Under the pieces are notes generated by a model that did not search any database, was not told the origin of the DNA, and saw only the letters and a list, made by a program, of their open reading frames with translations. Below are positions 1 to 64,000 of a DNA stretch of 64,000 nucleotides, piece by piece. Numbering within the stretch: position 1 is the stretch's first letter; every line of letters begins with the position of its first letter. Source of the DNA: Flavobacterium tibetense (GTDB taxonomy: Bacteria > Bacteroidota > Bacteroidia > Flavobacteriales > Flavobacteriaceae); assembly GCF_003293845.1 (NCBI RefSeq), contig NZ_QLST01000001.1, forward strand, positions 1 to 64,000, written 5' to 3'. A program made the translations under genes and the position numbers.

Positions 1-62
1 TGCACCGAAATCGGTGGTCAATTTAGACTGGAAAGTGGTGGTCAATTTGACCGTTTTTTCCA
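1..62. mobile_element. Probable end of an IS21-type insertion sequence (partial, left edge)
   Basis: Two exact 12-bp copies of GGTGGTCAATTT lie at 13-24 and 37-48, 24 bp apart, and the sequence opens with TGCACCG. Repeated GTGGTCAATTT-type motifs near the ends are familiar from IS21-family elements of Bacteroidota; that link is from memory. No transposase gene is inside the window; istA/istB would lie to the left. The end stops exactly where the duplicated leader of the peptide cassette begins (about 63), so the insertion may have trimmed this copy. Confidence 0.4.
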
Positions 63-167
63 AGTTAAATGTGAAATGGAAATTTTGTTTTTGAAATTTT
101 TTATACCAAATTCGCCCTTGGTTAACCAAAAACAAAATATTAATTTTAAAAATTTAAAGAATTTATG
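63..167 (+). repeat. Leader region, copy 1 of a duplicated promoter/5' region
   Basis: About 100 bp here match 1346-1441 at roughly 90 percent identity, ending in an ATG at 165 that aligns with the start codon of the second peptide gene (1439). The conserved block includes a TTGG palindrome at 118-129. In this copy the ATG at 165 is followed after six bases by a 47-bp insertion (171-217). It therefore now opens a 15-codon reading frame that ends at the TGA at 210-212. Confidence 0.8.
118..129. promoter_or_regulatory. 12-bp palindrome, candidate operator (copy 1)
   Basis: TTGGTTAACCAA is a perfect palindrome. The second leader has TTGGTATACCAA at the same place: both central bases on each side differ, yet perfect symmetry is kept. 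An upstream ACCAA (about 104-108) also faces the TTGGT. Symmetry kept despite changed bases suggests a protein-binding site, but no regulator can be named. Confidence 0.4.
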
Positions 168-208
168 AAATCGAAGATTCACGAACACCAAAAAAACAAT
201 AATAATTC

Positions 209-475
209 GTGAGTAAAAAAATGATTTTTAGTGCAGTAGCACTAGTAGCGTTTTCATTTGCTGGAATGGCGAATGAAATTGAGGATAAAAAACTAATTGA
301 TGAAACAGAATTGGTAAATTGTGATCATTGTTATGCTTATGCTGATTCATTAGATGACGGAAGTGATAGAACAAATCAAACATGGATGAGAAATGTTGAT
401 GCGTGCAGAACATCTAATGGATGTGAAGCTGAATTCGCAGGATTAATCAAAAAAAAGAGCATAACAGCTGTATAA
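209..475 (+). CDS. Small secreted Cys-containing peptide (copy 1)
   Basis: 88 residues with an N-terminal signal peptide (SKKMIFSAVALVAFSFAGMA, probable cleavage before NEI). The mature part of about 67 residues has four cysteines, including a CDHC pair. The leader is nearly identical in DNA and protein to the paralogue at 1439, but the mature parts are almost unrelated. I do not recognise a family. The GTG at 209 is preferred because it keeps the KK charge of the paralogue's signal; the ATG at 221 would remove it. The GTG overlaps the stop of a short upstream frame (165-212), so translation may be coupled. A strong hairpin follows, then a GLPGLI gene. Function unknown; expected periplasmic or secreted. 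Confidence 0.7.
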   Translation: MSKKMIFSAVALVAFSFAGMANEIEDKKLIDETELVNCDHCYAYADSLDDGSDRTNQTWMRNVDACRTSNGCEAEFAGLIKKKSITAV

Positions 476-481
476 ATCAAC

Positions 482-505
482 AAAAGCTATCTTCGGATAG
501 CTTTT
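482..505 (+). terminator. UUCG-tetraloop hairpin between peptide and GLPGLI genes
   Basis: A perfect 10-bp stem (482-491 with 496-505) closes a TTCG tetraloop, ending in TTTT, 7 nt after the peptide stop codon and 16 nt before the next start. The second cassette has a different hairpin in the same place. It probably attenuates downstream transcription or stabilises the peptide mRNA. Confidence 0.8.
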
Positions 506-520
506 ACTTAAAATATTAAA

Positions 521-1237
521 ATGAAAATATTTATCTTTTTTATTTCTGCAATATCAATAACATTCGCTCAAAATAACGGCAGAGTAACCTATAAATCTTT
601 TTTTTCAGAAACTGAGGCTACTGAAGAATTAAAAGCAAACAACAGAATGCTTTATCAAGAAAAAATAGATGAAGAAATGATGGCAAAACTATTGCGCTTC
701 TCACTAGACTTCAATAAAGATGAATCTATATTTTATTTGTCTGAAAGTATGATTTCTGATGCAGAAGATGTTTCAACCAAAAAGTATGTTACAAGTTTGT
801 TTTATGGGTATGATAAAATCTATATAAATAAAAAAGAGAATCTTTTAGTTGAAGAATTGCACTACAATTTTGGTACTATCTTAAAAAAAAGAGAAGCAAA
901 TTTTATTAATTGGGAATTAAAAAATGAATCAAAAATTATAAATGGATATTTGTGTTACAAAGCTACTTACACCTATATCCAAAAATGGAAAGGCAGAGAA
1001 TTTCCATGGAAAATAGTAGCTTGGTATTGTCCTGAAATTCCATTTAATTATGGACCAATTCGTTATAGTGGGTTACCTGGAATGATTTTTGAATTGTCTG
1101 AAAAAAATAAAGGTTACATTGTAGAAAAAATTGAATTTTTTAATAATCCCCTTTCTATACAAGTACCTAATGAAGGAGAGGAGTTTACAGATGAAGAAAT
1201 TAAAAAAAGACAGAGTATCATTAGAGAAACCAATTAA
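521..1237 (+). CDS. GLPGLI family protein (copy 1)
   Basis: 238 residues with a signal peptide (FFISAISITFAQ) and the signature near the C-terminus SGLPGMIFEL, preceded by AWYCPEIPFNYGP, which mark the Bacteroidota GLPGLI family. These proteins are exported, of unknown function, and often sit next to CarboxypepD_reg/TonB-type receptors, as the second copy does here. It resembles the protein at 1748 throughout (shared NESKxI..Y.CxKATxxY and AWYCPEIP blocks). The receptor gene that should follow is reduced to a stub at 1271. Confidence 0.85.
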   Translation: MKIFIFFISAISITFAQNNGRVTYKSFFSETEATEELKANNRMLYQEKIDEEMMAKLLRFSLDFNKDESIFYLSESMISDAEDVSTKKYVTSLFYGYDKIYINKKENLLVEELHYNFGTILKKREANFINWELKNESKIINGYLCYKATYTYIQKWKGREFPWKIVAWYCPEIPFNYGPIRYSGLPGMIFELSEKNKGYIVEKIEFFNNPLSIQVPNEGEEFTDEEIKKRQSIIRETN

Positions 1238-1270
1238 TTAGAAAATCTAAAAGAAAACTCGCAATTCTAA

Positions 1271-1330
1271 ATGCCAAAATCCCTTTTCCTACTATCCCCT
1301 GTTATTTTTTTAAAAAAACATATGGTATAG
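1271..1330 (+). pseudogene. 5' remnant of an outer-membrane receptor gene
   Basis: The stretch from about 1262 (caattctaaatgccaaaatcc) is almost identical to the start of the intact receptor gene at 2490, including the bases just before the ATG. The frame reads MPKSLFLLSPVIFLKKHMV and then stops. Nothing else of the receptor is visible; the second cassette's leader begins about 16 bp later. The best reading is that an ancestral peptide-GLPGLI-receptor unit was duplicated and the first receptor was deleted. Confidence 0.75.
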
Positions 1331-1345
1331 TTTTTCTATACTTTT

Positions 1346-1441
1346 AGTTAAATGTGAAACCGATATTTTGTTTTTGAAATTTTTTATACCAAATTCGCCC
1401 TTGGTATACCAAAAACAAAGTATTAATTTTAAGAATTTATG
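1346..1441 (+). repeat. Leader region, copy 2 of the duplicated 5' region
   Basis: Matches 63-167 and ends at the ATG of the second peptide gene. This copy has no 47-bp insertion, so it is probably the ancestral arrangement. The block carries the 12-bp palindrome at 1401-1412. No clear TAnnTTTG promoter element was found in either copy. Confidence 0.8.
1401..1412. promoter_or_regulatory. 12-bp palindrome, candidate operator (copy 2)
   Basis: TTGGTATACCAA is a perfect palindrome 26 bp before the ATG, equivalent to the TTGGTTAACCAA of copy 1. Palindromy is preserved although the central bases differ. Confidence 0.4.
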
Positions 1442-1696
1442 AAAAAAATGATTTTTAGTGCAGTTGTACTAGTAGCATTCTCATTTGCTGGTATGGCGAA
1501 TGAGATTAATGAAAAAGTTGAAACAAACAGAAAAGTAATTGCTAAAAGTTTTATGACAACTGACTGTGACAAATTAGCTAACGATACTATGGATGTTTAT
1601 GAAGCGGCAGGTTGGACAGTTGAAGAAGCATATGAAAAAGGTCTTGAAGTTTACAATGTTTGTATTGGTAAAACAAAAAAAGTCACTTTAGAATAA
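1439..1696 (+). CDS. Small secreted Cys-containing peptide (copy 2)
   Basis: 85 residues. The signal peptide KKMIFSAVVLVAFSFAGMA is followed by NEI, as in the paralogue at 209. The mature part has only two cysteines (TTDCDKL and YNVCIGK) and little similarity to copy 1. A conserved export leader with a diverged mature part suggests diversifying evolution of the exported portion. It is followed by a hairpin (1708-1734) and a GLPGLI gene. No family recognised; function unknown. Confidence 0.75.
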   Translation: MKKMIFSAVVLVAFSFAGMANEINEKVETNRKVIAKSFMTTDCDKLANDTMDVYEAAGWTVEEAYEKGLEVYNVCIGKTKKVTLE

Positions 1697-1707
1697 TCTT
1701 TTAATAC

Positions 1708-1734
1708 AACAACCCAAGAGATTCTTGGGTTGTT
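1708..1734 (+). terminator. 12-bp hairpin between peptide 2 and GLPGLI 2
   Basis: A perfect 12-bp stem (1708-1719 with 1723-1734) with a 3-nt loop lies 11 nt after the peptide stop and 13 nt before the next start. No long U-run follows. The sequence is unrelated to the hairpin at 482, but the position is the same. Confidence 0.75.
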
Positions 1735-1747
1735 TAAAACAATGTAA

Positions 1748-2449
1748 ATGAAAGCATATACCATACTTGTATTTTTTCTTTATTTTAATTATAGTAATAG
1801 TCAAAATAATACTATAACTTATAATTTTAAAATTCTTGAGGATAAACAATTACTGAATAACGAAGTTATTGGCAAAATGTATAGAGAAGATATGGAAGGA
1901 GCAAAATATTTAAATTTCCGTTTAATTTTTAGAGATACTATTGCAAAGTTTGAAAACACCCAATTAACCGAATTAGATGGAAAAAACGCAAAAGGTGCTC
2001 TAAATATGAGTAGATGTCGAAAAAAAATTATAGTTTATAAAGATAGTATTTATCAGAATAATGCAGAAGGTGCATTTAAAGAAAATCAATATTTAATAGT
2101 AGAACCAATTGAAAAGAAATGGAACTTAACGAATGAATCCAAAAAAATTGACAAATACACCTGCTTTAAAGCTACAACTGAATATATTGTAATTAATTCT
2201 AAGGGCACGTTTATTCATCCAGTAATTGCTTGGTACTGTCCTGAAATTCCATATCAATATGGTCCTGCTGGTTATGGTGGTTTACCCGGAATGATATTAG
2301 AATTACAAGAAAGAAACAATGTCTTTGGAGCTGTAAAAATTGAATTAAAAACACCTTCAGAAAATATTCAAATCCCTAAAAAAGGAATAAAAATTTCTCA
2401 TCAAGAATATCAAAATTTATTTTTAAAATTACCAAGATCAGGATTTTAG
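1748..2449 (+). CDS. GLPGLI family protein (copy 2)
   Basis: 233 residues with signal peptide (ILVFFLYFNYSNSQ) and the signature GGLPGMILEL preceded by AWYCPEIPYQYGP. It is exported. It is paralogous to the protein at 521, and directly precedes the outer-membrane receptor gene (40-nt gap), the usual GLPGLI-receptor pairing. The function of the family is not established; a role with the receptor is inferred only from context. Confidence 0.88.
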   Translation: MKAYTILVFFLYFNYSNSQNNTITYNFKILEDKQLLNNEVIGKMYREDMEGAKYLNFRLIFRDTIAKFENTQLTELDGKNAKGALNMSRCRKKIIVYKDSIYQNNAEGAFKENQYLIVEPIEKKWNLTNESKKIDKYTCFKATTEYIVINSKGTFIHPVIAWYCPEIPYQYGPAGYGGLPGMILELQERNNVFGAVKIELKTPSENIQIPKKGIKISHQEYQNLFLKLPRSGF

Positions 2450-2489
2450 TATTGTTAATAAGAAAAAATCCTAAAAATCACAATTCTAA

Positions 2490-5150
2490 ATGCCAAAATC
2501 CCTAATCCTTTTCTTACTTTTCCCCATTCTTTCTTTTTCCCAAACTTTAATTGGTACGGTGAAAGATACATTGGGTAATCCGTTGCAAAATGCTAATGTT
2601 ATTGCTAAACCTTTACTAGAAAAACAAGGCTTAAAATTTGCTATTGCCGATCATCTGGGTCGGTATAAGTTAGAACTTGAAAAAGATGTCCCGTATGAAG
2701 TGCGTGTTTCTTACTTAGGTTTTCAAGAAGAAATTTTAAATCTTCCTGCTAATTTTACACAAAAAGAACACCATTTTAAATTAGCAGAAACCGGTCAGGA
2801 ACTCAAAGAAATTACCATTACGTATGATTACCAACCCGTTGTAGTAAAAAAAGATACGCTAATTTATGATGTTAAAGCGTTTACCACAGGAAACGAACGC
2901 AAACTCAAAGAGCAACTAGAAAAACTACCCGGCGTTGAAGTAGATAAAAACGGAGGCGTTACCGTTCAAGGTAAAAAAGTAACCAAGTTTTTAGTCGAAG
3001 GTAAATCGTTTTTTGGTGGTGGTACCAAATTAGGCGTAGAAAATATTCCTGCTGATGCCGTTGATAAAGTAGAAGTTCTTGATAATTTCAACGAAGTAGG
3101 TTTTCTTAAACAAGTCTCTGATTCTGATGATTTGGCTATGAACATCAAGTTGAAAGAAGAAAAAAAGAAGTTTATCTTTGGTGATATTGAAGCTGGTGCA
3201 GAAGTAGTTGATGATAATGGATTTTATCTTGGTCATGCTGCTTTGTTTTATTATGCACCAAAAACCAATGTTAGTTTCATTGGCGACCTCAACAACATTG
3301 GCAAACGCACCTTTTCCTTTGAAGACATGATGCGTTTTCAAGGTGGCGCAAGCAGTTTTATTTCAGGCAGAAGACAATTGACTAATTTATACTCTTTTGC
3401 TTCAGATAATACCGATGTTTTAGAAAATAAATCACAATTTAGCGCCATCAACTTTCGTAGAGAAATCAATTCTAAACTTGATGTAGAAGGTTTTGGTATT
3501 TTTTCAAAGCTTTTCACTACTACTTTACGAGAAAGTCAAATCGAATACTTGCAAAACAATGCGTTCACCTTTGAACAACGCACCAATACAGCGGAAAATA
3601 GAGCGGTTTTAGGTATTGGAAACATCAAACTGAACTATTCGCCTAACAAAAAAGCAAAAATGTTTTATAACGGCCAATTTCAAGCGAGCAACAACGACAA
3701 CAGTAGTATGCTTAATTCGGTTCGTGATGGCAATGCTATTTCTTTTGAAACTTTGAATGAAATTGACAACATTCAAATCAAGCAATTTGTAGAATGGCAC
3801 AAGCAAATCAACAACAAACACACCACTACTTTAGTGGTTAACCAAAGCTACGACAACAACAAACCACAAAACACTTGGCTTACCGATACGGAATTTTTAA
3901 CCGGATTAATTCCATTGGAAAATGATTCGTTTTATAACATTCAGCAAATCAAAAAAGTACAGAATAATTCCATTGATGCGTTGTTTAAACATTATTGGAT
4001 TGTCAATAATTTCAATCATTTGTATACCAACATTGGAAATAATTTTGGTACTACAAAACTGGATATTTCCGAAAAGCAATTCCTAACCAATGGCACGATA
4101 AACGATTTTGCGGAAAATGGTTTTGGTAACAACATGAATTATTTTTTAAATGACTTCTTCGTTGGTTTGGAATACAAATTTAAAATAGGGAAATGGGTCA
4201 ACAAACCAGCGTTGTATTCGCATTTTTTCTATTTGGAAACCCAACAAGTAACCAATGATTACAAAATTACAACCCATTTATTGGAACCCAAATGGCATAG
4301 CGAATACGAATTCAACCAATCCGAAAGTTTGAAATTCGATTACCAATTATCAAATACGTTTCCCGAAGCTTCTCAGTTATTGGAACGATTTACCTTGCAA
4401 AATTATAATTCGGTTTTTAGAGGAAATGCGTTACTTAGAAATGAGCGTTTTCACAGTGCTGTTTTACGCTACAACAAAACCAGTATGTATCGTGGTTTAA
4501 TGATCTTTGCCAATGCCAGTTTCAACAAAAAAGTAAGAACCATAAGAAACGATGTGGAACTTTTAGGCATTGACCAATTTACCACACCAACCATCACCGA
4601 TAATCCTGAAACCAATTGGCGCGCGACAGGAACCATTGAAAAAAGAATTCACAAATTCAGAGCGAGTTTGAATGCGAATTTGAGTTGGTTCAACTATGTA
4701 CAAACGGTGAATAACACTACAACAACAAACGACAGAAACAATCAAAGCATTGGTGTAAGAGTACGAACGGCAAACAAAAAATGGCCTGGAGCAAGTGTGA
4801 GTTATAACAAATCGTTCAGTCAGTTTTCAGGATTGACGCAATCTAGTTTAACTTCAGATAGAATTGGATTGGATTTAGATATCGATTTTTTAAAGCATTT
4901 TAACTTCAAAACCGATTACCAAATTACCTACAACGAAGACAGTAACAACCAAAAAACCGATTTCAGTATTGCCAACGCGTTTTTAAGCTACCAAAAGAAA
5001 AATAACCCTTTTAGATTTGAATTATCCGCACAAAATTTCTTGAACAATGGCGTAAAAATCAACAACAGTTTTTCTGACTTCATGATTTCAAACACCACAA
5101 CATTCATTTTACCAAGAATTGTAATGTTGAGCGTGAGTTATAAGCTTTAA
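2490..5150 (+). CDS. TonB-type outer-membrane beta-barrel receptor with CarboxypepD_reg domain
   Basis: 886 residues. A signal peptide (about 1-18) is followed by a carboxypeptidase-regulatory-like beta-sandwich (about 19-100; LIGTVKDTLGNPLQNANV). Next comes a plug-like region (about 105-205; LEKLPGVEVDKNGGVTVQG, IPADAVDKVEVLDNF), then a long barrel ending in VMLSVSYKL. This is the architecture of Bacteroidota TonB-dependent-like transporters. It should bind or import a ligand across the outer membrane; the ligand is unknown. It forms a unit with the GLPGLI protein and perhaps the peptide upstream. A sense-oriented member of the intergenic stop-codon repeat family lies 9 nt after its stop (5160-5181). 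Confidence 0.88.
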   Translation: MPKSLILFLLFPILSFSQTLIGTVKDTLGNPLQNANVIAKPLLEKQGLKFAIADHLGRYKLELEKDVPYEVRVSYLGFQEEILNLPANFTQKEHHFKLAETGQELKEITITYDYQPVVVKKDTLIYDVKAFTTGNERKLKEQLEKLPGVEVDKNGGVTVQGKKVTKFLVEGKSFFGGGTKLGVENIPADAVDKVEVLDNFNEVGFLKQVSDSDDLAMNIKLKEEKKKFIFGDIEAGAEVVDDNGFYLGHAALFYYAPKTNVSFIGDLNNIGKRTFSFEDMMRFQGGASSFISGRRQLTNLYSFASDNTDVLENKSQFSAINFRREINSKLDVEGFGIFSKLFTTTLRESQIEYLQNNAFTFEQRTNTAENRAVLGIGNIKLNYSPNKKAKMFYNGQFQASNNDNSSMLNSVRDGNAISFETLNEIDNIQIKQFVEWHKQINNKHTTTLVVNQSYDNNKPQNTWLTDTEFLTGLIPLENDSFYNIQQIKKVQNNSIDALFKHYWIVNNFNHLYTNIGNNFGTTKLDISEKQFLTNGTINDFAENGFGNNMNYFLNDFFVGLEYKFKIGKWVNKPALYSHFFYLETQQVTNDYKITTHLLEPKWHSEYEFNQSESLKFDYQLSNTFPEASQLLERFTLQNYNSVFRGNALLRNERFHSAVLRYNKTSMYRGLMIFANASFNKKVRTIRNDVELLGIDQFTTPTITDNPETNWRATGTIEKRIHKFRASLNANLSWFNYVQTVNNTTTTNDRNNQSIGVRVRTANKKWPGASVSYNKSFSQFSGLTQSSLTSDRIGLDLDIDFLKHFNFKTDYQITYNEDSNNQKTDFSIANAFLSYQKKNNPFRFELSAQNFLNNGVKINNSFSDFMISNTTTFILPRIVMLSVSYKL

Positions 5151-5159
5151 AAAAGTTCA

Positions 5160-5362
5160 CAGTCACAGTTTTCAGTCGCAGAAAAATCTGAGTCATCAGT
5201 GTTCAATAAAAAATTCCAATTATCTGAAAATCAAATAACTTTGTGAACTTCGTGCCTTTTTAATATTCCTTGTGGTTAAAAAAACGCTTAACAGCGTGAC
5301 AAGTTTGTGAAGAAGAAATTTGTGAAAATCCGCGTTTCAACTGCGACTGAAAACTGCGACTG
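5160..5362. repeat. Intergenic element bounded by 22-bp inverted repeats
   Basis: The arms at 5160-5181 and 5341-5362 match as inverted repeats in 21 of 22 positions (core CAGTCGCAGTTTTCAG). The left arm follows the receptor stop and the right arm, read on the minus strand, follows the TAG of the gene ending at 5367, so each arm is in sense orientation to its own gene. Between the arms is a sequence rich in CTTTGTG/CTTCGTG words (5226-5275), resembling 38960-38995. Confidence 0.75.
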
Positions 5363-5366
5363 CTGA

Positions 5367-5810
5367 CTAAGAACGCTTCATCTCAATATGTGGAATATCA
5401 TCTTCCAAATACATTTCGCTGGTTTGTACAAACCCGTGTGATTCGTAGAATTTTTTCAAATATTCCTGAGCTGAAATCGTGATGGCAGTTTGGTTGAAAT
5501 CATCTTTTATTGCAGCAATAGAAACGCGCATCAAATCATGTCCAAATTTTTTATCTCGGAATTTCGGGCTCACCACCACGCGACCAATTGAGGCTTCTTC
5601 AAAATAGTATCCTTTGTCAAATAATCGGGAATAAGCTACTAATTCGTCATTGAAGTAACCTAAAACATGTAACGCTTTCTTATCTTTCCCGTCAATGTCT
5701 TGATAAACGCAATTTTGCTCCACTACAAAGACTTCTGAGCGCAATTGTAGTATTTCATACAACTCGGTTATGGAAAGTTCATTAAATCGCTTTATTTGGA
5801 ATTGAATCAT
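5367..5810 (-). CDS. GNAT family N-acetyltransferase (ElaA-like)
   Basis: 147 residues, the full length of the ElaA group. The N-terminus (ELYEILQLRSEVFVVEQNC, then YQDIDGKDKKALHVLGY) is typical of ElaA. The acetyl-CoA motif A region is IGRVVVSPKFRDKKFGHDLM. It should be a cytosolic acetyl-CoA-dependent transferase of unknown acceptor. The stop is TAG and is joined to the repeat at 5341-5362. The upstream side (5811-5893) is a heptamer element, so the gene lies between two repeats. Confidence 0.85.
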   Translation of the reverse strand: MIQFQIKRFNELSITELYEILQLRSEVFVVEQNCVYQDIDGKDKKALHVLGYFNDELVAYSRLFDKGYYFEEASIGRVVVSPKFRDKKFGHDLMRVSIAAIKDDFNQTAITISAQEYLKKFYESHGFVQTSEMYLEDDIPHIEMKRS

Positions 5811-5893
5811 GATAAGTGATAGGTGGTGGGTGATAGGTGATGGGTTTTTGGTAATAAATTATGAAACCTATTACCAATTACCTATAACCTAAA
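5811..5893. repeat. Heptamer-built inverted repeat between two genes
   Basis: The left arm is five 7-bp units (5811-5845: GATAAGT, GATAGGT, GGTGGGT, GATAGGT, GATGGGT). The right arm is four 7-bp units (5866-5893: ACCTATT, ACCAATT, ACCTATA, ACCTAAA), roughly the reverse complement. It fills the gap between the gene starting at 5810 and the stop at 5896 almost exactly, and could fold as a long imperfect hairpin. Confidence 0.75.
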
Positions 5894-5895
5894 AA

Positions 5896-6876
5896 TTATT
5901 TCAAGAATTTTACCGATTTAATAATTGCTTCTAACTCAAACATCAAATCACGTTTGGCTTTTGAAGGATTGAAAGTGAAACCTTCTAAGATTAAATAGCG
6001 TTGGTTTTTCTCATCACGAATGGCATAATTAACAAATGTTCCTGCCATGAAATCGTTTTTTAATTCCCAAGCCCCTTTGGTTTCGTATGTTTTTTTGCCC
6101 GCAATCGTTACATCAAATAAATACGGTGCATAAGCTTCTTCCGTAATCATCCAAGTGTTCGGTAAAACACCGTGAATGAATTGCTTTCCAATTGAATCGC
6201 GCATGGCAATGATGTTTCCAATGGTATTTTCCCCTTTATCAATTACATCTAATGGCACATCATATACCAAAATACTGTTGTAACCCGATGAAAACTCTTT
6301 ACGAATCCATAAGAAATTTTCTTGAACCATATCATATTTATAACCATGACCAATATTCAAACTAATACCAAATTGTTCTTTTATTTTAGAATCACTAATA
6401 AGCGCTTTTTTAATTCTCTTTTGGTTTTCTTTGATTTCAGAAGCTTTGATTGTAGCAATCATTTCTGGAGCTCTTTCTTCCAATAAAGCTAAAATTTCGA
6501 CATTGGTTTTTCCTGAAATGTAAAATACGTTTTGCGGTTTGGCAAACTCATCTTTTTTGAAATTGAATCCTGTTTTTTCACCTTTACTAACAATAACCAC
6601 ATTGCGACTTTTTCTAACAAATCCCTCAAAAACTCGGGTTGGATATTGGTTTAAATTGAATAATGGTTCTTCTTGCAGCAAACCATCAACAGGTGCGGCA
6701 AATTTTTTACGAATACTATCCCCTATTTCTCCATTCCAAATCATTTCATCAGCAATGATAGAAACGTGATTAATTTTAGCATTGGATTCAGGTAAAATAG
6801 CTTTCTTATCCGCTTCAGAATCCTTACAAGAAGCGAAAAGAGTTACAGCAACTAATGCCAATACAAACTTTTTCAT
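5896..6876 (-). CDS. DUF4837 family lipoprotein
   Basis: 326 residues from the ATG at 6876, chosen over the in-frame ATG at 6894 because it gives a clean lipoprotein signal (MKKFVLALVAVTLFASC, Cys at 17). The longer start overlaps the upstream gene's end. The body (NHVSIIADEMIWNGEIGD, SGYNSILVYDVPLD) looks like the Bacteroidota DUF4837 family of unknown function. It is probably attached to the inner leaflet of the outer membrane or to the periplasmic membrane face. It is co-directional and adjacent to the lytic transglycosylase, so a cell-envelope role is plausible but unproven. Confidence 0.8.
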   Translation of the reverse strand: MKKFVLALVAVTLFASCKDSEADKKAILPESNAKINHVSIIADEMIWNGEIGDSIRKKFAAPVDGLLQEEPLFNLNQYPTRVFEGFVRKSRNVVIVSKGEKTGFNFKKDEFAKPQNVFYISGKTNVEILALLEERAPEMIATIKASEIKENQKRIKKALISDSKIKEQFGISLNIGHGYKYDMVQENFLWIRKEFSSGYNSILVYDVPLDVIDKGENTIGNIIAMRDSIGKQFIHGVLPNTWMITEEAYAPYLFDVTIAGKKTYETKGAWELKNDFMAGTFVNYAIRDEKNQRYLILEGFTFNPSKAKRDLMFELEAIIKSVKFLK

Positions 6877-6886
6877 GACTAGAATT

Positions 6887-8389
6887 TTATCCATTGGTTT
6901 TTAATTTCATTCCGGGTTGTATAGCATCACCGCTAATATCGTTCCATTTTTTCAAATTTTCGACAGAAACTCCGGGAAATTGTCTTGCAATAGAGAATAA
7001 TGAGTCGCCACTTTTTACCGTATAATACCCACTATTACTAGCTTTTGGCGTGTTTTGAACTACTGGAGCAGAGGCACCATAAACTTTTAAAGTTTTTCCT
7101 GCTTGAATATTATTTCCTTTAATATTATTCCATTTTCTAAGGCTAGAGATAGTCGTTTTATATTTACTCGCTATTAAACCCAGGCTTTCACCAGAACGAA
7201 TTTTATGATAAACAACTGTAGATTGTGAATCTGAATTGCTAACTGTTGCTACTATAGAACTGTGATACGGTTTTTCTTTTAAATTTTCTTGGTAGTCTAC
7301 GTAAGCATAAACCTTTTCTTCATTGGAAACGAATAACCCAATTTTATTTTTTGGTAAACGCAAATAATGCGGTTTAGCAACATCAAAAGGAACTACGTTC
7401 AATTTATAAATTGGATTTAAAAATTCAATTTGTGAAACAGGAATATCTAACAATTCTGAAACTTGTTGGAATGTAATGCGTTTTTTTACCGCAATAGTAT
7501 CCGTTTCAAAATACGTCATTGGCGCTTTTTTGGGTTGTAATCCGTGTTCTTTTGTGTATTCGTAAATGTACAAAGTTGCTAAAAAAGCAGGAACATAATT
7601 AGCCGTTTCTTGTGGTAAATTTCTACGAATATTCCAATAATTCTGACTTCCGCCCGAACGACGAATCGCTTTGGAAACGTTTCCTGGTCCAGCATTGTAA
7701 GAAGCTAGAACCAAACTCCAATCGCCAAAAATCGTGTATAAACTTGATAAATATTGGCATGCCGCTTCTGTTGCTTTCAATGGATCATAGCGTTCATCTA
7801 CATACGAATTCACTTCTAAGTTGAATTGTTTTCCTGTTGGATACATAAATTGCCATAAACCTGTTGCGCCCACTCGAGATTTCGCTTTTGGATTCAAAGC
7901 AGATTCTACAATAGCTAAATATTTGATTTCCAATGGCACATTGTACTTAGCCAAATGCTCTTCAAACATGGGAAAGTAATATTCTGAAATAGCCATTAAG
8001 CGCTCAAATGACGTTTTTCGTTTCTTTAAAAAAGTTTTGATTAAATTTTCTAATCCAGGTGTATATTCTACATTGAATGGCGATTTTGCATCCAATTTTG
8101 CCAATCTGCTTTTTAAAACATCTGTTGACAAATCATAGGTTACCAAAGAATCAATATTGGTTGTCATTACATCAGAAAGCATTTCCTGAAAAATTTCATC
8201 ATTGCTCAATTCTGCCATCCAGCGTTCATCGATACAATTACTTGTATTGTGATTAATAAAAGTAGCTTTCAAAGAATCCAAATACGATAATTTAGGTAAA
8301 GCTATATTGGTTTCTATCACGTCACTTTCTTGCGACCATACGGAAGAAGAAAGTAAACTTGCCGTTAGAATTAGAATTAATTTTTTCAT
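6887..8389 (-). CDS. Lytic transglycosylase with LysM repeats (MltD-like)
   Basis: 500 residues with a signal peptide (LILTASLLSSSVWSQ). The SLT domain at about 140-270 has the catalytic-Glu segment LEIKYLAIVESALNPKAKS followed by GATGLWQFMYPTGKQF and ASYNAGPGNV. A degenerate LysM-like segment is at about 310-350, and two clear LysM domains are at about 395-440 and 452-497 (KIRSGESLGLIASKY, TVKSGDSLFSIARQF). It should cleave peptidoglycan in the periplasm to give 1,6-anhydro ends. Its stop is 10 nt before the DUF4837 start; the two are likely co-transcribed. Confidence 0.92.
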   Translation of the reverse strand: MKKLILILTASLLSSSVWSQESDVIETNIALPKLSYLDSLKATFINHNTSNCIDERWMAELSNDEIFQEMLSDVMTTNIDSLVTYDLSTDVLKSRLAKLDAKSPFNVEYTPGLENLIKTFLKKRKTSFERLMAISEYYFPMFEEHLAKYNVPLEIKYLAIVESALNPKAKSRVGATGLWQFMYPTGKQFNLEVNSYVDERYDPLKATEAACQYLSSLYTIFGDWSLVLASYNAGPGNVSKAIRRSGGSQNYWNIRRNLPQETANYVPAFLATLYIYEYTKEHGLQPKKAPMTYFETDTIAVKKRITFQQVSELLDIPVSQIEFLNPIYKLNVVPFDVAKPHYLRLPKNKIGLFVSNEEKVYAYVDYQENLKEKPYHSSIVATVSNSDSQSTVVYHKIRSGESLGLIASKYKTTISSLRKWNNIKGNNIQAGKTLKVYGASAPVVQNTPKASNSGYYTVKSGDSLFSIARQFPGVSVENLKKWNDISGDAIQPGMKLKTNG

Positions 8390-8447
8390 GTCTTTGTATT
8401 TCAGGGGCTTAACTTAGTATAACTAAGAAAATTGTTTTTTATTGTGT

Positions 8448-9635
8448 TTATTCTAAAATTGCCGCTATTCCTGGCAAAGTTCTTCCTTCTAACATTTCTA
8501 ACATAGCGCCGCCACCAGTAGAAACGTAGCTCATTTTTGGCTCAAAACCAAATTGCTTTACTGCAGCAACACTATCACCACCACCAACAAGCGAAAACGC
8601 TCCGTTTGCAGTAGATTCAGCAATGAAATCACCTAATTTAATGGTTCCGTTAGCAAATTTTTCCATTTCAAAAACACCTAATGGACCGTTCCATAAAATA
8701 GTTTTGGAATCTAAAATGATTCTTCTGATGATTTCTAATGATTTTGGACCAACATCCAATCCTTGCCAACCATCAGGAATTTGTTTTACATCAACAATTT
8801 GTGTATTGGCATCGTTAGAAAAAGCGTCAGCCGCAACAACATCAACTGGAATGTGAATTTGAACGCCTTTTTCTTTGGCTTTTTTCAAAATTTCGATTGC
8901 CAATTCTAGTTTATCATCTTCACAAATTGAATTTCCGATGTTTCCTCCCAAAGCTTTTACGAAAGTAAACGTCATTCCACCACCAATTATCATGTGGTTC
9001 ACTTTGTCTAAAATATTTTCAATTACCGTGATTTTGGAAGAAACTTTACTTCCGCCCAAAATAGCAACTACTGGTTTTTCCGAATTTTTCAATACTTTTT
9101 CAATACTTTCAATTTCTTTGGCAAGTAGATAACCAAAACATTTTGCGTCATTGAAAAATTGAGCAATTATAGTTGTAGAAGCGTGTGCTCGGTGAGCTGT
9201 TCCAAAAGCATCGTTTACATAAATATCGCCTAATTTGGCTAATTTTTCAGCAAAAGCTACATCGCCTTTTTCTTCTTCGGCATAAAAACGAAGATTTTCC
9301 AATAATAGAATTTCGCCTGATTGTAAATTTTTGGCAGCATTTTCAGCTACTTCACCAATACAATCTGATACAAAATGCACTTTTTGACCTAAAATTTCTT
9401 CGGTTTTTGCTACAATATGTTGTAAGGAATATTTGGCTTCAACGCCTTTTGGTCTTCCCAAATGACTCATCAAAATAACACTTCCGCCGTCTTGTAAAAT
9501 TTTGGTAATCGTTGGCTTTGCTGCTTCAATTCTAGTAGCATCAGTTACGCTAAAATTTTCATCAAGCGGCACGTTAAAATCAACGCGAATAATCGCTTTC
9601 TTTTGGTTGAAATTAAAATCGTTAAGTGTTTTCAT
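8448..9635 (-). CDS. pgk: Phosphoglycerate kinase
   Basis: 395 residues from the ATG at 9635; the open frame extends ten codons further upstream but the family starts at [10 protein letters not shown]-domain motifs are RVDFNVPL and [10 protein letters not shown] (substrate arginines), and [18 protein letters not shown] is the hinge. Nucleotide-site segments are [22 protein letters not shown] and GGGDSVAAV. It makes ATP from 1,3-bisphosphoglycerate in glycolysis and works in reverse in gluconeogenesis, in the cytosol. It appears monocistronic, with a possible -7 element at 9663-9670. Confidence 0.98.
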
Positions 9636-9662
9636 TGTTGTGTAATTGTTAAGTAAGGATTG

Positions 9663-9670
9663 CAAATATA
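9663..9670 (-). promoter_or_regulatory. -7 promoter element (TATATTTG) for pgk
   Basis: On the minus strand TATATTTG fits the flavobacterial TAnnTTTG consensus, 27 nt before the pgk ATG. No TTG was found at the expected -33 distance. Confidence 0.45.
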
Positions 9671-9790
9671 AATTATTGTGTTTTAAAATTTTATAATAAA
9701 AGTCATATTTATGAAATTTTTAATCGATTTTCTTTTTAATTTTCAAATGAAAATCAGTCATTTTTGGGATTTTTTAATTAGGTTTGTGCT

Positions 9791-10939
9791 ATGCTTTTTC
9801 AAGAAATTTTAGGTCAAGAACACATTAAAAATCACCTCAAAAGAAGTGCTGATTTGGGTAGAATTGCTCATGCGCAACTTTTCGTAGGTCCAGAAGGTTG
9901 TGGTACATTACCCATGGCCATTGCTTATGCTCAGTATATTTTATGCCAAAATTCAGGTGAAAATAATACTGGAAATAGCAGTTGTAATTTGAAATTTGAA
10001 CAGGTATCGCATCCTGATTTGCATTTTGCTTTTCCGGTTGCTGGAACGGAAGATGTAAAAAGTCATCCTGTAAGTTCTAATTTTTTAACGGAATGGCGCG
10101 AATTTCTTGCTGAAAATCCATACGCTGGATTGTTTGATTGGTTGCAAAAAATTGGAATTGAAAAAAAGCAAGGCAACATTAGTGTTCATGAAGCGGCTGA
10201 AATCAATAAATCTTTATCGTTAAAAGCATTTGAAGGTGGTTATAAAGTGATGATTATTTGGATGGCAGAAAAAATGAATACACAAGCTGCCAACAAATTA
10301 CTGAAATTACTAGAAGAACCACCAAGCAAAACGATTTTCATTTTAATTGCTGAAAGTAAAGATGCGATTTTACAAACGATTTTGTCGCGCTGTCAAGTGT
10401 TGGATTTCATTGGATTAAGTGAAAGTGAAATTGCCATTGGGTTACAAGATAAATACCAATGTGAAGAAAAATTAGCCCATCGAATTGCGCATCAAAGCGA
10501 AGGGAATTTCAATAAAGCCATTCAGCTGTTTTTGAAAGATGAAGACGATTATCCGTTTGAAGAATGGTTTATAGAGTGGGTAAGAAGCGCGTTCAAAGCC
10601 AAAGGAAATGCTGCAGCTATTCACGATTTGATTGCTTGGAGTGAAAAAATTGCCAGTTTAGGAAGAGAAGTTCAAAAGCAGTTTTTGCATTATTGCATTC
10701 AGTTTTTTAGACAAGCGATGTTACAGAATTATCAAGTGAATCAATTGGTTTATTTTGAACCAAAAACCAGTAATTTTCAGTTAGAAAAATTTGCGCCTTT
10801 TGTGGATGGTGGCAACATCATGGAGATTTACAAAGAACTTGATGATGCTATTTATCACATAGAACGCAACGGAAATAGTAAATTAATTTTAACCGATTTA
10901 TCCATAAAATTAACCCGATTGATTCACAAAAAAAGTTAG
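9791..10939 (+). CDS. holB: DNA polymerase III subunit delta'
   Basis: 382 residues. The N-terminus FQEILGQEHIKNHLKRS and RIAHAQLFVGPEGCGTLPMA is the degenerate P-loop region of delta'-type clamp-loader subunits. MNTQAANKLLKLLEEPPSKTIFILIAES and ILSRCQVLDF are the box VII and SRC-motif equivalents. Part of the replicative clamp-loader complex. It overlaps nothing and is followed 2 nt later by a DoxX-like gene. It runs rightward against its leftward neighbours. Confidence 0.93.
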   Translation: MLFQEILGQEHIKNHLKRSADLGRIAHAQLFVGPEGCGTLPMAIAYAQYILCQNSGENNTGNSSCNLKFEQVSHPDLHFAFPVAGTEDVKSHPVSSNFLTEWREFLAENPYAGLFDWLQKIGIEKKQGNISVHEAAEINKSLSLKAFEGGYKVMIIWMAEKMNTQAANKLLKLLEEPPSKTIFILIAESKDAILQTILSRCQVLDFIGLSESEIAIGLQDKYQCEEKLAHRIAHQSEGNFNKAIQLFLKDEDDYPFEEWFIEWVRSAFKAKGNAAAIHDLIAWSEKIASLGREVQKQFLHYCIQFFRQAMLQNYQVNQLVYFEPKTSNFQLEKFAPFVDGGNIMEIYKELDDAIYHIERNGNSKLILTDLSIKLTRLIHKKS

Positions 10940-10941
10940 TT

Positions 10942-11325
10942 ATGATGACGAATGCCGCTCCAATCTTGATTTTGCTGTTGTTAGCCATTACTTTTTTGTA
11001 TTCCAGCTTTGAAAAGTTGACCGATTGGAACGGAACTATGACTTGGTTGCAATCGCATTTTGCCAATACTTTTGTGGTTAAGTATTTGAAAATCTGCTTG
11101 ATTTTGGTTTTAGTAATGGAAATAATTACTGGCGTTTTTTGTGTTTCAGGAATTATTGAATTGGCACTAAAACCTACTAGTAAAATTGCTTGGTATGCCG
11201 CTGTTTTTTCTTGTTTAACTTTGTTAGCTTTGCTTTTTGGTCAACGCATTGCGAAAGATTATGACGGTGCTAGAACATTGGTTATTTATTTTATTCCAGC
11301 GGTTGTTTTGGTGTATTGGTTGTGA
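10942..11325 (+). CDS. DoxX-like small membrane protein
   Basis: 127 residues with four likely transmembrane helices (about 6-22, 45-67, 76-100, 110-127) and FEKLTDWNG after the first, as in DoxX/MauE-type proteins. The start ATG is 2 nt after the holB stop, so the two are probably translated from one message. The role is unknown; some family members act in thiol or quinone redox metabolism. Confidence 0.65.
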   Translation: MMTNAAPILILLLLAITFLYSSFEKLTDWNGTMTWLQSHFANTFVVKYLKICLILVLVMEIITGVFCVSGIIELALKPTSKIAWYAAVFSCLTLLALLFGQRIAKDYDGARTLVIYFIPAVVLVYWL

Positions 11326-11341
11326 TTTTTCACGTGAAACG
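11326..11341. other. parS-like site (14/16)
   Basis: TTTTTCACGTGAAACG differs from the canonical parS TGTTTCACGTGAAACA at two outer positions. It lies just after the DoxX-like gene. It belongs to a cluster with sites at 15607, 17579 and 17625. Confidence 0.5.
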
Positions 11342-11351
11342 ATTGAAAATT

Positions 11352-13631
11352 TTATTTCTTCACCAAACTCGCTTTGTACAATCGCAGTTCATCCCATGAG
11401 AATTTATCTCCGTGAATTTCTTTCAATTCGCCTAAACTTTCGCCTTTGTAATCTTGGAACGCTACTTCCAATTCCTTCACTTTGTCTTCGGGTAAAATTT
11501 CGGAAAGTTGAACAATTTCCATTTGGATTAATTTGCTAAAATGATTGAAAATGGTTTGTGGTGTTAGTTTTCTTTCTTTGGCAATTTCATAAATGGTTAG
11601 GTTTTGTTTCCAAAGTTCCAAGGTATCTTCGATGGTAGATTTTTTAGGTTCTTTGGTTTTCTTCTTTTTAGGTTCGTAATAATACGAAACATCATCCTCA
11701 TCTTCAACTAATGAATTACTAATCGCTTTAAATCGCTCTGAAACTTTTACTAATTTATTGATTTTATACACGTTAGCATCTTCCGAAATTAGATTTTTCT
11801 TTGAAATTTCTTTGCCTTCAACAATAATTTGTGTGAGTAATTTCACCTTTTTCAGTTGTAAAATGGCTTTAATTTGTAAATCTTCCAATTCCAATAATTC
11901 ATCATGGAAAGTTTTTACTTTTTTGGTACGTTTCACTTCTTCAATTTTAAGCAACAACTCTTCGGTTATTTCATCTAAAATCTTAAAAAAATAATCGTAA
12001 GCGGCATCACATCTCTGTTTTACAAATTCAGGTTGAAGTTCGGTTTCGTTGAAAATTTTATGCAATTGTTGCAAGAACTTGATTGAAGGTTCTGCTATTG
12101 TAGCTATTTTATCGTGTTGTTCTATAGCCCATTTTTCGTGCTTAGTTTTTGGCGATTTCGGTGCTTCGGATTTATAACTAAAAATATGATTGCGCCATTC
12201 TTGAACTAACTGCTTGAAATCAAATGCATTGAATAATGAATGTAGCCAAAATTGTAAAGTTTCAACCGTTAATTCGTTTTTAAGAATTTCTTCTGTTGCT
12301 TTGTTTTCAGCATAACTCAATACTTCTTCATCGCTAGAAATGCCATTCATTCGAAGCGGAGAAAGCAAAATTAGCCCTTTTAACGAACGCAAACGTGATA
12401 AAGCCACATAGGCTTGGCCAGGAGCGAAAACTTGCGACACATCGAGCGCTGCTTTGTCGAACGTTAAGCCTTGACTTTTATGAACGGTAATTGCCCAAGC
12501 TAATTTAATAGGGTAGTGGACAAACGTTCCAATGACTTCTTCTGTGACTTCCTTTGTGTTCTCATCCACTTTATAACGGATATTTTGCCATTCGTAGCGT
12601 TCTACTTCAATGGTTTTGTTTTCTTCTGGAAAATTCACGAAAATTTCTTTTTCCGAAAGCGAATGAATAACACCCATTTTTCCGTTGTAAAACTGTTTAT
12701 CGAAGTTTAAATCGTTTTTGATAAACATGATTTGAGCGCCCACTTTTAGTCGAAGTTGTTCGTCTAATGGATAAATTTTATCTGGAAATTCTCCAGTAAT
12801 TTCAGGAAAATAAGAAAATTCTTTTCCTTTTAAATCTTCCAATGACTTTGCGTTTGTAGTATCCGCTTTGGTATTGTGCGTGGTTAAGATGATGTAACCT
12901 TTATTGGTTTTCAAATCAAAATTAGGTTGAACGAATTGATTTAGAAGTTGGACATCATTGGAAGTAATTTTGTTATAACGCAAATTATTCAACACATCGA
13001 TGAATTCGGCATCCGTTTGGCGAAAAATTTTATCTAATTCTATGTACAACGGTGGAAATTGTTGCATCACGTGCGAATGAAAAAAGAACATGCCCCGGTA
13101 ATACTTTTTCAAAACATCCCATTCTTCATTTTTGACTACTGGTGGTAATTGTAATAAATCTCCTATAAATAAAACTTGGACACCACCAAAAGGTTTTTCA
13201 ATTCTTCGCACTTTTCGCATCATAAAATCGATGGCGTCTAAAACATCGGCACGAAGCATAGAAACTTCATCAATGATAAGCAATTCCATGTTTCGAATAA
13301 CGGCACGTTTCACGTTATTCATCTTAAAATGCCGACCTAAAGAATTGCGATTTTCAAATTTATAGGTTGGTGAAAAATTGGGAAGTTCCTTATTATCAGG
13401 TAAAAAAGCGGCAAAAGGCAATTGAAAAAGCGAATGAATAGTAACACCACCAGCATTTAGCGCGGCGATTCCTGTTGGTGCTACAACTACCGTATTTTTG
13501 TGTGTTGTGGCGATAATTTCTTTTAAAAGCGTTGTTTTTCCAGTTCCGGCTTTACCGGTTAAGAAAATGGATTTATTGGTTTGATTAATAAATCGAAGCG
13601 TGTAAGTTGCTGCGGCTGATAGTGATTCCAT
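11352..13631 (-). CDS. Pif1-like helicase with C-terminal helix-turn-helix
   Basis: 759 residues. Walker A GKAGTGKT is at about 26-33, followed by VVVAPTGIAALNAGGVTIHS (motif Ia). LLIIDEVSMLRAD at about 117 is motif II. QLPPV is motif III, and WAITVHKSQGLTFDKAALDV with YVALSRLRSLKGLILL are motifs V and VI. This is the SF1B Pif1/RecD-type core, a 5'-3' DNA helicase. The last 100 residues hold a helix-turn-helix (TIYEIAKERKLTPQTIFNHF), as in the HTH_40 arrangement. Likely role: resolving replication or repair structures. Confidence 0.88.
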   Translation of the reverse strand: MESLSAAATYTLRFINQTNKSIFLTGKAGTGKTTLLKEIIATTHKNTVVVAPTGIAALNAGGVTIHSLFQLPFAAFLPDNKELPNFSPTYKFENRNSLGRHFKMNNVKRAVIRNMELLIIDEVSMLRADVLDAIDFMMRKVRRIEKPFGGVQVLFIGDLLQLPPVVKNEEWDVLKKYYRGMFFFHSHVMQQFPPLYIELDKIFRQTDAEFIDVLNNLRYNKITSNDVQLLNQFVQPNFDLKTNKGYIILTTHNTKADTTNAKSLEDLKGKEFSYFPEITGEFPDKIYPLDEQLRLKVGAQIMFIKNDLNFDKQFYNGKMGVIHSLSEKEIFVNFPEENKTIEVERYEWQNIRYKVDENTKEVTEEVIGTFVHYPIKLAWAITVHKSQGLTFDKAALDVSQVFAPGQAYVALSRLRSLKGLILLSPLRMNGISSDEEVLSYAENKATEEILKNELTVETLQFWLHSLFNAFDFKQLVQEWRNHIFSYKSEAPKSPKTKHEKWAIEQHDKIATIAEPSIKFLQQLHKIFNETELQPEFVKQRCDAAYDYFFKILDEITEELLLKIEEVKRTKKVKTFHDELLELEDLQIKAILQLKKVKLLTQIIVEGKEISKKNLISEDANVYKINKLVKVSERFKAISNSLVEDEDDVSYYYEPKKKKTKEPKKSTIEDTLELWKQNLTIYEIAKERKLTPQTIFNHFSKLIQMEIVQLSEILPEDKVKELEVAFQDYKGESLGELKEIHGDKFSWDELRLYKASLVKK

Positions 13632-13651
13632 GTGGCGTAAATTTAATAATA

Positions 13652-13813
13652 ATACCGATTTTGCTCTGAAATTACTGCAATAAAACGCCCTTTTTTCCTT
13701 TCTACTTCCCTATAAAAAGAAAACGTAGCTATGGCTATGCTTTATTTTTCTATGTTGTATAAAGAAAAAAATCATCATTTTCTTTTACAGTAATTTCAAA
13801 ACAAAAACGGTAT
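13652..13813. repeat. 162-bp element with 26-bp terminal inverted repeats
   Basis: The ends at 13652-13677 and 13788-13813 match as inverted repeats at 23 of 26 positions (shared cores ATACCG and TGAAATTACTG). The interior continues as an imperfect palindrome around GTAGCTATGGCTATGC (near 13724-13739). No ORF. It fills most of the 260-bp gap between the helicase gene start and the ompH terminator. It looks like a MITE or large REP-type element. Confidence 0.75.
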
Positions 13814-13844
13814 AACAAATATATAGCATTTATTGGGAATAAAA

Positions 13845-13868
13845 AAGTCCTGCTTTTCAACAGGACTT
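13845..13868 (-). terminator. Rho-independent terminator of the ompH-like gene
   Basis: An 8-bp stem AAGTCCTG/CAGGACTT with an 8-nt loop. Read on the minus strand it is followed by a T-run, 23 nt after the stop of the gene ending at 13891. Confidence 0.85.
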
Positions 13869-13890
13869 CATTGGTATTTAAAATTAAGAA

Positions 13891-14475
13891 TTACTTCTTA
13901 GTTTCTTCTTTTTTTGGTTCTTCTTTAGAAGTTTCTTTACCTTTAGATGCTTGGAATTCTTCATTTAATAATTTTAGAATTTCTTCTGTGATATCATAGT
14001 TTTCTTTAGCATACAAAACTGTTGCAGCGTCGCCAGTACCATAGATATAATCGTAACCGTTCTTTTTACCGTAATCTTTGATAAAATCCTTCATTGATTT
14101 TACGATTTCGCTTCTAATACTGTCACTTTCAACTTGGATTTGGCGTAACAAAGCGTTTTGTTCCATTTGCAATTCTTGCTCACGACGTTGTAATTCAGCA
14201 CCTTTTTGTTGCGCCCAAGCCATTCCTTTTACTTCTGCGTTGCTTTGGAAGTTTTGTGCTTCGTACTGGAAATTCTTTAGTTTAGTTTCTAAAGGTCTTC
14301 CCATTTCTAAAGATTTCACTTTAAATTTTTCCTCTTCATCTTTAAACTTATCATATTTCTCCATCAAAGTTGCTGTATCAATATAAGCCGTTTTTGCTCC
14401 TTCAGCTGAAGCGGTTTCTTTGTTACATGAAATAGTTGCTAACGCAATTCCTAAAATTAAAAGTGCTTTTTTCAT
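13891..14475 (-). CDS. OmpH/Skp-like periplasmic protein with lipoprotein signal
   Basis: 194 residues. The signal LLILGIALATISC gives a lipobox Cys at about 17. The body is a long charged helical region (about 40-140; KFKDEEEKFKVKSLEMG, QQKGAELQRREQELQMEQNALLRQI) followed by IKDYGKKNGYDYIYGTGDAATVLYAKENYDITEEI, typical of OmpH/Skp proteins. These are periplasmic chaperones for outer-membrane proteins; this one is probably membrane-anchored. The Lys/Glu-rich tail is low complexity. Confidence 0.85.
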   Translation of the reverse strand: MKKALLILGIALATISCNKETASAEGAKTAYIDTATLMEKYDKFKDEEEKFKVKSLEMGRPLETKLKNFQYEAQNFQSNAEVKGMAWAQQKGAELQRREQELQMEQNALLRQIQVESDSIRSEIVKSMKDFIKDYGKKNGYDYIYGTGDAATVLYAKENYDITEEILKLLNEEFQASKGKETSKEEPKKEETKK

Positions 14476-14710
14476 TAGTGTATGTGTAAATGTGTTTTTT
14501 AAATTTTTGTAAAAATAGTAATTCCTTGTGAAGTAGCAAATAAACTGAAAAATTAAAGTATAAGATTTATTTATTAAAACTAATTTTAATTATAATTTTC
14601 AACTATTTAAAACAACTTAAATACATTAGATTTAAATGAAAATCAAAAATCAGAAAGGTTTTGATATATTTAATAGATTAAAAAGCCTTTAAATCGCTTT
14701 AAAATGATTT

Positions 14711-15559
14711 TTACTGCTTTTTTATGATGTAAATATGTGATGAAAATTCTTTTTTTACTAAACCAGATATATTTGATACCAATCCAATAAAAAATCCTTT
14801 GACAAAGTTCATTTTCCCATTTTTGTATTTTTCAGATAAAAGTGCCACATAAAAACTATCAAACCACATGGGTTTTACTTTTTTCAGTTGCATGTTTTGA
14901 TCAGCAAATAATTTTCTAATCGCTGTTTTTGAAAAATGCCATAAATGTCGGGGCACATCATAAGCTGCCCAAAACTCCTTATAGTATTTAGCATCGTAGG
15001 ATTTGAAATTGGGAACAGCAATAATAATTGTTCCGTTAGATTTCAACAAACGTTTTAGTGTTGCAATATGTTCTTCCAAATTTGGCACGTGTTCTAAAAC
15101 ATGCCACATGGAAATTACATCAAAACTTTCGTCTGCCAATTCTTCTAAATTGGTTCCAAAAGAAACTCCTTTTTGAATGGCAATTTGTTTTGCTTTGTCA
15201 TTAGGTTCAATTCCTGTTGTAATCCAATTTTGTTTTTTAGCTTCCAATAAAAAATCGCCTGTTCCAGCACCAATATCTAAAAGTGTGCCTTTTTCAGGAT
15301 GCCATTGGTTAATTAATTTGACTTTGCTTTTTATTGCATTGCTTTTTACTAAATGATACATTTTTTCAAAAAGCGTTCTTTTGCCATCGGTGTGCGAAAT
15401 ATAATCTTCGCTTTCGTAATAACTAGGTAAACTTTCTAACGAAGGTTGTGGATGCGTTTTAAGCAAATCGTAAGCCTCGTTATGCAATAAAGAAAAAGAT
15501 TCTCCAGAAACTGAAAAATCTTTAACGGTAATAAATTTTTTGTCTTCTAAAAAAATCAT
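14711..15559 (-). CDS. Class I SAM-dependent methyltransferase
   Basis: 282 residues. The SAM-binding motif I is GTLLDIGAGTGDFLLEAKK (about 92-110), with SFDVISMWHVLEHV for motif II/post-II, the pattern of the Methyltransf_23 group, and IIIAVPNFKSYDAKYY after it. The substrate cannot be read from sequence. The similar methyltransferase at 55628 lies in the polysaccharide cluster. It is leftward, downstream of mnmG, separated by a parS site and a repeat, so co-transcription with mnmG is uncertain. Confidence 0.85.
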   Translation of the reverse strand: MIFLEDKKFITVKDFSVSGESFSLLHNEAYDLLKTHPQPSLESLPSYYESEDYISHTDGKRTLFEKMYHLVKSNAIKSKVKLINQWHPEKGTLLDIGAGTGDFLLEAKKQNWITTGIEPNDKAKQIAIQKGVSFGTNLEELADESFDVISMWHVLEHVPNLEEHIATLKRLLKSNGTIIIAVPNFKSYDAKYYKEFWAAYDVPRHLWHFSKTAIRKLFADQNMQLKKVKPMWFDSFYVALLSEKYKNGKMNFVKGFFIGLVSNISGLVKKEFSSHIYIIKKQ

Positions 15560-15606
15560 TTGTAAAATTTTATGCCAATGGCTTATTTTAGTAGGGTTGA
15601 CTGAAT

Positions 15607-15622
15607 TGTTTCACGTGAAACA
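15607..15622. other. parS site, perfect match
   Basis: TGTTTCACGTGAAACA is a 16/16 perfect palindrome identical to the canonical ParB-binding site. It lies in the gap between mnmG and the methyltransferase gene. No parA/parB genes are in the window. Confidence 0.8.
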
Positions 15623-15633
15623 TATCCAGTTGA

Positions 15634-15695
15634 CAGTCGCAGTATTCAGTCGCAGATAAATGAAAACTGAAAACTGAGACTGAAAACTAAGACTA
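15634..15695. repeat. Inverted repeat of the stop-codon repeat family, overlapping the mnmG stop
   Basis: The left arm at 15634-15655 is a CAGTCGCAG-rich 22-mer related to the arms at 5160/5341. The right arm (about 15667-15695, units ACTGAAA/ACTGAGA/CTGAAAA) runs into the TAG stop of mnmG and, on the minus strand, is in sense orientation. About 17 of 22 positions pair. Confidence 0.65.
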
Positions 15696-17564
15696 TCTTC
15701 CCATATAGATTAACAACACCGAAACATCGCTTGGAGAAACTCCGCTGATTCTTGATGCTTGTGCAATGGTTCTTGGTCTAATTTTATTTAATTTCTGTTT
15801 GGCTTCAATGGAGATGGATTGAATCTTATCAAAATTAAAGTTTTCTGGAATAATTACATCTTCTAAACGTGTCAATTTATCCGCGTGACTTTTTTCCTTT
15901 TCAATATAACCTGAATACTTCACTTGAATTTCGGCTTGCTCTACAATTTCTTGATCCAAATGATTTTCTTCGATGTAAGTCGCCACTTTTTTAAATTTAA
16001 TAAAATCTTCCAAATCCAATTGCGGACGAGAAAAGACTTTAAACATTTTATCGGGTTGTGACATTAACGAAGAACCTTTGGCTTCTAAAATTGGATTCGC
16101 TTCTTCTGGTTTCAAACTTGTTTCTCTGAAGAAAGTGACCATCGCTTCCGATTTCGAAAGTTTTTCTTCCATTCTTCGTAAACGATCTTCTTTAGCTAAA
16201 CCAATTTCATATCCTTTTGGTGTTAATCTAAAGTCGGCATTATCTTGACGTAATAACGTTCTGTATTCGGCTCGAGAAGTAAACATACGATAAGGCTCTT
16301 CTGTTCCTTTGGTAATTAAATCGTCAATTAAAACTCCGATGTAAGCTTCATCACGTTTTAAAACAAACGGTGCTTTTTCTTGCACTTTTAAAGCTGCATT
16401 AATTCCAGCCATTAAACCTTGAGAAGCCGCTTCTTCGTATCCTGTAGTTCCGTTAATTTGTCCAGCGAAATACAAACCGTCAATTAATTTGGTTTCTAAT
16501 GTATGTTGCAATTGCGTAGGAGGGAAGTAATCATATTCAATAGCATAACCCGGACGGAAGAATTTTACATTCTCAAATCCAGCAACGGAACGTAAAGCTT
16601 TAAACTGAACATCTTCTGGTAGCGAAGTTGAAAAACCGTTGATATAATATTCGCAAGTTGTCCAACCTTCTGGTTCAACGAACAACTGATGGCGTTCCTT
16701 ATCCGCAAATCGATTAATCTTGTCTTCAATAGACGGACAATATCTTGGACCAATACTTTGTATTCTTCCGTTGAACATTGGACTTCTATCAAAACCTTCA
16801 CGTAAAATATCATGAACTTGAAGAGATGTATATGACATCCAACAAGAGCGTTGTGTAGTCAAAGGCGAAGTCACATTGGAATAAGAAAACTTCTCAGGTT
16901 TAACATCTCCAGGTTGTTCTTCCATTTTAGAAAAATCTAACGAGCGACCATCTACTCTTGGAGGTGTTCCCGTTTTCATTCTGCCTGACTCAAAACCTAA
17001 TTTAGCCAAATCTTCTGTAATTCCAAAAGAAGCACTTTCTCCTGCGCGACCACCACCAAATTGTTTATCACCAATATGAATCAATCCATTTAAGAATGTT
17101 CCATTAGTAAGCACAACTGTCTTTCCTTTTATCTCAATTCCAAGTGAAGTTCGAACACCTACAATCTTTCCGTTTTCAGACAAAATTCCCGAAACCATTT
17201 CTTGGTAGAAATCTAAATTAGGAGTTGCCTCCAACATGTTTCGCCATTCTTCAGCGAACTTCATTCTATCCGATTGCACTCTTGGCGACCACATCGCTGG
17301 ACCTTTGGATTTGTTCAACATTTTAAATTGGATAGCGGTTCTGTCAGAAACAATTCCTGAATAACCACCCAAGGCATCAATCTCACGAACGATTTGACCT
17401 TTTGCAATTCCGCCCATAGCCGGATTGCAAGACATCTGCGCGATGTTTTGTAAATTCATGGTCACCAACAAAGTGGAACACCCCATGTTAGCGGCAGCAG
17501 CAGCAGCTTCACAACCGGCATGCCCAGCACCAACAACAATTACATCATATTGATTTAAAAACAT
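15693..17564 (-). CDS. mnmG: tRNA uridine-5-carboxymethylaminomethyl(34) synthesis protein MnmG
   Basis: 623 residues, full length. The FAD-binding motif is GAGHAGCEAAAAAA at about 12-25. Family signatures include CNPAMGGIAKGQIVREIDALGG and MFTSRAEYRTLLRQDNADFRLT, and the C-terminal domain ends RPRTIAQASRISGVSPSDVSVLLIYMGR. With MnmE it installs the cmnm5 group on wobble uridine of tRNAs. The stop codon is TAG, embedded in the repeat at 15634-15695. Two parS sites lie immediately upstream. Confidence 0.98.
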   Translation of the reverse strand: MFLNQYDVIVVGAGHAGCEAAAAAANMGCSTLLVTMNLQNIAQMSCNPAMGGIAKGQIVREIDALGGYSGIVSDRTAIQFKMLNKSKGPAMWSPRVQSDRMKFAEEWRNMLEATPNLDFYQEMVSGILSENGKIVGVRTSLGIEIKGKTVVLTNGTFLNGLIHIGDKQFGGGRAGESASFGITEDLAKLGFESGRMKTGTPPRVDGRSLDFSKMEEQPGDVKPEKFSYSNVTSPLTTQRSCWMSYTSLQVHDILREGFDRSPMFNGRIQSIGPRYCPSIEDKINRFADKERHQLFVEPEGWTTCEYYINGFSTSLPEDVQFKALRSVAGFENVKFFRPGYAIEYDYFPPTQLQHTLETKLIDGLYFAGQINGTTGYEEAASQGLMAGINAALKVQEKAPFVLKRDEAYIGVLIDDLITKGTEEPYRMFTSRAEYRTLLRQDNADFRLTPKGYEIGLAKEDRLRRMEEKLSKSEAMVTFFRETSLKPEEANPILEAKGSSLMSQPDKMFKVFSRPQLDLEDFIKFKKVATYIEENHLDQEIVEQAEIQVKYSGYIEKEKSHADKLTRLEDVIIPENFNFDKIQSISIEAKQKLNKIRPRTIAQASRISGVSPSDVSVLLIYMGR

Positions 17565-17578
17565 TATTCTTATTATTA

Positions 17579-17594
17579 TGTTCCACGTGAAACA
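17579..17594. other. parS-like site (15/16), upstream of mnmG
   Basis: TGTTCCACGTGAAACA differs from the canonical parS by one base and lies 15 bp before the mnmG start codon on the minus strand. An identical copy is at 17625, 46 bp away. Confidence 0.75.
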
Positions 17595-17620
17595 TTTAAA
17601 AAAATTTCTAGTATATTAGC

Positions 17621-18040
17621 TTAATGTTCCACGTGAAACATTTGCATTTTCTCTTCTTCTTTAGCGCGCATTAAAGCTTCATCTTTTTCAGATTTATCTT
17701 TGTAACCGCAATAATGCAAAACACCATGTGATAGTACGCGGCGCAATTCTTCATCAAAAGAAACCTTGAAATCATCAGCGTTTTCACGAACACGCTCAAC
17801 AGAAACAAAAATATCACCCTGTATTAAATTTCCTACTGTGTAATCGAAGCTGATAATATCGGTTAGTGTATCGTGATTTAAATACTCTACATTTATTTTA
17901 TGAAGATATTCATCGTCACAAAAGATGTAGTTGATTTCACCGTCATCAAATCCTTCCGACTCAATTATTCGAGAAATCCATTCTTCGTATTGCGATTCAT
18001 TATCCAGTTCGAAATCGGTTTCGTAATTAAAACTAATCAT
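17621..18040 (-). CDS. ybeY: Endoribonuclease YbeY (rRNA maturation)
   Basis: 139 residues. The metal-site segment is RRVLSHGVLHYCGYKDKSEKDEALM: two His of the H-x3-H pattern are present, but the third His of the common HGxLHLxGYDH motif is absent (KDK instead). I believe Bacteroidota homologues often share this. The IISFDYTVG segment is the usual core strand. It processes 16S rRNA 3' ends and acts in ribosome quality control. The last residues, MFHVEH, are encoded by the parS copy at 17625-17640. The start overlaps the DUF4175 gene end by 8 bp, so they form an operon. Confidence 0.93.
   Translation of the reverse strand: MISFNYETDFELDNESQYEEWISRIIESEGFDDGEINYIFCDDEYLHKINVEYLNHDTLTDIISFDYTVGNLIQGDIFVSVERVRENADDFKVSFDEELRRVLSHGVLHYCGYKDKSEKDEALMRAKEEEKMQMFHVEH
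17625..17640. other. parS-like site (15/16) inside the ybeY 3' end
   Basis: TGTTCCACGTGAAACA, identical to 17579-17594. It is read through as the last codons of ybeY (Phe-His-Val-Glu). Confidence 0.75.
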
Positions 18041-21000
18041 TGCCTTTAAAATAATTTTGTACTTTCTGATTAAAATTGGGCTGCAAAGGTAAGCTTTGTC
18101 TATTTAATATTTCAATACTGTTCAAATATTCTTTTAGTTCATTAGAAAGTGGAGCAGTAGTGCCTTGAAAGTTTTCTCTGTTAGCATTCGATTTTCGTTT
18201 ATTATCTTCTCCTTGTTGTTGAATCGCTTTTTCTAATTTCAATAACTCATGTTTTAAATTCAACATCTTTTGCAAGGTTTCGTTTTTAAAACCTTTATTG
18301 ATTAATTGCTTTTCAATGTCTTTCATTTGGTTCATAGCATTCTGACCAATTCCTGATAATCCTTCCTTTTCTAATGCTTTTTGAAGTGCATCACGCAATT
18401 GTCTTTGCTCTTTCAAAATCTCTAAAACTTTACCAGCATTTCCTTCAGAACCGTTTTCCCCATCTTCACCCGATTTTCCTTGTTCACCCGATTTTCCTTT
18501 AGAATCTTTTCCTTTATCTCCTTCTTTACCCTTGTCACCATCTTTACCTGGTTTCATACCTTCTTTCATTTTCTCACCCAATTCTTCTTGTGATTTAATG
18601 ATATCCGGCAATTGCATTCCTTTTCCTTGACCTTTTCCTTTTTGAGGTTTTCCTTGACCTGAACCCGACATTTGCATTTGCATTTGGCTTTGCACATTGG
18701 AAAGAAAATCAGCTAATTTATTGGCAGAAGTTAAAACATATTGTTGGTGTGAAGCTCCTTTAGAAATATTATTATCCGCCAAGGTTTCCAAACTTTTATC
18801 CATGTTATAATGAATTTCACCAACTTCATTTAAAATAATTTCAGAAATCATAGGATTACGCATGGCAACGGCAAACAGGCTATCATCAACATGTTTGAAT
18901 TGATTTTTTAAATTCTGCTGTTGCTTTAAAACGGCATTAAATTGAAGCGAACGCGATTGCAAACTTTTGGTAGTACCAATTAACTTCTCTTCATCAAAAG
19001 AAAAAGCAACTAAATTATCCAAAATTTGACGTAAAGCTTTAGCATCTTCTTCCATCTGTTGCATGTCGCCAGCCATCATAGAAGAAGCCATTGATTGACT
19101 CATTTCCTTCATCTTTTTGGCTGCAGACTTTTGTTTGGGTTTCGCAGATTCCTGATTTTGTTTTTGTAGTTGCTCACTAGCTTTATTCATATCTTGCTCG
19201 ATATCTTTCTGCTCGTTTTTATCATTTGGAATGTCTAGCGGTGCTTTTAAATCTTTGTTATCTTTGTCTAATTGATCAAGCTCTTTTTGAATGTCTTTGA
19301 ATTCATCGGTGATTTTCTCTTGATTTTCTTTGGAATTATTTTTAGAATCTTCTGCTAATTTTTCTTGTTTTTCAGCTAATTTATCTAATTTATCAGCGAT
19401 TTGTTCTGCTTTCTTTTCCACATAAAAACGCTTGGTTAATTCTACCAATTGCTCTAAATTTTTGTTTTGCGATTTAGCGTTTTGCTTCATCTTATCCATT
19501 TTGTCGAAGAGTTGGTCTTTTTCTAATTTCTTAGAAAGCTCCTCCAGTTCTTTCAAAAGCTTTTCGTTTTTCTCTGCTTGTTTTTCTGATTCTTCTAAAC
19601 GACGCAGTAATTCTTCTTTATCTTTATCTTCATTTGTAGGTTTGAATTCTTCCAAATTATCCGAAAGTTTTTTACGAAATTCTTTCATCATCTCATCTTG
19701 TTGTTTTTGACGGTTGATGAAATCTTCTACTTTTTTGGAATCTTTATAATCCAAACTCGATTTCTCTTTGTTTAACTTTTGTAATTTATCAATTTCAGCT
19801 AATTGTTTTTCTTGAGTTTTAATAGATTTTTCAATGCTGTTGATGTTTTCGTTTTGTTCTTGTAGTTGTTTGTCTTCTTTTTGCGAATTTGTCATTTCAT
19901 AATGAGAAAAAACAGACGATTTAGTGCTTTTGTAATTATTAACTATATCATTGTCAAACACTTCGAAGTAATAATCGTAAGCCAAACCTGGTTCCAATTG
20001 CAAACTATTTGGAAAAGTATAAACAAATTGATCCACCGTTTGATTCTTCAATGTCAAATTAGCTTTTTTAACGGTATTTGGATTATTTGTTGGGTAATAA
20101 ACCACTTGTAGTTTTGACAAACCATAATCATCAGAAACTTGACCAATAACTACTTTGTTTTTAACTTTCAAACTATCAGGAGCCAATTGCGTTGTGATAA
20201 CTGGAAATTGATCTTTGATAACAGAAATTTGGTAACCCAAACGTTCATGATTAACAAAATTAGCGTTGGAAGTAGCAATTTCATAAGCCAAATTATCTTT
20301 GATTTTTCTTGAAATTCCAAAGACATTCTCACTTTTAGAAAACGGAGCGCTATTTTCACCAACGATGAAAGCAACATTGGATGTTGCTTGTGCTTCAATT
20401 GACCATGAAATAACAGTTCCTTCAGGAATAATAGCATTTCCAGAACCAAAAATAGTTTCTGATTTCTTTCCAATGTGCGACGGATAATTTAAGTGCATTT
20501 TGAAATTGGAAATCGTTGGAGTGGCTTTTACTTGAAGTTCGTATGTTGGTGAAACCACAGCATTGGCTTGCAAAACAAACGATGTGTTTTTTGTAATGGC
20601 ATCGAAAACATATTCGTAAGTTCCGTTTGGTGCTTTTTCTAAGAAATAACGCTCGTTACCTAGAACTATACTGATGTTTTCAGGAATTACTTTTCCTTCG
20701 GTTTTCACTTGTAATAAGAAAGATTGATTTTGTTGGGCAACCAAATTCTTATTCAAAATCACAAACTGAAAAGGCGCTGGCGGAATGTATTGTGTTTGAT
20801 AATTTACCACACGATCAAAACTAGAAGAAATTATAGTAGAATTTCCAGTGGCGAAGAAAATCAGAAATAAAATAATAGGCGCTAAAGCATAAGGCAAAAA
20901 CTTCTTGTTCTTAGCAAAATTAATCGCATTTGAGAATGGAATAGGTTCTAATGCATTTGCTTTTTGTTCAATAGAAGCCAATAATAATTCGGAATCTTCA

Positions 21001-21353
21001 TTTTTGGAAGCCAATTGTAAAAAGTTCAACAACTTATCATTCACTTCAGAAAAATGGTTTCCAATGATAGCGGAAGCTTCAGAATAACCAATTCCTTTTT
21101 GCAATTTGAATAATTTGAAAAGCGGAAATAAAATAAATCGACTCAATAAAAACAATTCCACCGCAACAAACAACCAAAACAAAAATGTTCTTCCGCTAGT
21201 GGAAAGCCATAAAAAATGTTCCACAAGTAAGGTGAAAATAAAATACAACAAACCTATTCCAATGAACAATAAGCTTCCTCTTATGATTTCATTGGTATAA
21301 AACTTTTTAATAAAAGCTTCTAATTTGGTGTAAATGATATGTTTTGCTTCCAA
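18033..21353 (-). CDS. DUF4175-type large membrane/coiled-coil protein
   Basis: 1106 residues. Three transmembrane helices are near the N-terminus (about 22-45, 55-78, 150-168), followed by beta-rich segments (about 190-480). A very long Lys/Glu/Gln coiled coil follows (about 485-760), then Met/Gln-rich stretches and a Gly-Lys low-complexity tract (about 905-980). I recognise it as the Bacteroidota DUF4175 type; the function is unknown. No ATG is close to the N-terminus; the TTG at 21353 is the likely start. The 3' end overlaps ybeY. Confidence 0.75.
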   Translation of the reverse strand: MEAKHIIYTKLEAFIKKFYTNEIIRGSLLFIGIGLLYFIFTLLVEHFLWLSTSGRTFLFWLFVAVELFLLSRFILFPLFKLFKLQKGIGYSEASAIIGNHFSEVNDKLLNFLQLASKNEDSELLLASIEQKANALEPIPFSNAINFAKNKKFLPYALAPIILFLIFFATGNSTIISSSFDRVVNYQTQYIPPAPFQFVILNKNLVAQQNQSFLLQVKTEGKVIPENISIVLGNERYFLEKAPNGTYEYVFDAITKNTSFVLQANAVVSPTYELQVKATPTISNFKMHLNYPSHIGKKSETIFGSGNAIIPEGTVISWSIEAQATSNVAFIVGENSAPFSKSENVFGISRKIKDNLAYEIATSNANFVNHERLGYQISVIKDQFPVITTQLAPDSLKVKNKVVIGQVSDDYGLSKLQVVYYPTNNPNTVKKANLTLKNQTVDQFVYTFPNSLQLEPGLAYDYYFEVFDNDIVNNYKSTKSSVFSHYEMTNSQKEDKQLQEQNENINSIEKSIKTQEKQLAEIDKLQKLNKEKSSLDYKDSKKVEDFINRQKQQDEMMKEFRKKLSDNLEEFKPTNEDKDKEELLRRLEESEKQAEKNEKLLKELEELSKKLEKDQLFDKMDKMKQNAKSQNKNLEQLVELTKRFYVEKKAEQIADKLDKLAEKQEKLAEDSKNNSKENQEKITDEFKDIQKELDQLDKDNKDLKAPLDIPNDKNEQKDIEQDMNKASEQLQKQNQESAKPKQKSAAKKMKEMSQSMASSMMAGDMQQMEEDAKALRQILDNLVAFSFDEEKLIGTTKSLQSRSLQFNAVLKQQQNLKNQFKHVDDSLFAVAMRNPMISEIILNEVGEIHYNMDKSLETLADNNISKGASHQQYVLTSANKLADFLSNVQSQMQMQMSGSGQGKPQKGKGQGKGMQLPDIIKSQEELGEKMKEGMKPGKDGDKGKEGDKGKDSKGKSGEQGKSGEDGENGSEGNAGKVLEILKEQRQLRDALQKALEKEGLSGIGQNAMNQMKDIEKQLINKGFKNETLQKMLNLKHELLKLEKAIQQQGEDNKRKSNANRENFQGTTAPLSNELKEYLNSIEILNRQSLPLQPNFNQKVQNYFKGND

Positions 21354-21457
21354 AATTGTTAATACTTTGTTTATAACCGATAAAATTACAACATCTTAGC
21401 TGATAAGTCAATAGGTTTTAGTGAAAGTTAACACTTTAAAAAATGAGAAAAATTAAA

Positions 21458-21584
21458 ACCACATAGAAACATAGTAAATTAAATATGTAAAAGGCGTTAC
21501 ACTGACAATAGAAATCATAGTGATTCTATGTGAATCCGACAAGGGTTATGAAGAACTCTAAAAAAACATATGTTTCTATGTGGT
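21458..21584. repeat. 127-bp element with perfect 16-bp terminal inverted repeats (copy A)
   Basis: ACCACATAGAAACATA at 21458-21473 and its exact reverse complement at 21569-21584. An internal palindrome (ATAGAAATCA...TGATTCTAT) lies near the centre. No ORF. A second member with the same ends is at 24935-25065. It occupies the 327-bp gap upstream of gltX, together with the heptamer array at 21627-21654. Confidence 0.85.
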
Positions 21585-21626
21585 AAAAACTATTATAAAA
21601 CAGATTAAAAAGATAAGTTTTTGAAA

Positions 21627-21654
21627 CTTCTGACTTCCAACTTCTAACTTCTAA
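21627..21654. repeat. Four 7-bp tandem units upstream of gltX
   Basis: CTTCTGA, CTTCCAA, CTTCTAA, CTTCTAA in direct succession, just before the gltX -7 promoter element. Confidence 0.7.
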
Positions 21655-21655
21655 T

Positions 21656-21663
21656 TATCTTTG
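21656..21663 (+). promoter_or_regulatory. -7 promoter element (TATCTTTG) for gltX
   Basis: Matches TAnnTTTG, 16 nt before the gltX ATG at 21680. No TTG at the expected -33 spacing, and the position is occupied by the heptamer array. Confidence 0.5.
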
Positions 21664-21679
21664 TACAAAATTTAATGAA

Positions 21680-23176
21680 ATGTCAGTAAGAGTAAGATTT
21701 GCACCTAGTCCAACTGGACCGTTGCATATTGGTGGTGTTCGTACCGCTTTATTCAATTATTTATTTGCCAAAAAACATGGTGGTACTTTCTATTTACGAA
21801 TTGAAGATACCGATCAAACGCGTTTTGTTCCTGGAGCCGAAGCTTATATTTTTGAAGCTTTGGAATGGTTAGGAATTGCGCCAGATGAAACCGTTGGAAA
21901 AAATGAAAAATTTGGACCTTATCGTCAAAGTGAACGTAAAGCGATGTACCAACAATACGCGGACCAATTGATTAATTCAGGTTGGGCGTATTATGCTTTT
22001 GATACCGCTGAAAGTTTAGATGCGATGCGAAAAGAAGCAGAAGCAAATGGAAAAACGTTTATTTACAATCATTCGGTTAGAGAACAATTGGATAACTCGT
22101 TGACAGTTTCACGTGAAAAAGTAGCAGAACGAATTGCAGCTGGCGAACAGTATGTTATCCGTTTTAAAACGCCTGTGAATGAAATTTTAGAATTAAAAGA
22201 CATCATTCGTGGTGACATTAAATTTGATACGAATTTATTAGATGATAAAGTATTATTCAAATCAGATGGAATGCCAACGTACCATTTAGCGAATATTGTG
22301 GATGACCATTTGATGGAAACTTCACATGTAATTCGTGGTGAAGAATGGTTGCCAAGTTTACCATTACATGTTTTATTATACAAAGCATTTGGTTGGAATG
22401 CACCAGAATTTGCGCATTTACCCTTGATTTTAAAACCAATTGGAAACGGAAAATTATCCAAACGTGATGGCGATAAAATGGGATTCCCAGTATTTCCTTT
22501 GGAATGGAGAACAGAAGAAGGAACTTCTTCAGGATATAGAGAAAACGGATTTTTCCCAGAAGCGGTGATTAACTTTTTGGCTTTATTAGGTTGGAATGAT
22601 GGAACCGAACAAGAGATTTTCTCCTTAGAAGAATTGGTACAAAAATTTGATTTGAACCGCATTCACAAAGCAGGAGCGAAGTTTGACCCAGAGAAAAACA
22701 AATGGTTTAATCATCAGTATTTAATAGGGAAAAGTGATGAGGAGTTAGCTTTAAGTTTTGCTGAAGATTTAGAAAAACGTGGAGTCTCGACTACGCTCGA
22801 TTTGACAAGAATTGTGGGAATGATTAAAGAAAGAGCGAATTTCGTAACAGAATTTTGGGATTTAGCGGATTATTTCTTTGAAGCTCCAACTTCATATGAT
22901 GAAAAAGCAGCTAAAAACTGGAAAGAAGAAACACCAGAATTAATGCAACAAGTGATTTCTGAATTGAATAAAATGGAAGATTTTAGTTCGGTTACTATTG
23001 AAACAGAATTGAAAAATTGGATGACAGCTAACGAAATTGGAATGGGAAAAATAATGCAACCGTTACGATTGAGTTTAGTAGGGGCATTAAAAGGCCCACA
23101 TTTATTTGACATTATCGAAATGATAGGAAAAACCGAAACGGTGAAAAGAATAGAAAAAGCAATAGCTAGTTTATAA
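21680..23176 (+). CDS. gltX: Glutamate--tRNA ligase
   Basis: 498 residues. The HIGH-type motif is FAPSPTGPLHIGGVRTALFN near the N-terminus, and the KMSKS-type motif is NGKLSKRDGDK at about 256. It charges tRNA-Glu in the cytosol; a separate glnS is present at 27196. Codons for about residues 369-376 (GVSTTLDL) coincide with a 24-bp repeat also found in rfbD and after the gene ending at 51999, which looks like an in-frame insertion. A parS-like 14/16 site at 22105-22120 lies within the coding sequence, probably by chance. Confidence 0.97.
   Translation: MSVRVRFAPSPTGPLHIGGVRTALFNYLFAKKHGGTFYLRIEDTDQTRFVPGAEAYIFEALEWLGIAPDETVGKNEKFGPYRQSERKAMYQQYADQLINSGWAYYAFDTAESLDAMRKEAEANGKTFIYNHSVREQLDNSLTVSREKVAERIAAGEQYVIRFKTPVNEILELKDIIRGDIKFDTNLLDDKVLFKSDGMPTYHLANIVDDHLMETSHVIRGEEWLPSLPLHVLLYKAFGWNAPEFAHLPLILKPIGNGKLSKRDGDKMGFPVFPLEWRTEEGTSSGYRENGFFPEAVINFLALLGWNDGTEQEIFSLEELVQKFDLNRIHKAGAKFDPEKNKWFNHQYLIGKSDEELALSFAEDLEKRGVSTTLDLTRIVGMIKERANFVTEFWDLADYFFEAPTSYDEKAAKNWKEETPELMQQVISELNKMEDFSSVTIETELKNWMTANEIGMGKIMQPLRLSLVGALKGPHLFDIIEMIGKTETVKRIEKAIASL
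22785..22808 (+). repeat. 24-bp dispersed repeat inside gltX
   Basis: TCTCGACTACGCTCGA followed by TTTGACAA. Similar copies are at 50338-50362 (inside rfbD) and, inverted, 52001-52026 (intergenic). Two to three mismatches between copies. The length is a multiple of three. Confidence 0.7.
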
Positions 23177-23180
23177 AAGA

Positions 23181-23206
23181 AAAGCCTCTGAAATTCAGAG
23201 GCTTTT
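23181..23206. terminator. Bidirectional terminator between gltX and the convergent gene
   Basis: A 12-bp stem AAAGCCTCTGAA with its complement and a minimal loop, followed by TTTTT on the plus strand and A/T-rich sequence on the minus. It lies 4 nt after the gltX stop and just after the stop of the leftward gene ending at 23211. Confidence 0.9.
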
Positions 23207-23210
23207 TGGT

Positions 23211-24176
23211 TTATTCAATAACACTATTTAATCTTTTTACATATTCATCTTTTCCAACCATTTCATCCTTTTTGACTCCTCCAATGCGAATTGCAAAAGG
23301 ACTACCTCCAACAGATTTTGGAACATAAAAAAATAATTGTTCGTAATTTTCAGATGAATAAATATAATACAATATTGTATAATATCTATATTCAACGAAC
23401 TCATCTGATCTTTTGCCAGCCATAGGTTTAAAATGCTCATAAACAAACGCATAACCTTTTTCATTATCTAAAATTGCCTTTTCAATTCTTACTCTATCAA
23501 CAAATTCATATTTATGTTTATATTCTGACTTAAATTGTTTTATATAATCTTCACTAAACATTTCTTTATCAATTAATAAAGTAAGATTACTCAATTTACT
23601 TGCATTAGGATTCATTGACTTTAAAGTTGCTTCTTTAGAATATTTCATCCCTTCACTCATAGAAAAATCATCATTTTCAAAATTCATTGCATTATCAATA
23701 GTATTTTTAAATGTAGTCAATGCGAATTTTATATCAGCTTCAGAAATTAATTGAAACTTAGTTTTGAAAAAAGTCGATTTTTTTGCATCATAATTATAAT
23801 TATAAGTCATTAAATATCCACTATTTATCATAAAAGCTTTTCCGCAAATGCCAAAAAATATATTTGTATAAGTAAAGGGTGCTTTTGTATTATATTTAAA
23901 GCCAATAAAATTATATTTCTCTTTATTACCTTTAATAAACTTATTAAACTCTTTTTCTGTTAAGTATTTTTCAATTCTTGACGCTCCAAAAACTTCTTCT
24001 ACATATTTCTTAATATAGGGATTAAAATTTGCCGCATTTTTATCATTTTCATCTAATTGTAATACAATTATAGGTTTAGTATTTGCAATTTCCCAATCTG
24101 TTTTCTTAGGGAGTTTAAATTGAGCAGAAGAAATAGTAACCAATAATAATAAGATAGAACTAAAAAGTGTTTTCAT
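23211..24176 (-). CDS. Unknown exported protein
   Basis: 321 residues with a signal peptide (SILLLLVTISSAQ, cleavage about residue 19). The rest is soluble and rich in Lys, Phe and Tyr, with no motif I recognise. A single Cys (FGICGKAF) is visible. Preceded by a strong hairpin (24202-24232), so it probably has its own promoter. Expected in the periplasm or on the surface. Confidence 0.75.
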   Translation of the reverse strand: MKTLFSSILLLLVTISSAQFKLPKKTDWEIANTKPIIVLQLDENDKNAANFNPYIKKYVEEVFGASRIEKYLTEKEFNKFIKGNKEKYNFIGFKYNTKAPFTYTNIFFGICGKAFMINSGYLMTYNYNYDAKKSTFFKTKFQLISEADIKFALTTFKNTIDNAMNFENDDFSMSEGMKYSKEATLKSMNPNASKLSNLTLLIDKEMFSEDYIKQFKSEYKHKYEFVDRVRIEKAILDNEKGYAFVYEHFKPMAGKRSDEFVEYRYYTILYYIYSSENYEQLFFYVPKSVGGSPFAIRIGGVKKDEMVGKDEYVKRLNSVIE

Positions 24177-24201
24177 AAATAATAATTTAGTTGTTAAACA
24201 A

Positions 24202-24232
24202 GAAAGCTCAAATATTTTATATTTGAGCTTTC
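24202..24232 (-). terminator. Hairpin terminator downstream of the beta-barrel gene
   Basis: A perfect 14-bp stem (24202-24215 with 24219-24232) and a 3-nt loop, between two leftward genes. The T-run on the minus strand is short. A/T homopolymer runs lie at 24241-24268. Confidence 0.75.
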
Positions 24233-24272
24233 GGGGCGATTTTTTTTTAAAAAAAAATTAAAAATTTTTTTC

Positions 24273-24914
24273 TTACAAATAAACCGTAATCATAGCGCTT
24301 AATAAACCGATGTTTCCTTTAAACTTTTCTCCGTTTAAGGTTTTTAGATCGTTGTTTTTATTTAAGTTATTCATGATGTTGTTGAAACCGTATTGGTAAC
24401 TTACATGGAAACGCACGTGTTTGATTCCAGCAGTTAGACCGGCATAAAGGTTTCCGTTGATTTTTGTGATATCGGTTAGATCATTTGCGGTTACTAATGG
24501 ACTATCTTTTAGTAAGGCTAATTCGTCTTCTTTATCAATTTTAAGTTTGCCATTTACTTGCAAAACAGGACCAATTTCTAAATTCAAATGGTTTTCTATT
24601 ACTCTGTAACTGAAACAAAAATAAATTTGAACCGCTTCCATCGTAAAATCAATTTCTTTATTGGTAACAGATTCTAATGAAAAAGTGCTTTGGGAAAAAT
24701 GCATGCCGTAAACCGCTTGCCAATTGTTGTAATAATTTCCTCTTAATGAAAATCCACCAATAAAACCTTGTCCAGGAGTTGCGTTGAATTGGTCAGAAAA
24801 CAAACTCAATTGTGAAACTCCGGCAGAAATTCCAATGTGATTGCTGTCTTTATGACCATGTTGCGCTATTGCAACTGTTGAAATCATACAAAATAAAAAA
24901 ATTAATTTTCTCAT
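24273..24914 (-). CDS. Outer-membrane beta-barrel protein (PorT/OmpW-like)
   Basis: 213 residues with a signal peptide (LIFLFCMISTVAIAQ). Alternating amphipathic strands follow, ending with an aromatic/hydrophobic last strand (LLSAMITVYL), as expected of an 8-strand barrel. HIGISAGVSQLSLFS opens the first strand. The precise subfamily is not certain. It is monocistronic, with repeat element B upstream. Confidence 0.7.
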   Translation of the reverse strand: MRKLIFLFCMISTVAIAQHGHKDSNHIGISAGVSQLSLFSDQFNATPGQGFIGGFSLRGNYYNNWQAVYGMHFSQSTFSLESVTNKEIDFTMEAVQIYFCFSYRVIENHLNLEIGPVLQVNGKLKIDKEDELALLKDSPLVTANDLTDITKINGNLYAGLTAGIKHVRFHVSYQYGFNNIMNNLNKNNDLKTLNGEKFKGNIGLLSAMITVYL

Positions 24915-24934
24915 ATACTATTTTTAAATAATAA

Positions 24935-25065
24935 ACCACATAGAAACATAGGTTTTATGATTGTAAGAGTTTACCATAGATTGCACTTTACATAGCAACT
25001 ATGTTATCTATCTTTAATAAAATACCTTAATTTTTTCCGTTTAAAAATCTATGTTTCTATGAGGT
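24935..25065. repeat. 131-bp element with 16-bp terminal inverted repeats (copy B)
   Basis: Left end identical to copy A (ACCACATAGAAACATA); the right end at 25050-25065 has one mismatch. The interior carries an ACATAG-CAA-CTATGT hairpin but is otherwise different from copy A. It lies in the divergent gap between the beta-barrel gene and the SPFH gene. Confidence 0.85.
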
Positions 25066-25178
25066 TAAACTAGTTTTTAAATTAAAAGAAGCGCCAAAAG
25101 TAAACTTAATAAAATGAATTTTGTAACTTTTCACTTAAAAAAGCGTATAATAATAGTAATCAATTTAAAATTATAACC

Positions 25179-26153
25179 ATGCCACCATTATTAATTATTA
25201 TTTTAGTCGTTGGACTCTTTATTTTACTGAGTTCGTTTTTTACAGTTAAACAACAAACATCAGCTATTGTTGAGCGTTTTGGAAAGTATGCAAGTACTAG
25301 AACTTCAGGGTTACAATTAAAAATTCCTGTAATTGATAGAATTGCTGGAAGAGTTAATTTGAAAATTCAGCAATTAGATGTAATCATTGAAACCAAAACC
25401 AAAGACAATGTGTTTGTAAAGTTGAAAGTTTCGGTACAATTTAAAGTATTACAAGATAAAGTGTATGAAGCATTTTATAAATTAGAATATCCGCACGATC
25501 AAATTACTTCTTATGTATTTGACGTAGTACGTGCTGAAGTTCCAAAATTAAAGTTGGATGACGTTTTTGAAAGAAAAGATGATATTGCCGTTGCCGTTAA
25601 ACGCGAATTAAACGTTGCAATGTCCTCTTACGGTTATGATATCATTAATACATTAATTACGGATATTGATCCAGATATTCAAGTAAAAAATGCAATGAAC
25701 CGTATTAATGCAGCAGATCGTGAAAAAACAGCTGCGGAGTACGAAGCAGAAGCAGGAAGAATTAGAATTGTTGCCAAAGCAAAAGCAGAAGCAGAAAGTA
25801 AAAGATTACAAGGTCAAGGTATTGCAGACCAAAGAAGAGAAATTGCTCGTGGTTTAGTAGAATCTGTTGATGTATTGAATAAAGTGGGGATTAACTCGCA
25901 AGAAGCTTCGGCTTTAATTGTGGTGACGCAACATTATGATACGTTACAAGCGATTGGTGCTGATGCTAACTCTAACTTAATCTTATTACCAAATTCGCCT
26001 CAAGCAGGAAGTGAAATGTTGAATAATATGGTAGCTAGTTTTACTGCAAGTAACCAAGTGGGTGAAGCAATGAAAAAAGCGAATAGTACAAAAAGAGTAA
26101 AAGGAAGTAGTACAAAAGATGCTTTTGGAGGTACAAAAGAAAGTGAAGAATAA
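25179..26153 (+). CDS. SPFH/Band 7 (stomatin-like) membrane protein
   Basis: 324 residues. One N-terminal transmembrane helix (about 3-23), then the SPFH domain (VKQQTSAIVERFGKYA, GLQLKIPVIDRI, KDNVFVKLKVSVQFKV, YVFDVVRAEVPKLKLDDVFE). A helical segment follows (NRINAADREKTAAEYEAEAGRI), typical of QmcA/HflC/stomatin proteins. The C-terminus is Ser/Lys-rich. Probably a membrane-microdomain scaffold. Followed by a terminator and two small membrane-protein genes. Confidence 0.92.
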   Translation: MPPLLIIILVVGLFILLSSFFTVKQQTSAIVERFGKYASTRTSGLQLKIPVIDRIAGRVNLKIQQLDVIIETKTKDNVFVKLKVSVQFKVLQDKVYEAFYKLEYPHDQITSYVFDVVRAEVPKLKLDDVFERKDDIAVAVKRELNVAMSSYGYDIINTLITDIDPDIQVKNAMNRINAADREKTAAEYEAEAGRIRIVAKAKAEAESKRLQGQGIADQRREIARGLVESVDVLNKVGINSQEASALIVVTQHYDTLQAIGADANSNLILLPNSPQAGSEMLNNMVASFTASNQVGEAMKKANSTKRVKGSSTKDAFGGTKESEE

Positions 26154-26183
26154 ATTTCGATTTTAAATTTACAAGATTAGAAG

Positions 26184-26215
26184 AAACCATCAATAGCAAT
26201 ATTGGTGGTTTTTTT
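26184..26215 (+). terminator. Rho-independent terminator after the SPFH gene
   Basis: A 12-bp stem with one G-U pair, GCAA loop (26196-26199) and a 3' run of T (to 26215), 31 nt after the stop codon. Confidence 0.9.
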
Positions 26216-26323
26216 ATTGGTTTTAATTGAAACAAATGAATTATATAATAAATGAATTAAAATGTATAATGTTTATAATCAGAATTAAATGAACTTTGTT
26301 TTACTAATTTAATATAAACTATT

Positions 26324-26509
26324 ATGCCGTTAATCAATATTTTAATCACATTAATAATTGTAGGTTTTCTTCTTTGGCTTGTAAATAATTTTATACCAAT
26401 GGATGGCAAAATTAAAAAAATAGTCAACATCATTGTATTGGTTGTGGTTGTTATTTGGTTACTAAAAGCTTTTGGTATTTTAAGTCAACTTACTAGTTAC
26501 AAGGTTTAA
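26324..26509 (+). CDS. Small two-helix membrane protein (Thivi_2564-like)
   Basis: 61 residues: INILITLIIVGFLLWLVNNF, a short basic loop with PMDGKIKKI, then IIVLVVVVIWLLKAFGI. This pattern is that of the small Thivi_2564 family. No enzymatic role known. It is 51 nt before another small membrane-protein gene, possibly one transcript. Confidence 0.75.
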   Translation: MPLINILITLIIVGFLLWLVNNFIPMDGKIKKIVNIIVLVVVVIWLLKAFGILSQLTSYKV

Positions 26510-26559
26510 AAGATTAACAAATTTACACCGTTTCAGAATCAACATTAAATAATCATCAA

Positions 26560-26754
26560 ATGAATTTAAAAAGAATTTTTGGCGCAATACTTACTATCCT
26601 TGGAATAGTTGGACTTATATATGCAGCTGTGCTATTTGTAAACAATGGCGAATCGAATCAAAATATTAAAATGCTAGCTACTTATGGAATTTTAGGTCTT
26701 GTATTTTTTGTTTCGGGAATCAATTTAGTTCGCACAACTAAAGACGAAGCATAA
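26560..26754 (+). CDS. Small two-helix membrane protein
   Basis: 64 residues. Helix one is IFGAILTILGIVGLIYAAVLFV, then NNGESNQNIK, then YGILGLVFFVSGINLV, and a charged tail RTTKDEA. I recall similar short proteins in Flavobacteria but cannot name a function. Same direction and close to the previous gene. Confidence 0.7.
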   Translation: MNLKRIFGAILTILGIVGLIYAAVLFVNNGESNQNIKMLATYGILGLVFFVSGINLVRTTKDEA

Positions 26755-26892
26755 AATAAAACATTGGTGTGTTTTTAATCGTATCTAAATCTATTCTACT
26801 AAAAATAGTTGAAAAAAAATTTATCGAATTTGAAATTATAAAGAAAATAAAACCTAAAAAAGGCTAAAATCAAAATAAAGCGATTTCAGACA

Positions 26893-26916
26893 TTTTTACG
26901 TACTTATATGTAAAAA
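26893..26916. promoter_or_regulatory. Operator-like palindrome without an obvious target gene
   Basis: TTTTTACGTA, CTTA spacer, TATGTAAAAA: 9 of 10 positions symmetric. CCTTGGCGG follows. The next rightward gene is over 2 kb away, so this may be the remains of a lost gene's control region, or an unseen small RNA promoter. Confidence 0.3.
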
Positions 26917-27068
26917 CACCTTGGCGGAAATTATTATTTTCTTAAAATTAAAATATAAAAGCAGTTTTTTAAAGTTTATAGTTATCAAAAATCAAATTAT
27001 AATAGTTTTTAACAATTATTATAAAAACCAATTAAAACTAAATTTATAATTACAAATTCTGATAAATA

Positions 27069-27102
27069 AAAAACCTGCAAGATTTTTTTCTTGCAGGTTT
27101 TT
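27069..27102. terminator. Strong terminator hairpin between small membrane genes and glnS
   Basis: A perfect 14-bp stem (27069-27082 with 27089-27102) with a T-only loop and flanking A/T runs, so it can work in both directions. The arm ACCTGCAAG resembles the hairpin at 32334-32360. Confidence 0.85.
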
Positions 27103-27195
27103 AAATATAAATTTGGATGCTGACCCGAGCTTGCGAATTGACGAAGTAAATAAATTCAGCAAGACAAAAAATTTTAAGCTGAAAATTGCGACTGT

Positions 27196-28878
27196 CTACT
27201 GAGTACTGATTTTCGCCCAAGTATCTCTTAATCCCACTGTTTTATTGAAAACTAATTTTTCAGCTGTTGAATCTCTATCCACACAGAAATAACCTAAACG
27301 TTGGAATTGAAAATGATCTAATTCTTTGGCAGTAACTAAACTTGGTTCTACAAAACCAGTAATTACTTTTAACGAATTTGGATTGATAAATTCTTTAAAA
27401 TCAACTTCTTTGTCTTTATCTGGACTTTCATTGGTAAATAATCTATCGTAAATTCTAACTTCTGCTTCTTTGGCATGAGCTGTTGAAACCCAATGAATCG
27501 TTCCTTTTACTTTTCTTTGACTAGCCTCTGTTCCGCTACCCGATTTAGAATCTACATCATAAGTAACGTGAATTTCGGTAATTTTTCCAGTTTCATCTTT
27601 TACAACTGATTCTCCTTTAATGATGTACGCATTTTTCAAACGCACTTCAGTTCCTAAAGTCAATCGGAAAAATTTCTTATGTGCTTCTTCTTGAAAATCT
27701 TCTCTTTCAATATATAATTCTTTAGAAAATGGCACTTTTCTGAAAGTCATCACTTCTTCTTCTGGATTATTTTCAGCTTCTAACCATTCTTCTTGACCTT
27801 CTGGATAATTGGTAATTACCAATTTCACTGGATCTAAAACCGCCATTACTCGAGGTGCAATTTTATTCAAATCTTCACGAACGCAGAATTCTAAAAGCGA
27901 AACATCAATTAAATTATCACGCTTTGCAATTCCAATGGTATTAGCGAAATTTCGAATGGAAGCTGGTGTATAACCGCGTCTTCTCATTCCAGAAATGGTT
28001 GACATTCTTGGATCATCCCAACCTGTAACGTGTTTTTCTTCAACTAATTGCAATAATTTTCGTTTAGAAACTACAGTATGCGATAAATTTCTACGTGCAA
28101 ATTCTCTTTGTTTTGGACGTACTTTATTTTCATCATATATTTGGTTCAAAAACCAATCGTACAATTCGCGATGCGGCAAAAACTCTAACGTACAAAACGA
28201 ATGCGAAATTTGCTCTAAATAATCACTTTCTCCATGAGCCCAGTCGTACATTGGATAAATACACCAATCGTTTCCTGTTCTGTGGTGATGCGCATGCATA
28301 ATGCGATAAATAATAGGATCACGCATTAACATATTGTTCGCGCCCATTGAAATTTTGGCACGTAAAACGTAACTTCCATTAGGAAACTCGCCGTTTTTCA
28401 TTCTTTCGAATAAGTCTAAATTTTCTTCAATAGAACGATCTCTATTGGGACTATTAGTTCCAGGTTGGGTTGGCGTTCCTTTTTGCTTTGCCATTTCTTC
28501 CGACGACTGATTATCGACGTAAGCTTTACCATTTTTGATTAATTCCACTGCCCAATCATACAATTGTTGGAAATAATCCGAAGCATAACATTCTTTATCC
28601 CATTTGAAACCTAACCATTCTACATCGCGCTTGATAGCATCAACATATTCTTGTTCTTCTTTAGATGGATTGGTATCGTCGAAACGTAGGTTAACTGGCG
28701 CATTGTAATCAATTCCCAAACCAAAATTTAAACAAATAGCACTGGCATGACCCACATGCAAATAACCATTAGGTTCTGGTGGAAAACGGAAACGTAATTT
28801 ATCTGATGACAAACCATTTTTTAAATCTTCTTCAATGATTTGTTCTATAAAATTCAATGATTTTTCTTCTGTTGACAT
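27196..28878 (-). CDS. glnS: Glutamine--tRNA ligase
   Basis: 560 residues. The HIGH-type motif is FRFPPEPNGYLHVGHASAI (about 29-47) and the KMSKS-type motif is HTVVSKRKLLQLV (about 268). MYDWAHGESDYLEQISHS and GYTPASIRNF are GlnRS-type blocks, and an anticodon-binding beta-barrel region forms the C-terminus. It charges tRNA-Gln directly, so the indirect Gln pathway need not supply it. The final codons and TAG stop (STQ-stop) lie inside a stop-codon repeat copy. Confidence 0.97.
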   Translation of the reverse strand: MSTEEKSLNFIEQIIEEDLKNGLSSDKLRFRFPPEPNGYLHVGHASAICLNFGLGIDYNAPVNLRFDDTNPSKEEQEYVDAIKRDVEWLGFKWDKECYASDYFQQLYDWAVELIKNGKAYVDNQSSEEMAKQKGTPTQPGTNSPNRDRSIEENLDLFERMKNGEFPNGSYVLRAKISMGANNMLMRDPIIYRIMHAHHHRTGNDWCIYPMYDWAHGESDYLEQISHSFCTLEFLPHRELYDWFLNQIYDENKVRPKQREFARRNLSHTVVSKRKLLQLVEEKHVTGWDDPRMSTISGMRRRGYTPASIRNFANTIGIAKRDNLIDVSLLEFCVREDLNKIAPRVMAVLDPVKLVITNYPEGQEEWLEAENNPEEEVMTFRKVPFSKELYIEREDFQEEAHKKFFRLTLGTEVRLKNAYIIKGESVVKDETGKITEIHVTYDVDSKSGSGTEASQRKVKGTIHWVSTAHAKEAEVRIYDRLFTNESPDKDKEVDFKEFINPNSLKVITGFVEPSLVTAKELDHFQFQRLGYFCVDRDSTAEKLVFNKTVGLRDTWAKISTQ

Positions 28879-28898
28879 TGTTTTCTCTATCTTTTGTG

Positions 28899-28906
28899 CA
28901 AAGATA
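28899..28906 (-). promoter_or_regulatory. -7 promoter element (TATCTTTG) for glnS
   Basis: On the minus strand, 20 nt before the glnS ATG, matching TAnnTTTG. No -33 TTG found. Confidence 0.5.
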
Positions 28907-28913
28907 GAAAATG

Positions 28914-28987
28914 TTTAAAGTTTAAAGTTTAAAGTTCATTAAAAAATGAGATAAAAAGGTAGTAACTTTGAACTTGAAACTTTGAAC
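28914..28987. repeat. Heptamer inverted repeat in the glnS-folB divergent promoter region
   Basis: Three TTTAAAG units (28914-28934) are followed, after a spacer, by TTTGAAC, TTGAAAC, TTTGAAC (28967-28987). The two arrays are roughly inverted and could pair. The folB -7 element overlaps the right array. Confidence 0.65.
28963..28970 (+). promoter_or_regulatory. -7 promoter element (TAACTTTG) for folB
   Basis: Fits TAnnTTTG, 26 nt before the folB ATG. Confidence 0.45.
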
Positions 28988-28996
28988 TAAAAATTT

Positions 28997-29356
28997 ATGG
29001 GAACTATTAAATTACAAAATATAAGAACCTTCTCCTATCACGGATGTTTGGTTGAAGAAGGAAAAATTGGTTCAGATTATCGTGTAGACTTAGAAATTAA
29101 AACTGATTTACGTAAATCTTCACAAACCGATGATTTAGCTGATACGGTAGATTATGTGTTGTTAAATAAAATTGTGGTAGAAGAAATGGCGATTCGTTCC
29201 AAATTATTAGAACACGTTGCCCAACGCATCATAGTGAGAACATTTGCTGAAATTCCATCGATTTCACGCATAAAATTAGCGGTTTCTAAGTTAAATCCGC
29301 CTATTGGTGGTGATGTAGAAGCGGTTACGATTGAAATGGAAGAATTTAGAAATTAG
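28997..29356 (+). CDS. folB: Dihydroneopterin aldolase
   Basis: 119 residues, family length. Motifs are IRTFSYHGCLVEEGKIGSDYRVDLEI near the N-terminus (the active-site Tyr/Glu region) and the C-terminal KLNPPIGGDVEAVTIEM, with DTVDYVLLNKIVVEEM and LLEHVAQRI between. It makes 6-hydroxymethyl-dihydropterin in folate synthesis. The TAG stop is part of the 32-bp repeat at 29353-29384. Confidence 0.93.
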   Translation: MGTIKLQNIRTFSYHGCLVEEGKIGSDYRVDLEIKTDLRKSSQTDDLADTVDYVLLNKIVVEEMAIRSKLLEHVAQRIIVRTFAEIPSISRIKLAVSKLNPPIGGDVEAVTIEMEEFRN

Positions 29357-29384
29357 TTGGCAGTGTTCAGTAATTAGTTGGCAG
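29353..29384 (+). repeat. 32-bp repeat at the folB stop, inverted copy at 31617-31648
   Basis: Contains TTAGTTGGCAG twice around a GTTCAGT core. The reverse complement of 31617-31648 matches it at 27 of 32 positions. It includes the folB TAG stop. Confidence 0.7.
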
Positions 29385-29450
29385 TTAAAAAATTACGTTT
29401 ATAATTGATTTTTTTGTTCATGATTGAAATAAAAAATACAGCAAAATGGT

Positions 29451-29489
29451 AAACTTTTAAACTTTAAACTTTTAAACTTTAAACTTTTT
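29451..29489. repeat. Alternating 8/7-bp tandem units upstream of tRNA-Cys
   Basis: AAACTTTT, AAACTTT, AAACTTTT, AAACTTT, AAACTTTTT in succession. It is the inverse of the TTTAAAG array at 28914-28934. It ends 4 bp before the tRNA -7 element. Confidence 0.7.
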
Positions 29490-29492
29490 CTA

Positions 29493-29500
29493 TACATTTG
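29493..29500 (+). promoter_or_regulatory. -7 promoter element (TACATTTG) for tRNA-Cys
   Basis: TAnnTTTG match, 17 nt before the mature tRNA 5' end. The -33 region is the AAACTTT array, with no TTG. Confidence 0.5.
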
Positions 29501-29517
29501 CAGTCCGTTCAACAAAT

Positions 29518-29588
29518 GGCGTCGTGGCCGAGCGGCTAGGCAGCGGTCTGCAAAACCGTCTACCCCGGTTCGAATCCGGGCGATGCCT
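29518..29588 (+). tRNA. tRNA-Cys (anticodon GCA)
   Basis: A 71-nt cloverleaf. The acceptor stem is 29518-29524 with 29581-29587 (one G-U pair). The anticodon stem GCGGT/ACCGT encloses the loop CTGCAAA, anticodon at 29550-29552. GGTTCGAATCC forms the T-arm. The discriminator is U, a cysteine identity base. CCA is not encoded. A terminator follows at 29593, and a copy of the 3' end recurs at 29667-29685. Confidence 0.97.
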
Positions 29589-29593
29589 CTAAA
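29575..29593 (+). repeat. tRNA-Cys 3' end, first copy of a 19-bp direct repeat
   Basis: TCCGGGCGATGCCTCTAAA, identical to 29667-29685 and 92 bp upstream of it. Exact direct repeats of a tRNA 3' end are the usual product of integrase-mediated insertion at a tRNA gene. Confidence 0.7.
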
Positions 29594-29626
29594 GAGTTAC
29601 TAGAAATAGTAGCTCTTTTTTTTTTT
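29593..29626 (+). terminator. Terminator of tRNA-Cys (GAAA tetraloop)
   Basis: A 10-bp stem with one G-U pair (29593-29602 with 29607-29616), GAAA loop, then a run of eleven T. Confidence 0.9.
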
Positions 29627-29666
29627 GGTCATTCTGTAAAGAATCTAAAAAATTAATTAAAGAAAT

Positions 29667-29685
29667 TCCGGGCGATGCCTCTAAA
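29667..29685 (+). repeat. Second copy of the tRNA-Cys 3' end (possible att scar)
   Basis: An exact 19-bp copy. The tRNA body upstream of it is missing. It is again followed by a GAAA-tetraloop terminator. Either a remnant of an excised or decayed integrated element, or a collapsed tandem tRNA gene. Confidence 0.65.
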
Positions 29686-29713
29686 ACCTTCTAAGAAATT
29701 AGGAGGTTTTTTT
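29683..29713 (+). terminator. Second GAAA-tetraloop terminator
   Basis: A 12-bp stem (29683-29694 with 29699-29710) with one G-U pair, GAAA loop and a T-run to 29713. Built like the terminator at 29593 but with a different stem. It can also end the leftward gene's antisense side. Confidence 0.85.
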
Positions 29714-29735
29714 ATGAATAATTTTTAGAAGATTG

Positions 29736-30371
29736 CTATTTCTTATCATCAAGAATCAATAGTTCAATTCCATTGACTTTAATACTTCTAATTACAGAAT
29801 CATTTTCAAGTTTAATATTGAAAATTTTAACTTTGGAATTGTTCTTTAATTTATTTAAAATCTCTTTTGGAAATATATTTCCATTTACAGTAATTGTTTT
29901 TTTATTAGAAAATTCTATATCAAAACTTATTACTCTAGGAAATTTGATTTCGAATTTTAAATTTGGAATATGAGCTGTAATTGTTGCGTTTGATAAATCA
30001 TTTTTAGAAATTTTTAAAATACAATTTATGCAACTTCTATCTTCAATTTTAACAAAGGGAGCATGTAAATTTTCTATTTTAAACTCATGTTCTTCAATGA
30101 TTATTGAGTCATCGAAGTTAGTAATCTCAACAAAAACCTTTGCAATTAAACCAATTCCAGGTGCTAAAGTATATTTTCCGTCTTGGTTTTTATTAACTCC
30201 ATTTCCATAAATTTTATAAGATTTTGCATCGTTTACAGCAATTGAAATTGGATTTGTAATTCCTCTGTAAACCACATTCATTTTATCTAAAGCAATAACG
30301 CTTTTAGATGCTGGAATTGTGTCTTGAGCAAAAATTGATAGTGAAAATAAAAGGAATAAAATGTGTTTCAT
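29736..30371 (-). CDS. Exported protein with GldM C-terminal-like domain
   Basis: 211 residues with a signal peptide (ILFLLFSLSIFAQ). The segment VIALDKMNVVYRGITNPISIAV closely resembles the start of the C-terminal domains of the gliding/type IX secretion protein GldM; the rest of GldM is absent. CINC is a near-central cysteine pair. It is not the gliding machinery gene itself; the role is unknown, perhaps interaction with T9SS or surface proteins. It lies 12 nt downstream of the barstar gene in the same direction. Confidence 0.65.
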   Translation of the reverse strand: MKHILFLLFSLSIFAQDTIPASKSVIALDKMNVVYRGITNPISIAVNDAKSYKIYGNGVNKNQDGKYTLAPGIGLIAKVFVEITNFDDSIIIEEHEFKIENLHAPFVKIEDRSCINCILKISKNDLSNATITAHIPNLKFEIKFPRVISFDIEFSNKKTITVNGNIFPKEILNKLKNNSKVKIFNIKLENDSVIRSIKVNGIELLILDDKK

Positions 30372-30382
30372 GATTAACTAAT

Positions 30383-30868
30383 TTATCTATCCGAATTAAA
30401 CCATTCAGAAGAATTCCAATGAGGACTAATTCCGCCAAGTTCAGGGAAATCTATTTCTGAATCTTTGGAATGTAATAAAACAATTAATTTTTTTCCATAT
30501 AGAAGCCAATTTCTAGATTGTTTTGAAATGATGTCAAGAATTGCTTCTGAATTTTGTCTATCTTCTTTGTAAAAATCATCAAAATGTCTAAAAACTAAAA
30601 TTAATCCTTTAAAATTGGTATCAATCATATCTAATAAACAATCATTGAAAGCGTCTAAATTTTCACCATAATAATCAGGAAAATGTAATGACTCTTTTAA
30701 TTTCTTATGAAAATTATGTTTTGTCCAATTACTTAAATTCATATCTATGATTTCGAACTTATTATTTTGAAACCAAATCAAATCTTCATTTAAAACATTG
30801 GTTTTAAAATACTTACAAATAGGCCCATTTTTAAGAATTTCTATATCTTTTCCTTCAGAATTTTTCAT
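30383..30868 (-). CDS. Barstar family protein (orphan RNase inhibitor-like)
   Basis: 161 residues. The barstar core is LKESLHFPDYYGENLDAFNDCLLDM (about 56-80), where the Asp/Tyr/Asn positions of the barnase-binding helix are kept, and ILVFRHFDDFYKED follows. Barstars bind and block small secreted RNases and are also used as immunity proteins. No barnase-like gene is visible nearby. It sits 11 nt after the LysE-like gene, beside the tRNA-Cys scar. Confidence 0.8.
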   Translation of the reverse strand: MKNSEGKDIEILKNGPICKYFKTNVLNEDLIWFQNNKFEIIDMNLSNWTKHNFHKKLKESLHFPDYYGENLDAFNDCLLDMIDTNFKGLILVFRHFDDFYKEDRQNSEAILDIISKQSRNWLLYGKKLIVLLHSKDSEIDFPELGGISPHWNSSEWFNSDR

Positions 30869-30879
30869 GATGATTACGA

Positions 30880-31575
30880 TTATTCTTCAACCGAAGTATT
30901 TGGTAAAAACTTATTGGTAATCATTTCTTTTTCTTTTGGGAAGAAACCTTGGAGAATAAAAAACAATCCAAAAATTAAGATAATCATACTAATTACACGC
31001 TTAATTTTGTAAATGTTTTGCGGTATTAGTTTGTGTTTTAATTGCTTTGCTAACAAGATTTTAGCCACATCAAACAATAAATAAAAAACTAAAATTGCGG
31101 CGAAGAAAACAGCAATTCTTGAGGTATCCATTTCCATTTGTGGGCCGTAGGTAATGATAATCATCATCCAAAAACCTAGAACACCAATGTTGATGAAATT
31201 TAATAAAAATCCTCTGAAAAATAAAGCGAAATAGTTGTTTTTTGGAATATTATCATCGTCTTTAATGATTTCGGTTTGTTTTTGGAAATTTCGTTTTAAT
31301 AGAATAAATGAAATTAATCCGTAAGCCAACATAATAATTCCTCCAATAACAAAAAGTGTTGGACTATCCTTAAGTTGTTCTAATAGTTGATTGGTACTTA
31401 AGTAAGCGATAAGTATAAAAATAACATCGCTAAAAACAATTCCTAAGTCAAAAGTAAAAGCCGCTCTAAAACCTTTGGTAATACTGGTTTCTAATAAAAC
31501 AAAAAAACCAGGACCAATTGAAAAAGCTAACAAAAGTCCCCATGGAATTGCGGTAAGTATGTCTTGTAAGTACAA
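30880..31575 (-). CDS. LysE/RhtB family exporter
   Basis: 231 residues with six likely helices. The N-terminus LTAIPWGLLLAFSIGPGFFVLLETSITKGFRAAFTFDLGI is the family's conserved first helix and loop. It probably exports amino acids or small molecules at the inner membrane; the substrate is unknown. It heads the leftward barstar and GldM-like pair with gaps of 11-12 nt, so the three may be one operon. Confidence 0.85.
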   Translation of the reverse strand: MYLQDILTAIPWGLLLAFSIGPGFFVLLETSITKGFRAAFTFDLGIVFSDVIFILIAYLSTNQLLEQLKDSPTLFVIGGIIMLAYGLISFILLKRNFQKQTEIIKDDDNIPKNNYFALFFRGFLLNFINIGVLGFWMMIIITYGPQMEMDTSRIAVFFAAILVFYLLFDVAKILLAKQLKHKLIPQNIYKIKRVISMIILIFGLFFILQGFFPKEKEMITNKFLPNTSVEE

Positions 31576-31616
31576 AGTACGAAGTTAAAAGTTTAAAATA
31601 CGAAGTTATGAAAAAT

Positions 31617-31648
31617 CTGCCAACTAAAAACTGAGCACTACCAACTAT
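31617..31648 (-). repeat. Inverted copy of the 29353-29384 repeat, at the DUF2807 stop
   Basis: 27 of 32 positions match the reverse complement of 29353-29384. Read on the minus strand it directly follows the stop codon of the gene ending at 31648, again in sense orientation. Confidence 0.7.
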
Positions 31649-32316
31649 TATTTCACTTGTTCAATAGTTCCGCCAGCGATTTTCTTTTCGTTGATTTGTT
31701 TTGGTTTGCCGTAGATTCTGATTTCGCCACCCGCTCTGGTTTTAGCATCTACTAAATCTGTCGCGTTTACATGAGCTATTCCGCCAGCGTTTACAGTAAC
31801 TACAGTTTGTTCGGTTACACAATCTTGTCCGTCGTATTTGCCGCCAGAATTAGATAAAATATCTTGGTTTTTAACCGAACCTTTAACAGTAACGATACTT
31901 CCAGCTGATGTTCGTACTTGCAATCTACTCGCTTGTAAATTTAGTAATTTTATTTCTGAACCTTCTTTACAAATGATATCAAAATTGATTGCTTTTATTT
32001 CTTCTTTCGAAGCAATTCTACTGCCTTCATTAGCTTCAACTGCGTCTAATTTTTTATAATAAACGGTTGCTGAAATGTCATCGCCTTTTAGTAATTTTCC
32101 AAAAGGCATTCTGATTTTTAATTCGCCGTTTTTATTTACCAATTCCACTTGATCCGCCTCTTTTCCTTGTAAAATAACTTTATTTTCATTGGATGGAATT
32201 AATTGAACGTCAATTTTATCAAAGGAAGAAACTTTGGTAAAATCACCGACATTTTTTTCGGTTTGGGAAAAAGCTATTGAACTGATTAACAATAAACTAT
32301 AAATTATTTTTTTCAT
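31648..32316 (-). CDS. DUF2807 (head GIN domain) exported protein
   Basis: 222 residues with a signal peptide (YSLLLISSIAFSQ). A beta-helix-like GIN domain follows (FTKVSSFDKIDVQLIPSNENKV, LDAVEANEGSRIASKEEI, VTVNAGGIAHVNATDL, AGGEIRIYGKPKQI). A second family member is at 52035. These are exported Bacteroidota proteins of unclear function. The stop abuts the inverted repeat copy. Confidence 0.85.
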   Translation of the reverse strand: MKKIIYSLLLISSIAFSQTEKNVGDFTKVSSFDKIDVQLIPSNENKVILQGKEADQVELVNKNGELKIRMPFGKLLKGDDISATVYYKKLDAVEANEGSRIASKEEIKAINFDIICKEGSEIKLLNLQASRLQVRTSAGSIVTVKGSVKNQDILSNSGGKYDGQDCVTEQTVVTVNAGGIAHVNATDLVDAKTRAGGEIRIYGKPKQINEKKIAGGTIEQVK

Positions 32317-32333
32317 TTTTTATTTATTTAACA

Positions 32334-32360
32334 CCTACAAGGTTTTAAAAACCTTGCAGG
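32334..32360. repeat. REP-like hairpin between rnr and the DUF2807 gene
   Basis: A 13-bp stem with one mismatch (32334-32346 with 32348-32360), arms containing CCTTGCAGG. The arm sequence echoes the hairpin at 27069-27102. Confidence 0.6.
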
Positions 32361-32382
32361 AAAATTAATTATTTCATCATAG

Positions 32383-32404
32383 GAATCGTAACATGTTACG
32401 ATTC
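32383..32404. terminator. 22-bp perfect palindrome at the rnr 3' end
   Basis: GAATCGTAACA followed at once by its reverse complement, ending at the rnr stop codon. With no loop bases it would form a short-loop hairpin; it may terminate rnr or be a protein site. Confidence 0.5.
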
Positions 32405-34581
32405 TACACGTTTTTTCTTAAATAATGAAAATCCAATTGTTTTTTTACTAAATCGGCATTTTTTACTTTAACGTAAACTTCATCGCCTAATTGTATGATG
32501 TTTTTAGAAACCTCACCAACTAAAGCATATTGTTTGTCATCAAACGTATAATAATCATCTCTAATTTCACGAATTCTAACCATTCCTTCGCATTTGTTTT
32601 CGATGATTTCTACGTAAATTCCCCATTCGGTAACACCAGAAATAACACCTAAAAACTCTTGGTCTTTGTGATCTTGCATGTATTTCACTTGCATGTATTT
32701 CACAGAATCTCTTTCGGCTTGAGCAGCTAAATATTCCATTTGAGAAGAATGCAAACATTTGGCTTCGTAATCTTCTTCACTTGCACTTTTTCCTCCATCT
32801 AAATAATGTTGCAACAAACGGTGTGCCATAACATCAGGATAACGACGAATAGGTGACGTAAAATGACTATAATAATCAAATGCTAAGCCGTAGTGACCAA
32901 TATTTTCAGTAGAATAAGCTGCTTTACTCATACTACGAATAGTTAAAGTGTCTACTAAATTTTGTTCTTTTTTACCTTGAACTTCTGCTAATAAATTATT
33001 TAATGAACTTGAAATATCATTTTTTGATTTGAAATTGATAGAATAACCAAACTTAGCAATTATGGTTTGAAGATTGATTAATTTGTCTTCATTTGGTTCA
33101 TCGTGAATTCTGTAAATAAATGTTTTCTTTTGTTTTCCAATGAATTCTGCTACTTTTCTGTTCGCTAACAACATGAATTCTTCAATCAAATGATTCGCAT
33201 CTTTACTTTGTTTGAAATACACACCAACAGGTTCTGCATTTTCATTCAAATGAAATTTCACTTCTACTTTATCAAATGAAATTGCGCCAGCAGCCATTCT
33301 TTTTCTTCTAAGAATTTTAGCCAATTCATCCATTTTTAGAGTAGCTTCTACAATTGGTTTTGGAACACTATATTCGTTTCCAGTTAATGAAATTTCGGCT
33401 GGAATTTTATCTGATTTTGTTTCTATGATATTTTGTGCTTCTTCATACGCAAAACGTTGATCTGAATACGTTACTGTTCTTCCAAACCAAGAATCAACTA
33501 CTTCCGCTTTATCATTCAATTGAAAAACAGCAGAAAACGTATATTTTTCTTCATTAGGACGAAGTGAACAAGCAAAATTGGATAGAACTTCAGGTAACAT
33601 TGGAACAACTCTATCTACTAAATAAACTGAATTTGCTCTATTATAAGCTTCTTCATCTAAAATAGTTCCTTCTTGTAAATAATGCGAAACATCGGCAATA
33701 TGAACTCCAATTTCATAATTTCCGTTTTCTAATACTTGGAAAGATAAAGCATCATCAAAATCTTTAGCGTCTTTTGGATCAATCGTAAATGTTAAAACAT
33801 CACGCATATCGCGACGTTTAGCAATTTCTTCTTCTGTTATTGAAGTATCAATTTTATTTGCATACGCTTCTACTTCAATTGGAAAATCATACGGTAAACC
33901 ATATTCAGCTAAAATCGCATGAATTTCTGTATTGTGTTCGCCTGGTTTACCTAATACTTTTATTACGGAACCAAAAGGAGAATCCGCTTTTTTAGGCCAA
34001 TCTTCTAAAGTTACTAAAACTACATCACCGTGTTCGGCATCACCAATTTTATTTTTTGGAATAAAAATATCGGTATACATTTTAGCATTGGCTGTGCTTA
34101 CAAAAGCAAAGTTTTTTTGAATATCAATTACACCAACAAATTCTGATTTTTTTCTTTCTAGAACTTCTAAAACTTCCGCTTCTGGTCGGCGCGAACTTCT
34201 TCTGTTATAAATATAAGCTTTTACTTTATCGCCATCTAAAGCATGATTTAAATTAATAAATGGAATAAAAACATCGTCTTCTAATTCGTCGCAAACAAAA
34301 TAACCTGTTTTACGTGAAGTCATATCTACAACTCCTTCATAATATTCAGCTTTAGATATAATTTGATATTTACCAATTTCGGTTTCATGAATTTTATCTT
34401 GTGCTTTTAAAATTTTTAAATCACGGATAATTTCATTTCTACTTTTGGTGTCATTTAATTCTAAAGCAGCTGCTATTTGTTTGTAATTAAATGATTTAGA
34501 AGGTTCTTTTGAAAGTATTTTAAATATTTGTGCAGTAAAATCTTTTGGTTTATTTCCTAATCTTTTTGGTTTCTTACTCAT
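32404..34581 (-). CDS. rnr: Ribonuclease R
   Basis: 725 residues. N-terminal winged-helix/cold-shock segments (FKILSKEPSKSFNYKQIAAAL; RKTGYFVCDELEDDVFIPF), then the RNB catalytic domain with TIDPKDAKDFDDALSFQ (metal-binding Asp cluster, about 268-284). GLAFDYYSHFTSPIRRYPDVMAHRLL is the active-site arginine region. A C-terminal S1 domain (FLGVISGVTEWGIYVEI) follows. Processive 3'-5' exoribonuclease that degrades structured RNA. Monocistronic. Confidence 0.96.
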   Translation of the reverse strand: MSKKPKRLGNKPKDFTAQIFKILSKEPSKSFNYKQIAAALELNDTKSRNEIIRDLKILKAQDKIHETEIGKYQIISKAEYYEGVVDMTSRKTGYFVCDELEDDVFIPFINLNHALDGDKVKAYIYNRRSSRRPEAEVLEVLERKKSEFVGVIDIQKNFAFVSTANAKMYTDIFIPKNKIGDAEHGDVVLVTLEDWPKKADSPFGSVIKVLGKPGEHNTEIHAILAEYGLPYDFPIEVEAYANKIDTSITEEEIAKRRDMRDVLTFTIDPKDAKDFDDALSFQVLENGNYEIGVHIADVSHYLQEGTILDEEAYNRANSVYLVDRVVPMLPEVLSNFACSLRPNEEKYTFSAVFQLNDKAEVVDSWFGRTVTYSDQRFAYEEAQNIIETKSDKIPAEISLTGNEYSVPKPIVEATLKMDELAKILRRKRMAAGAISFDKVEVKFHLNENAEPVGVYFKQSKDANHLIEEFMLLANRKVAEFIGKQKKTFIYRIHDEPNEDKLINLQTIIAKFGYSINFKSKNDISSSLNNLLAEVQGKKEQNLVDTLTIRSMSKAAYSTENIGHYGLAFDYYSHFTSPIRRYPDVMAHRLLQHYLDGGKSASEEDYEAKCLHSSQMEYLAAQAERDSVKYMQVKYMQDHKDQEFLGVISGVTEWGIYVEIIENKCEGMVRIREIRDDYYTFDDKQYALVGEVSKNIIQLGDEVYVKVKNADLVKKQLDFHYLRKNV

Positions 34582-34671
34582 TGTCTCTTTTCTAATTATT
34601 GCTGAAAGTTACGAAATTGTTATAAGTTAATAGGAATTGAAGAGAAGTTTTAATGAAAAAATAACTTTTCG

Positions 34672-34679
34672 TATATTTG
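34672..34679 (+). promoter_or_regulatory. -7 promoter element (TATATTTG) for the DUF2007 pair
   Basis: Exact TAnnTTTG match 26 nt before the ATG at 34706; no -33 TTG at the usual spacing. Confidence 0.5.
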
Positions 34680-34705
34680 TAATATAACGAAAAAATGAAA
34701 AAGAC

Positions 34706-34942
34706 ATGAATGATTTTGTAGTAGTAGCAATTTTTAACAATCAAAGAGAAACCATGAATTTAAGAAGTGTTTTGGAACGAAAAAAAATTCCATACATTAT
34801 TCAAGATGAAACGGTGGTTTCTGTCGATCCTTTACAAAGTATTGGTTTTGGAAATATTCTTTTAAAAGTAGAAGAAAAAGACGTAAAAGAAGTTAAAAAA
34901 ATTCTGAAAGAATTAAAGAAAGAAAAATTTTTAATTGATTAA
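34706..34942 (+). CDS. DUF2007 domain protein (first of a tandem pair)
   Basis: 78 residues spanning the whole DUF2007 domain: VVVAIFNNQRETMNLRSVLERKKIPYIIQDE and ILLKVEEKDVKEVKKILKEL, resembling the alpha-beta fold used in PII-like proteins. Called putative signal-transducing; function unknown. A paralogue follows at 34990 after a terminator. Confidence 0.85.
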   Translation: MNDFVVVAIFNNQRETMNLRSVLERKKIPYIIQDETVVSVDPLQSIGFGNILLKVEEKDVKEVKKILKELKKEKFLID

Positions 34943-34950
34943 TTAATTAT

Positions 34951-34983
34951 AAAGGGTTTACTTATGTAAATCCTTTTTTTTTT
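34951..34983 (+). terminator. Terminator placed 6 nt before the second DUF2007 start codon
   Basis: An 11-bp stem with one G-U pair (34951-34961 with 34966-34976), TTAT loop and a T-run to 34983. The next ATG is at 34990. It leaves no room for a separate promoter, so the second gene would be expressed only by read-through. Confidence 0.8.
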
Positions 34984-34989
34984 AACGTT

Positions 34990-35229
34990 ATGAAAGATTT
35001 TATTACGGCAGCTGTTTTTAATTTTCAACATGAAACTTTAATTCTAAGAAATTTATTGGAACAAGAAGGAATAGCGTATTTTTTTGAAAATGAAACTATC
35101 GTTGGAATTGATCCATTTGCAACAATAGCTTACGGTGGAATTAAATTAAAAGTACATCCTAATGATTTAGAAACTGTAAAAAAAATTCTTCAAAACTTAA
35201 ATGAAAGTGATCATTTAAAAATAGTTTGA
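34990..35229 (+). CDS. DUF2007 domain protein (second of a tandem pair)
   Basis: 79 residues. ITAAVFNFQHETLILRNLLEQEGIAYFFENE and IKLKVHPNDLETVKKILQNL align along the full length with the gene at 34706 (about 40 percent identity by eye). The pair arose by tandem duplication. Function unknown. Its leader is the terminator at 34951. Confidence 0.82.
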   Translation: MKDFITAAVFNFQHETLILRNLLEQEGIAYFFENETIVGIDPFATIAYGGIKLKVHPNDLETVKKILQNLNESDHLKIV

Positions 35230-35769
35230 TTTATTAAAAGTTTAAAGTTTTCAACATTTATTAAAAACAACAAAAATATTTTTTAATTAAATTTAAATTA
35301 ATGATGGTTATTATAGCGTGTTAATATGTAGTATAAGTTTTTAATGAAAAGCTATTTATAAAAGTTATGTTAATTTATACAATGTAATTAACAATATCAA
35401 TTTTTCTTAATGAGTTGAAATGTAACTATTTTAGATTAGTCTTACTATAGTTATCAACAGTTGTTGAATTCTAATTTTTTATTAAAATTGTAAATAACTT
35501 CCTCTTACTTTTTTGTTAATAACTAGACTATAAACTACTCATAAATTTAAAATAAAAATCGATAACTAATCTTGATTTTTTAAAAGCAATTTTGCATTAC
35601 AATTTTTTTTCTACCAACTTTAAAAAACTTCTTATTTTCTATCTAAAGTTGTTAACAATTAATGTTAATTTAAGATTAACTGAATATCAAGGAATTAGAT
35701 TATTTAATTAACATATAATAAAATTCATTGTATAAAATTGAATACTTTATTGATTTTTAATGATTTACC
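35230..35769. other. A+T-rich gene-free island, candidate replication-origin region
   Basis: 540 bp with no ORF supported. It contains DnaA-box-like words TTTTCAACA (35248-35256), TTATCAACA (35451-35459) and TGTTAATAA (35514-35522), a TTGTTAACAA palindrome (35649-35658), and long A/T runs. Genes to the left run mostly leftward and those to the right almost all rightward. parS-like sites lie 18-24 kb to the left. None of the boxes is an exact TTATCCACA, and no dnaA or dnaN is in the window, so this is only a candidate. Confidence 0.3.
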
Positions 35770-36294
35770 TTAAAATTTCATATTGTTTCGTTGGTTTTTA
35801 AAATCTTCCTGTAAAAGTTTAAAATCTAGTTTTCCTTTGTTCTTTTTTAAATGTTCTAGAATAACAAAGCTTCTTTCTATTTTTAAGTTAGAACTTTTAT
35901 ACTTACTAATAACATGAATTAAAGTTCGTTGTACACCAGGAGTTAATCTATGAAATAAATCACTTCCATCAGGATCGCTAAATAAAACTTCTTCCATTTC
36001 TTCTGAAATAGGCATTCCGTATTTAGATTTATCAGGTTGCAGCTCAACTAAAACAATATCACCAATTGTTACTTTTATTTCTTTTAAAACGTCTTTATTT
36101 AACAAAATGTAATTAAAATTTCCTTTCGGAGCCATAGCTCTACTAATAGTTGTCAAATTATTTAGTGTACATTTTATGCGCTTGTCTATAGTATTTGGTA
36201 GTAGTTCATTATAAACTTCTTTTGGAATTTCTATATACGGACCATGACCTAAATTATTTTCTCCAAAAGAGTTAATTTTTGCTTGAAATTTCAT
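35770..36294 (-). CDS. DUF1905/YdeI-OmpD-associated-like protein
   Basis: 174 residues from the ATG at 36294; 29 further upstream codons in frame are hydrophobic but would run through the promoter, so the shorter start is preferred. NNLGHGPYIEIPKEVYNELL opens the DUF1905 barrel. VQRTLIHVISKYKSSNLKIERSFVILEHLKKNKGKLDFKLL resembles the C-terminal helices of YdeI-type proteins. Function unknown. Divergent from rpiB. Confidence 0.65.
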   Translation of the reverse strand: MKFQAKINSFGENNLGHGPYIEIPKEVYNELLPNTIDKRIKCTLNNLTTISRAMAPKGNFNYILLNKDVLKEIKVTIGDIVLVELQPDKSKYGMPISEEMEEVLFSDPDGSDLFHRLTPGVQRTLIHVISKYKSSNLKIERSFVILEHLKKNKGKLDFKLLQEDFKNQRNNMKF

Positions 36295-36312
36295 TTTAGT
36301 TGTTTTTATACA

Positions 36313-36339
36313 CAAAGCTAATTTATTATAAAACAACAA
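36313..36339 (-). promoter_or_regulatory. Promoter for the DUF1905 gene (-33 TTG, -7 TAGCTTTG)
   Basis: On the minus strand TAGCTTTG (36313-36320) fits TAnnTTTG, with TTG at 36337-36339 and a 16-bp spacer. The ATG is 18 nt downstream. Confidence 0.5.
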
Positions 36340-36344
36340 ATGAT

Positions 36345-36352
36345 TACTTTTG
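36345..36352 (+). promoter_or_regulatory. -7 promoter element (TACTTTTG) for rpiB
   Basis: Fits TAnnTTTG, 30 nt before the rpiB ATG at 36383, back to back with the minus-strand promoter at 36313. Confidence 0.45.
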
Positions 36353-36382
36353 TATAATATAATTAACAACACAACTAACAAT

Positions 36383-36814
36383 ATGAAAATTTCAATAGGA
36401 AACGACCACGCTGGTCCAGATTACAAAAAAGCTATTGTAGCTTATTTAGAAGAAAAAGGACATACCGTTATCAATCATGGAACGGATTCCTTCGAAAGTG
36501 TAGATTATCCTGATTTTGGTCATCCAGTAGCGTATGATGTAGAAAGTAAAAAAGCCGATTTAGGAATTGTAATTTGTGGTTCTGGAAACGGAATTGCTAT
36601 GACAGCTAATAAACACCAAGATATTCGTGCGGCTTTATGCTGGACAAAAGAAATTGCACAATTAGCGCGCCAACATAATGATGCTAATATTTTAAGTATT
36701 CCAGCAAGATATACTTCAATTCAACAAGCAGTTGAAATGGTTGATGCTTTTTTAACAACGCCATTTGAAGGTGGACGACATGCCAATCGAGTAAATAAAA
36801 TTGCTTGTAAATAA
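36383..36814 (+). CDS. rpiB: Ribose-5-phosphate isomerase B
   Basis: 143 residues from the ATG at 36383; 11 more codons upstream are open but the family begins MKISIGNDHAGPDYK. Signature blocks are GNDHAGPDYKKAI, DYPDFGHPVAYDV, GIVICGSGNGIAMTANKH (catalytic Cys) and RAALCWTKEIAQLARQHNDANIL. It interconverts ribose-5-P and ribulose-5-P in the pentose phosphate pathway. Confidence 0.95.
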   Translation: MKISIGNDHAGPDYKKAIVAYLEEKGHTVINHGTDSFESVDYPDFGHPVAYDVESKKADLGIVICGSGNGIAMTANKHQDIRAALCWTKEIAQLARQHNDANILSIPARYTSIQQAVEMVDAFLTTPFEGGRHANRVNKIACK

Positions 36815-36900
36815 TTGTAGATGGTGGATTTTCTGATACTAGATTCTCAGATGAAAAATCCTTATCTTTCAAACATCCAATAGCTGAATATCTAATAATA

Positions 36901-37803
36901 ATGAGCCAAGTCCATATTCATAAACATGAAGTAAAAGGAACCAATTTATTGATTTCCATTGTACTCAATGTAGTAATTACGATTGCTCAAATTGTAGGTG
37001 GAATTGTATCTGGAAGTTTAGCATTAATTTCAGATGCTTTACATAATTTTTCAGATGTACTTTCTTTAATTTTTAGTTTAGTTGCTCATAAATTATCAAG
37101 AAGAAAAGCTACAATCAATCAAACTTTTGGTTTAAAACGTTCCGAATTATTAGCCGCTTTTGTAAATGCTGCTACTTTAATTATTGTAGCTTTCATTTTG
37201 ATTTATGGCGCTATTGAACGATTTTTCAAACCTCAAGAGATTGAGTCTAATTTAGTTATTTGGTTGGCTTTACTCGGAATTTTAGTGAATGGATTTTCGG
37301 TTATTCTATTAAAAAAAGACGCCGACCATAACTTAAACATGAAATCTGCTTATCTACATTTATTTACTGATATGATGGCATCAGTAGCGGTTTTAGTTGG
37401 TGGTTTGTTAATGAAATTTTACGGTTGGTTTTGGGTAGATAGTGTCATGACTATTTTAATTGCTGTTTATTTAATAATAGTTGGTTCAGATTTAATAAAA
37501 AAATCCACAAAAATGTTGATGCTTTTTACTCCAGAAGGTATTGATATAAAGGAAGTGGTTCGTGAAGTTCATAAAATTTCTGGTGTTGGAAAATTGCATC
37601 ATATTCATATTTGGCATTTGAATGAAGAAGAAATTCATTTAGAAGCGCATTTAGAATGTTCGGAAGATTTTACTTTAACCGAATTTGATGCTTTGTTAAG
37701 TAAAATTGAACTTTTGGTTTTTGAAAAATTTGGTATCAATCACATTACGATTCAACCTGAATTTAAAAAAGAAGATCCAAAAGATTTTATCGTTCAAGAT
37801 TAA
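36901..37803 (+). CDS. Cation diffusion facilitator family transporter
   Basis: 300 residues with six helices. The two metal sites show the HxxxD pattern: SDALHNFSD in helix II and HLFTDMMAS in helix V. The C-terminal cytoplasmic domain has HHIHIWHL and LEAHLEC. It exchanges Zn2+, Co2+ or similar ions for protons at the inner membrane. Metal specificity cannot be told. It is close to nnrD downstream (32-nt gap). Confidence 0.92.
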   Translation: MSQVHIHKHEVKGTNLLISIVLNVVITIAQIVGGIVSGSLALISDALHNFSDVLSLIFSLVAHKLSRRKATINQTFGLKRSELLAAFVNAATLIIVAFILIYGAIERFFKPQEIESNLVIWLALLGILVNGFSVILLKKDADHNLNMKSAYLHLFTDMMASVAVLVGGLLMKFYGWFWVDSVMTILIAVYLIIVGSDLIKKSTKMLMLFTPEGIDIKEVVREVHKISGVGKLHHIHIWHLNEEEIHLEAHLECSEDFTLTEFDALLSKIELLVFEKFGINHITIQPEFKKEDPKDFIVQD

Positions 37804-37835
37804 TTTTTAGTAACTTTAGAATAAAATAAATTCTA

Positions 37836-38663
37836 ATGCAATTACTTGATTTACCTTCCATCCAAAATCTTTATAAAAAAAGACAACTTCATTCACACAA
37901 AGGTTCGCACGGACATGCCTTATTAATTGCTGGTAGTGAAAATAAAATGGGAGCAGCTATTATAGCTTCCAAAGCTTGTTTGCGTTCGGGTGTTGTATTA
38001 TTAACAGTTGCTTTTTACCCTGAAAACAAAAGTGTTCTTTTCAATTCTATTCCCGAAGCGATGTATGCCAATTCTTGTGTGATGAACGATTTATCACCGT
38101 ATCAAGCCATTGGAATTGGTCCCGGAATTGGTGTGGGTGAAATCAGTCTGCAATATATTTACGAATTGTACGAAAATAAACTTCCAGTTGTTTTTGATGC
38201 TGATGCTTTGAATGTAATAGCGAAATATAAAATCGATTGGAAAAACTTTAATTTTCCATTTGTTTTAACGCCACATCCAAAAGAATTTGACCGATTGTTT
38301 GGTGAACATCATTCTGAATTTGAAAGAAGAAATATAGCGATTCAAAAAGCGAAAGATTTAAATTGTGTGATTGTTTTAAAAGGACACAAAACGTTTATCA
38401 CTGACGGAATTCAAACTTTTGAAAACACCACCGGAAATTCAGGTCTAGCAAAAGGCGGTTCTGGTGATGCGTTAACCGGAATGATTACTTCGTTTTTAGC
38501 ACAAGGTTACGAACCAATACATGCTAGTATCTTAGGAGTTTATCTTCATGGACTAGCAGCGGATATCACACTTCAATCGCAAAGCGAAGAAAGCATGTTA
38601 ATAACCGATGTTATTGCCAATATCGGGTTAGCTTTTAAACATTTGAATTCCGAAATACAATAA
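37836..38663 (+). CDS. nnrD: ADP-dependent NAD(P)H-hydrate dehydratase
   Basis: 275 residues. The ribokinase-like fold has HKGSHGHALLIAGSENKMGAAIIASKACLRSG, IGIGPGIGVGE, VFDADALNVIA, LTPHPKEFDRLFG and NSGLAKGGSGDALTGMI. It repairs hydrated NAD(P)H. Only the dehydratase part is here; an epimerase domain, often fused in E. coli-type Nnr, is absent. The 3' end overlaps the convergent DUF1294 gene by 36 bp. Confidence 0.93.
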   Translation: MQLLDLPSIQNLYKKRQLHSHKGSHGHALLIAGSENKMGAAIIASKACLRSGVVLLTVAFYPENKSVLFNSIPEAMYANSCVMNDLSPYQAIGIGPGIGVGEISLQYIYELYENKLPVVFDADALNVIAKYKIDWKNFNFPFVLTPHPKEFDRLFGEHHSEFERRNIAIQKAKDLNCVIVLKGHKTFITDGIQTFENTTGNSGLAKGGSGDALTGMITSFLAQGYEPIHASILGVYLHGLAADITLQSQSEESMLITDVIANIGLAFKHLNSEIQ

Positions 38664-38903
38664 AACAATTTGAAGTATCAAAATACTATAGAAAACCAAA
38701 ATAAAAGAAAACTTATTGGTTTTGTGTTTGAAAAAATTCATTCCTAATAACCCTCCAATATTCCCACCAACTCCAGCTAATAAAAGTAAATTGAATTCAG
38801 AAATACGTTTTCTATTATTTTTAGCCAACCATTTATCATATCCAAAAACTAAAAATGTTATAATATTAATGACAATAAAAAAGCATATTAAGGCTTTATT
38901 CAT
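38628..38903 (-). CDS. DUF1294 family small membrane protein
   Basis: 91 residues. VINIITFLVFGYDKWLAKNNRKRISEFNLLLLAGVGGNIGGLLGM is the family's YDKxxA...RI.E..LL..A..GG..G pattern. Probably three helices. Function unknown. It is one of the few leftward genes in this part and overlaps nnrD tail to tail. Confidence 0.88.
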   Translation of the reverse strand: MNKALICFFIVINIITFLVFGYDKWLAKNNRKRISEFNLLLLAGVGGNIGGLLGMNFFKHKTNKFSFILVFYSILILQIVLLYFGIQMFKS

Positions 38904-39006
38904 TTTAATATATTTTTATAAAATTAAAAAAATTGAATAAACGATCAATTAAATACTTTATAAACTTTGCGAAAACCTTTGCATCTTTGCGTTAAATAAA
39001 AATATA

Positions 39007-41133
39007 ATGACCAACATAAATTTCATTCAAAACCAAACCAACATTGCTCCAAAAAGCATTGAAGCTACTATAAAATTACTTTCAGAAGATTGTACGATTC
39101 CGTTTATTTCGCGTTACCGAAAAGATCAAACCGGAAATTTAGATGAGGTGCAAATCGAAGCCATTTCGAAATTAAGCAAACAATTTGATGAAATTATCAA
39201 GAGAAAAGAAAGCATTTTAAAAGCAATCGATGAGCAAAATGCGCTTTCTCCTGAATTGAAATCCAAAATTGAAAACAGTTTTGATTTACAAGAATTGGAA
39301 GATTTCTATTTACCCTACAAAAAGAAGAAAAAAACCAAAGCTGATGTCGCTCGTGAAAACGGATTAGAACCGTTGGCGAAAATTATCATGAGTCAAAAAA
39401 ATGATGATATTGAGTTTTTAGCCTCGAAATATTTGAATACAAACGTTAAAAACGAAGACGAAGCGTTACAAGGCGCTCGCGATATCATTGCCGAATGGAT
39501 TAATGAAAACATCTTTATTCGTAAAAATTTACGTCGCTTGTTCCAACGAAAAGCTGAAATCACAACTAAAGTCGTTAAAACTAAAAAAGACGATGAAGCG
39601 GCTCAAAAATTTTCCCAATATTTCGATTGGGCAGAACCTATTTCCAAAGCACCATCGCATCGTTTGTTAGCCATGTTGCGTGCCGAAGCAGAAGGTTTTG
39701 TGAAACTTAATGTCGCAATCGAAAAAGAAGAAGCCTTAGATTTTATCGAAGAAAATATCATCAAAAATAAAAATTCGGATGCAACTAAGCATTTAGAATT
39801 AGCGATTAAAGACAGCTACAAACGTTTGTTAGAACCAGCCATTTCGAACGAAACGTTACAAGAAGCAAAAGCAAAAGCCGATATCAAAGCGATTGATGTG
39901 TTTTCCGAAAATTTACGTCAGTTGTTGTTAGCGCCACCATTAGGTGAAAAACGAATTTTAGCCATCGACCCAGGTTACCGAACCGGTTGTAAAGTGGTTT
40001 GCTTGGATGAAAAAGGCGATTTATTGAACAACGAAACCATTTATCCTCACGCACCACAAAACGATACCACTATGGCGATGAAAAAAATCCGTTCGATGGT
40101 GAACGCATACAATATTGAAGCCATTTCTATTGGAAACGGAACCGCTTCTCGTGAAACGGAATTTTTCATTAAAAAAATCGCTTTTGACAAACCAGTCCAA
40201 GTTTTTGTGGTTTCTGAAGCGGGAGCATCGGTGTATTCTGCGAGTAAAATTGCGCGTGAAGAATTTCCAAATTATGATGTTACCGTTCGTGGTTCAGTTT
40301 CTATTGGAAGACGCCTTTCTGATCCATTGGCCGAATTGGTAAAAATTGATCCAAAATCTATCGGTGTTGGACAATATCAACACGATGTAGACCAAACCAA
40401 ATTACAATCAGCATTGGATAGCACCGTAATGAGTTGCGTGAATTCCGTTGGGATTAACATTAATACCGCTAGTAAATCGTTGTTGAGTTATGTTTCTGGA
40501 ATTGGTGAAAAAATGGCGGAAAATATCGTTGCTTATCGTTCGGAAAACGGCCCTTTTGAAGATAGAAAGCAATTGAAAAAAGTACCGCGTTTAGGTGAAA
40601 AAGCGTATCAACAAGCAGCCGCTTTCATCAGAATTCGCGATGGGAAAAATCCGTTGGATAACTCGGCTGTTCATCCAGAAGCGTATCCAATTGTAGAAAA
40701 AATGGCGAAAGATTTAGGCATAAAAACCAATGAATTAATCGCCAACAAAGAAAAAATTGCTCAAATAAAACCAGAAAATTACATCACATCCGAAATCGGA
40801 ATTTTAACGTTGAAAGACATTTTAAAAGAGTTAGAAAAACCAGGATTAGATCCAAGAAAAGCCGCAAAAATTTTCGAATTTGACCCAAATGTAAAAACTA
40901 TAAAAGATTTACGAACAGGCATGATTTTACCAGGAATCGTAAATAATATTACCGCTTTTGGTTGTTTCGTAGATGTTGGAATCAAAGAAAGTGGTTTGGT
41001 ACACATTTCGCAATTAAAAGAAGGCTATGTTTCTGATGTAAACGAAGTAGTAAAAATGCACCAACACGTACAAGTAAAATTAGTTGAGGTTGACGAAGCT
41101 AGAAAGAGAATTCAGTTGACGATGATTTTATAA
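39007..41133 (+). CDS. tex: Tex family RNA-binding transcription accessory protein
   Basis: 708 residues. An N-terminal helical Tex domain (FISRYRKDQTGNLDEVQIEAI) precedes a YqgF/RNase H-like domain (RILAIDPGYRTGCKVVCLDEKG, about 317-338). A helix-hairpin-helix pair (INTASKSLLSYVSGIGEKMAENIVAYR) and a C-terminal S1 domain (GMILPGIVNNITAFGCFVDVGIKESGLVHISQL, about 636-708) follow. It binds nucleic acids and is linked to transcription. Upstream, 38955-38995 has CTTTGCG-type repeat words. Confidence 0.95.
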   Translation: MTNINFIQNQTNIAPKSIEATIKLLSEDCTIPFISRYRKDQTGNLDEVQIEAISKLSKQFDEIIKRKESILKAIDEQNALSPELKSKIENSFDLQELEDFYLPYKKKKKTKADVARENGLEPLAKIIMSQKNDDIEFLASKYLNTNVKNEDEALQGARDIIAEWINENIFIRKNLRRLFQRKAEITTKVVKTKKDDEAAQKFSQYFDWAEPISKAPSHRLLAMLRAEAEGFVKLNVAIEKEEALDFIEENIIKNKNSDATKHLELAIKDSYKRLLEPAISNETLQEAKAKADIKAIDVFSENLRQLLLAPPLGEKRILAIDPGYRTGCKVVCLDEKGDLLNNETIYPHAPQNDTTMAMKKIRSMVNAYNIEAISIGNGTASRETEFFIKKIAFDKPVQVFVVSEAGASVYSASKIAREEFPNYDVTVRGSVSIGRRLSDPLAELVKIDPKSIGVGQYQHDVDQTKLQSALDSTVMSCVNSVGININTASKSLLSYVSGIGEKMAENIVAYRSENGPFEDRKQLKKVPRLGEKAYQQAAAFIRIRDGKNPLDNSAVHPEAYPIVEKMAKDLGIKTNELIANKEKIAQIKPENYITSEIGILTLKDILKELEKPGLDPRKAAKIFEFDPNVKTIKDLRTGMILPGIVNNITAFGCFVDVGIKESGLVHISQLKEGYVSDVNEVVKMHQHVQVKLVEVDEARKRIQLTMIL

Positions 41134-41149
41134 TCGTGTAAAAAAAACA

Positions 41150-41191
41150 AAATTCCAAACTCCAACTTTTAAAAATTGGAATTTGGAATTT
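41150..41191. terminator. Bidirectional terminator between tex and tatA
   Basis: A 16-bp stem with one mismatch (41150-41165 with 41176-41191), arms of AATTCCAAA units, A/T runs on both sides, between convergent genes. Confidence 0.85.
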
Positions 41192-41216
41192 TTTATTTTG
41201 GAATATTCTAAAAGAA

Positions 41217-41417
41217 TTACTCTTTAGTTTCTTCTTCTTTTTTAGAATCTGCTGGTTGATCGTCTTTAGCTGCGTTTTTAAATTCTTTAATACCGCTTCC
41301 TAAACCTTTCATTAATTCTGGAATTTTCTTTCCACCAAAAAGTAACAATACAATCACCACAATTAAAATAATTTGTGGCACACCAATCATTCCTAAAAAT
41401 ATTGCTAATGCATTCAT
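41217..41417 (-). CDS. tatA: Sec-independent translocase subunit TatA/TatE
   Basis: 66 residues. One N-terminal helix ([37 protein letters not shown]) shows the FGxxKIPEL hinge and amphipathic helix, followed by a charged tail. It forms the pore of the twin-arginine pathway in the inner membrane. tatC is not nearby. Convergent with tex. Confidence 0.93.
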
Positions 41418-41497
41418 GATTTCAATAATTAATACTGCAAAGATATAAAGATTTTACCAATTGCTTATTTTTTAACGATTTATTATTTAGTTTCTCC

Positions 41498-41526
41498 TTG
41501 GCTCGTTAGGGTATTTCTTATATTTG
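41498..41526 (+). promoter_or_regulatory. Promoter for the M23 gene (TTG, 18-bp spacer, TATATTTG)
   Basis: TTG at 41498-41500 and TATATTTG at 41519-41526 fit the flavobacterial -33/-7 pattern. The ATG is 20 nt downstream at 41547. Confidence 0.6.
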
Positions 41527-41546
41527 TAACATTAAAATCCATTCCA

Positions 41547-42416
41547 ATGGCTAAAAAGAGAAGAAAAAGTAACATTTTATGGAGAAAACTCCTTAACAAA
41601 AGACGTTTGGTTATTCTAAACGAAGATACCTTTGAAGAAACTTTTTCGTTGAAATTAACCTTAATGAACGTCTTTGTGGTGTTTGGATTGGGTGCCATTT
41701 TGATTATCTTTTTCACTACATATATTATTGCTTTTACACCGCTTCGCGAATATATTCCAGGTTATGCTTCTACCAAATTAAAACAAGACGCCTTGGAATT
41801 AGCCATCAAATCCGATTCTTTGGAAAAAGTTGTGAAAAATAACAACGCGTATATTTCGTCTATCAAAAAAGTATTAACAGGCGATTTAGAATATGCTAAA
41901 TTCAATAAGGATTCACTCATTGCTTCAGAACAACAACAATTAGATTTACCAGTCGATGCCTCAGCAACCGAAAAAGAATTGCGTGATAAAGTAATTCAAG
42001 AAGACAAATACAACGTTTTTGAATCGGCAAAGCCAAAAGTAAGTTTTGTACTTTTTCCACCAGTTCAAGGGAAAATCATTGAAAAATATAGTGCCAAAAA
42101 TAAACATTTAGCCGTAAAATTAGCGGTGATGAACAACACGCCAATTAAAGCCGTTGCGACAGGAACCATCGTTTTTGCGGATTGGACACCAACCAATGGT
42201 TATGTAATTATTGTGCGCCATCAAGAAGCTATTTTATCGGTTTACAAAAACGCTGCTTCGATTACAAAAAAACAAGGCGATACCGTAAAATCAGGTGAAG
42301 TAATTGCATTGTCTGGTGGAAATAGCGCTACCGTGGAAAGTAATATCACGCTTCATTTTGAGCTTTGGAAAGACGGTTTCCCAATTGATCCAACCCAATT
42401 TATAAACTTCGAATAA
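41547..42416 (+). CDS. M23-like (LytM) membrane protein, probably catalytically inactive
   Basis: 289 residues. A basic cytoplasmic N-terminus and one helix (about 42-64) precede a coil and a C-terminal LytM domain (about 165-285). The metal-ligand HxxxD is replaced (KHLAVKLAV) and the HxH motif reads TLHFEL, so at least two zinc ligands are missing. Such degenerate LytM proteins (compare EnvC/NlpD) regulate rather than cut peptidoglycan. The stop is 1 nt before the GH3 start; the two are an operon. Confidence 0.8.
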   Translation: MAKKRRKSNILWRKLLNKRRLVILNEDTFEETFSLKLTLMNVFVVFGLGAILIIFFTTYIIAFTPLREYIPGYASTKLKQDALELAIKSDSLEKVVKNNNAYISSIKKVLTGDLEYAKFNKDSLIASEQQQLDLPVDASATEKELRDKVIQEDKYNVFESAKPKVSFVLFPPVQGKIIEKYSAKNKHLAVKLAVMNNTPIKAVATGTIVFADWTPTNGYVIIVRHQEAILSVYKNAASITKKQGDTVKSGEVIALSGGNSATVESNITLHFELWKDGFPIDPTQFINFE

Positions 42417-42417
42417 G

Positions 42418-43923
42418 ATGTCGATAAAAGCAATTGCAGCTAAAATTTTTGCTCATTACATTCACAACAAAACACAAAAATGGGCCAATAATCCAGTGGA
42501 AACCCAACAAAAAGTCTTTGAATCTTTAATCAAAGAAGCAGCTCAAACGCAATTTGGAAAAGACCACGATTTTAGTTCCATAAAAACACATGCTGACTTT
42601 GTTCAAAAAGTGCCAATTCGTGATTATGAAGGTTTGAAATCCTATGTTGATTTGGTCGTAAAAGGCAAAGAAAATGTACTTTGGAAAGGAAAACCTTTAT
42701 ATTTTGCTAAAACTTCTGGAACGACATCGGGTGCTAAATATATTCCATTGACTAAAGAATCGATGCCGTTTCACATTCAGGCGGCTAGAAATGCGATTTT
42801 AAGTTATATTCACGAAACGGGAAAAGCTGATTTTGTTTCAGGAAAAATGATTTTCTTGCAAGGAAGCCCAATTTTGGAAGAAAAAAACGGAGTAAAATTG
42901 GGAAGATTATCAGGAATTGTAGCACATTTTGTTCCAAAATACCTTCAAAAAAACCGCATGCCGAGTTGGGAAACCAATTGTATTGAAGATTGGGAAACCA
43001 AAGTCAATGCCATTGTAGAAGAAACCATCAATGAAAATATGTCGGTGATTTCTGGAATTCCGTCTTGGGTGCAAATGTATTTTGAGAAACTTTCCGCAAA
43101 AGCGAATAAACCTGTTGGCGAAATCTTCAAAAACTTCAACTTATTCATTTATGGCGGCGTGAATTACGAACCTTATCGCGCCAAATTTGAAAATTTAATA
43201 GGAAGAAAAGTCGATTCCATTGAATTGTTTCCAGCTTCTGAAGGATTTTTTGCTTACCAAGATTCGCAGAAAGAAAAAGGAATGTTACTGTTATTGAATT
43301 CCGGAATTTTCTACGAATTCATTAAAGCAGACGAATTTTTCAATGAAAATCCAAAACGTTATACAATAGGCGAAGTGGAAATAGGCGTAAATTACGTTTT
43401 AATTATTTCTACCAATGCTGGACTTTGGGCTTATAATATTGGCGATACTATTCAATTTACGAGTTTAAAACCGTATCGAGTAATCGTTTCGGGAAGAATC
43501 AAGCATTATATTTCTGCTTTTGGAGAACACGTTATTGGTAAAGAAGTTGAAGCTGCTTTACAAGAAGCGATGGAAGGAACGGATATTCGAGTAAATGAAT
43601 TCACCGTAGCACCACAAATCACACCAAAAGAAGGTTTGCCGTATCACGAATGGTTCATAGAATTTGACTCCGAAGTTTCGGAAGAATCCAATAATCTAGA
43701 AGATTTTGCGTTAAAAATTGATGCTGCCATGCGCAAACAAAATGTGTATTACGATGATTTAATTGTTGGAAATGTACTACGAACCTTAGTGATTACCAAA
43801 GTTCCAAAAAACGGTTTCCAAGAATACATGAAATCCATAGGAAAATTAGGTGGACAAAATAAATTACCAAGACTTTCAAATGATAGAAAGATTGCGGATT
43901 TTTTTACAAATAGTCAATTGTAG
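42418..43923 (+). CDS. GH3 family acyl-adenylating-type protein
   Basis: 501 residues. YFAKTSGTTSGAKYIPLTKE is the GH3/ANL nucleotide-binding motif. SGIPSWVQMYFEKL, IELFPASEGFFAYQD and YNIGDTIQFTSLKPYRVIVSGRIKHYISAFGEHVIGKEVE are the family's further blocks. Plant GH3 enzymes join amino acids to hormones; the bacterial substrate is unknown. Co-transcribed with the M23-like gene. The TAG stop is followed by a GTCCCC-TTGA-GGGGAC hairpin (43928-43943). Confidence 0.9.
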   Translation: MSIKAIAAKIFAHYIHNKTQKWANNPVETQQKVFESLIKEAAQTQFGKDHDFSSIKTHADFVQKVPIRDYEGLKSYVDLVVKGKENVLWKGKPLYFAKTSGTTSGAKYIPLTKESMPFHIQAARNAILSYIHETGKADFVSGKMIFLQGSPILEEKNGVKLGRLSGIVAHFVPKYLQKNRMPSWETNCIEDWETKVNAIVEETINENMSVISGIPSWVQMYFEKLSAKANKPVGEIFKNFNLFIYGGVNYEPYRAKFENLIGRKVDSIELFPASEGFFAYQDSQKEKGMLLLLNSGIFYEFIKADEFFNENPKRYTIGEVEIGVNYVLIISTNAGLWAYNIGDTIQFTSLKPYRVIVSGRIKHYISAFGEHVIGKEVEAALQEAMEGTDIRVNEFTVAPQITPKEGLPYHEWFIEFDSEVSEESNNLEDFALKIDAAMRKQNVYYDDLIVGNVLRTLVITKVPKNGFQEYMKSIGKLGGQNKLPRLSNDRKIADFFTNSQL

Positions 43924-43927
43924 GATT

Positions 43928-43943
43928 GTCCCCTTGAGGGGAC
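43928..43943. repeat. Short REP-like hairpin after the GH3 gene
   Basis: GTCCCC, TTGA loop, GGGGAC, a perfect 6-bp stem followed by TTTAGGGG. G+C-rich against its surroundings. Confidence 0.5.
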
Positions 43944-43965
43944 TTTAGGGGTGTTTTTATATCTT

Positions 43966-44793
43966 ATGAATATGTACAAATTTTTTTTCTTTTTTATCTC
44001 ATTTTCCCTTTCTGCCCAAATCAAAGGCGTGGTCAAAGACAGTATTTCTGGCGAACCCATTCCGTATGTGAATATTTGGGTAGAGAATGAAGCTATCGGA
44101 ACTACTTCAGAAGCTAATGGAACTTTCGAAATTCAAACTTCTGCGGGCAAAAATTTGGTTTTCTCTGTTTTGGGCTACCAAAGAAAATACCTAGCAGCTA
44201 AAGAAAACATGACGGTGCTATTGAGTGAAACTACCATGAATTTAAAAGAAGTAGTTTTGATCAATAAGAAAGCAACAAAATTCGTAGAAATTGGGAAAAC
44301 ACCAAATACCATCAAACAAGCTTTTGATAACGGACCAAAAATGAACGCCAAGTTTTTTCCGTATCAATCCAGTTACGCGAAAACAAAATTCATTCAAAAA
44401 ATCACGGTTTACACGGATTCTAAAATTGAAGATGCCTTAGTAAAAATTCATTTGTATGAAGTGGATGAAAACGGTTTTCCCGGAAATGAATTATTGCCCA
44501 AAGAACTCTTGGTTACCATCAAAAAAGGTGTTTTAAAACACTCGATTGATGTTTCGGAACACAATTTATCCATGCCTGAAAATGGAGTTTTTGCTTCATT
44601 TGAAAGACTTCTAATTGAGCGAAATAAATTGGGAACCAAATACCAACCGTATATTTTATACAATTTTGTGGAACGTGATTTTCTTTTCACTTTTTCAGGT
44701 GGAAAATGGAATAAAATGGAAAATGAATCGGCAGACGTAAAAGAGAAAATGCGTTTCAACGAGCCAGCAATTTACCTGATTTTATCAAACTAA
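43966..44793 (+). CDS. CarboxypepD_reg-domain exported protein
   Basis: 275 residues from the ATG at 43966; a GTG at 43951 would add five residues. Signal peptide FFFFFISFSLSAQ, then a carboxypeptidase regulatory-like domain (IKGVVKDSISGEPIPYVNIWVENEAIGTTSEANGTFEI). An uncharacterised C-terminal region of about 170 residues follows. No TonB plug or barrel is present, so it is not a receptor. Periplasmic or surface. Weakly spaced from the GH3 gene (42 nt). Confidence 0.8.
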   Translation: MNMYKFFFFFISFSLSAQIKGVVKDSISGEPIPYVNIWVENEAIGTTSEANGTFEIQTSAGKNLVFSVLGYQRKYLAAKENMTVLLSETTMNLKEVVLINKKATKFVEIGKTPNTIKQAFDNGPKMNAKFFPYQSSYAKTKFIQKITVYTDSKIEDALVKIHLYEVDENGFPGNELLPKELLVTIKKGVLKHSIDVSEHNLSMPENGVFASFERLLIERNKLGTKYQPYILYNFVERDFLFTFSGGKWNKMENESADVKEKMRFNEPAIYLILSN

Positions 44794-44837
44794 AAATAAA
44801 AATCGTACCTTCGCAGGTTAGATAAACATATATATTA

Positions 44838-46529
44838 ATGAAGGACATTAAAAACATTTCGCGTTCTAGAGCGCAAGAGTCGTCAGCAGCTATTGAACGA
44901 CTGTACATTACCATGAGACATTTATTCAACAGAGGTTTCTATAAACCAATGGGTGTTTCAGGAGAAACTTTACGTGAAGCTTTATTACAGCTTCGACCAG
45001 AAATTTACGGTTCTATCGCTGAAGAAAAAGTAGAACTAAACGGACTTTTATACGTAATTGAACGTTTACCTATTGGAATTGAAGAATGCCGCTACATCAA
45101 CTTAACTTCTGATGAAGGCTATTCCAATTCGCACTTTAAAGCGATTGTTCCTCCAAAAAGAAGAAGAAATTGTTACCGTATCGATGACGAACAAATGAAC
45201 GTGGAAATCACACGTGGTCGTTCGGATATTTATGATATTTTAACGCATTTGACGTTTATTTTCATTGAATCGCACAAAATTAAAGATAGAGTTTTAATTG
45301 ATGATGAAGGAGCTGTTTCTCGCGATTGGCAAAAATTAGAAGCCGCAGCTAAACAAACGAAAAAGTTACCTTTAATTGAACGTGAAAAAGCTATTTCTCA
45401 TGCGGCAAATGTGTTAGGAAGAACGTTTGCTGAGGTGCAAGATATTTACGATGATTTTGCTACAGCTGAAGCGCCAGACCGATTTTTACATGTTATTTAT
45501 TGGATAGGAAAATTAGCTATTGAAGAAGTAGTCGACAATAACAAAAGAACGATTACATTCAGTCCAATTTTAAGAGAACGATTAGGCCATCACATTTATG
45601 GCGATATTTGGGCAACCACCATTAAAGATGTTTTATTAAAAAACAACTTAATTGAACGCCCTATTCACATCATTAGTGCGAATATGCACAGTGTAATGAA
45701 TTCGTTGTTTGCTGAACCCGTTTTAGGAAAAAAATATAAGAATACCCCTGAATTTCAAATATTTGAAGATTTAAGTAGTTCTGCAAATAAAGATTTACGC
45801 AAGAAAGTGGAAGAAGTTGCGTTATCGCAAGGAATGATTTCGTTACCTGATACGTCAGGAACTAATATCGACGTTCAAATTTTTGATACAGCCAAAATTG
45901 ATTTTAGTAAAACTATTTTTGCTAGTGCTAAGTTAGCCAAAGAGAATCCCGTTTTAATTGTAATGGATTATGCTTTTGGTGAACAAGCTTTTGAAACCAT
46001 TGATGAATTATTGAAACCATATAAAGTAGAAAAGAAAAACAAAATTTTCTTAAACGTAGAATCAGTTTCCATAATGGGTAAAGCTGGAATTTTAGAAGGC
46101 GGAAAAGGCGATATTATGATACCATGCGCACACGTGAACGAAGGAACAGCTGATAATTATCCGTTTGATAACGAATTAACCGCAGCAATGTTTGAAGGAA
46201 ATGGAATTCCCGTTTTTTCTGGACCAATGATTACAGTTCTTGGAACATCGCTTCAAAACAGAGATTTGTTGAAGTTTTTCCACGAATCTACTTGGGGTGC
46301 TATTGGTTTAGAAATGGAAGGAGCCTATTATCAAAAAGCGATTCAATCGGCCTCTAAAATTAGAAAAAGTATCAATCCAGATGTAAAAGTTAGATACGCT
46401 TATTATGCTTCGGATAATCCATTAGAAACTGGAAGCACTTTAGCATCAGGCGGTTTAGGAACAACTGGAGTGAAACCAACGTATTTGATTACAATTAAAA
46501 TATTAGAACAAATTTTCAACACAAACTAA
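44838..46529 (+). CDS. amn: AMP nucleosidase
   Basis: 563 residues, longer than the E. coli enzyme. N-terminal AMP-nucleosidase domain, then a phosphorylase-like domain with NLIERPIHIISANMHSVMNSLF, VLIVMDYAFGEQAFETIDELL, MIPCAHVNEGTADNYPF, and VLGTSLQNRDLLKFFHESTWGAIGLEMEGAYYQKAI. It hydrolyses AMP to adenine and ribose-5-phosphate. TACCTTCG at 44806, a near -7 element, is 25 nt upstream of the start. Confidence 0.92.
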   Translation: MKDIKNISRSRAQESSAAIERLYITMRHLFNRGFYKPMGVSGETLREALLQLRPEIYGSIAEEKVELNGLLYVIERLPIGIEECRYINLTSDEGYSNSHFKAIVPPKRRRNCYRIDDEQMNVEITRGRSDIYDILTHLTFIFIESHKIKDRVLIDDEGAVSRDWQKLEAAAKQTKKLPLIEREKAISHAANVLGRTFAEVQDIYDDFATAEAPDRFLHVIYWIGKLAIEEVVDNNKRTITFSPILRERLGHHIYGDIWATTIKDVLLKNNLIERPIHIISANMHSVMNSLFAEPVLGKKYKNTPEFQIFEDLSSSANKDLRKKVEEVALSQGMISLPDTSGTNIDVQIFDTAKIDFSKTIFASAKLAKENPVLIVMDYAFGEQAFETIDELLKPYKVEKKNKIFLNVESVSIMGKAGILEGGKGDIMIPCAHVNEGTADNYPFDNELTAAMFEGNGIPVFSGPMITVLGTSLQNRDLLKFFHESTWGAIGLEMEGAYYQKAIQSASKIRKSINPDVKVRYAYYASDNPLETGSTLASGGLGTTGVKPTYLITIKILEQIFNTN

Positions 46530-46535
46530 TTGCTC

Positions 46536-47501
46536 ATGAGTTCAAATTCACAAGATCAAGAAATTGATTTAGGTCAAGTTTTTTCAAAAATTGGTGGTTT
46601 TTTTTCCAATTTAGTAGATAAGTTTTTTGACTTTCTTTTCTTTTTAATTAAAAATAGTATAATCATAATTATTTTATTGGTTATTGGGGTTGGTGTGGGT
46701 TATTTTTTAGATAAAAGCTCAAAAACCTACAATCATGAAATTATTGTGTCGCCAAACTTTGGAAGTGTTGATTATTTGTATGCCAAAGTGAATTTATTGG
46801 AGGCAAAAAAGAAAGAGAATGACACTGTTTTTATTTCCAATCTTGGAATTAAAAATGTGAAAAAATTGGGTAAAATCGAAATTGAGCCTGTTATTGATTT
46901 GTATAAATTTATCACTAGTAAGCAAGAAAATTTTGATTTAATAAAATTAATGGCTGAAGATGGAAGTTTAGATAAAATTGTAAAAGATGAAATTACAAGT
47001 AAAAACTATCCTTTTCATTTAATTAAATTTTCAACTAGTAAAACGATTTCAGAAGACGCATTGGTTAAACCTTTATTGACGTATTTGAATGATTCAGAGT
47101 ATTTCAATATTGTTAAACAACAATATTTGGAAAACACAGCTGTGAAAATGAGAGCAAATGATAGTACTATTGCTCAAATTAACTCCTTGTTGAATGATTT
47201 TTCTAAAGCATCATCTGGTAATCAAAAAAGTTCAAGTTTGGTTTATTACAATGAGAATAACAACTTGAATGATATTATCAAAACGAAAGATGGTTTAGTA
47301 ACTGAACAAGGTGATTTTAAACTCCGTTTAATCAATAACGATAAGGTAATCAAAGATATTAGTGTAACAACTAATATTATTAATACTAAAGGAACAAACG
47401 GAAAACTAAAATTGGTATTACCAATTTTACTTGTTTTTATGTTCTTGTTATTCCATTGGTTTAAAGGTTTTTATAAAAAGCAATTACAAAAGCGAGGTTA
47501 A
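46536..47501 (+). CDS. Wzz-like chain-length determinant (no kinase domain)
   Basis: 321 residues from the ATG at 46536, 6 nt after the amn stop; a TTG at 46530 is also in frame. Helix one (NSIIIIILLVIGVGVGYFL, about 38-57), a periplasmic region of about 230 residues and helix two (LVLPILLVFMFLLFHWF, near the C-terminus) give the Wzz topology. No BY-kinase domain. It likely sets polysaccharide chain length. It opens the polysaccharide cluster and sits 5 nt before rfbB. Confidence 0.72.
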   Translation: MSSNSQDQEIDLGQVFSKIGGFFSNLVDKFFDFLFFLIKNSIIIIILLVIGVGVGYFLDKSSKTYNHEIIVSPNFGSVDYLYAKVNLLEAKKKENDTVFISNLGIKNVKKLGKIEIEPVIDLYKFITSKQENFDLIKLMAEDGSLDKIVKDEITSKNYPFHLIKFSTSKTISEDALVKPLLTYLNDSEYFNIVKQQYLENTAVKMRANDSTIAQINSLLNDFSKASSGNQKSSSLVYYNENNNLNDIIKTKDGLVTEQGDFKLRLINNDKVIKDISVTTNIINTKGTNGKLKLVLPILLVFMFLLFHWFKGFYKKQLQKRG

Positions 47502-47506
47502 CAATA

Positions 47507-48523
47507 ATGAAACATATTTTAGTAACAGGCGGCGCAGGCTTTATAGGATCTAATTTCGTGCCTTATTTTATAGAAAACAATCCAGATTATCATTTGGTAA
47601 ATTTGGATTTATTAACTTATGCAGGAAATTTGGGCAATGTAAAAGAAGTTGAAAATCATCCAAGATATACATTTATTAAAGGGGATATTTGTAATAGAAA
47701 TTTTATTGAAGAGTTATTCCAAAAACACCAATTTCACGATGTAATTCACTTTGCCGCAGAAAGTCATGTAGATAATTCGATTTCGGGACCAGAAGCTTTC
47801 ATTAAAACGAATGTTTTAGGCACTTTTAATTTATTAGACACCGCTAGAAAACTTTGGATGTCGGCACCAAACCAATACAATGCTGGATTTGAAAATGCAC
47901 GTTTTCACCATGTTTCAACCGATGAGGTTTACGGAACTTTAGGCGAAACTGGTTTGTTTGAAGAGACCACTCCTTATGCACCTAATAGTCCATATTCTGC
48001 TTCAAAAGCGGGTTCAGATATGATTGTAAGAAGTTATTTTCACACCTACGGAATGAATGTAGTTACAACAAACTGTTCAAACAATTACGGACCAAAGCAA
48101 CACGATGAAAAGTTAATTCCAACGATTATTCGTAAAGCAATTTCAGGAGAAAGTATTCCTATTTATGGTGATGGAAAAAATGTGCGTGATTGGCTATACG
48201 TTTTAGATCATTGCAAAGGAATTGAACTAGCTTTCAAAAAAGGAAAATCGGGAGAAACATATAATATTGGAGGGAGAAACGAACGTAATAATTTATACAT
48301 AGTAGATAAAGTTTGTGCCATTTTAGACGAAATGAAGCCAAAAGAATCAGGAAGTTATAAGGAGCAAATTACCTTCGTGAAAGATAGACCAGGTCATGAT
48401 TTACGCTATGCAATCGATGCAACAAAGATTGAAACTGGATTAGGTTGGAAAGCCGATGAAAATTTCGAATCAGGTATTTTAAAAACGGTTCGTTGGTATT
48501 TAGAAAAGTTTAAAAATAAATAA
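47507..48523 (+). CDS. rfbB: dTDP-glucose 4,6-dehydratase
   Basis: 338 residues. NAD motif TGGAGFIGSNFVPYF, HFAAESHVDNSI, catalytic HVSTDEVYG and the YSASKAGSD Tyr-x3-Lys, then CSNNYGPKQHDEKLIPTII. It performs the second step of dTDP-L-rhamnose synthesis. First of rfbBACD; an 83-bp gap with 11-bp tandem repeats separates it from rfbA. Confidence 0.97.
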   Translation: MKHILVTGGAGFIGSNFVPYFIENNPDYHLVNLDLLTYAGNLGNVKEVENHPRYTFIKGDICNRNFIEELFQKHQFHDVIHFAAESHVDNSISGPEAFIKTNVLGTFNLLDTARKLWMSAPNQYNAGFENARFHHVSTDEVYGTLGETGLFEETTPYAPNSPYSASKAGSDMIVRSYFHTYGMNVVTTNCSNNYGPKQHDEKLIPTIIRKAISGESIPIYGDGKNVRDWLYVLDHCKGIELAFKKGKSGETYNIGGRNERNNLYIVDKVCAILDEMKPKESGSYKEQITFVKDRPGHDLRYAIDATKIETGLGWKADENFESGILKTVRWYLEKFKNK

Positions 48524-48543
48524 ACAATATCTAAGGTTTATAT

Positions 48544-48587
48544 GGGATATGTACGGGACATGTTCGGGATATCTATGAAGTATCTAC
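48544..48587. repeat. Four 11-bp tandem units between rfbB and rfbA
   Basis: GGGATATGTAC, GGGACATGTTC, GGGATATCTAT, GAAGTATCTAC. The period is close to one helical turn. No ORF. It could affect transcription or translation between the two genes, or be a decayed repeat. Confidence 0.6.
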
Positions 48588-48606
48588 CTACTTATTAATA
48601 ATAGAA

Positions 48607-49467
48607 ATGAAAGGAATTATATTAGCAGGAGGTTCAGGCACGCGTTTACACCCATTAACATTAGCGGTGAGTAAGCAGTTAATGCCAATTTATGATAAAC
48701 CTATGATTTATTACCCATTATCGACCTTGATGTGGGCAGGAATTCGTGAGATTTTAATTATTTCAACGCCTCATGATTTACCTCTATTTCGTCAATTATT
48801 GGGCGATGGAACAAAATTAGGTTGCCGATTTGAATATGCTGTTCAAGAACATCCCAATGGATTAGCAGAAGCTTTTATCATTGGCAAAGAATTTGTTGGA
48901 AACGACAAAGTGGCTTTAATTTTAGGAGATAATATTTTCTATGGAACAGGTTTAGCCGAATTGTTACAAGCTAATAATAATCCAGATGGTGGAATTATCT
49001 ATGCGTATCATGTTCATGATCCAGAACGTTATGGCGTAGTAGATTTTGATAAAGACGGAAAAGTGTTGTCTATTGAAGAAAAGCCAGCTCAACCCAAATC
49101 AAACTATGCTGTTCCAGGTATTTATTTTTATGACAATGATGTTTTAGAAATTGCTGCCAATATCAAACCAAGTCACCGTGGTGAATTAGAAATTACTGAT
49201 GTGAATAAAGAATATTTGAAACGCGGTAAATTACAAGTAAGTATTTTGGATAGAGGAACTGCTTGGTTAGATACAGGAACGTTCCAATCGCTAATGCAAG
49301 CCGGACAATTTGTTGAAGTTATCGAAGAGCGTCAAGGTTTGAAAATTGGTGCTATTGAAGAAGCGGCCTACAAAATGGGCTTCATTGATGCTAATCAATT
49401 AAAATCTTTAGCTGAGCCGTTATTAAAAAGTGGTTACGGAAAACATTTAATGAGTTTAGTGAGCTAA
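48607..49467 (+). CDS. rfbA: Glucose-1-phosphate thymidylyltransferase
   Basis: 286 residues. The nucleotidyltransferase motif is [76 protein letters not shown] and [15 protein letters not shown] follow. It makes dTDP-glucose, the first step. Its stop is 1 nt before the rfbC ATG. Confidence 0.97.
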
Positions 49468-49468
49468 A

Positions 49469-50020
49469 ATGACATTTACAGAAACCAAACTAAAAGGATG
49501 TTTTATCCTTGAACCAAAAATAATAAAAGACGATCGTGGTTACTTCATGGAAAGCTTTAATGAAAAGACTTTTCAAGAAGGAATTGGACAAAAAGTGACT
49601 TTTGTTCAGGATAACCAATCGTTTTCAACTCGAGGTGTTTTGAGAGGATTGCATTACCAATGTGGCGAACATGCGCAAGCAAAGTTAGTTCGTGTTTTAC
49701 AGGGTGAAGTTTTGGATGTAGCGGTTGATTTACGTCCCAATTCAGAAACATATGGACAATATGAAGCTGTTTTACTTTCGGGAGAAAATCAAACACAGTT
49801 TTTTGTACCAAGAGGTTTTGCTCATGGCTTTCTAGTATTAAGTGAAACAGCAACTTTTTTTTATAAATGTGATAACTTCTACAACAAAGAAAGCGAAGGC
49901 GGTTTAATTTACAACGATGAAACTGTTAATATTAATTGGGATTTTCCTTTGGAAGAATTATTAATTTCAGAAAAAGACCAAGTTTTACCTAATCTTGAAA
50001 ATGCTAAAAAAGTATGGTAG
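49469..50020 (+). CDS. rfbC: dTDP-4-dehydrorhamnose 3,5-epimerase
   Basis: 183 residues. DRGYFMESFNEKTF, FVQDNQSFSTRGVLRGLHYQ (catalytic His), VLDVAVDLRPNSETYGQ and FFVPRGFAHGFLVLSE. Third step of dTDP-rhamnose synthesis. The 3' end overlaps rfbD by 7 bp. Confidence 0.97.
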   Translation: MTFTETKLKGCFILEPKIIKDDRGYFMESFNEKTFQEGIGQKVTFVQDNQSFSTRGVLRGLHYQCGEHAQAKLVRVLQGEVLDVAVDLRPNSETYGQYEAVLLSGENQTQFFVPRGFAHGFLVLSETATFFYKCDNFYNKESEGGLIYNDETVNINWDFPLEELLISEKDQVLPNLENAKKVW

Positions 50021-50889
50021 TTTTAGTTACAGGAGCCAATGGTCAATTAGGGCAATCCATTCAGTTTATTGCTAATAAATATCCCAACATTCAGTTTGTG
50101 TATACCGATTTTCAAGAAATGGACATTACCAATCTCGAAAGTTGTCAAACTGTTTTTTCAAAATATAAACCTCAATTTTGTATTAACACAGCGGCTTATA
50201 CAGCTGTTGATAAAGCCGAAAGTGAATCCGAAAAAGCCCATTTAATTAATGCTGTTGGCGCTGAAAATTTGGCAAAGGTTTGTAAAGAATTTGATACCAT
50301 CTTACTTCATATTTCAACTGATTTTATTTTTGACGGTACTTCGACTTCGCTCAGTTTGACAACTGGGTATAAAGAAACCGATATCCCAAATCCACAAAGC
50401 ATTTACGGACAAACCAAATTAGATGGTGAATTGGCTATTCAAAAAAGTTGGGAGAAACATTTCATTGTACGAACTTCTTGGGTGTATTCCCAATTTGCTA
50501 ATAACTTCATGAAAACCATGTTACGATTGGCTTCAGAACGCGATAGCCTGTCGGTTGTTAATGACCAGATAGGAACTCCAACAAATGCTGTTGATTTAGC
50601 AGAGGTTTTACTTACAATTATCCAATCACCCATCACCCATCACCCATCATTTTTTGGAATTTACAATTTTTCAAACGAAGGCGTATGTTCTTGGTATGAT
50701 TTTGCAAAAGAAATATTTCATCAAAAAGGAATTTCAATAGATTTACAACCCATTCCCACATCAGCTTATCCAACACTGGCAAAAAGACCCACATTCAGCG
50801 TTTTGGACAAATCAAAAATAAAGACTACTTTTCCCATCGCAATTGCAGATTGGAAGACCAGTTTAAAAAAATGCTTAGAATTGCTGTAG
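50014..50889 (+). CDS. rfbD: dTDP-4-dehydrorhamnose reductase
   Basis: 291 residues. GANGQLGQSIQFIA binds NAD(P)H. INTAAYTAVDKAESE, ISTDFIFDGT, and YGQTKLDGELAI hold the catalytic residues. Final step to dTDP-L-rhamnose. Two stretches look inserted in frame: STSLSLTTG after FDGT, encoded by the 24-bp repeat (50338-50362), and SPITHHPS, encoded by ATCACCC units (50625-50649). Both fall in surface-loop positions by my estimate. Confidence 0.95.
   Translation: MVVLVTGANGQLGQSIQFIANKYPNIQFVYTDFQEMDITNLESCQTVFSKYKPQFCINTAAYTAVDKAESESEKAHLINAVGAENLAKVCKEFDTILLHISTDFIFDGTSTSLSLTTGYKETDIPNPQSIYGQTKLDGELAIQKSWEKHFIVRTSWVYSQFANNFMKTMLRLASERDSLSVVNDQIGTPTNAVDLAEVLLTIIQSPITHHPSFFGIYNFSNEGVCSWYDFAKEIFHQKGISIDLQPIPTSAYPTLAKRPTFSVLDKSKIKTTFPIAIADWKTSLKKCLELL
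50338..50362 (+). repeat. 24-bp dispersed repeat inside rfbD
   Basis: Contains TTCGACTTCGCTCAG followed by TTTGACAA, a variant of the repeat in gltX (22785) and after 51999. It encodes TSTSLSLTT. Confidence 0.7.
50625..50649 (+). repeat. ATCACCC heptamer array inside rfbD
   Basis: Three ATCACCC units plus ATCA, coding for SPITHHPS. The reverse complement GATGGGT is a unit of the intergenic array at 5811-5845. Confidence 0.7.
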
Positions 50890-50892
50890 AAA

Positions 50893-51999
50893 ATGAAAAA
50901 AGTCGGCTTGGTTGTATGTTTGTTTTATTTCGTTGCTTCTTTCTCACAAGAAAAAGAAAAGCAAACATCCTATCTAGATGTTCAAGTTTTCAGAGGAAAT
51001 ATCTACAAACACGCCAATTATGTAAGTCATTTAATATCAGGACATCCCGATGGTTTTTTATTAAGTTACAATTGGAAAACTTTTGGTGAAAAAGAATGGC
51101 ACCAAGCATACAATTATCCTGATTATGGGATTTCGTATCATTATATCGATTTTAAGAATCAATATTTGGGAGCAAATCATGCTTTTGGATTGCATTATAA
51201 TTTCTATTTTCTTAATCGTCATTTGTTATTTCGTGTTTCGCAAGGTTTTGGTATAACCACAAATCCGTATGATAAAGAAACCAACAATAAGAACAACGCC
51301 TTTGGTACTAAAATTTTAGATAACAACTATTTTTTATTGCAATACCAAAAACAAAATATTTTAGATAAAGTTGGAATTCAGGCTGGTTTTATGCTAACCC
51401 ATTTTTCCAACGGTAGATTTAAAGCACCCAACAGCGGTATCAATACGTTTACATTTAATGTTGGTTTGAATTATAATTTTGATGAAGAACGAGAATTTAT
51501 AGTTGATTCGTTGCCATCAAAAGATACTTACAAAGAACGAATTAAATACAATATTGCATTTAGAACAGGAATTTCTGAAGGTCCAGTGCCGCATTTGGGA
51601 CAAAAACAGTTTTATCATATTGGTTTGTATGCCGATAAGCGTATTGGAAGAAAAAGCGCGTTACAAGTGGGAACCGATGTTTTCTTTTCGCGCTATCTTG
51701 AAGAATACATTAAATTTGTTTCTGTTGCTTTTCCAGAAGATCATGAATCGTACACAACACCCAGAACGGATTACAGAAGAATTGGGTTATTTGTGGGTCA
51801 CGAATTGTTTATAAACAAGCTTTCGGTTGAAACACAATTAGGTTATTACGTGTACAAGCCCTTTGACTATGAAATTGATATTTACCAAAGATTGGGAATG
51901 AAATATTATCTTTACCAAAATTGGTTTATTGGAGTTGGTTTAAAAACACATGGAGCCAGAGCGGAAGCTATAGAAGCTACATTAGGAATAAGATTGTAA
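50893..51999 (+). CDS. Acyloxyacyl hydrolase-like (PagL-type lipid A 3-O-deacylase)
   Basis: 368 residues with a signal peptide (LVVCLFYFVASFSQ). A beta-barrel-like sequence carries THFSNGRFKAPNSGINTFTF, resembling the PagL His-Ser active-site segment. It is much longer than the roughly 150-residue PagL, as is usual in Bacteroidota. It likely removes an acyl chain from lipid A in the outer membrane. Its place between rhamnose genes and glycosyltransferases fits LPS modification. Confidence 0.75.
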   Translation: MKKVGLVVCLFYFVASFSQEKEKQTSYLDVQVFRGNIYKHANYVSHLISGHPDGFLLSYNWKTFGEKEWHQAYNYPDYGISYHYIDFKNQYLGANHAFGLHYNFYFLNRHLLFRVSQGFGITTNPYDKETNNKNNAFGTKILDNNYFLLQYQKQNILDKVGIQAGFMLTHFSNGRFKAPNSGINTFTFNVGLNYNFDEEREFIVDSLPSKDTYKERIKYNIAFRTGISEGPVPHLGQKQFYHIGLYADKRIGRKSALQVGTDVFFSRYLEEYIKFVSVAFPEDHESYTTPRTDYRRIGLFVGHELFINKLSVETQLGYYVYKPFDYEIDIYQRLGMKYYLYQNWFIGVGLKTHGARAEAIEATLGIRL

Positions 52000-52000
52000 A

Positions 52001-52026
52001 TTTGTCAATTCGAGCGAAGTCGAGAA
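52001..52026 (-). repeat. 24-bp dispersed repeat, intergenic copy
   Basis: The reverse complement matches the gltX copy with two mismatches over 24 bp. It fills the 35-bp gap between two genes. Confidence 0.7.
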
Positions 52027-52034
52027 ATCTAAAT

Positions 52035-52796
52035 ATGAAAAATTACGTATTCTATTTTCTACTACTAATTCTAATAGGAGGCTGCGGGATTTCTGAAGAC
52101 TGTTTCAAAGGAAACGGAAATTCGGTAACGCAAGTGTTTCCATTGGAAGGTTTTACTAAAGTGAAAGTTTATGATGGTGTTGGACTAGTAATTAAAGAAG
52201 GTCCAAATTACGAAGTAAAAATTGTAACTAACGATAAAATTATAGACAATATTGATGTTTCATTACAAGGCGATATGTTAGTGGCTAAAGATAATTCTAC
52301 TTGCAATATTGCTAGGGATTATGGGCAGACGGTGGTTTATGTGACGGTTCCAAACGGTTCAATTTTACCTTTAATTCAAGAATTAGAATTGTATTGTAAA
52401 ACCGAACAAAAAATACAATCTAATGGTCTTTTACATTCACCTATCATAAGATTATTTTCTATTGAAGATGATGGAGATGGTGCTGGAACTGGTGATTTTT
52501 ATATCCAAGTTGCTAATGGTCAATTGGTTGTTGAAAGTAATAGTACTTCAAATTTTTATGTAAGCGGACAATGCGAAGAAATGCTTTTGAATTTCTATTT
52601 TGGAAACGGAAGATTTTATGGAGAAGATTTACATGCTGAAAATATAAAAATATTCCAAAGAGGTTCTAATGATATGATTGTTTTTCCTGTGGCAAAAATA
52701 GAAGGAACTATTTTTTCAACGGGAAATGTTATTTTAAAAAATGTACCTCCAGTTGTTGATGTGGAGGAAGTTTTTACAGGGAGATTAATATATTAG
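52035..52796 (+). CDS. DUF2807 (head GIN domain) lipoprotein
   Basis: 253 residues from the ATG at 52035; the open frame extends 38 codons upstream through the previous gene and is not real. The lipobox LILIGGC gives a Cys at about 18. The GIN beta-helix region follows (FTKVKVYDGVGLVIKEGPNYEV, FYIQVANGQLVVESNSTSNFYVSG). Outer- or inner-membrane-anchored. Function unknown; a non-lipoprotein relative is at 31648. Confidence 0.82.
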   Translation: MKNYVFYFLLLILIGGCGISEDCFKGNGNSVTQVFPLEGFTKVKVYDGVGLVIKEGPNYEVKIVTNDKIIDNIDVSLQGDMLVAKDNSTCNIARDYGQTVVYVTVPNGSILPLIQELELYCKTEQKIQSNGLLHSPIIRLFSIEDDGDGAGTGDFYIQVANGQLVVESNSTSNFYVSGQCEEMLLNFYFGNGRFYGEDLHAENIKIFQRGSNDMIVFPVAKIEGTIFSTGNVILKNVPPVVDVEEVFTGRLIY

Positions 52797-52799
52797 ATA

Positions 52800-53768
52800 A
52801 TGAGTCAAAATAAAAACATATATTGTCTGACTCCAGTTTTTAACGACTGGGAAAGTTTTACCATTTTACTTCAAGAAGTTACTAAAATTAGACAACAATT
52901 CACTAATTATAATTTTTTTATTGTAGCTGTTAATGACGGCTCTACAGAAGATTTATCTAAAGATTTTAGCTTTATAGATATTCCTATTTCTATTTTAAAT
53001 CTAAAAATAAATATTGGACATCAAAGAGCGATTGCTGTTGGTTTACAATATATTTATAATGAAGTTTCCGATTATGATTTTGTAGTAGTCATGGATAGTG
53101 ATGGAGAAGACAAGCCTCAAGATATCAAGGAATTAATCAACAAAGCAGAACAAGAACAAGAAAAGAAAATTATCTTTGCTCAACGTAAAAAACGTCAAGA
53201 ATCTGTGTTTTTTAAAACGGGTTATTTCTTTTATAAATACTTATTTTATTTTTTAACTGGACAAAAGATAAGTTTTGGAAACTTTAGTATTATACCCAAA
53301 AAATTACTCTCTAAAGTAGTACATCAAAACAATATATGGAATCATTATTCAGGAGGAATTATTCAGTCTAAAATTCCATTTGATATGGTTCAGTTAGATA
53401 GAGGAAAACGATATAAAGGTGTCTCAAAAATGAACTTTAATAGCTTAATCATTCACGGTTTAAGCTCTATTGCAGTATATTTTGATTTCCTGTCTTTACG
53501 AATTTTAAGATATTCGCTTTATGGAATTGGAATTTGTTTTGTTTCAGTTTTATTTATTCTGTATCAAAAATTATTTACAGATAATGCCATTCCAGGTTGG
53601 GCTTCAAGCTTGATTTTAATTATATCAGGCATAATTTTACAATTGTTTTCTGTTACGTTGATTGTGCTTTTGTTACAATTAAGTTCAAGAAAAAACATCA
53701 GTGCTCCTAACCCTAAAGTTTATAAAGATTTTATTGAAGAGATTAATATTAATAGAATAGAAAAATGA
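52800..53768 (+). CDS. Glycosyltransferase family 2 with C-terminal membrane helices (DPM1/GtrB-like)
   Basis: 322 residues. GT2 fold: IYCLTPVFNDWESF, VAVNDGSTEDL, NIGHQRAIAVGLQYIY, VVVMDSDGEDKPQDI. Two helices follow (about 235-258, 270-295), as in polyisoprenyl-phosphate sugar synthases. It probably makes a lipid-phosphate sugar for the following GT39-type enzyme, whose start overlaps its stop by 4 bp. Confidence 0.85.
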   Translation: MSQNKNIYCLTPVFNDWESFTILLQEVTKIRQQFTNYNFFIVAVNDGSTEDLSKDFSFIDIPISILNLKINIGHQRAIAVGLQYIYNEVSDYDFVVVMDSDGEDKPQDIKELINKAEQEQEKKIIFAQRKKRQESVFFKTGYFFYKYLFYFLTGQKISFGNFSIIPKKLLSKVVHQNNIWNHYSGGIIQSKIPFDMVQLDRGKRYKGVSKMNFNSLIIHGLSSIAVYFDFLSLRILRYSLYGIGICFVSVLFILYQKLFTDNAIPGWASSLILIISGIILQLFSVTLIVLLLQLSSRKNISAPNPKVYKDFIEEININRIEK

Positions 53769-55621
53769 ATATAATAAATAGCTTAAAAAATAATTATTGG
53801 CTCTTAATAATACTAGTATTAGGTTCAATATTAAGATTTTATCATATTGATTTTCAAAGCCCTTGGTTAGACGAGATTCATACTTTAAATGAATCAAATC
53901 CAGATATTTCTTTTTTTGATTTATATGGCGCTATAGCATCAGGAGAGCAAATGCCACCTCTTTATTTTTATTTACTTTATTTTATTTTCAAAATTTTTGG
54001 GTATACAATTTTTGTTGCGAGAACATTTTCAGCTTTGTTAGGGGTATTTAGTTTATATTCAATTTATCTTCTAGGTAAAGAATTAGTAAATAAACGAGTA
54101 GGCTTAATATCGGCATTTATTTTAGGAGTCAATTACTTTCATTTGTATTATTCTCAAGAAGCTAGACCATATATTTTATTAACACTATTCACAATTTTTT
54201 CTTTTTATAAATTGATTATATATCTTAAAAAGCCAAATATTAAGAATGCCTTACTTTATGGTCTTTTTGCTGGTTTAATGATTAATAGTCATTTTTTTGG
54301 TCTTTTTACGCTTTTTACACAATGTTTTATATTATTAATATTTCTAATTCTTTCTGAAAAAACGAATAAGAAAACATTTTTTATAAATTCTTTTTTAGCA
54401 GGAATTTTAGTGTTTATTTTGTTTATTCCAGCTATTAAAATATTTATTAAAGTAACTGAAATTAAAGAATTTTGGATTCCCGCTCCAACAATTGATGCTT
54501 ATACATTGGTTTTTAGAGAGTTTTTTGGAAATTCAGAATTGATACTTTGTTTTATTGGGGTTTTTCTATTTTTCTATTTTATCAAAATATCAAAAGTGAA
54601 AGATTTTCCAATCTCTTATGAAAGAGTAGTTAAAGATAAAGAAGTTTTTGCTTTCTTAATTTTAATATCTTGGACAGTAATTACAATTTTAATACCATTA
54701 GTCCGTTCTTATTTGTCAACACCAATGATTATTAGTAGGTATTTTATCGTTGTTTTACCTGCAATTGTTTTGTTATTATCTATTGGTTTACAACAATTTA
54801 AAAATAAAATTATACAAATGGGTTTATTAATTTTATTTCTTGTTATTTCATTAGTTGATATTTTTGTAGTTAAGAATTACTATAATGGAGTATTTAAAGC
54901 TCAATTTAGAGAAGCGACTTCGTTTATTAAAGAGAACAATGATAAATTAGAACCTGTTGTAAGTAGTTTGGATTGGTATTTACCTTATTTTTTTAATAAT
55001 GAATCTAAAAATCAAGAAATTATTGGGAAAACACTAGATTTGTTTGTCACAGAAATGTATTCTGATTCTACTAAAATAAAACCCTTTTGGTATTTAGACG
55101 GGCATGGAAGAGAATTTAATCCAAATGATGAAACTTTAGATTTTTTAAACAAACATTTTTATATAGAAAATAATTATGATGCTTTTCAAGCATGGACCAA
55201 ACATTTCATTTTATTGAAAGACGTTCCAAAAACAATAGATATCTCAAGTTACAAAGAAATAAAACAAATTAATGGCGATTTATTTATTTTTAACATTGAA
55301 AACTTCGAGTTTGATAATGATAACTTAAAAGTAAGTGGTTGGGCTTATTTTGAGAATCAAGAATCTTTAAAAACGGTAATTAATATTGTTTTAGTAAAAG
55401 AAGAAACCACATCAGCATTACGTTTAAATACTCAAAAGGTTAATAGACCTGATGTGACAAAGTATTTTAATAGTTCATATAGTATTGATCATTCTGGTTT
55501 TCAATCTAACCTAGACATCAGCAATTTAGATGAAGGAAAATATAAAATTGCAATTTTTTTACAAAATAAAGAAACTAGAAAAGAAGGATTAATAATTACA
55601 GATAAGGAAATTGAAAAATAA
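53765..55621 (+). CDS. Glycosyltransferase family 39-like (ArnT/PMT-type) membrane protein
   Basis: 618 residues with about ten to twelve helices. FYHIDFQSPWLDEIHTLNESN early on is the GT-C catalytic Asp-Glu loop. FHLYYSQEARPYILLTLFT is the next conserved loop. It should transfer a sugar from a polyprenyl-phosphate donor on the periplasmic side. A soluble C-terminal domain of about 180 residues follows. Coupled by a 4-bp overlap with the GT2 gene that may supply its donor. Confidence 0.83.
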   Translation: MNIINSLKNNYWLLIILVLGSILRFYHIDFQSPWLDEIHTLNESNPDISFFDLYGAIASGEQMPPLYFYLLYFIFKIFGYTIFVARTFSALLGVFSLYSIYLLGKELVNKRVGLISAFILGVNYFHLYYSQEARPYILLTLFTIFSFYKLIIYLKKPNIKNALLYGLFAGLMINSHFFGLFTLFTQCFILLIFLILSEKTNKKTFFINSFLAGILVFILFIPAIKIFIKVTEIKEFWIPAPTIDAYTLVFREFFGNSELILCFIGVFLFFYFIKISKVKDFPISYERVVKDKEVFAFLILISWTVITILIPLVRSYLSTPMIISRYFIVVLPAIVLLLSIGLQQFKNKIIQMGLLILFLVISLVDIFVVKNYYNGVFKAQFREATSFIKENNDKLEPVVSSLDWYLPYFFNNESKNQEIIGKTLDLFVTEMYSDSTKIKPFWYLDGHGREFNPNDETLDFLNKHFYIENNYDAFQAWTKHFILLKDVPKTIDISSYKEIKQINGDLFIFNIENFEFDNDNLKVSGWAYFENQESLKTVINIVLVKEETTSALRLNTQKVNRPDVTKYFNSSYSIDHSGFQSNLDISNLDEGKYKIAIFLQNKETRKEGLIITDKEIEK

Positions 55622-55627
55622 GTAAAC

Positions 55628-56290
55628 ATGAATTATAAAGATAAATCAACATCATATTTCTCAAACATAAGATACGATTTAGTGAATCTTCTAGATGAAA
55701 GTCAAACAAATTTAAAAGTTATGGAAATTGGAGCGGCTTATGGAGAAACACTATTTTATATTAAAAGTAAAGGAATAGCTTCAGAGGTTGTTGGAGTTGA
55801 CATTTTTGAAGATAAAGAAAATAAAGAAAATTACAAAAATCTTGATCGTTTCATTTTTGATGATATTGAGCGTATTGATTTTCCAGAATATTATGGTTAT
55901 TTTGATTTAATTTTATTGCCAGATGTTTTAGAGCATTTAATTGAACCTAAAAATGTTCTAAATAAAGTTCGTAAGTATTTAAAAGATGATGGAATAATAA
56001 TAGTTAGTATGCCAAATATTAGACATTATTCGGCATTGAAAAAAATATTTATTAATGGAGATTTTGGTTATGAAGAGAGTGGAATTTTTGACTCAACACA
56101 TTTGCGTTTTTATTGCAGAAAAAACATAAAAGAACTGTTGGAAAATTCTGGATTTAAAACACTTTTAGAAGTAGGGGCTATAAAAAATTACAAAGGAAAT
56201 TCTATTACAAAGATAATCAACAAGTTAACATTGGGTATTTTTGAAGAATTTTTTTCGTATCAATATTTTTTTAAGTCAAAAAAAGTATAA
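55628..56290 (+). CDS. Class I SAM-dependent methyltransferase
   Basis: 220 residues. Motif I LKVMEIGAAYGETLFYIKSKG, motif II YFDLILLPDVLEHLIEPKNVLNKVRKYLKDDGIIIVSMPN. It probably methylates a sugar or lipid intermediate of the polysaccharide. Placed 6 nt after the GT39-like gene in the same operon. Confidence 0.82.
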   Translation: MNYKDKSTSYFSNIRYDLVNLLDESQTNLKVMEIGAAYGETLFYIKSKGIASEVVGVDIFEDKENKENYKNLDRFIFDDIERIDFPEYYGYFDLILLPDVLEHLIEPKNVLNKVRKYLKDDGIIIVSMPNIRHYSALKKIFINGDFGYEESGIFDSTHLRFYCRKNIKELLENSGFKTLLEVGAIKNYKGNSITKIINKLTLGIFEEFFSYQYFFKSKKV

Positions 56291-56314
56291 TTTTGTAAAA
56301 AAAAAAATAAAGAA

Positions 56315-56848
56315 ATGAACTCAAAATTTATACTTCCATATTTACTATTTACAATAGTATTTGTTTCTTGTAAAAAAGAAAAAACAGATAATCAGATTGA
56401 GTCTGAAGAAAAATCAAAAACATTTGATGTTACACTAAATATGGTTGTAAGTCAAGATGATAATTTTCAGATTTTTTACATTGATGGATCAAATCAAGAT
56501 TTTGATGAAAACAAGTCACTATGGGTTTCTGTAAAAGGCTCTTTAGAACCTCAAGATATTATATTTAATTTGCCAGAAGACGTTATTCCTTCAAATATTA
56601 GACTGGATTTAGGGAATAATGAAAATCAGTCAGCAATGAAATTAAATAGCTTTAAAATGAGTTACTATGACAAATCGTATGAGTTAAAAGATACTTTAAT
56701 TTTAAGAAACTTTGTAATAGGAGAGCAATTGAATTATGACAAAACTACATCTACTTTAACTCCAAACAAAGGAAAAGCAACAATCTATGATCCACTTCTA
56801 TATCCTCAAAGTAACTTGAGAGAAGAAATAGAAAAAATTGTAAAATAA
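56315..56848 (+). CDS. Unknown lipoprotein
   Basis: 177 residues. Lipobox LLFTIVFVSC, then acidic, Ser/Asp/Glu-rich sequence (DNQIESEEKSKTFDV). No domain recognised; VSVKGSLEPQDIIFNLPEDVIPSNIRLDLG may be a beta domain. A terminator follows. Its place inside the polysaccharide cluster is unexplained. Confidence 0.7.
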   Translation: MNSKFILPYLLFTIVFVSCKKEKTDNQIESEEKSKTFDVTLNMVVSQDDNFQIFYIDGSNQDFDENKSLWVSVKGSLEPQDIIFNLPEDVIPSNIRLDLGNNENQSAMKLNSFKMSYYDKSYELKDTLILRNFVIGEQLNYDKTTSTLTPNKGKATIYDPLLYPQSNLREEIEKIVK

Positions 56849-56868
56849 ATTGAAAATAAAATAAATTG

Positions 56869-56897
56869 AAAAGTTGCCTCAATTGGTAACTTTTTTT
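56869..56897 (+). terminator. Internal terminator before the flippase gene
   Basis: A 10-bp stem with a G-U pair (56869-56878 with 56885-56894) and a run of T to 56897. It ends 13 nt before the next ATG, so the flippase may be read through or attenuated. Confidence 0.8.
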
Positions 56898-56909
56898 ATT
56901 TTTATAAAA

Positions 56910-58184
56910 ATGAAGTTATTCAACCCAAATTTAAAAAAATTAATATCTTCTTCAGGAACCAATTTTTTGTTTCGTGTTTTTGGTTTAGGAACTTCTTTTT
57001 TAATTGTTTTATTAATTTCTCGACTATTTGGAGTCGCTAATTATGGTAGTTATGCTTTAATTTTTACTATTTCTCAAGCCATAGCTATGATTTTTGCATT
57101 AGGCATTCCAAATACATTAATTGTGTTAATAGGGAATAGGAGTTTAAGTCAAATAGAAGCAAAAAAGTTATTATTCAAAGGAGTTAAAGTAACACTTTTT
57201 TTTTCAATAATTCCGTTTGTTTTATTGTATTTAAATGCTGGTTTTATTTCTGTTAAATGGTTTGACACAGTAGAATTGACAAGTTATTTTGAAATAGTTG
57301 CTTTTACAATACCTTTTTTTATACTACACGAGCTTTTTTTATATTATTTCATCTCAATTAAAAATTTTTTAGCTTACAACATTTTTATGTTTGTTTTGCC
57401 AAATCTTTTATTAATACTTTTATTAATACTTTTTTATTACATTGGAAAAACAGATTATTATACTTTTTTAGCTTTTACTTTTTCAATAGTTTTGATAGTT
57501 TTTTTAGAATTTATTTTTATATATGAGTCAAAAATACATAAAACACCCCATATTATTTCAACAAAAGCGTTAATAAAAACAGCTTCTCCAATGTTGTTTA
57601 GTGGACTTTTATTATATCTTTTGAATTGGACAGATGTAATAATGCTTGGGATAATGACTAGTGAAGAACAAGTAGGTGTTTATAACATTGCCTACAAAAT
57701 AGGCAGTGTTGGCTTTTTAGTAATTGTGTCTGTGAGTACAATAATTACACCTAGAATTGCCGAATTATATGGAAATGAAGACATGCAAGAATTGAAAAAG
57801 TTAATTCAAAATTCAACAAGACTAATTTCTATTTTAACTATTCCGTTAATTTTAATTTTAATTTTAGGCAGCAAATTTATTTTATCATTTTTTGGCGACG
57901 ATGTCATTTCTGGTAGTTCTACATTAATTATTATATCTTTAGGTATTTTGTTTAGCGCAATTGCGGGTAATGTAGATCAAATATTAAACATGACTAACCA
58001 TCAAGTATTATTGAGAAATATCACATTATTTAGTTTTTTTATTAATATCACATTGAATTATATATTAATTCCATTGTATGGAATTAATGGTGCCGCTATC
58101 GCTAGTTTAATTTCTAATGTAGTTATAAATTCACTTTGTATTTATTATATAAGAAAAAAACTAGGTTTTTATACTTTATTTTAA
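56910..58184 (+). CDS. Wzx-type oligosaccharide flippase
   Basis: 424 residues from the ATG at 56910 (a TTG at 56874 falls in the terminator stem and is rejected). About 12 helices of the MATE/PST type: FRVFGLGTSFLIVLLISRLFGVANYGSYAL at the start, then LLYLLNWTDVIMLGIMTSEEQVGVYNIAYKIGSV. It flips lipid-linked oligosaccharide across the inner membrane. Very A+T-rich. Adjacent to a GT2 and a Wzy-like gene. Confidence 0.87.
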   Translation: MKLFNPNLKKLISSSGTNFLFRVFGLGTSFLIVLLISRLFGVANYGSYALIFTISQAIAMIFALGIPNTLIVLIGNRSLSQIEAKKLLFKGVKVTLFFSIIPFVLLYLNAGFISVKWFDTVELTSYFEIVAFTIPFFILHELFLYYFISIKNFLAYNIFMFVLPNLLLILLLILFYYIGKTDYYTFLAFTFSIVLIVFLEFIFIYESKIHKTPHIISTKALIKTASPMLFSGLLLYLLNWTDVIMLGIMTSEEQVGVYNIAYKIGSVGFLVIVSVSTIITPRIAELYGNEDMQELKKLIQNSTRLISILTIPLILILILGSKFILSFFGDDVISGSSTLIIISLGILFSAIAGNVDQILNMTNHQVLLRNITLFSFFINITLNYILIPLYGINGAAIASLISNVVINSLCIYYIRKKLGFYTLF

Positions 58185-59000
58185 ATGGAATTACAATTAT
58201 CAGTCGTAATAGTAAATTATAACGGTTTACAATTTTTAAAGAATTGTTTGGATTCTTTGGAAGAAAAGTTGGATGCTATTTTGTATGAAATTATTATTTT
58301 AGATAATGATTCACGTGATGAAAGTTGTACTTTTATTAAAGAGAACTATCCAGAAGTAAAATTAATCGAATCAAAAATAAATTATGGTTTTGCTAAAGGA
58401 AATAATCAGGCTGTGAAATACGCAAAAGGTAAGTATCTTTTGCTTTTTAATAATGACACAATTTTGTTAAATAGAATAGAATCTGCTCTAGAGTTACTAG
58501 AACAAGATAAAACGATTGGGGTTATTGGTATAAATATGTTAAATGCAAAAAAAAAATACATTCCAGCCTCTGGAATTTTCCCAAACTACAAGAACATGTT
58601 TAGGTTTAAAAACATGTTTCTAATGGGTTATGAGTTTAAAGCAGGTAAATTTTCAAAAGATTACTACGAGGTAGACTGGTTGGGTGGGTCTTTTTTATTA
58701 TTATTAAGGGAAACATATTCACGTGTTGGAGGTTTTGATGAAGATTATTTTATGTATGTTGAGGATGTAGATTTTTGTAAAAGAATAGAAAAATTAGGCT
58801 TAAAGAGGGTTTTTATGTCAAGATTAAATTATATTCATTATGTGGGTTTTAATACCAAAAAGAATCCATTAATTGTAAAAGGTTACAAAATATATTTAAA
58901 AAAGCATAAAAAGGGGATAGAATATTTAATCTTAATTTCGCTTTTAAACCTAAATTCTGTGGTAAAAAAAGTAAAAGAGAAATTTTTTATTAAGGCTTAA
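58185..59000 (+). CDS. Glycosyltransferase family 2 (WbbL-like)
   Basis: 271 residues. LSVVIVNYNGLQFLKNCLDSL, IIILDNDSRDES, NYGFAKGNNQAVKYAKGKYLLLFNNDT, and YFMYVEDVDFCKRIEKLGLK, the rhamnosyltransferase-type (WbbL) GT2 pattern. It starts 1 nt after the flippase stop. A dTDP-rhamnose donor from the rfbBACD genes is a reasonable guess. Confidence 0.88.
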   Translation: MELQLSVVIVNYNGLQFLKNCLDSLEEKLDAILYEIIILDNDSRDESCTFIKENYPEVKLIESKINYGFAKGNNQAVKYAKGKYLLLFNNDTILLNRIESALELLEQDKTIGVIGINMLNAKKKYIPASGIFPNYKNMFRFKNMFLMGYEFKAGKFSKDYYEVDWLGGSFLLLLRETYSRVGGFDEDYFMYVEDVDFCKRIEKLGLKRVFMSRLNYIHYVGFNTKKNPLIVKGYKIYLKKHKKGIEYLILISLLNLNSVVKKVKEKFFIKA

Positions 59001-59021
59001 AAATTAATTACAGATTATCTT

Positions 59022-60254
59022 ATGAAGATTAATAAAAATTTGTTTTATTCTAGGTTGTTTATAGTTGTTTTGTTATTACAACTATATTTACCTTCATTTA
59101 AAATAAATCTGTTTTTTCAATTAGCTGTGATAATTTTGTACTTTTTTTTTGAGTTTAAAAAGATCCCCAAATTGTATTTCAAAAAAGCAGTTCCATTATT
59201 AATTTTGTTGTTTGTTGGATTTATAGGTACTATTATTAATGAATATGATAAATCTCAAATAATTAAAGATTTTTTTCACTTTTTAAAACCAGTTTTAGGA
59301 ATTTTAATAGGCTATTTATTTTATAAAAAAATAGATAATGATTTATTGTTCATTAAAAATGTGATATTGGCTGGGTTTATTTCTGCTATTATTCATTTCA
59401 TTATTCTAATATTTTTTGCAGATTTATCAACAGGGTCGGTAAATTCGTTAAGAGAGTTCTCAAGAGATAATTTTCTCGAATTAACGAGTTTGTTTTTTTT
59501 GGTTGGATTTAAAAAGATTTATAAAAAAAACATTGATTTAAAATGTAATAAAATATACTTATTAGTATTAATTCTCTCATGTTCATTGTACCTTTCGAGA
59601 ACGATGTTTTTAGTTTCATTTGTATTCATTTTTTCAATTTTTGGTTATACTAAATTTAATTTGAAAGGGTTGAAAATTATTTTAGTATTTATGGTTGCAA
59701 TTGGGCTGTTCTATGCGTATCTTTTTTCAGTAAAAATCGACAGAAACAAAGCTGGTATCGAATCTTTTCTATATAAAGTTAAAATTGCACCATCAGAACT
59801 ATTTAACACAAAGATTGACAGAGAAAACCATAAAGATTTATGGGATCATTGGAGAGGTTATGAGGCAAAAAGGGCTCTTGTATTAATGGAAGACAAGCCC
59901 ATAAGCTATATAATAGGGACAGGGTTTGGTTCTTTGGTGAATCTTAAGTTTAAAGCACCTTTAGATGGTGAAAAAAAAGGAATGAAATATATATCAGAGC
60001 TGCACAACGGTTATGTTTATGTGTTATACAAAACAGGTTTTATTGGGTTGTTAATTTATTTCTTTTTCTTAATATCACTTTATAAAGAAATATATAAGAA
60101 AGAAGTTTTTGAGACTGTATTTATTTCTGCAATCGGCATAATATACCTAATTACGACTTTAACAATAACAGGTTTGTTTAATAATAGGGATGTTTTTGTT
60201 TTTATACTAGGCGGATTATTAGTTTTTAATTCAAAGAAGAAAGGACAAATTTAA
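59022..60254 (+). CDS. Wzy/O-antigen polymerase-like membrane protein
   Basis: 410 residues with about ten helices. YIIGTGFGSLVNLKFKAPLDG and SELHNGYVYVLYKTGFIGLLIYFFFL resemble the GxGxG...HNxxL..L...G..G loop of O-antigen ligase/polymerase proteins. It overlaps the convergent wecB by 29 bp. Another member begins at 63622, so one may be a ligase and one a polymerase. Confidence 0.72.
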   Translation: MKINKNLFYSRLFIVVLLLQLYLPSFKINLFFQLAVIILYFFFEFKKIPKLYFKKAVPLLILLFVGFIGTIINEYDKSQIIKDFFHFLKPVLGILIGYLFYKKIDNDLLFIKNVILAGFISAIIHFIILIFFADLSTGSVNSLREFSRDNFLELTSLFFLVGFKKIYKKNIDLKCNKIYLLVLILSCSLYLSRTMFLVSFVFIFSIFGYTKFNLKGLKIILVFMVAIGLFYAYLFSVKIDRNKAGIESFLYKVKIAPSELFNTKIDRENHKDLWDHWRGYEAKRALVLMEDKPISYIIGTGFGSLVNLKFKAPLDGEKKGMKYISELHNGYVYVLYKTGFIGLLIYFFFLISLYKEIYKKEVFETVFISAIGIIYLITTLTITGLFNNRDVFVFILGGLLVFNSKKKGQI

Positions 60255-61347
60255 TTTTTTCACTTGTAGTTCCATCACCATATGGATTTTGAACAGAAGT
60301 CATTAAATCATAATGATCTTTATTTTTTAATAAGTCAATTGTTTTTTCTACAATCAAGTTAAAGTTATGTCCTACTAGAATTGCATTACCCGATTCAATT
60401 CCTTCAATTCTTTCAGTTACATTTCTCATAACAATAACGGGTTTACCCAAACTTGGAGCTTCTTCTTGAATACCCCCAGAATCAGTTATAATTAAATAAC
60501 TTTTATTCATCATCCAAATAAGTTCAGGATATTCAAGAGGAGTAATTAATTTAATATTAGTAGCAATTAGTTTTTTATGAGCAATTTCTAAAATATTAGG
60601 GTTTAGGTGTACAGGAAATATTATTTCTACATTATTTTTTTCTTTAGAAGCAATTTCAAGAAGGGCATCACAAATTTCATTGAAGGGTTTGCCGAAGTTT
60701 TCTCTCCTATGGCAAGTTACTAATATAATTTTTTTTGAAAAGTTAATGAAATTATATTTTGTTAAAAGCTGTTTTTCATATCCTTTATTTTTTATTTTTT
60801 CAAGTCCCATGAATAGGGCATCTATAACTGTATTTCCCACAACAAAAACATTTTCTTTACAGTTTTCTTCTTTTAGATTTTTTTCAGCTAGTGGGGTTGG
60901 ACAAAAATGAATGTTAGCTATTCTTGAAGCCATTAGCCTATTCATTTCTTCTGGAAAAGGGGAATAAATATCATGACTTCTTAAGCCCGCTTCTATATGA
61001 ATTACTTTAATTTTCTGATAAAAAGCGGCTAATGAAGCGGCTAAAACAGTGGTTGTATCTCCTTGTACAAAAATATAGTCAAATGACTCTTCAAGAAGAA
61101 TTTCATTAGTGATTTTTGAAATCAAGTCAGAAGTTAATTGTGGTAAAGTTTGATTAGGCTTCATAATATTCAAATCGTAATCTACCTCAATATTAAAAAA
61201 ACGAATCACCTGATCTAGCATTTCTCTGTGCTGAGCAGTAACACCAACTTTTACACAGTAACTTGTGTCATTTTTAAATGTATGGATTAGTGGTGCCATT
61301 TTTATGGCCTCTGGTCGAGTACCAAAAAGAAAAAGGATTCTTTTCAT
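60226..61347 (-). CDS. wecB: UDP-N-acetylglucosamine 2-epimerase (non-hydrolysing)
   Basis: 373 residues. LFGTRPEAIKMAPLIH, VGVTAQHREMLDQV, FVQGDTTTVLAASLAAFYQKIKVIHIEAGLRS, FPEEMNRLMAS, ITDSGGIQEEAPSLGKPVIVMRNVTERIEG. It makes UDP-ManNAc. It is the only leftward gene in the polysaccharide cluster and overlaps the polymerase-like gene tail to tail. wecC is not seen. Confidence 0.95.
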   Translation of the reverse strand: MKRILFLFGTRPEAIKMAPLIHTFKNDTSYCVKVGVTAQHREMLDQVIRFFNIEVDYDLNIMKPNQTLPQLTSDLISKITNEILLEESFDYIFVQGDTTTVLAASLAAFYQKIKVIHIEAGLRSHDIYSPFPEEMNRLMASRIANIHFCPTPLAEKNLKEENCKENVFVVGNTVIDALFMGLEKIKNKGYEKQLLTKYNFINFSKKIILVTCHRRENFGKPFNEICDALLEIASKEKNNVEIIFPVHLNPNILEIAHKKLIATNIKLITPLEYPELIWMMNKSYLIITDSGGIQEEAPSLGKPVIVMRNVTERIEGIESGNAILVGHNFNLIVEKTIDLLKNKDHYDLMTSVQNPYGDGTTSEKIKFVLSSLN

Positions 61348-61394
61348 CGTAATTAAAATATCAGCATTAAAAATGTAAAACTATTAATAAAAAC

Positions 61395-61402
61395 TATATT
61401 TG
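61395..61402 (+). promoter_or_regulatory. -7 promoter element (TATATTTG) for the GT4 gene
   Basis: TAnnTTTG match 18 nt before the ATG at 61421, in the divergent gap with wecB. No -33 TTG in place. Confidence 0.5.
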
Positions 61403-61420
61403 CAATCATAATTGCTTAAA

Positions 61421-62521
61421 ATGAGAATCCTTTTTCAAACAAGAACCAATTTGTATACGGCTCCAGGTGGAGATTTAGTACAAATGGAAAAGACTAAAGA
61501 GTTTCTAGAAAAACTAGGAGTTTCAGTTGATATATCATTAGAATTTAATCCTGATTTATCAAATTACGATATGGTACATCTTTTTAATTTGATGGAGCCA
61601 CAGGATATTTACCTTCAAATGCTAAACGCAAGAAAACAAGGCAAAAAAATAGCGCTTTCAACAATTTATGGTTTATATACAGAGTTTGAAAGAAAAGCAA
61701 GGGGTGGTTTATTTCAAAAATTAGCCAACATTTTAACTCCTTATCAAATAGGATACATAAAAGTAATTGTTAAACATTTTTTTGAAAAAAGATTTCATAA
61801 AGGAGTAATTAAGATGCTTTATAAAGGTTATTACGGCTTAATGAAAGAGATTGTTGATAATGTTGATGTTTTTTTACCCAATTCTGATTCTGAAATGAAA
61901 AGGGTTCAATCAGAATTTAACCTTAAAAACTTTAAATACGTAGCAATTCCAAATGCTGTTGATAAATCTATTTTCTCAGAGGTTGAAAATAAAAATAATC
62001 AATATGAAAAATTTAAAGATTGTATTGTTTGTGCTGCTAGAATAGAAGGCAGAAAATCTACTCTAAACTTAGTTAAAGCAGTAAGAAATACTAATTATAA
62101 GCTGGTTTTAGTTGGTAAAGAATCCCTGAATCAAAAAAAATATGTTGATTTAGTTCATCAAGAAGCTGGAGATAATGTTTTTTTCCTTGGAGCAATACAT
62201 CATTCCGATTTAAAAGATTTATATAGTGTTGCAAAGGTTCACGTCCTACCTAGTTGGATGGAAACGCCAGGATTGTCATCTTTGGAAGCCGCTGTAATGG
62301 GATGCAACATAGTAGTTACTAAAAAAGGAGACACCGAAGATTATTTTGAAGATTATGCTTACTATTGTGAACCAGATGATGTTAATAGTATTAGAAACGC
62401 AATTGATAAAGCATTTAAATCACCTTTTAATACAAAATTAAAAGAAAAAATATTAAAGCACTATACTTGGGAAAAAACGGCGGAAAAGACAGCAGAGGCC
62501 TATCAATTAATAGTTAAATGA
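61421..62521 (+). CDS. Glycosyltransferase family 4
   Basis: 366 residues from the ATG at 61421; a TTG three codons earlier is weaker. GT-B fold: TAPGGDLVQMEKTKEFLEKLG in the N-terminal lobe, and CAARIEGRKSTLNLVKAV, VHVLPSWMETPGLSSLEAAVMGCNIVVTKKGDTEDYF in the donor lobe (E-x7-E type). Cytosolic. Sugar unknown. It has its own promoter element. Confidence 0.88.
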   Translation: MRILFQTRTNLYTAPGGDLVQMEKTKEFLEKLGVSVDISLEFNPDLSNYDMVHLFNLMEPQDIYLQMLNARKQGKKIALSTIYGLYTEFERKARGGLFQKLANILTPYQIGYIKVIVKHFFEKRFHKGVIKMLYKGYYGLMKEIVDNVDVFLPNSDSEMKRVQSEFNLKNFKYVAIPNAVDKSIFSEVENKNNQYEKFKDCIVCAARIEGRKSTLNLVKAVRNTNYKLVLVGKESLNQKKYVDLVHQEAGDNVFFLGAIHHSDLKDLYSVAKVHVLPSWMETPGLSSLEAAVMGCNIVVTKKGDTEDYFEDYAYYCEPDDVNSIRNAIDKAFKSPFNTKLKEKILKHYTWEKTAEKTAEAYQLIVK

Positions 62522-62545
62522 ATATATATTCTTTATTATAAATTC

Positions 62546-62553
62546 TATATTTG
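62546..62553 (+). promoter_or_regulatory. -7 promoter element (TATATTTG) for the DUF1972 gene
   Basis: TAnnTTTG match 20 nt before the ATG at 62574. Confidence 0.5.
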
Positions 62554-62573
62554 CTACTGTTAAAAATAGCTAA

Positions 62574-63680
62574 ATGAAAATTGGAATTTTAGGAACTCGA
62601 GGAATCCCTAATCATTACGGTGGTTTTGAGCAATTTGCCGAATTTTTTGCTACTTATGCTGCATCTTGTGGTCATGAGGTTTCCGTTTATAATTCCCATA
62701 CACATCCCTATAAAGAAAAGAATTTCAAAGGCGTTCAAATTGTTCATTGTTATGATCCTGAAATTAAAATAGGAACTGCTGGACAGTTTTTCTATGATTT
62801 AAATTGCATCTTAGACGCTAGAAAAAGAGATTTTGATATAATTCTTCAATTAGGTTATACGAGTAGTTCGGTTTGGTTTTCGTTGCATCCCAAAAATGCA
62901 ATTGTGATTACGAATATGGATGGATTGGAGTGGAAACGAACCAAATATTCTAAAAAAGTACAAAAAGCACTTCAAATAGCGGAAAGTTTAGCTGTAAAAA
63001 AGAGTGATTATTTAATTGCAGATTCAATTGGAATTCAGAAATATATCAAAGAAAAGTATCAAAAAGAAAGCACATATATTGCTTACGGAGCTCATAATTT
63101 TGACAATCCCAATCCCGAAATTTTAAAGGAATATCAGGTTGAACCAGAAAACTTCAACATGATTATGGCTCGATTTGAGCCGGAAAATAATTTGGATATG
63201 GTATTAGAAGGCGTAACGCTTTCAGAAAATAAAACACCTATTTTAGTCATCGGTAATTACAATACCAAATACGGATCTTATCTAAAAAACAAATTTGAAG
63301 CATTTTCACATATTCGCTTTTTAGGAGCAGTTTACAATCTAGACCACTTGAATAATTTACGCTATTATTCTAATCTCTATTTTCACGGGCATACCGTTGG
63401 GGGAACCAATCCATCATTATTAGAAGCCATGGCGTCAAATGCTTTAATTGCAGCTCATAACAATGATTTTAATAAAGGAGTTTTAAAAGAAAACGCGTAT
63501 TATTTTTCCAATGCAGATGAGGTTAAAAAAATCTTAAATTCAATTAAAAAAAGTGATAACTTGCAATTCGTAGCAAATAACTACGATTCCATAGCTTCAA
63601 CTTTTAATTGGGAGAAAATAAATGAACAATATTTACAGCTTTTTAAACAATGTTTGGAAGGATTTTCTAGAAGAAAATAA
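62574..63680 (+). CDS. DUF1972-type glycosyltransferase (rhamnosyltransferase-like)
   Basis: 368 residues. ILGTRGIPNHYGGFEQFAE, with VIVTNMDGLEWKRTKYSKK represented as AIVITNMDGLEWKR, is the DUF1972 N-terminal domain found in WsaF/rhamnosyltransferase-like GT4 enzymes. YFHGHTVGGTNPSLLEAMASNALIAAH is the donor-binding part. It may use dTDP-rhamnose. The 3' end overlaps the next gene by 59 bp. Confidence 0.88.
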   Translation: MKIGILGTRGIPNHYGGFEQFAEFFATYAASCGHEVSVYNSHTHPYKEKNFKGVQIVHCYDPEIKIGTAGQFFYDLNCILDARKRDFDIILQLGYTSSSVWFSLHPKNAIVITNMDGLEWKRTKYSKKVQKALQIAESLAVKKSDYLIADSIGIQKYIKEKYQKESTYIAYGAHNFDNPNPEILKEYQVEPENFNMIMARFEPENNLDMVLEGVTLSENKTPILVIGNYNTKYGSYLKNKFEAFSHIRFLGAVYNLDHLNNLRYYSNLYFHGHTVGGTNPSLLEAMASNALIAAHNNDFNKGVLKENAYYFSNADEVKKILNSIKKSDNLQFVANNYDSIASTFNWEKINEQYLQLFKQCLEGFSRRK

Positions 63681-64000
63681 ACAAAATAAGGCGTTTATTC
63701 CTTTTATATTATTGTTGGTTACATTGCCAATTTCTATGGCGTTAAACAATGTTTTATTAGGTGTTTTTTTTGTTTCATCACTTCTTTACATTAGAAAAAG
63801 TAAGATTACATTATCCTTAATTTATTTGTTTCCAATTGTATTGTTTACTTGGATGAGTATTTCCTGTTTTTGGTCTATTGACCTAAAGCGAACCCTTAGC
63901 GCTTTACCAAAAGAGATTTCCTTATTACTCATTCCAATAGCTTTCATGTTACTTCCTGCTTTTACTAAAGAGCAAAAGAATAAGATTTTAAAATATTATA
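63622..64000 (+). CDS. O-antigen ligase/polymerase-like membrane protein (partial, right edge)
   Basis: The ATG at 63622 opens a frame, one base off the upstream gene, that runs to the window edge: 126 codons so far. After a charged N-terminus come helices (AFIPFILLLVTLPISMAL, NVLLGVFFVSSLLYI, LIYLFPIVLFTWMSI). SISCFWSIDLKRTLSALPKEISLLLIPIAF resembles the start of Wzy_C/O-antigen ligase proteins. It overlaps the DUF1972 gene by 59 bp, suggesting coupling. The C-terminal part is outside the window. Confidence 0.65.
   Translation, partial: MNNIYSFLNNVWKDFLEENKQNKAFIPFILLLVTLPISMALNNVLLGVFFVSSLLYIRKSKITLSLIYLFPIVLFTWMSISCFWSIDLKRTLSALPKEISLLLIPIAFMLLPAFTKEQKNKILKYY

Follow-up and report, generated by a model that had tools for sequence, protein, structure and literature searches.

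Arrays of variable secreted peptide genes with cognate GLPGLI genes in Flavobacterium, a possible peptide toxin–immunity system with a shared TonB-dependent receptor

The DNA analysed here (the window) comprises the first 64,000 nucleotides of contig NZ_QLST01000001.1 of Flavobacterium tibetense. At positions 63–5150, on the forward strand, it contains two tandem units, each consisting of a gene for a small secreted peptide and a gene of the GLPGLI family, followed by a gene for an outer-membrane receptor. The features of this region are as follows.

1–62, no strand assigned: end of an IS21-like insertion element at the contig edge, the remainder lying on contig C34
63–156, + strand: promoter/5′ block of unit E, with the palindrome TTGGTTAACCAA at 118–129
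165–212, + strand: short upstream ORF (MKSKIHEHQKNNNNS), read from the sequence, within an insertion
209–475, + strand: peptide E, with a putative Sec signal peptide and a mature peptide with four Cys
521–1237, + strand: GLPGLI E (TIGR01200, 126.6 bits), the cognate of peptide E
1254–1290, + strand: stub of a receptor gene start between the units, 89% identical to 2473–2509
1346–1439, + strand: promoter/5′ block of unit F, with the palindrome TTGGTATACCAA at 1401–1412
1439–1696, + strand: peptide F, with a putative signal peptide and a mature peptide, Cys at 43 and 75
1748–2449, + strand: GLPGLI F (TIGR01200, 128.3 bits), a predicted LolA/RseB-like half-barrel
2490–5150, + strand: outer-membrane receptor with the modelled fold of a TonB-dependent transporter and an N-terminal CarboxypepD_reg domain

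This order of two units and a receptor gene had been recognized in an initial annotation of the window, which also reported leaders about 90% identical. Indeed, the upstream blocks at 63–156 and 1346–1439 are 93% identical over 94 nt, the signal peptides of E and F differ by one residue in the stretch KKMIFSAV..MANE, and the mature peptides contain four and two Cys, as claimed. The receptor stub between the units, given as 60 bp, is real but shorter, at 37 nt; other loci hold longer inter-unit stubs of 44–119 codons. The two-unit cassette is only the end of a larger array. The start of the window coincides with the contig edge and the array runs on into C34, another contig of this genome, whose final 63 bases, read in reverse, are window positions 1–63 (a contig overlap). 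An IS21-like element (IstB_IS21 match, E 6e-70, for C34:1748–2485), flanked on both sides by AGTTAA as read at the junctions, splits the array, which as a whole comprises six GLPGLI genes, five peptide genes (one of them broken) and one receptor gene. Peptide E has no ATG at the usual place; there is an insertion (47 bp as counted on the sequence) carrying the short upstream ORF, the stop codon of which overlaps a GTG at 209 that, on the sequence, is likely to be the start of peptide E. Similar insertions occur at loci L097, L100, L110 and L126 in other genomes and in unit C of the F. tibetense array, and also, by motif, at L096. The same allele as peptide F occurs in F. cheniae (L087). No ABC exporter or modification enzyme was noticed among the few genes scanned beside the F. 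tibetense array.

Absence of leader-peptide genes beside GLPGLI genes from all other genomes had been set beforehand as a result that would refute the initial annotation; the trio of peptide, GLPGLI and receptor genes was, on the contrary, found at 64 of 80 receptor-anchored loci. The same order was seen at 38 of 40 peptide-anchored loci chosen from search matches, 28 of which lie on contigs that, by their length, are also among the 80; recurrence of the gene order in these two samples excludes chance. In six relatives an array occupies the same chromosomal site. Some loci are not independent, in that L097, L100 and L120 contain near-identical units, the pairs L104/L107 and L128/L133 each come from a single genome, and L085 and L086, which encode an identical peptide, have 60 differences over 4461 positions, L086 being left out of some counts. 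Outside the genus, eight matches with E < 1e-5 span model positions 1–77 or more (seven of them new, as L164 is on the same contig as L152), with a GLPGLI gene directly downstream in all eight. Matches to the peptide model were listed in 84 of 397 genomes of the family and 36 of 196 genomes of the order; most of these reach no further than the signal-peptide end and were not taken as members of the family. A small number of weaker matches span the model, e.g. in genomes G424, G557, G434 and G436.

The constant leader resembles an ordinary Sec signal peptide, ending in AGMA/NE. This reading was preferred to that of a dedicated recognition sequence, which was rejected; the leader, like the promoter, is alike within arrays. 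A double-glycine bacteriocin of the class II microcin type was rejected because the leader does not fit. The mature peptides, described in the initial annotation as nearly unrelated, form one structural family: the scaffold common to its members, which rules out that description, is acidic (mean net charge −4.5), has two Cys usually 31 residues apart and is predicted by modelling to be a two-helix hairpin. Within peptide allele classes dN/dS is mostly 0.1–0.5, apart from a value of 1.0 in two near-identical pairs and saturated dS in some others. Such purifying selection indicates that the peptides are real genes and makes it unlikely that they are untranslated, the other outcome that the initial annotation had counted against itself. 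For the signal peptide, pooled pN/pS was 0.55, in part as a result of uneven trimming of some starts. When 75 peptides were scanned against Pfam and NCBIfam, scattered weak matches but no known family were found; the commonest was to PG1828 lipoprotein (15 of 75, best E 5e-5), which in peptide F spans residues 1–25 only. No match to the peptides was found in the PDB.

Similarity within arrays (54 pairs, six of them affected by the trimming of three of the four F. tibetense units a few bases off) was compared with that between arrays (600 sampled pairs). Signal-peptide DNA and 120 nt of promoter were more alike within arrays (0.83 and 0.75) than between them (0.70 and 0.64), whereas the mature part (0.59/0.57) and GLPGLI (0.63/0.63) were not. 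The mature peptide and its GLPGLI move between species as one cassette, while promoter and signal peptide stay alike within a genome. Among 107 units, the 45 best peptide matches between genomes, which include several from the same few alleles, had a similarity of 0.727 between the adjacent GLPGLI, compared with 0.346 ± 0.039 when GLPGLI were swapped within arrays, none of 2000 swaps reaching 0.727. The partner specific to each peptide is its GLPGLI and not the receptor. The initial annotation had described a constant leader, a hypervariable exported peptide and a dedicated outer-membrane protein; the trio is recurrent, but the leader appears to be an ordinary export signal and the specific partner is another gene. 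It should be noted that close linkage is by itself enough for peptide and GLPGLI to move together, which tells against reading the pairing as one of toxin and immunity protein. The promoter palindrome, allowing 2 mismatches, precedes 44 of 125 peptide genes, compared with its occurrence in 2.7% of random 120-mers; a search of the F. tibetense genome gave 94 sites and 48 for a reversed control, so that the genome-wide search is not specific.

GLPGLI E and F exceed the NCBIfam TIGR01200 cut-off of 50 bits and also score over the curated cut-off of Pfam PF09697 (Porph_ging); the genome contains eight TIGR01200 matches above cut-off. Literature searches found no function for the GLPGLI family (TIGR01200/PF09697), members of which are listed among regulated genes in PMC8757827 and PMC9603813 and the name of which also occurs in PMC5771137; in the present arrays each GLPGLI goes with one particular peptide. 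The predicted fold is a LolA/RseB-like half-barrel, with matches to the PNGF-II N-terminal bowl domain (Z 13–14), LolA (Z 7.9) and RseB (Z 7.1), the latter two below the caution level of 8 of the tool and in the range of common arrangements. In predicted fold GLPGLI is like the PNGase F-II bowl domain and may be like the half-barrels of LolA, RseB and MucB, from which it differs in having no known cargo. In a fused peptide–GLPGLI model (pTM 0.77) the peptide helices had pLDDT 82–96 in blocks of ten, and we infer that this pTM exceeds what would be expected for GLPGLI alone, a docking argument made from one fused model without PAE or a mismatched-pair control. The receptor was modelled (pLDDT 84, pTM 0.76) with a plugged outer-membrane beta-barrel fold, for which Foldseek listed Cir (including Cir with microcin V), FhuE, FhuA, FecA and BtuB at E 4e-14 to 4e-17 and probability 1.00, in alignments with a TM of only 0.32–0.50 and rmsd above 13 Å. 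With Pfam profiles, Plug was matched by two of 10 receptor members (best E 0.033) and OMP_b-brl_3 by one (E 1e-4); PDB sequence searches with GLPGLI and with the receptor gave no match. Receptors of other loci are 42–81% identical to that of the window, and most arrays have one receptor, at the array end. GLPGLI–receptor pairs without any peptide exist on contig C54 of F. tibetense and at L124, L146, L151, L154 and L160; GLPGLI therefore has an older role, and some orphan GLPGLI may be the older gene.

Peptide and GLPGLI genes differ in how often they are lost. A GLPGLI gene adjoins 120 of 122 peptide ORFs, and at the remaining two (L118 and L157) a frame scan recovers a GLPGLI whose ORF had been called with its start placed too far upstream. 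By contrast, 54 intact GLPGLI genes have no upstream peptide gene, and in 23 cases the gap to the preceding GLPGLI gene is ≤101 nt, leaving no room for one. Orphan and paired GLPGLI form one pool: 22 of the 54 match (normalized score >0.45) a GLPGLI that in another genome has an intact peptide beside it, examples being relatives of window GLPGLI E at L084, L092 and L093. Among 132 peptide matches (with L086 included, the two pieces of L096 counted separately and starts tested on peptides only), the peptide and the next GLPGLI were both intact in 108, defective and intact in 21, intact and defective in one (L121, where the GLPGLI is frameshifted), both defective in one, and defective with no GLPGLI in one. 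With 54 partners alone, this is the pattern of a module in which the effector is not seen without its partner while the partner may stand alone. When the same start test was applied to both genes, the start was absent from 12 of 127 peptide genes and one of 174 GLPGLI genes (Fisher P 2e-4). Frame lesions alone were found in seven of 127 peptide genes and seven of 181 GLPGLI genes (P 0.58 per gene; about fourfold per kb), showing no difference per gene, so that the retention bias depends on lost starts and on GLPGLI genes without a peptide. Relative to a start-only share of 0.17 expected from substitutions alone, start-only lesions amounted to 17 of 23 under a strict rule, with cases sorted by hand (P 2.8e-9; 10 of 16, P 5.8e-5, with likely repeats merged), and to 12 of 19 under a lax rule accepting starts up to codon 6 (P 8.9e-6; 8 of 15, P 1.4e-3, with likely repeats merged).

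We propose, tentatively and with somewhat less than even confidence, that the arrays encode polymorphic secreted peptides, probably toxins, together with cognate periplasmic immunity proteins and a shared transporter. The small peptide of each unit would leave the cytoplasm by Sec and fold to a disulfide-closed two-helix hairpin, which the unit's own periplasmic GLPGLI half-barrel would bind and neutralize, and the one TonB-dependent transporter encoded at the array end would carry peptides over the outer membrane, in one direction or the other. Recombination in the constant promoter/signal-peptide block and at the receptor start would add and remove units, and harmful or useless peptides would be silenced or lost while protective GLPGLI are kept. 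Signalling, bacteriocin-like activity and ligand capture had all been entertained in the initial annotation; the existence of GLPGLI without peptide and the loss of peptide starts favour a bacteriocin/immunity role over the other two. Several observations speak against a toxin, namely the acidity of the peptides, the encoding of the transporter by the producer, which is unusual for a toxin, the intact peptide before a frameshifted GLPGLI at L121, and the peptide-less GLPGLI–receptor pairs.

Class II microcins, such as microcin V with Cir, are similar in having a small secreted peptide, a small partner gene and a TonB-dependent protein fold; the arrays differ by having a Sec signal peptide where these microcins have a double-glycine leader, by being a cassette array and by encoding the transporter within it. 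In CDI systems and Rhs polymorphic toxin/orphan immunity arrays, a variable effector with a cognate partner follows a constant upstream part and partners are kept without effector. The arrays described here share all of these traits, but their constant part is promoter and signal peptide only, the effector would be a peptide of ~60 residues and the partner LolA-like. The system was not described in the open-access literature searched. One-to-one pairing with a peptide gives GLPGLI, a curated Bacteroidota family, a first concrete and testable role. If the toxin–immunity reading is true, Flavobacterium has a widespread undescribed class of inter-bacterial peptides, and the immunity fold is new. 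Should the peptides not be toxins, the arrays still exchange exported peptides between species while promoter and export signal stay local.

Alternatively, GLPGLI may be a dedicated LolA-like periplasmic carrier that shields its peptide and passes it to the shared transporter for export, the peptides being surface or extracellular factors and not toxins. Although the predicted fold, the strict pairing and the presence of GLPGLI beside the receptor even without peptides are all consistent with this, a carrier would be expected to decay once it has no cargo, but 54 GLPGLI genes without a peptide are intact, as are 21 that lie beside a defective one, and we consider a carrier role rather unlikely. 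It is also unlikely, in our judgement, that the peptide is a ligand or pheromone taken up or sensed by its cognate GLPGLI and the TonB-dependent protein, together with a response regulator encoded nearby. A response-regulator gene is indeed located at or near the array in F. tibetense and at L060, L084–L086, L088, L124 and L160 (L059 is the same contig as L084), and the promoters contain a palindrome, but BLAST with the F. tibetense regulator found one at only six of the 80 receptor-anchored loci, one receptor is common to many different peptides, and peptides disappear while GLPGLI stays. Variable peptides, one conserved TonB-dependent protein closing the arrays and a fold list that includes transporters with exclusion lipoprotein or phage protein might suggest that the peptides block or modify the transporter itself, e.g. 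against phages or colicin-like agents that exploit it, and vary because attackers vary, but the receptor is conserved and this is very improbable.

Returning to peptide toxins with GLPGLI immunity proteins, silent-cassette systems such as pilE and vlsE contain intact, start-less coding cassettes beside others with a start, with shared flanks. The arrays likewise contain start-less intact cassettes with shared flanks, but a single expression site or switching was not seen. A bolder extension, which we regard as doubtful, is that the arrays are a recombining repertoire in which peptides are silenced mainly by loss of the start with the frame kept, a silent cassette could be reactivated by copying the start block of a neighbour, and GLPGLI would act as the partner that confers specificity within a new class of peptide weapons used between bacteria. 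Translation of some start-less peptides may begin at other codons; at L118 and L150 an ATG stands in frame at codon 4, and these two may be active.

The Flavobacterium tibetense genome (2.74 Mb, the window being the first 64 kb of its contig C1) contains eight matches to the GLPGLI family TIGR01200, two in the window, four on contig C34, one on C54 and one on C12. The four GLPGLI genes of C34 sit at the contig end and are oriented outward, and the final 63 bases of reversed C34 are identical to the opening 63 bases of the window. An IS21-like element (IstB match, E 6e-70) lies between this group and the units of the window, and the assembly is therefore broken at this edge. With the two contigs joined, the array reads response regulator, units A, B, C and D, IS21, units E and F, receptor, where a unit is a small secreted-peptide gene followed by a GLPGLI gene. 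The response regulator at its head gave a receiver match and a weak LuxR-type HTH match. The component genes are as follows.

Unit A, C34: peptide gene begins with TTG and is interrupted by an in-frame stop; its GLPGLI is intact
Unit B, C34: intact
Unit C, C34: GTG start
Unit D, C34: GLPGLI without a peptide gene
209-475, + strand: unit E peptide gene, GTG start
521-1237, + strand: unit E GLPGLI, TIGR01200 match
1439-1696, + strand: unit F peptide gene, intact
1748-2449, + strand: unit F GLPGLI, TIGR01200 match
2490-5150, + strand: receptor gene, downstream of units E and F

The IS21-like element itself (about 1-2650 of C34, locus L009, and 1-62 of the window) is inserted in the unit E promoter and is flanked on both sides by AGTTAA.

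The C34-window join is supported by synteny, as judged from gene order in related genomes. The array is flanked by S41 peptidase and OmpA genes on the C34 side and by GNAT, DUF4837, LysM/SLT and PGK genes on the window side, and the same genes enclose an array of 1-4 GLPGLI genes in six relatives (loci L084-L089, from F. aquaticum, UBA6195, F. sasangense, F. cheniae, F. odoriferum and F. fragile); in locus L159, which is cut upstream, the GNAT side alone is visible. In L094, GNAT adjoins OmpA, no array being called at that point, and the array is found beyond PGK, so that its chromosomal site is not fixed. Array content also changes quickly: in L083, a very close relative whose receptor is 98% identical, a 5.1-kb contig carries an A-like unit that is intact, directly followed by a C-like unit and then the receptor.

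DNA similarity was higher within than between arrays for promoters (0.75 versus 0.64) and signal peptides (0.83 versus 0.70), with no such excess for the mature part (0.59 and 0.57) or GLPGLI (0.63 and 0.63). Same-allele peptides from different species retain the same GLPGLI (similarity 0.727 versus 0.346 for swaps; 0/2000), and the peptide is bound up more closely with GLPGLI than with its own signal peptide: for 13 comparable allele pairs, GLPGLI similarity was 0.79 versus 0.20 for other unit pairs from the same two genomes, the corresponding signal-peptide identities being 0.78 and 0.65. The cassette therefore consists of the mature peptide and GLPGLI; on the left it mostly ends within the peptide gene, and on the right near the receptor start, where receptor stubs remain. 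The pairing has exceptions, with similar peptides and dissimilar GLPGLI in three pairs (one being unit E versus L083) and the reverse in four, and linkage alone could hold the two genes together.

Loss falls unevenly on the two partners. Intact GLPGLI genes lacked an upstream peptide gene in 54 cases and had one, in any state, in 119. Such orphans derive from the same pool as paired GLPGLI, because similar proportions (22/54 and 41/99) have a match among alleles that accompany an intact peptide in other genomes. A defective peptide gene preceded an intact GLPGLI in 21 matches, and an intact peptide gene preceded a defective GLPGLI in one. Frame lesions were equally common per gene (7/127 peptide genes versus 7/181 GLPGLI, P 0.58), whereas the start was missing in 12/127 peptide genes versus 1/174 GLPGLI (P 2e-4, same test for both). 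Start loss with the frame otherwise full made up 12/19 (lax rule) or 17/23 (strict rule) of defective peptides, against a share of 0.17 expected from substitutions; in place of the start codon stands ATA or ACG, either of which may serve as a weak start, or a stop codon, or else an insertion has displaced it. The start-displacing insertion carries a conserved short upstream ORF (MKS[KQ]IH..) and occurs in several species, being seen at 165-212 of the window, in unit C and in L096, L097, L100, L110, L126; at 0-1 mismatch the motif occurs twice in this genome, both times inside the array.

We tentatively read these arrays as a toxin-immunity repertoire, a reading we hold at somewhat below even probability, because the effector is not found without its partner, the partner is often found without the effector, the pair is exchanged between species and there is one constant gate. 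That gate, the receptor, is by its predicted fold a TonB-dependent transporter, and an N-terminal CarboxypepD_reg domain was present in 10/10 members scanned. The main rivals are that GLPGLI serves as a carrier or that the system senses ligands. The unit F GLPGLI model (pLDDT mostly above 90) best matched, among solved structures, the N-terminal bowl domain of PNGase F-II (Z 13-14), with further matches, at the level of common arrangements, to VioE, LolA (7.9) and RseB (7.1); in LolA and RseB a half-barrel of this kind accommodates lipoproteins or peptides. A fused peptide-GLPGLI model reached pTM 0.77 against an estimated 0.65 or so for GLPGLI alone, so that the peptide hairpin, judged from the pTM of this one fused model, is probably packed against GLPGLI. 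Two peptide genes stand in tandem before one GLPGLI in L091, L092, L093, L101, L106, L130, L153 and L156, possibly a two-peptide arrangement, and in L106 and L130 the tandem pair is followed by two GLPGLI; these units fit either toxin-immunity or a rival reading. The existence of peptide-free GLPGLI-receptor pairs suggests that GLPGLI predates the peptides. One such pair lies at 8087-11765 of C54 (L011) and is perhaps the older form.

The mature part contains two or more Cys in every one of the 93 full-length peptides from 107 units (two in 63, three in 13, four in 16, seven in one), and both Cys are invariant across 75 aligned peptides, rows preselected for at least two. Of the 63 peptides with exactly two Cys, 33 have the pair 31 residues apart (range 25-38); 39 carry Gly at C1+15, 35 carry Ala at C2-11 and 30 carry Tyr at C2-3. 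The net charge averages -4.5, and the predicted model has two helices (residues 43-56 and 61-75) spanning the first to the second Cys. Over 39 overlapping pairs within allele classes, most dN/dS values were 0.1-0.5 (mature part) or 0.1-0.35 (GLPGLI), with pooled pN/pS of 0.42 and 0.34, respectively.

A profile built from four F. tibetense peptides matched 64/299 genomes of the genus (E <= 0.01), counting signal-peptide-only matches. Peptide, GLPGLI and receptor were matched in 38/40 loci picked from these, as fragments only in L065; the set was incomplete in L076 and L082. In the best 80 of 144 relatives retained from a receptor scan, the order peptide(s)-GLPGLI-receptor was found in 64/80 loci and no peptide was called in 16/80. 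Seven of these 16 are cut at or just above GLPGLI or the receptor (L113, L117, L134, L147, L149, L159, L162), two have degraded or weak peptides (L111, L140), and six consist of GLPGLI and receptor without a peptide (L124, L146, L151, L154, L160, L161), although one GLPGLI of L161 is preceded by a small Cys-containing ORF. L138 (F. psychrophilum) showed the receptor match alone, with no GLPGLI or peptide called within 10 kb upstream. Across the family, 84/397 genomes gave profile matches, most to the signal peptide only; outside the genus, 8/8 matches at E < 1e-5 that covered at least model positions 1-77 had GLPGLI directly downstream, and one of these came from a contig represented in the set of 80 loci.

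As to regulation, a Riemerella anatipestifer study lists several GLPGLI genes as direct PhoP targets (PMC9603813). A response regulator like that of C34 was found in 6/80 of the best 80 of 144 receptor-anchored loci. The palindrome TTGGTTAACCAA occurs at two mismatches or fewer upstream of 44/125 peptide genes, versus 2.7% of random 120-mers, and lies 36-47 nt before the peptide start, or 86-94 nt where the insertion is present.
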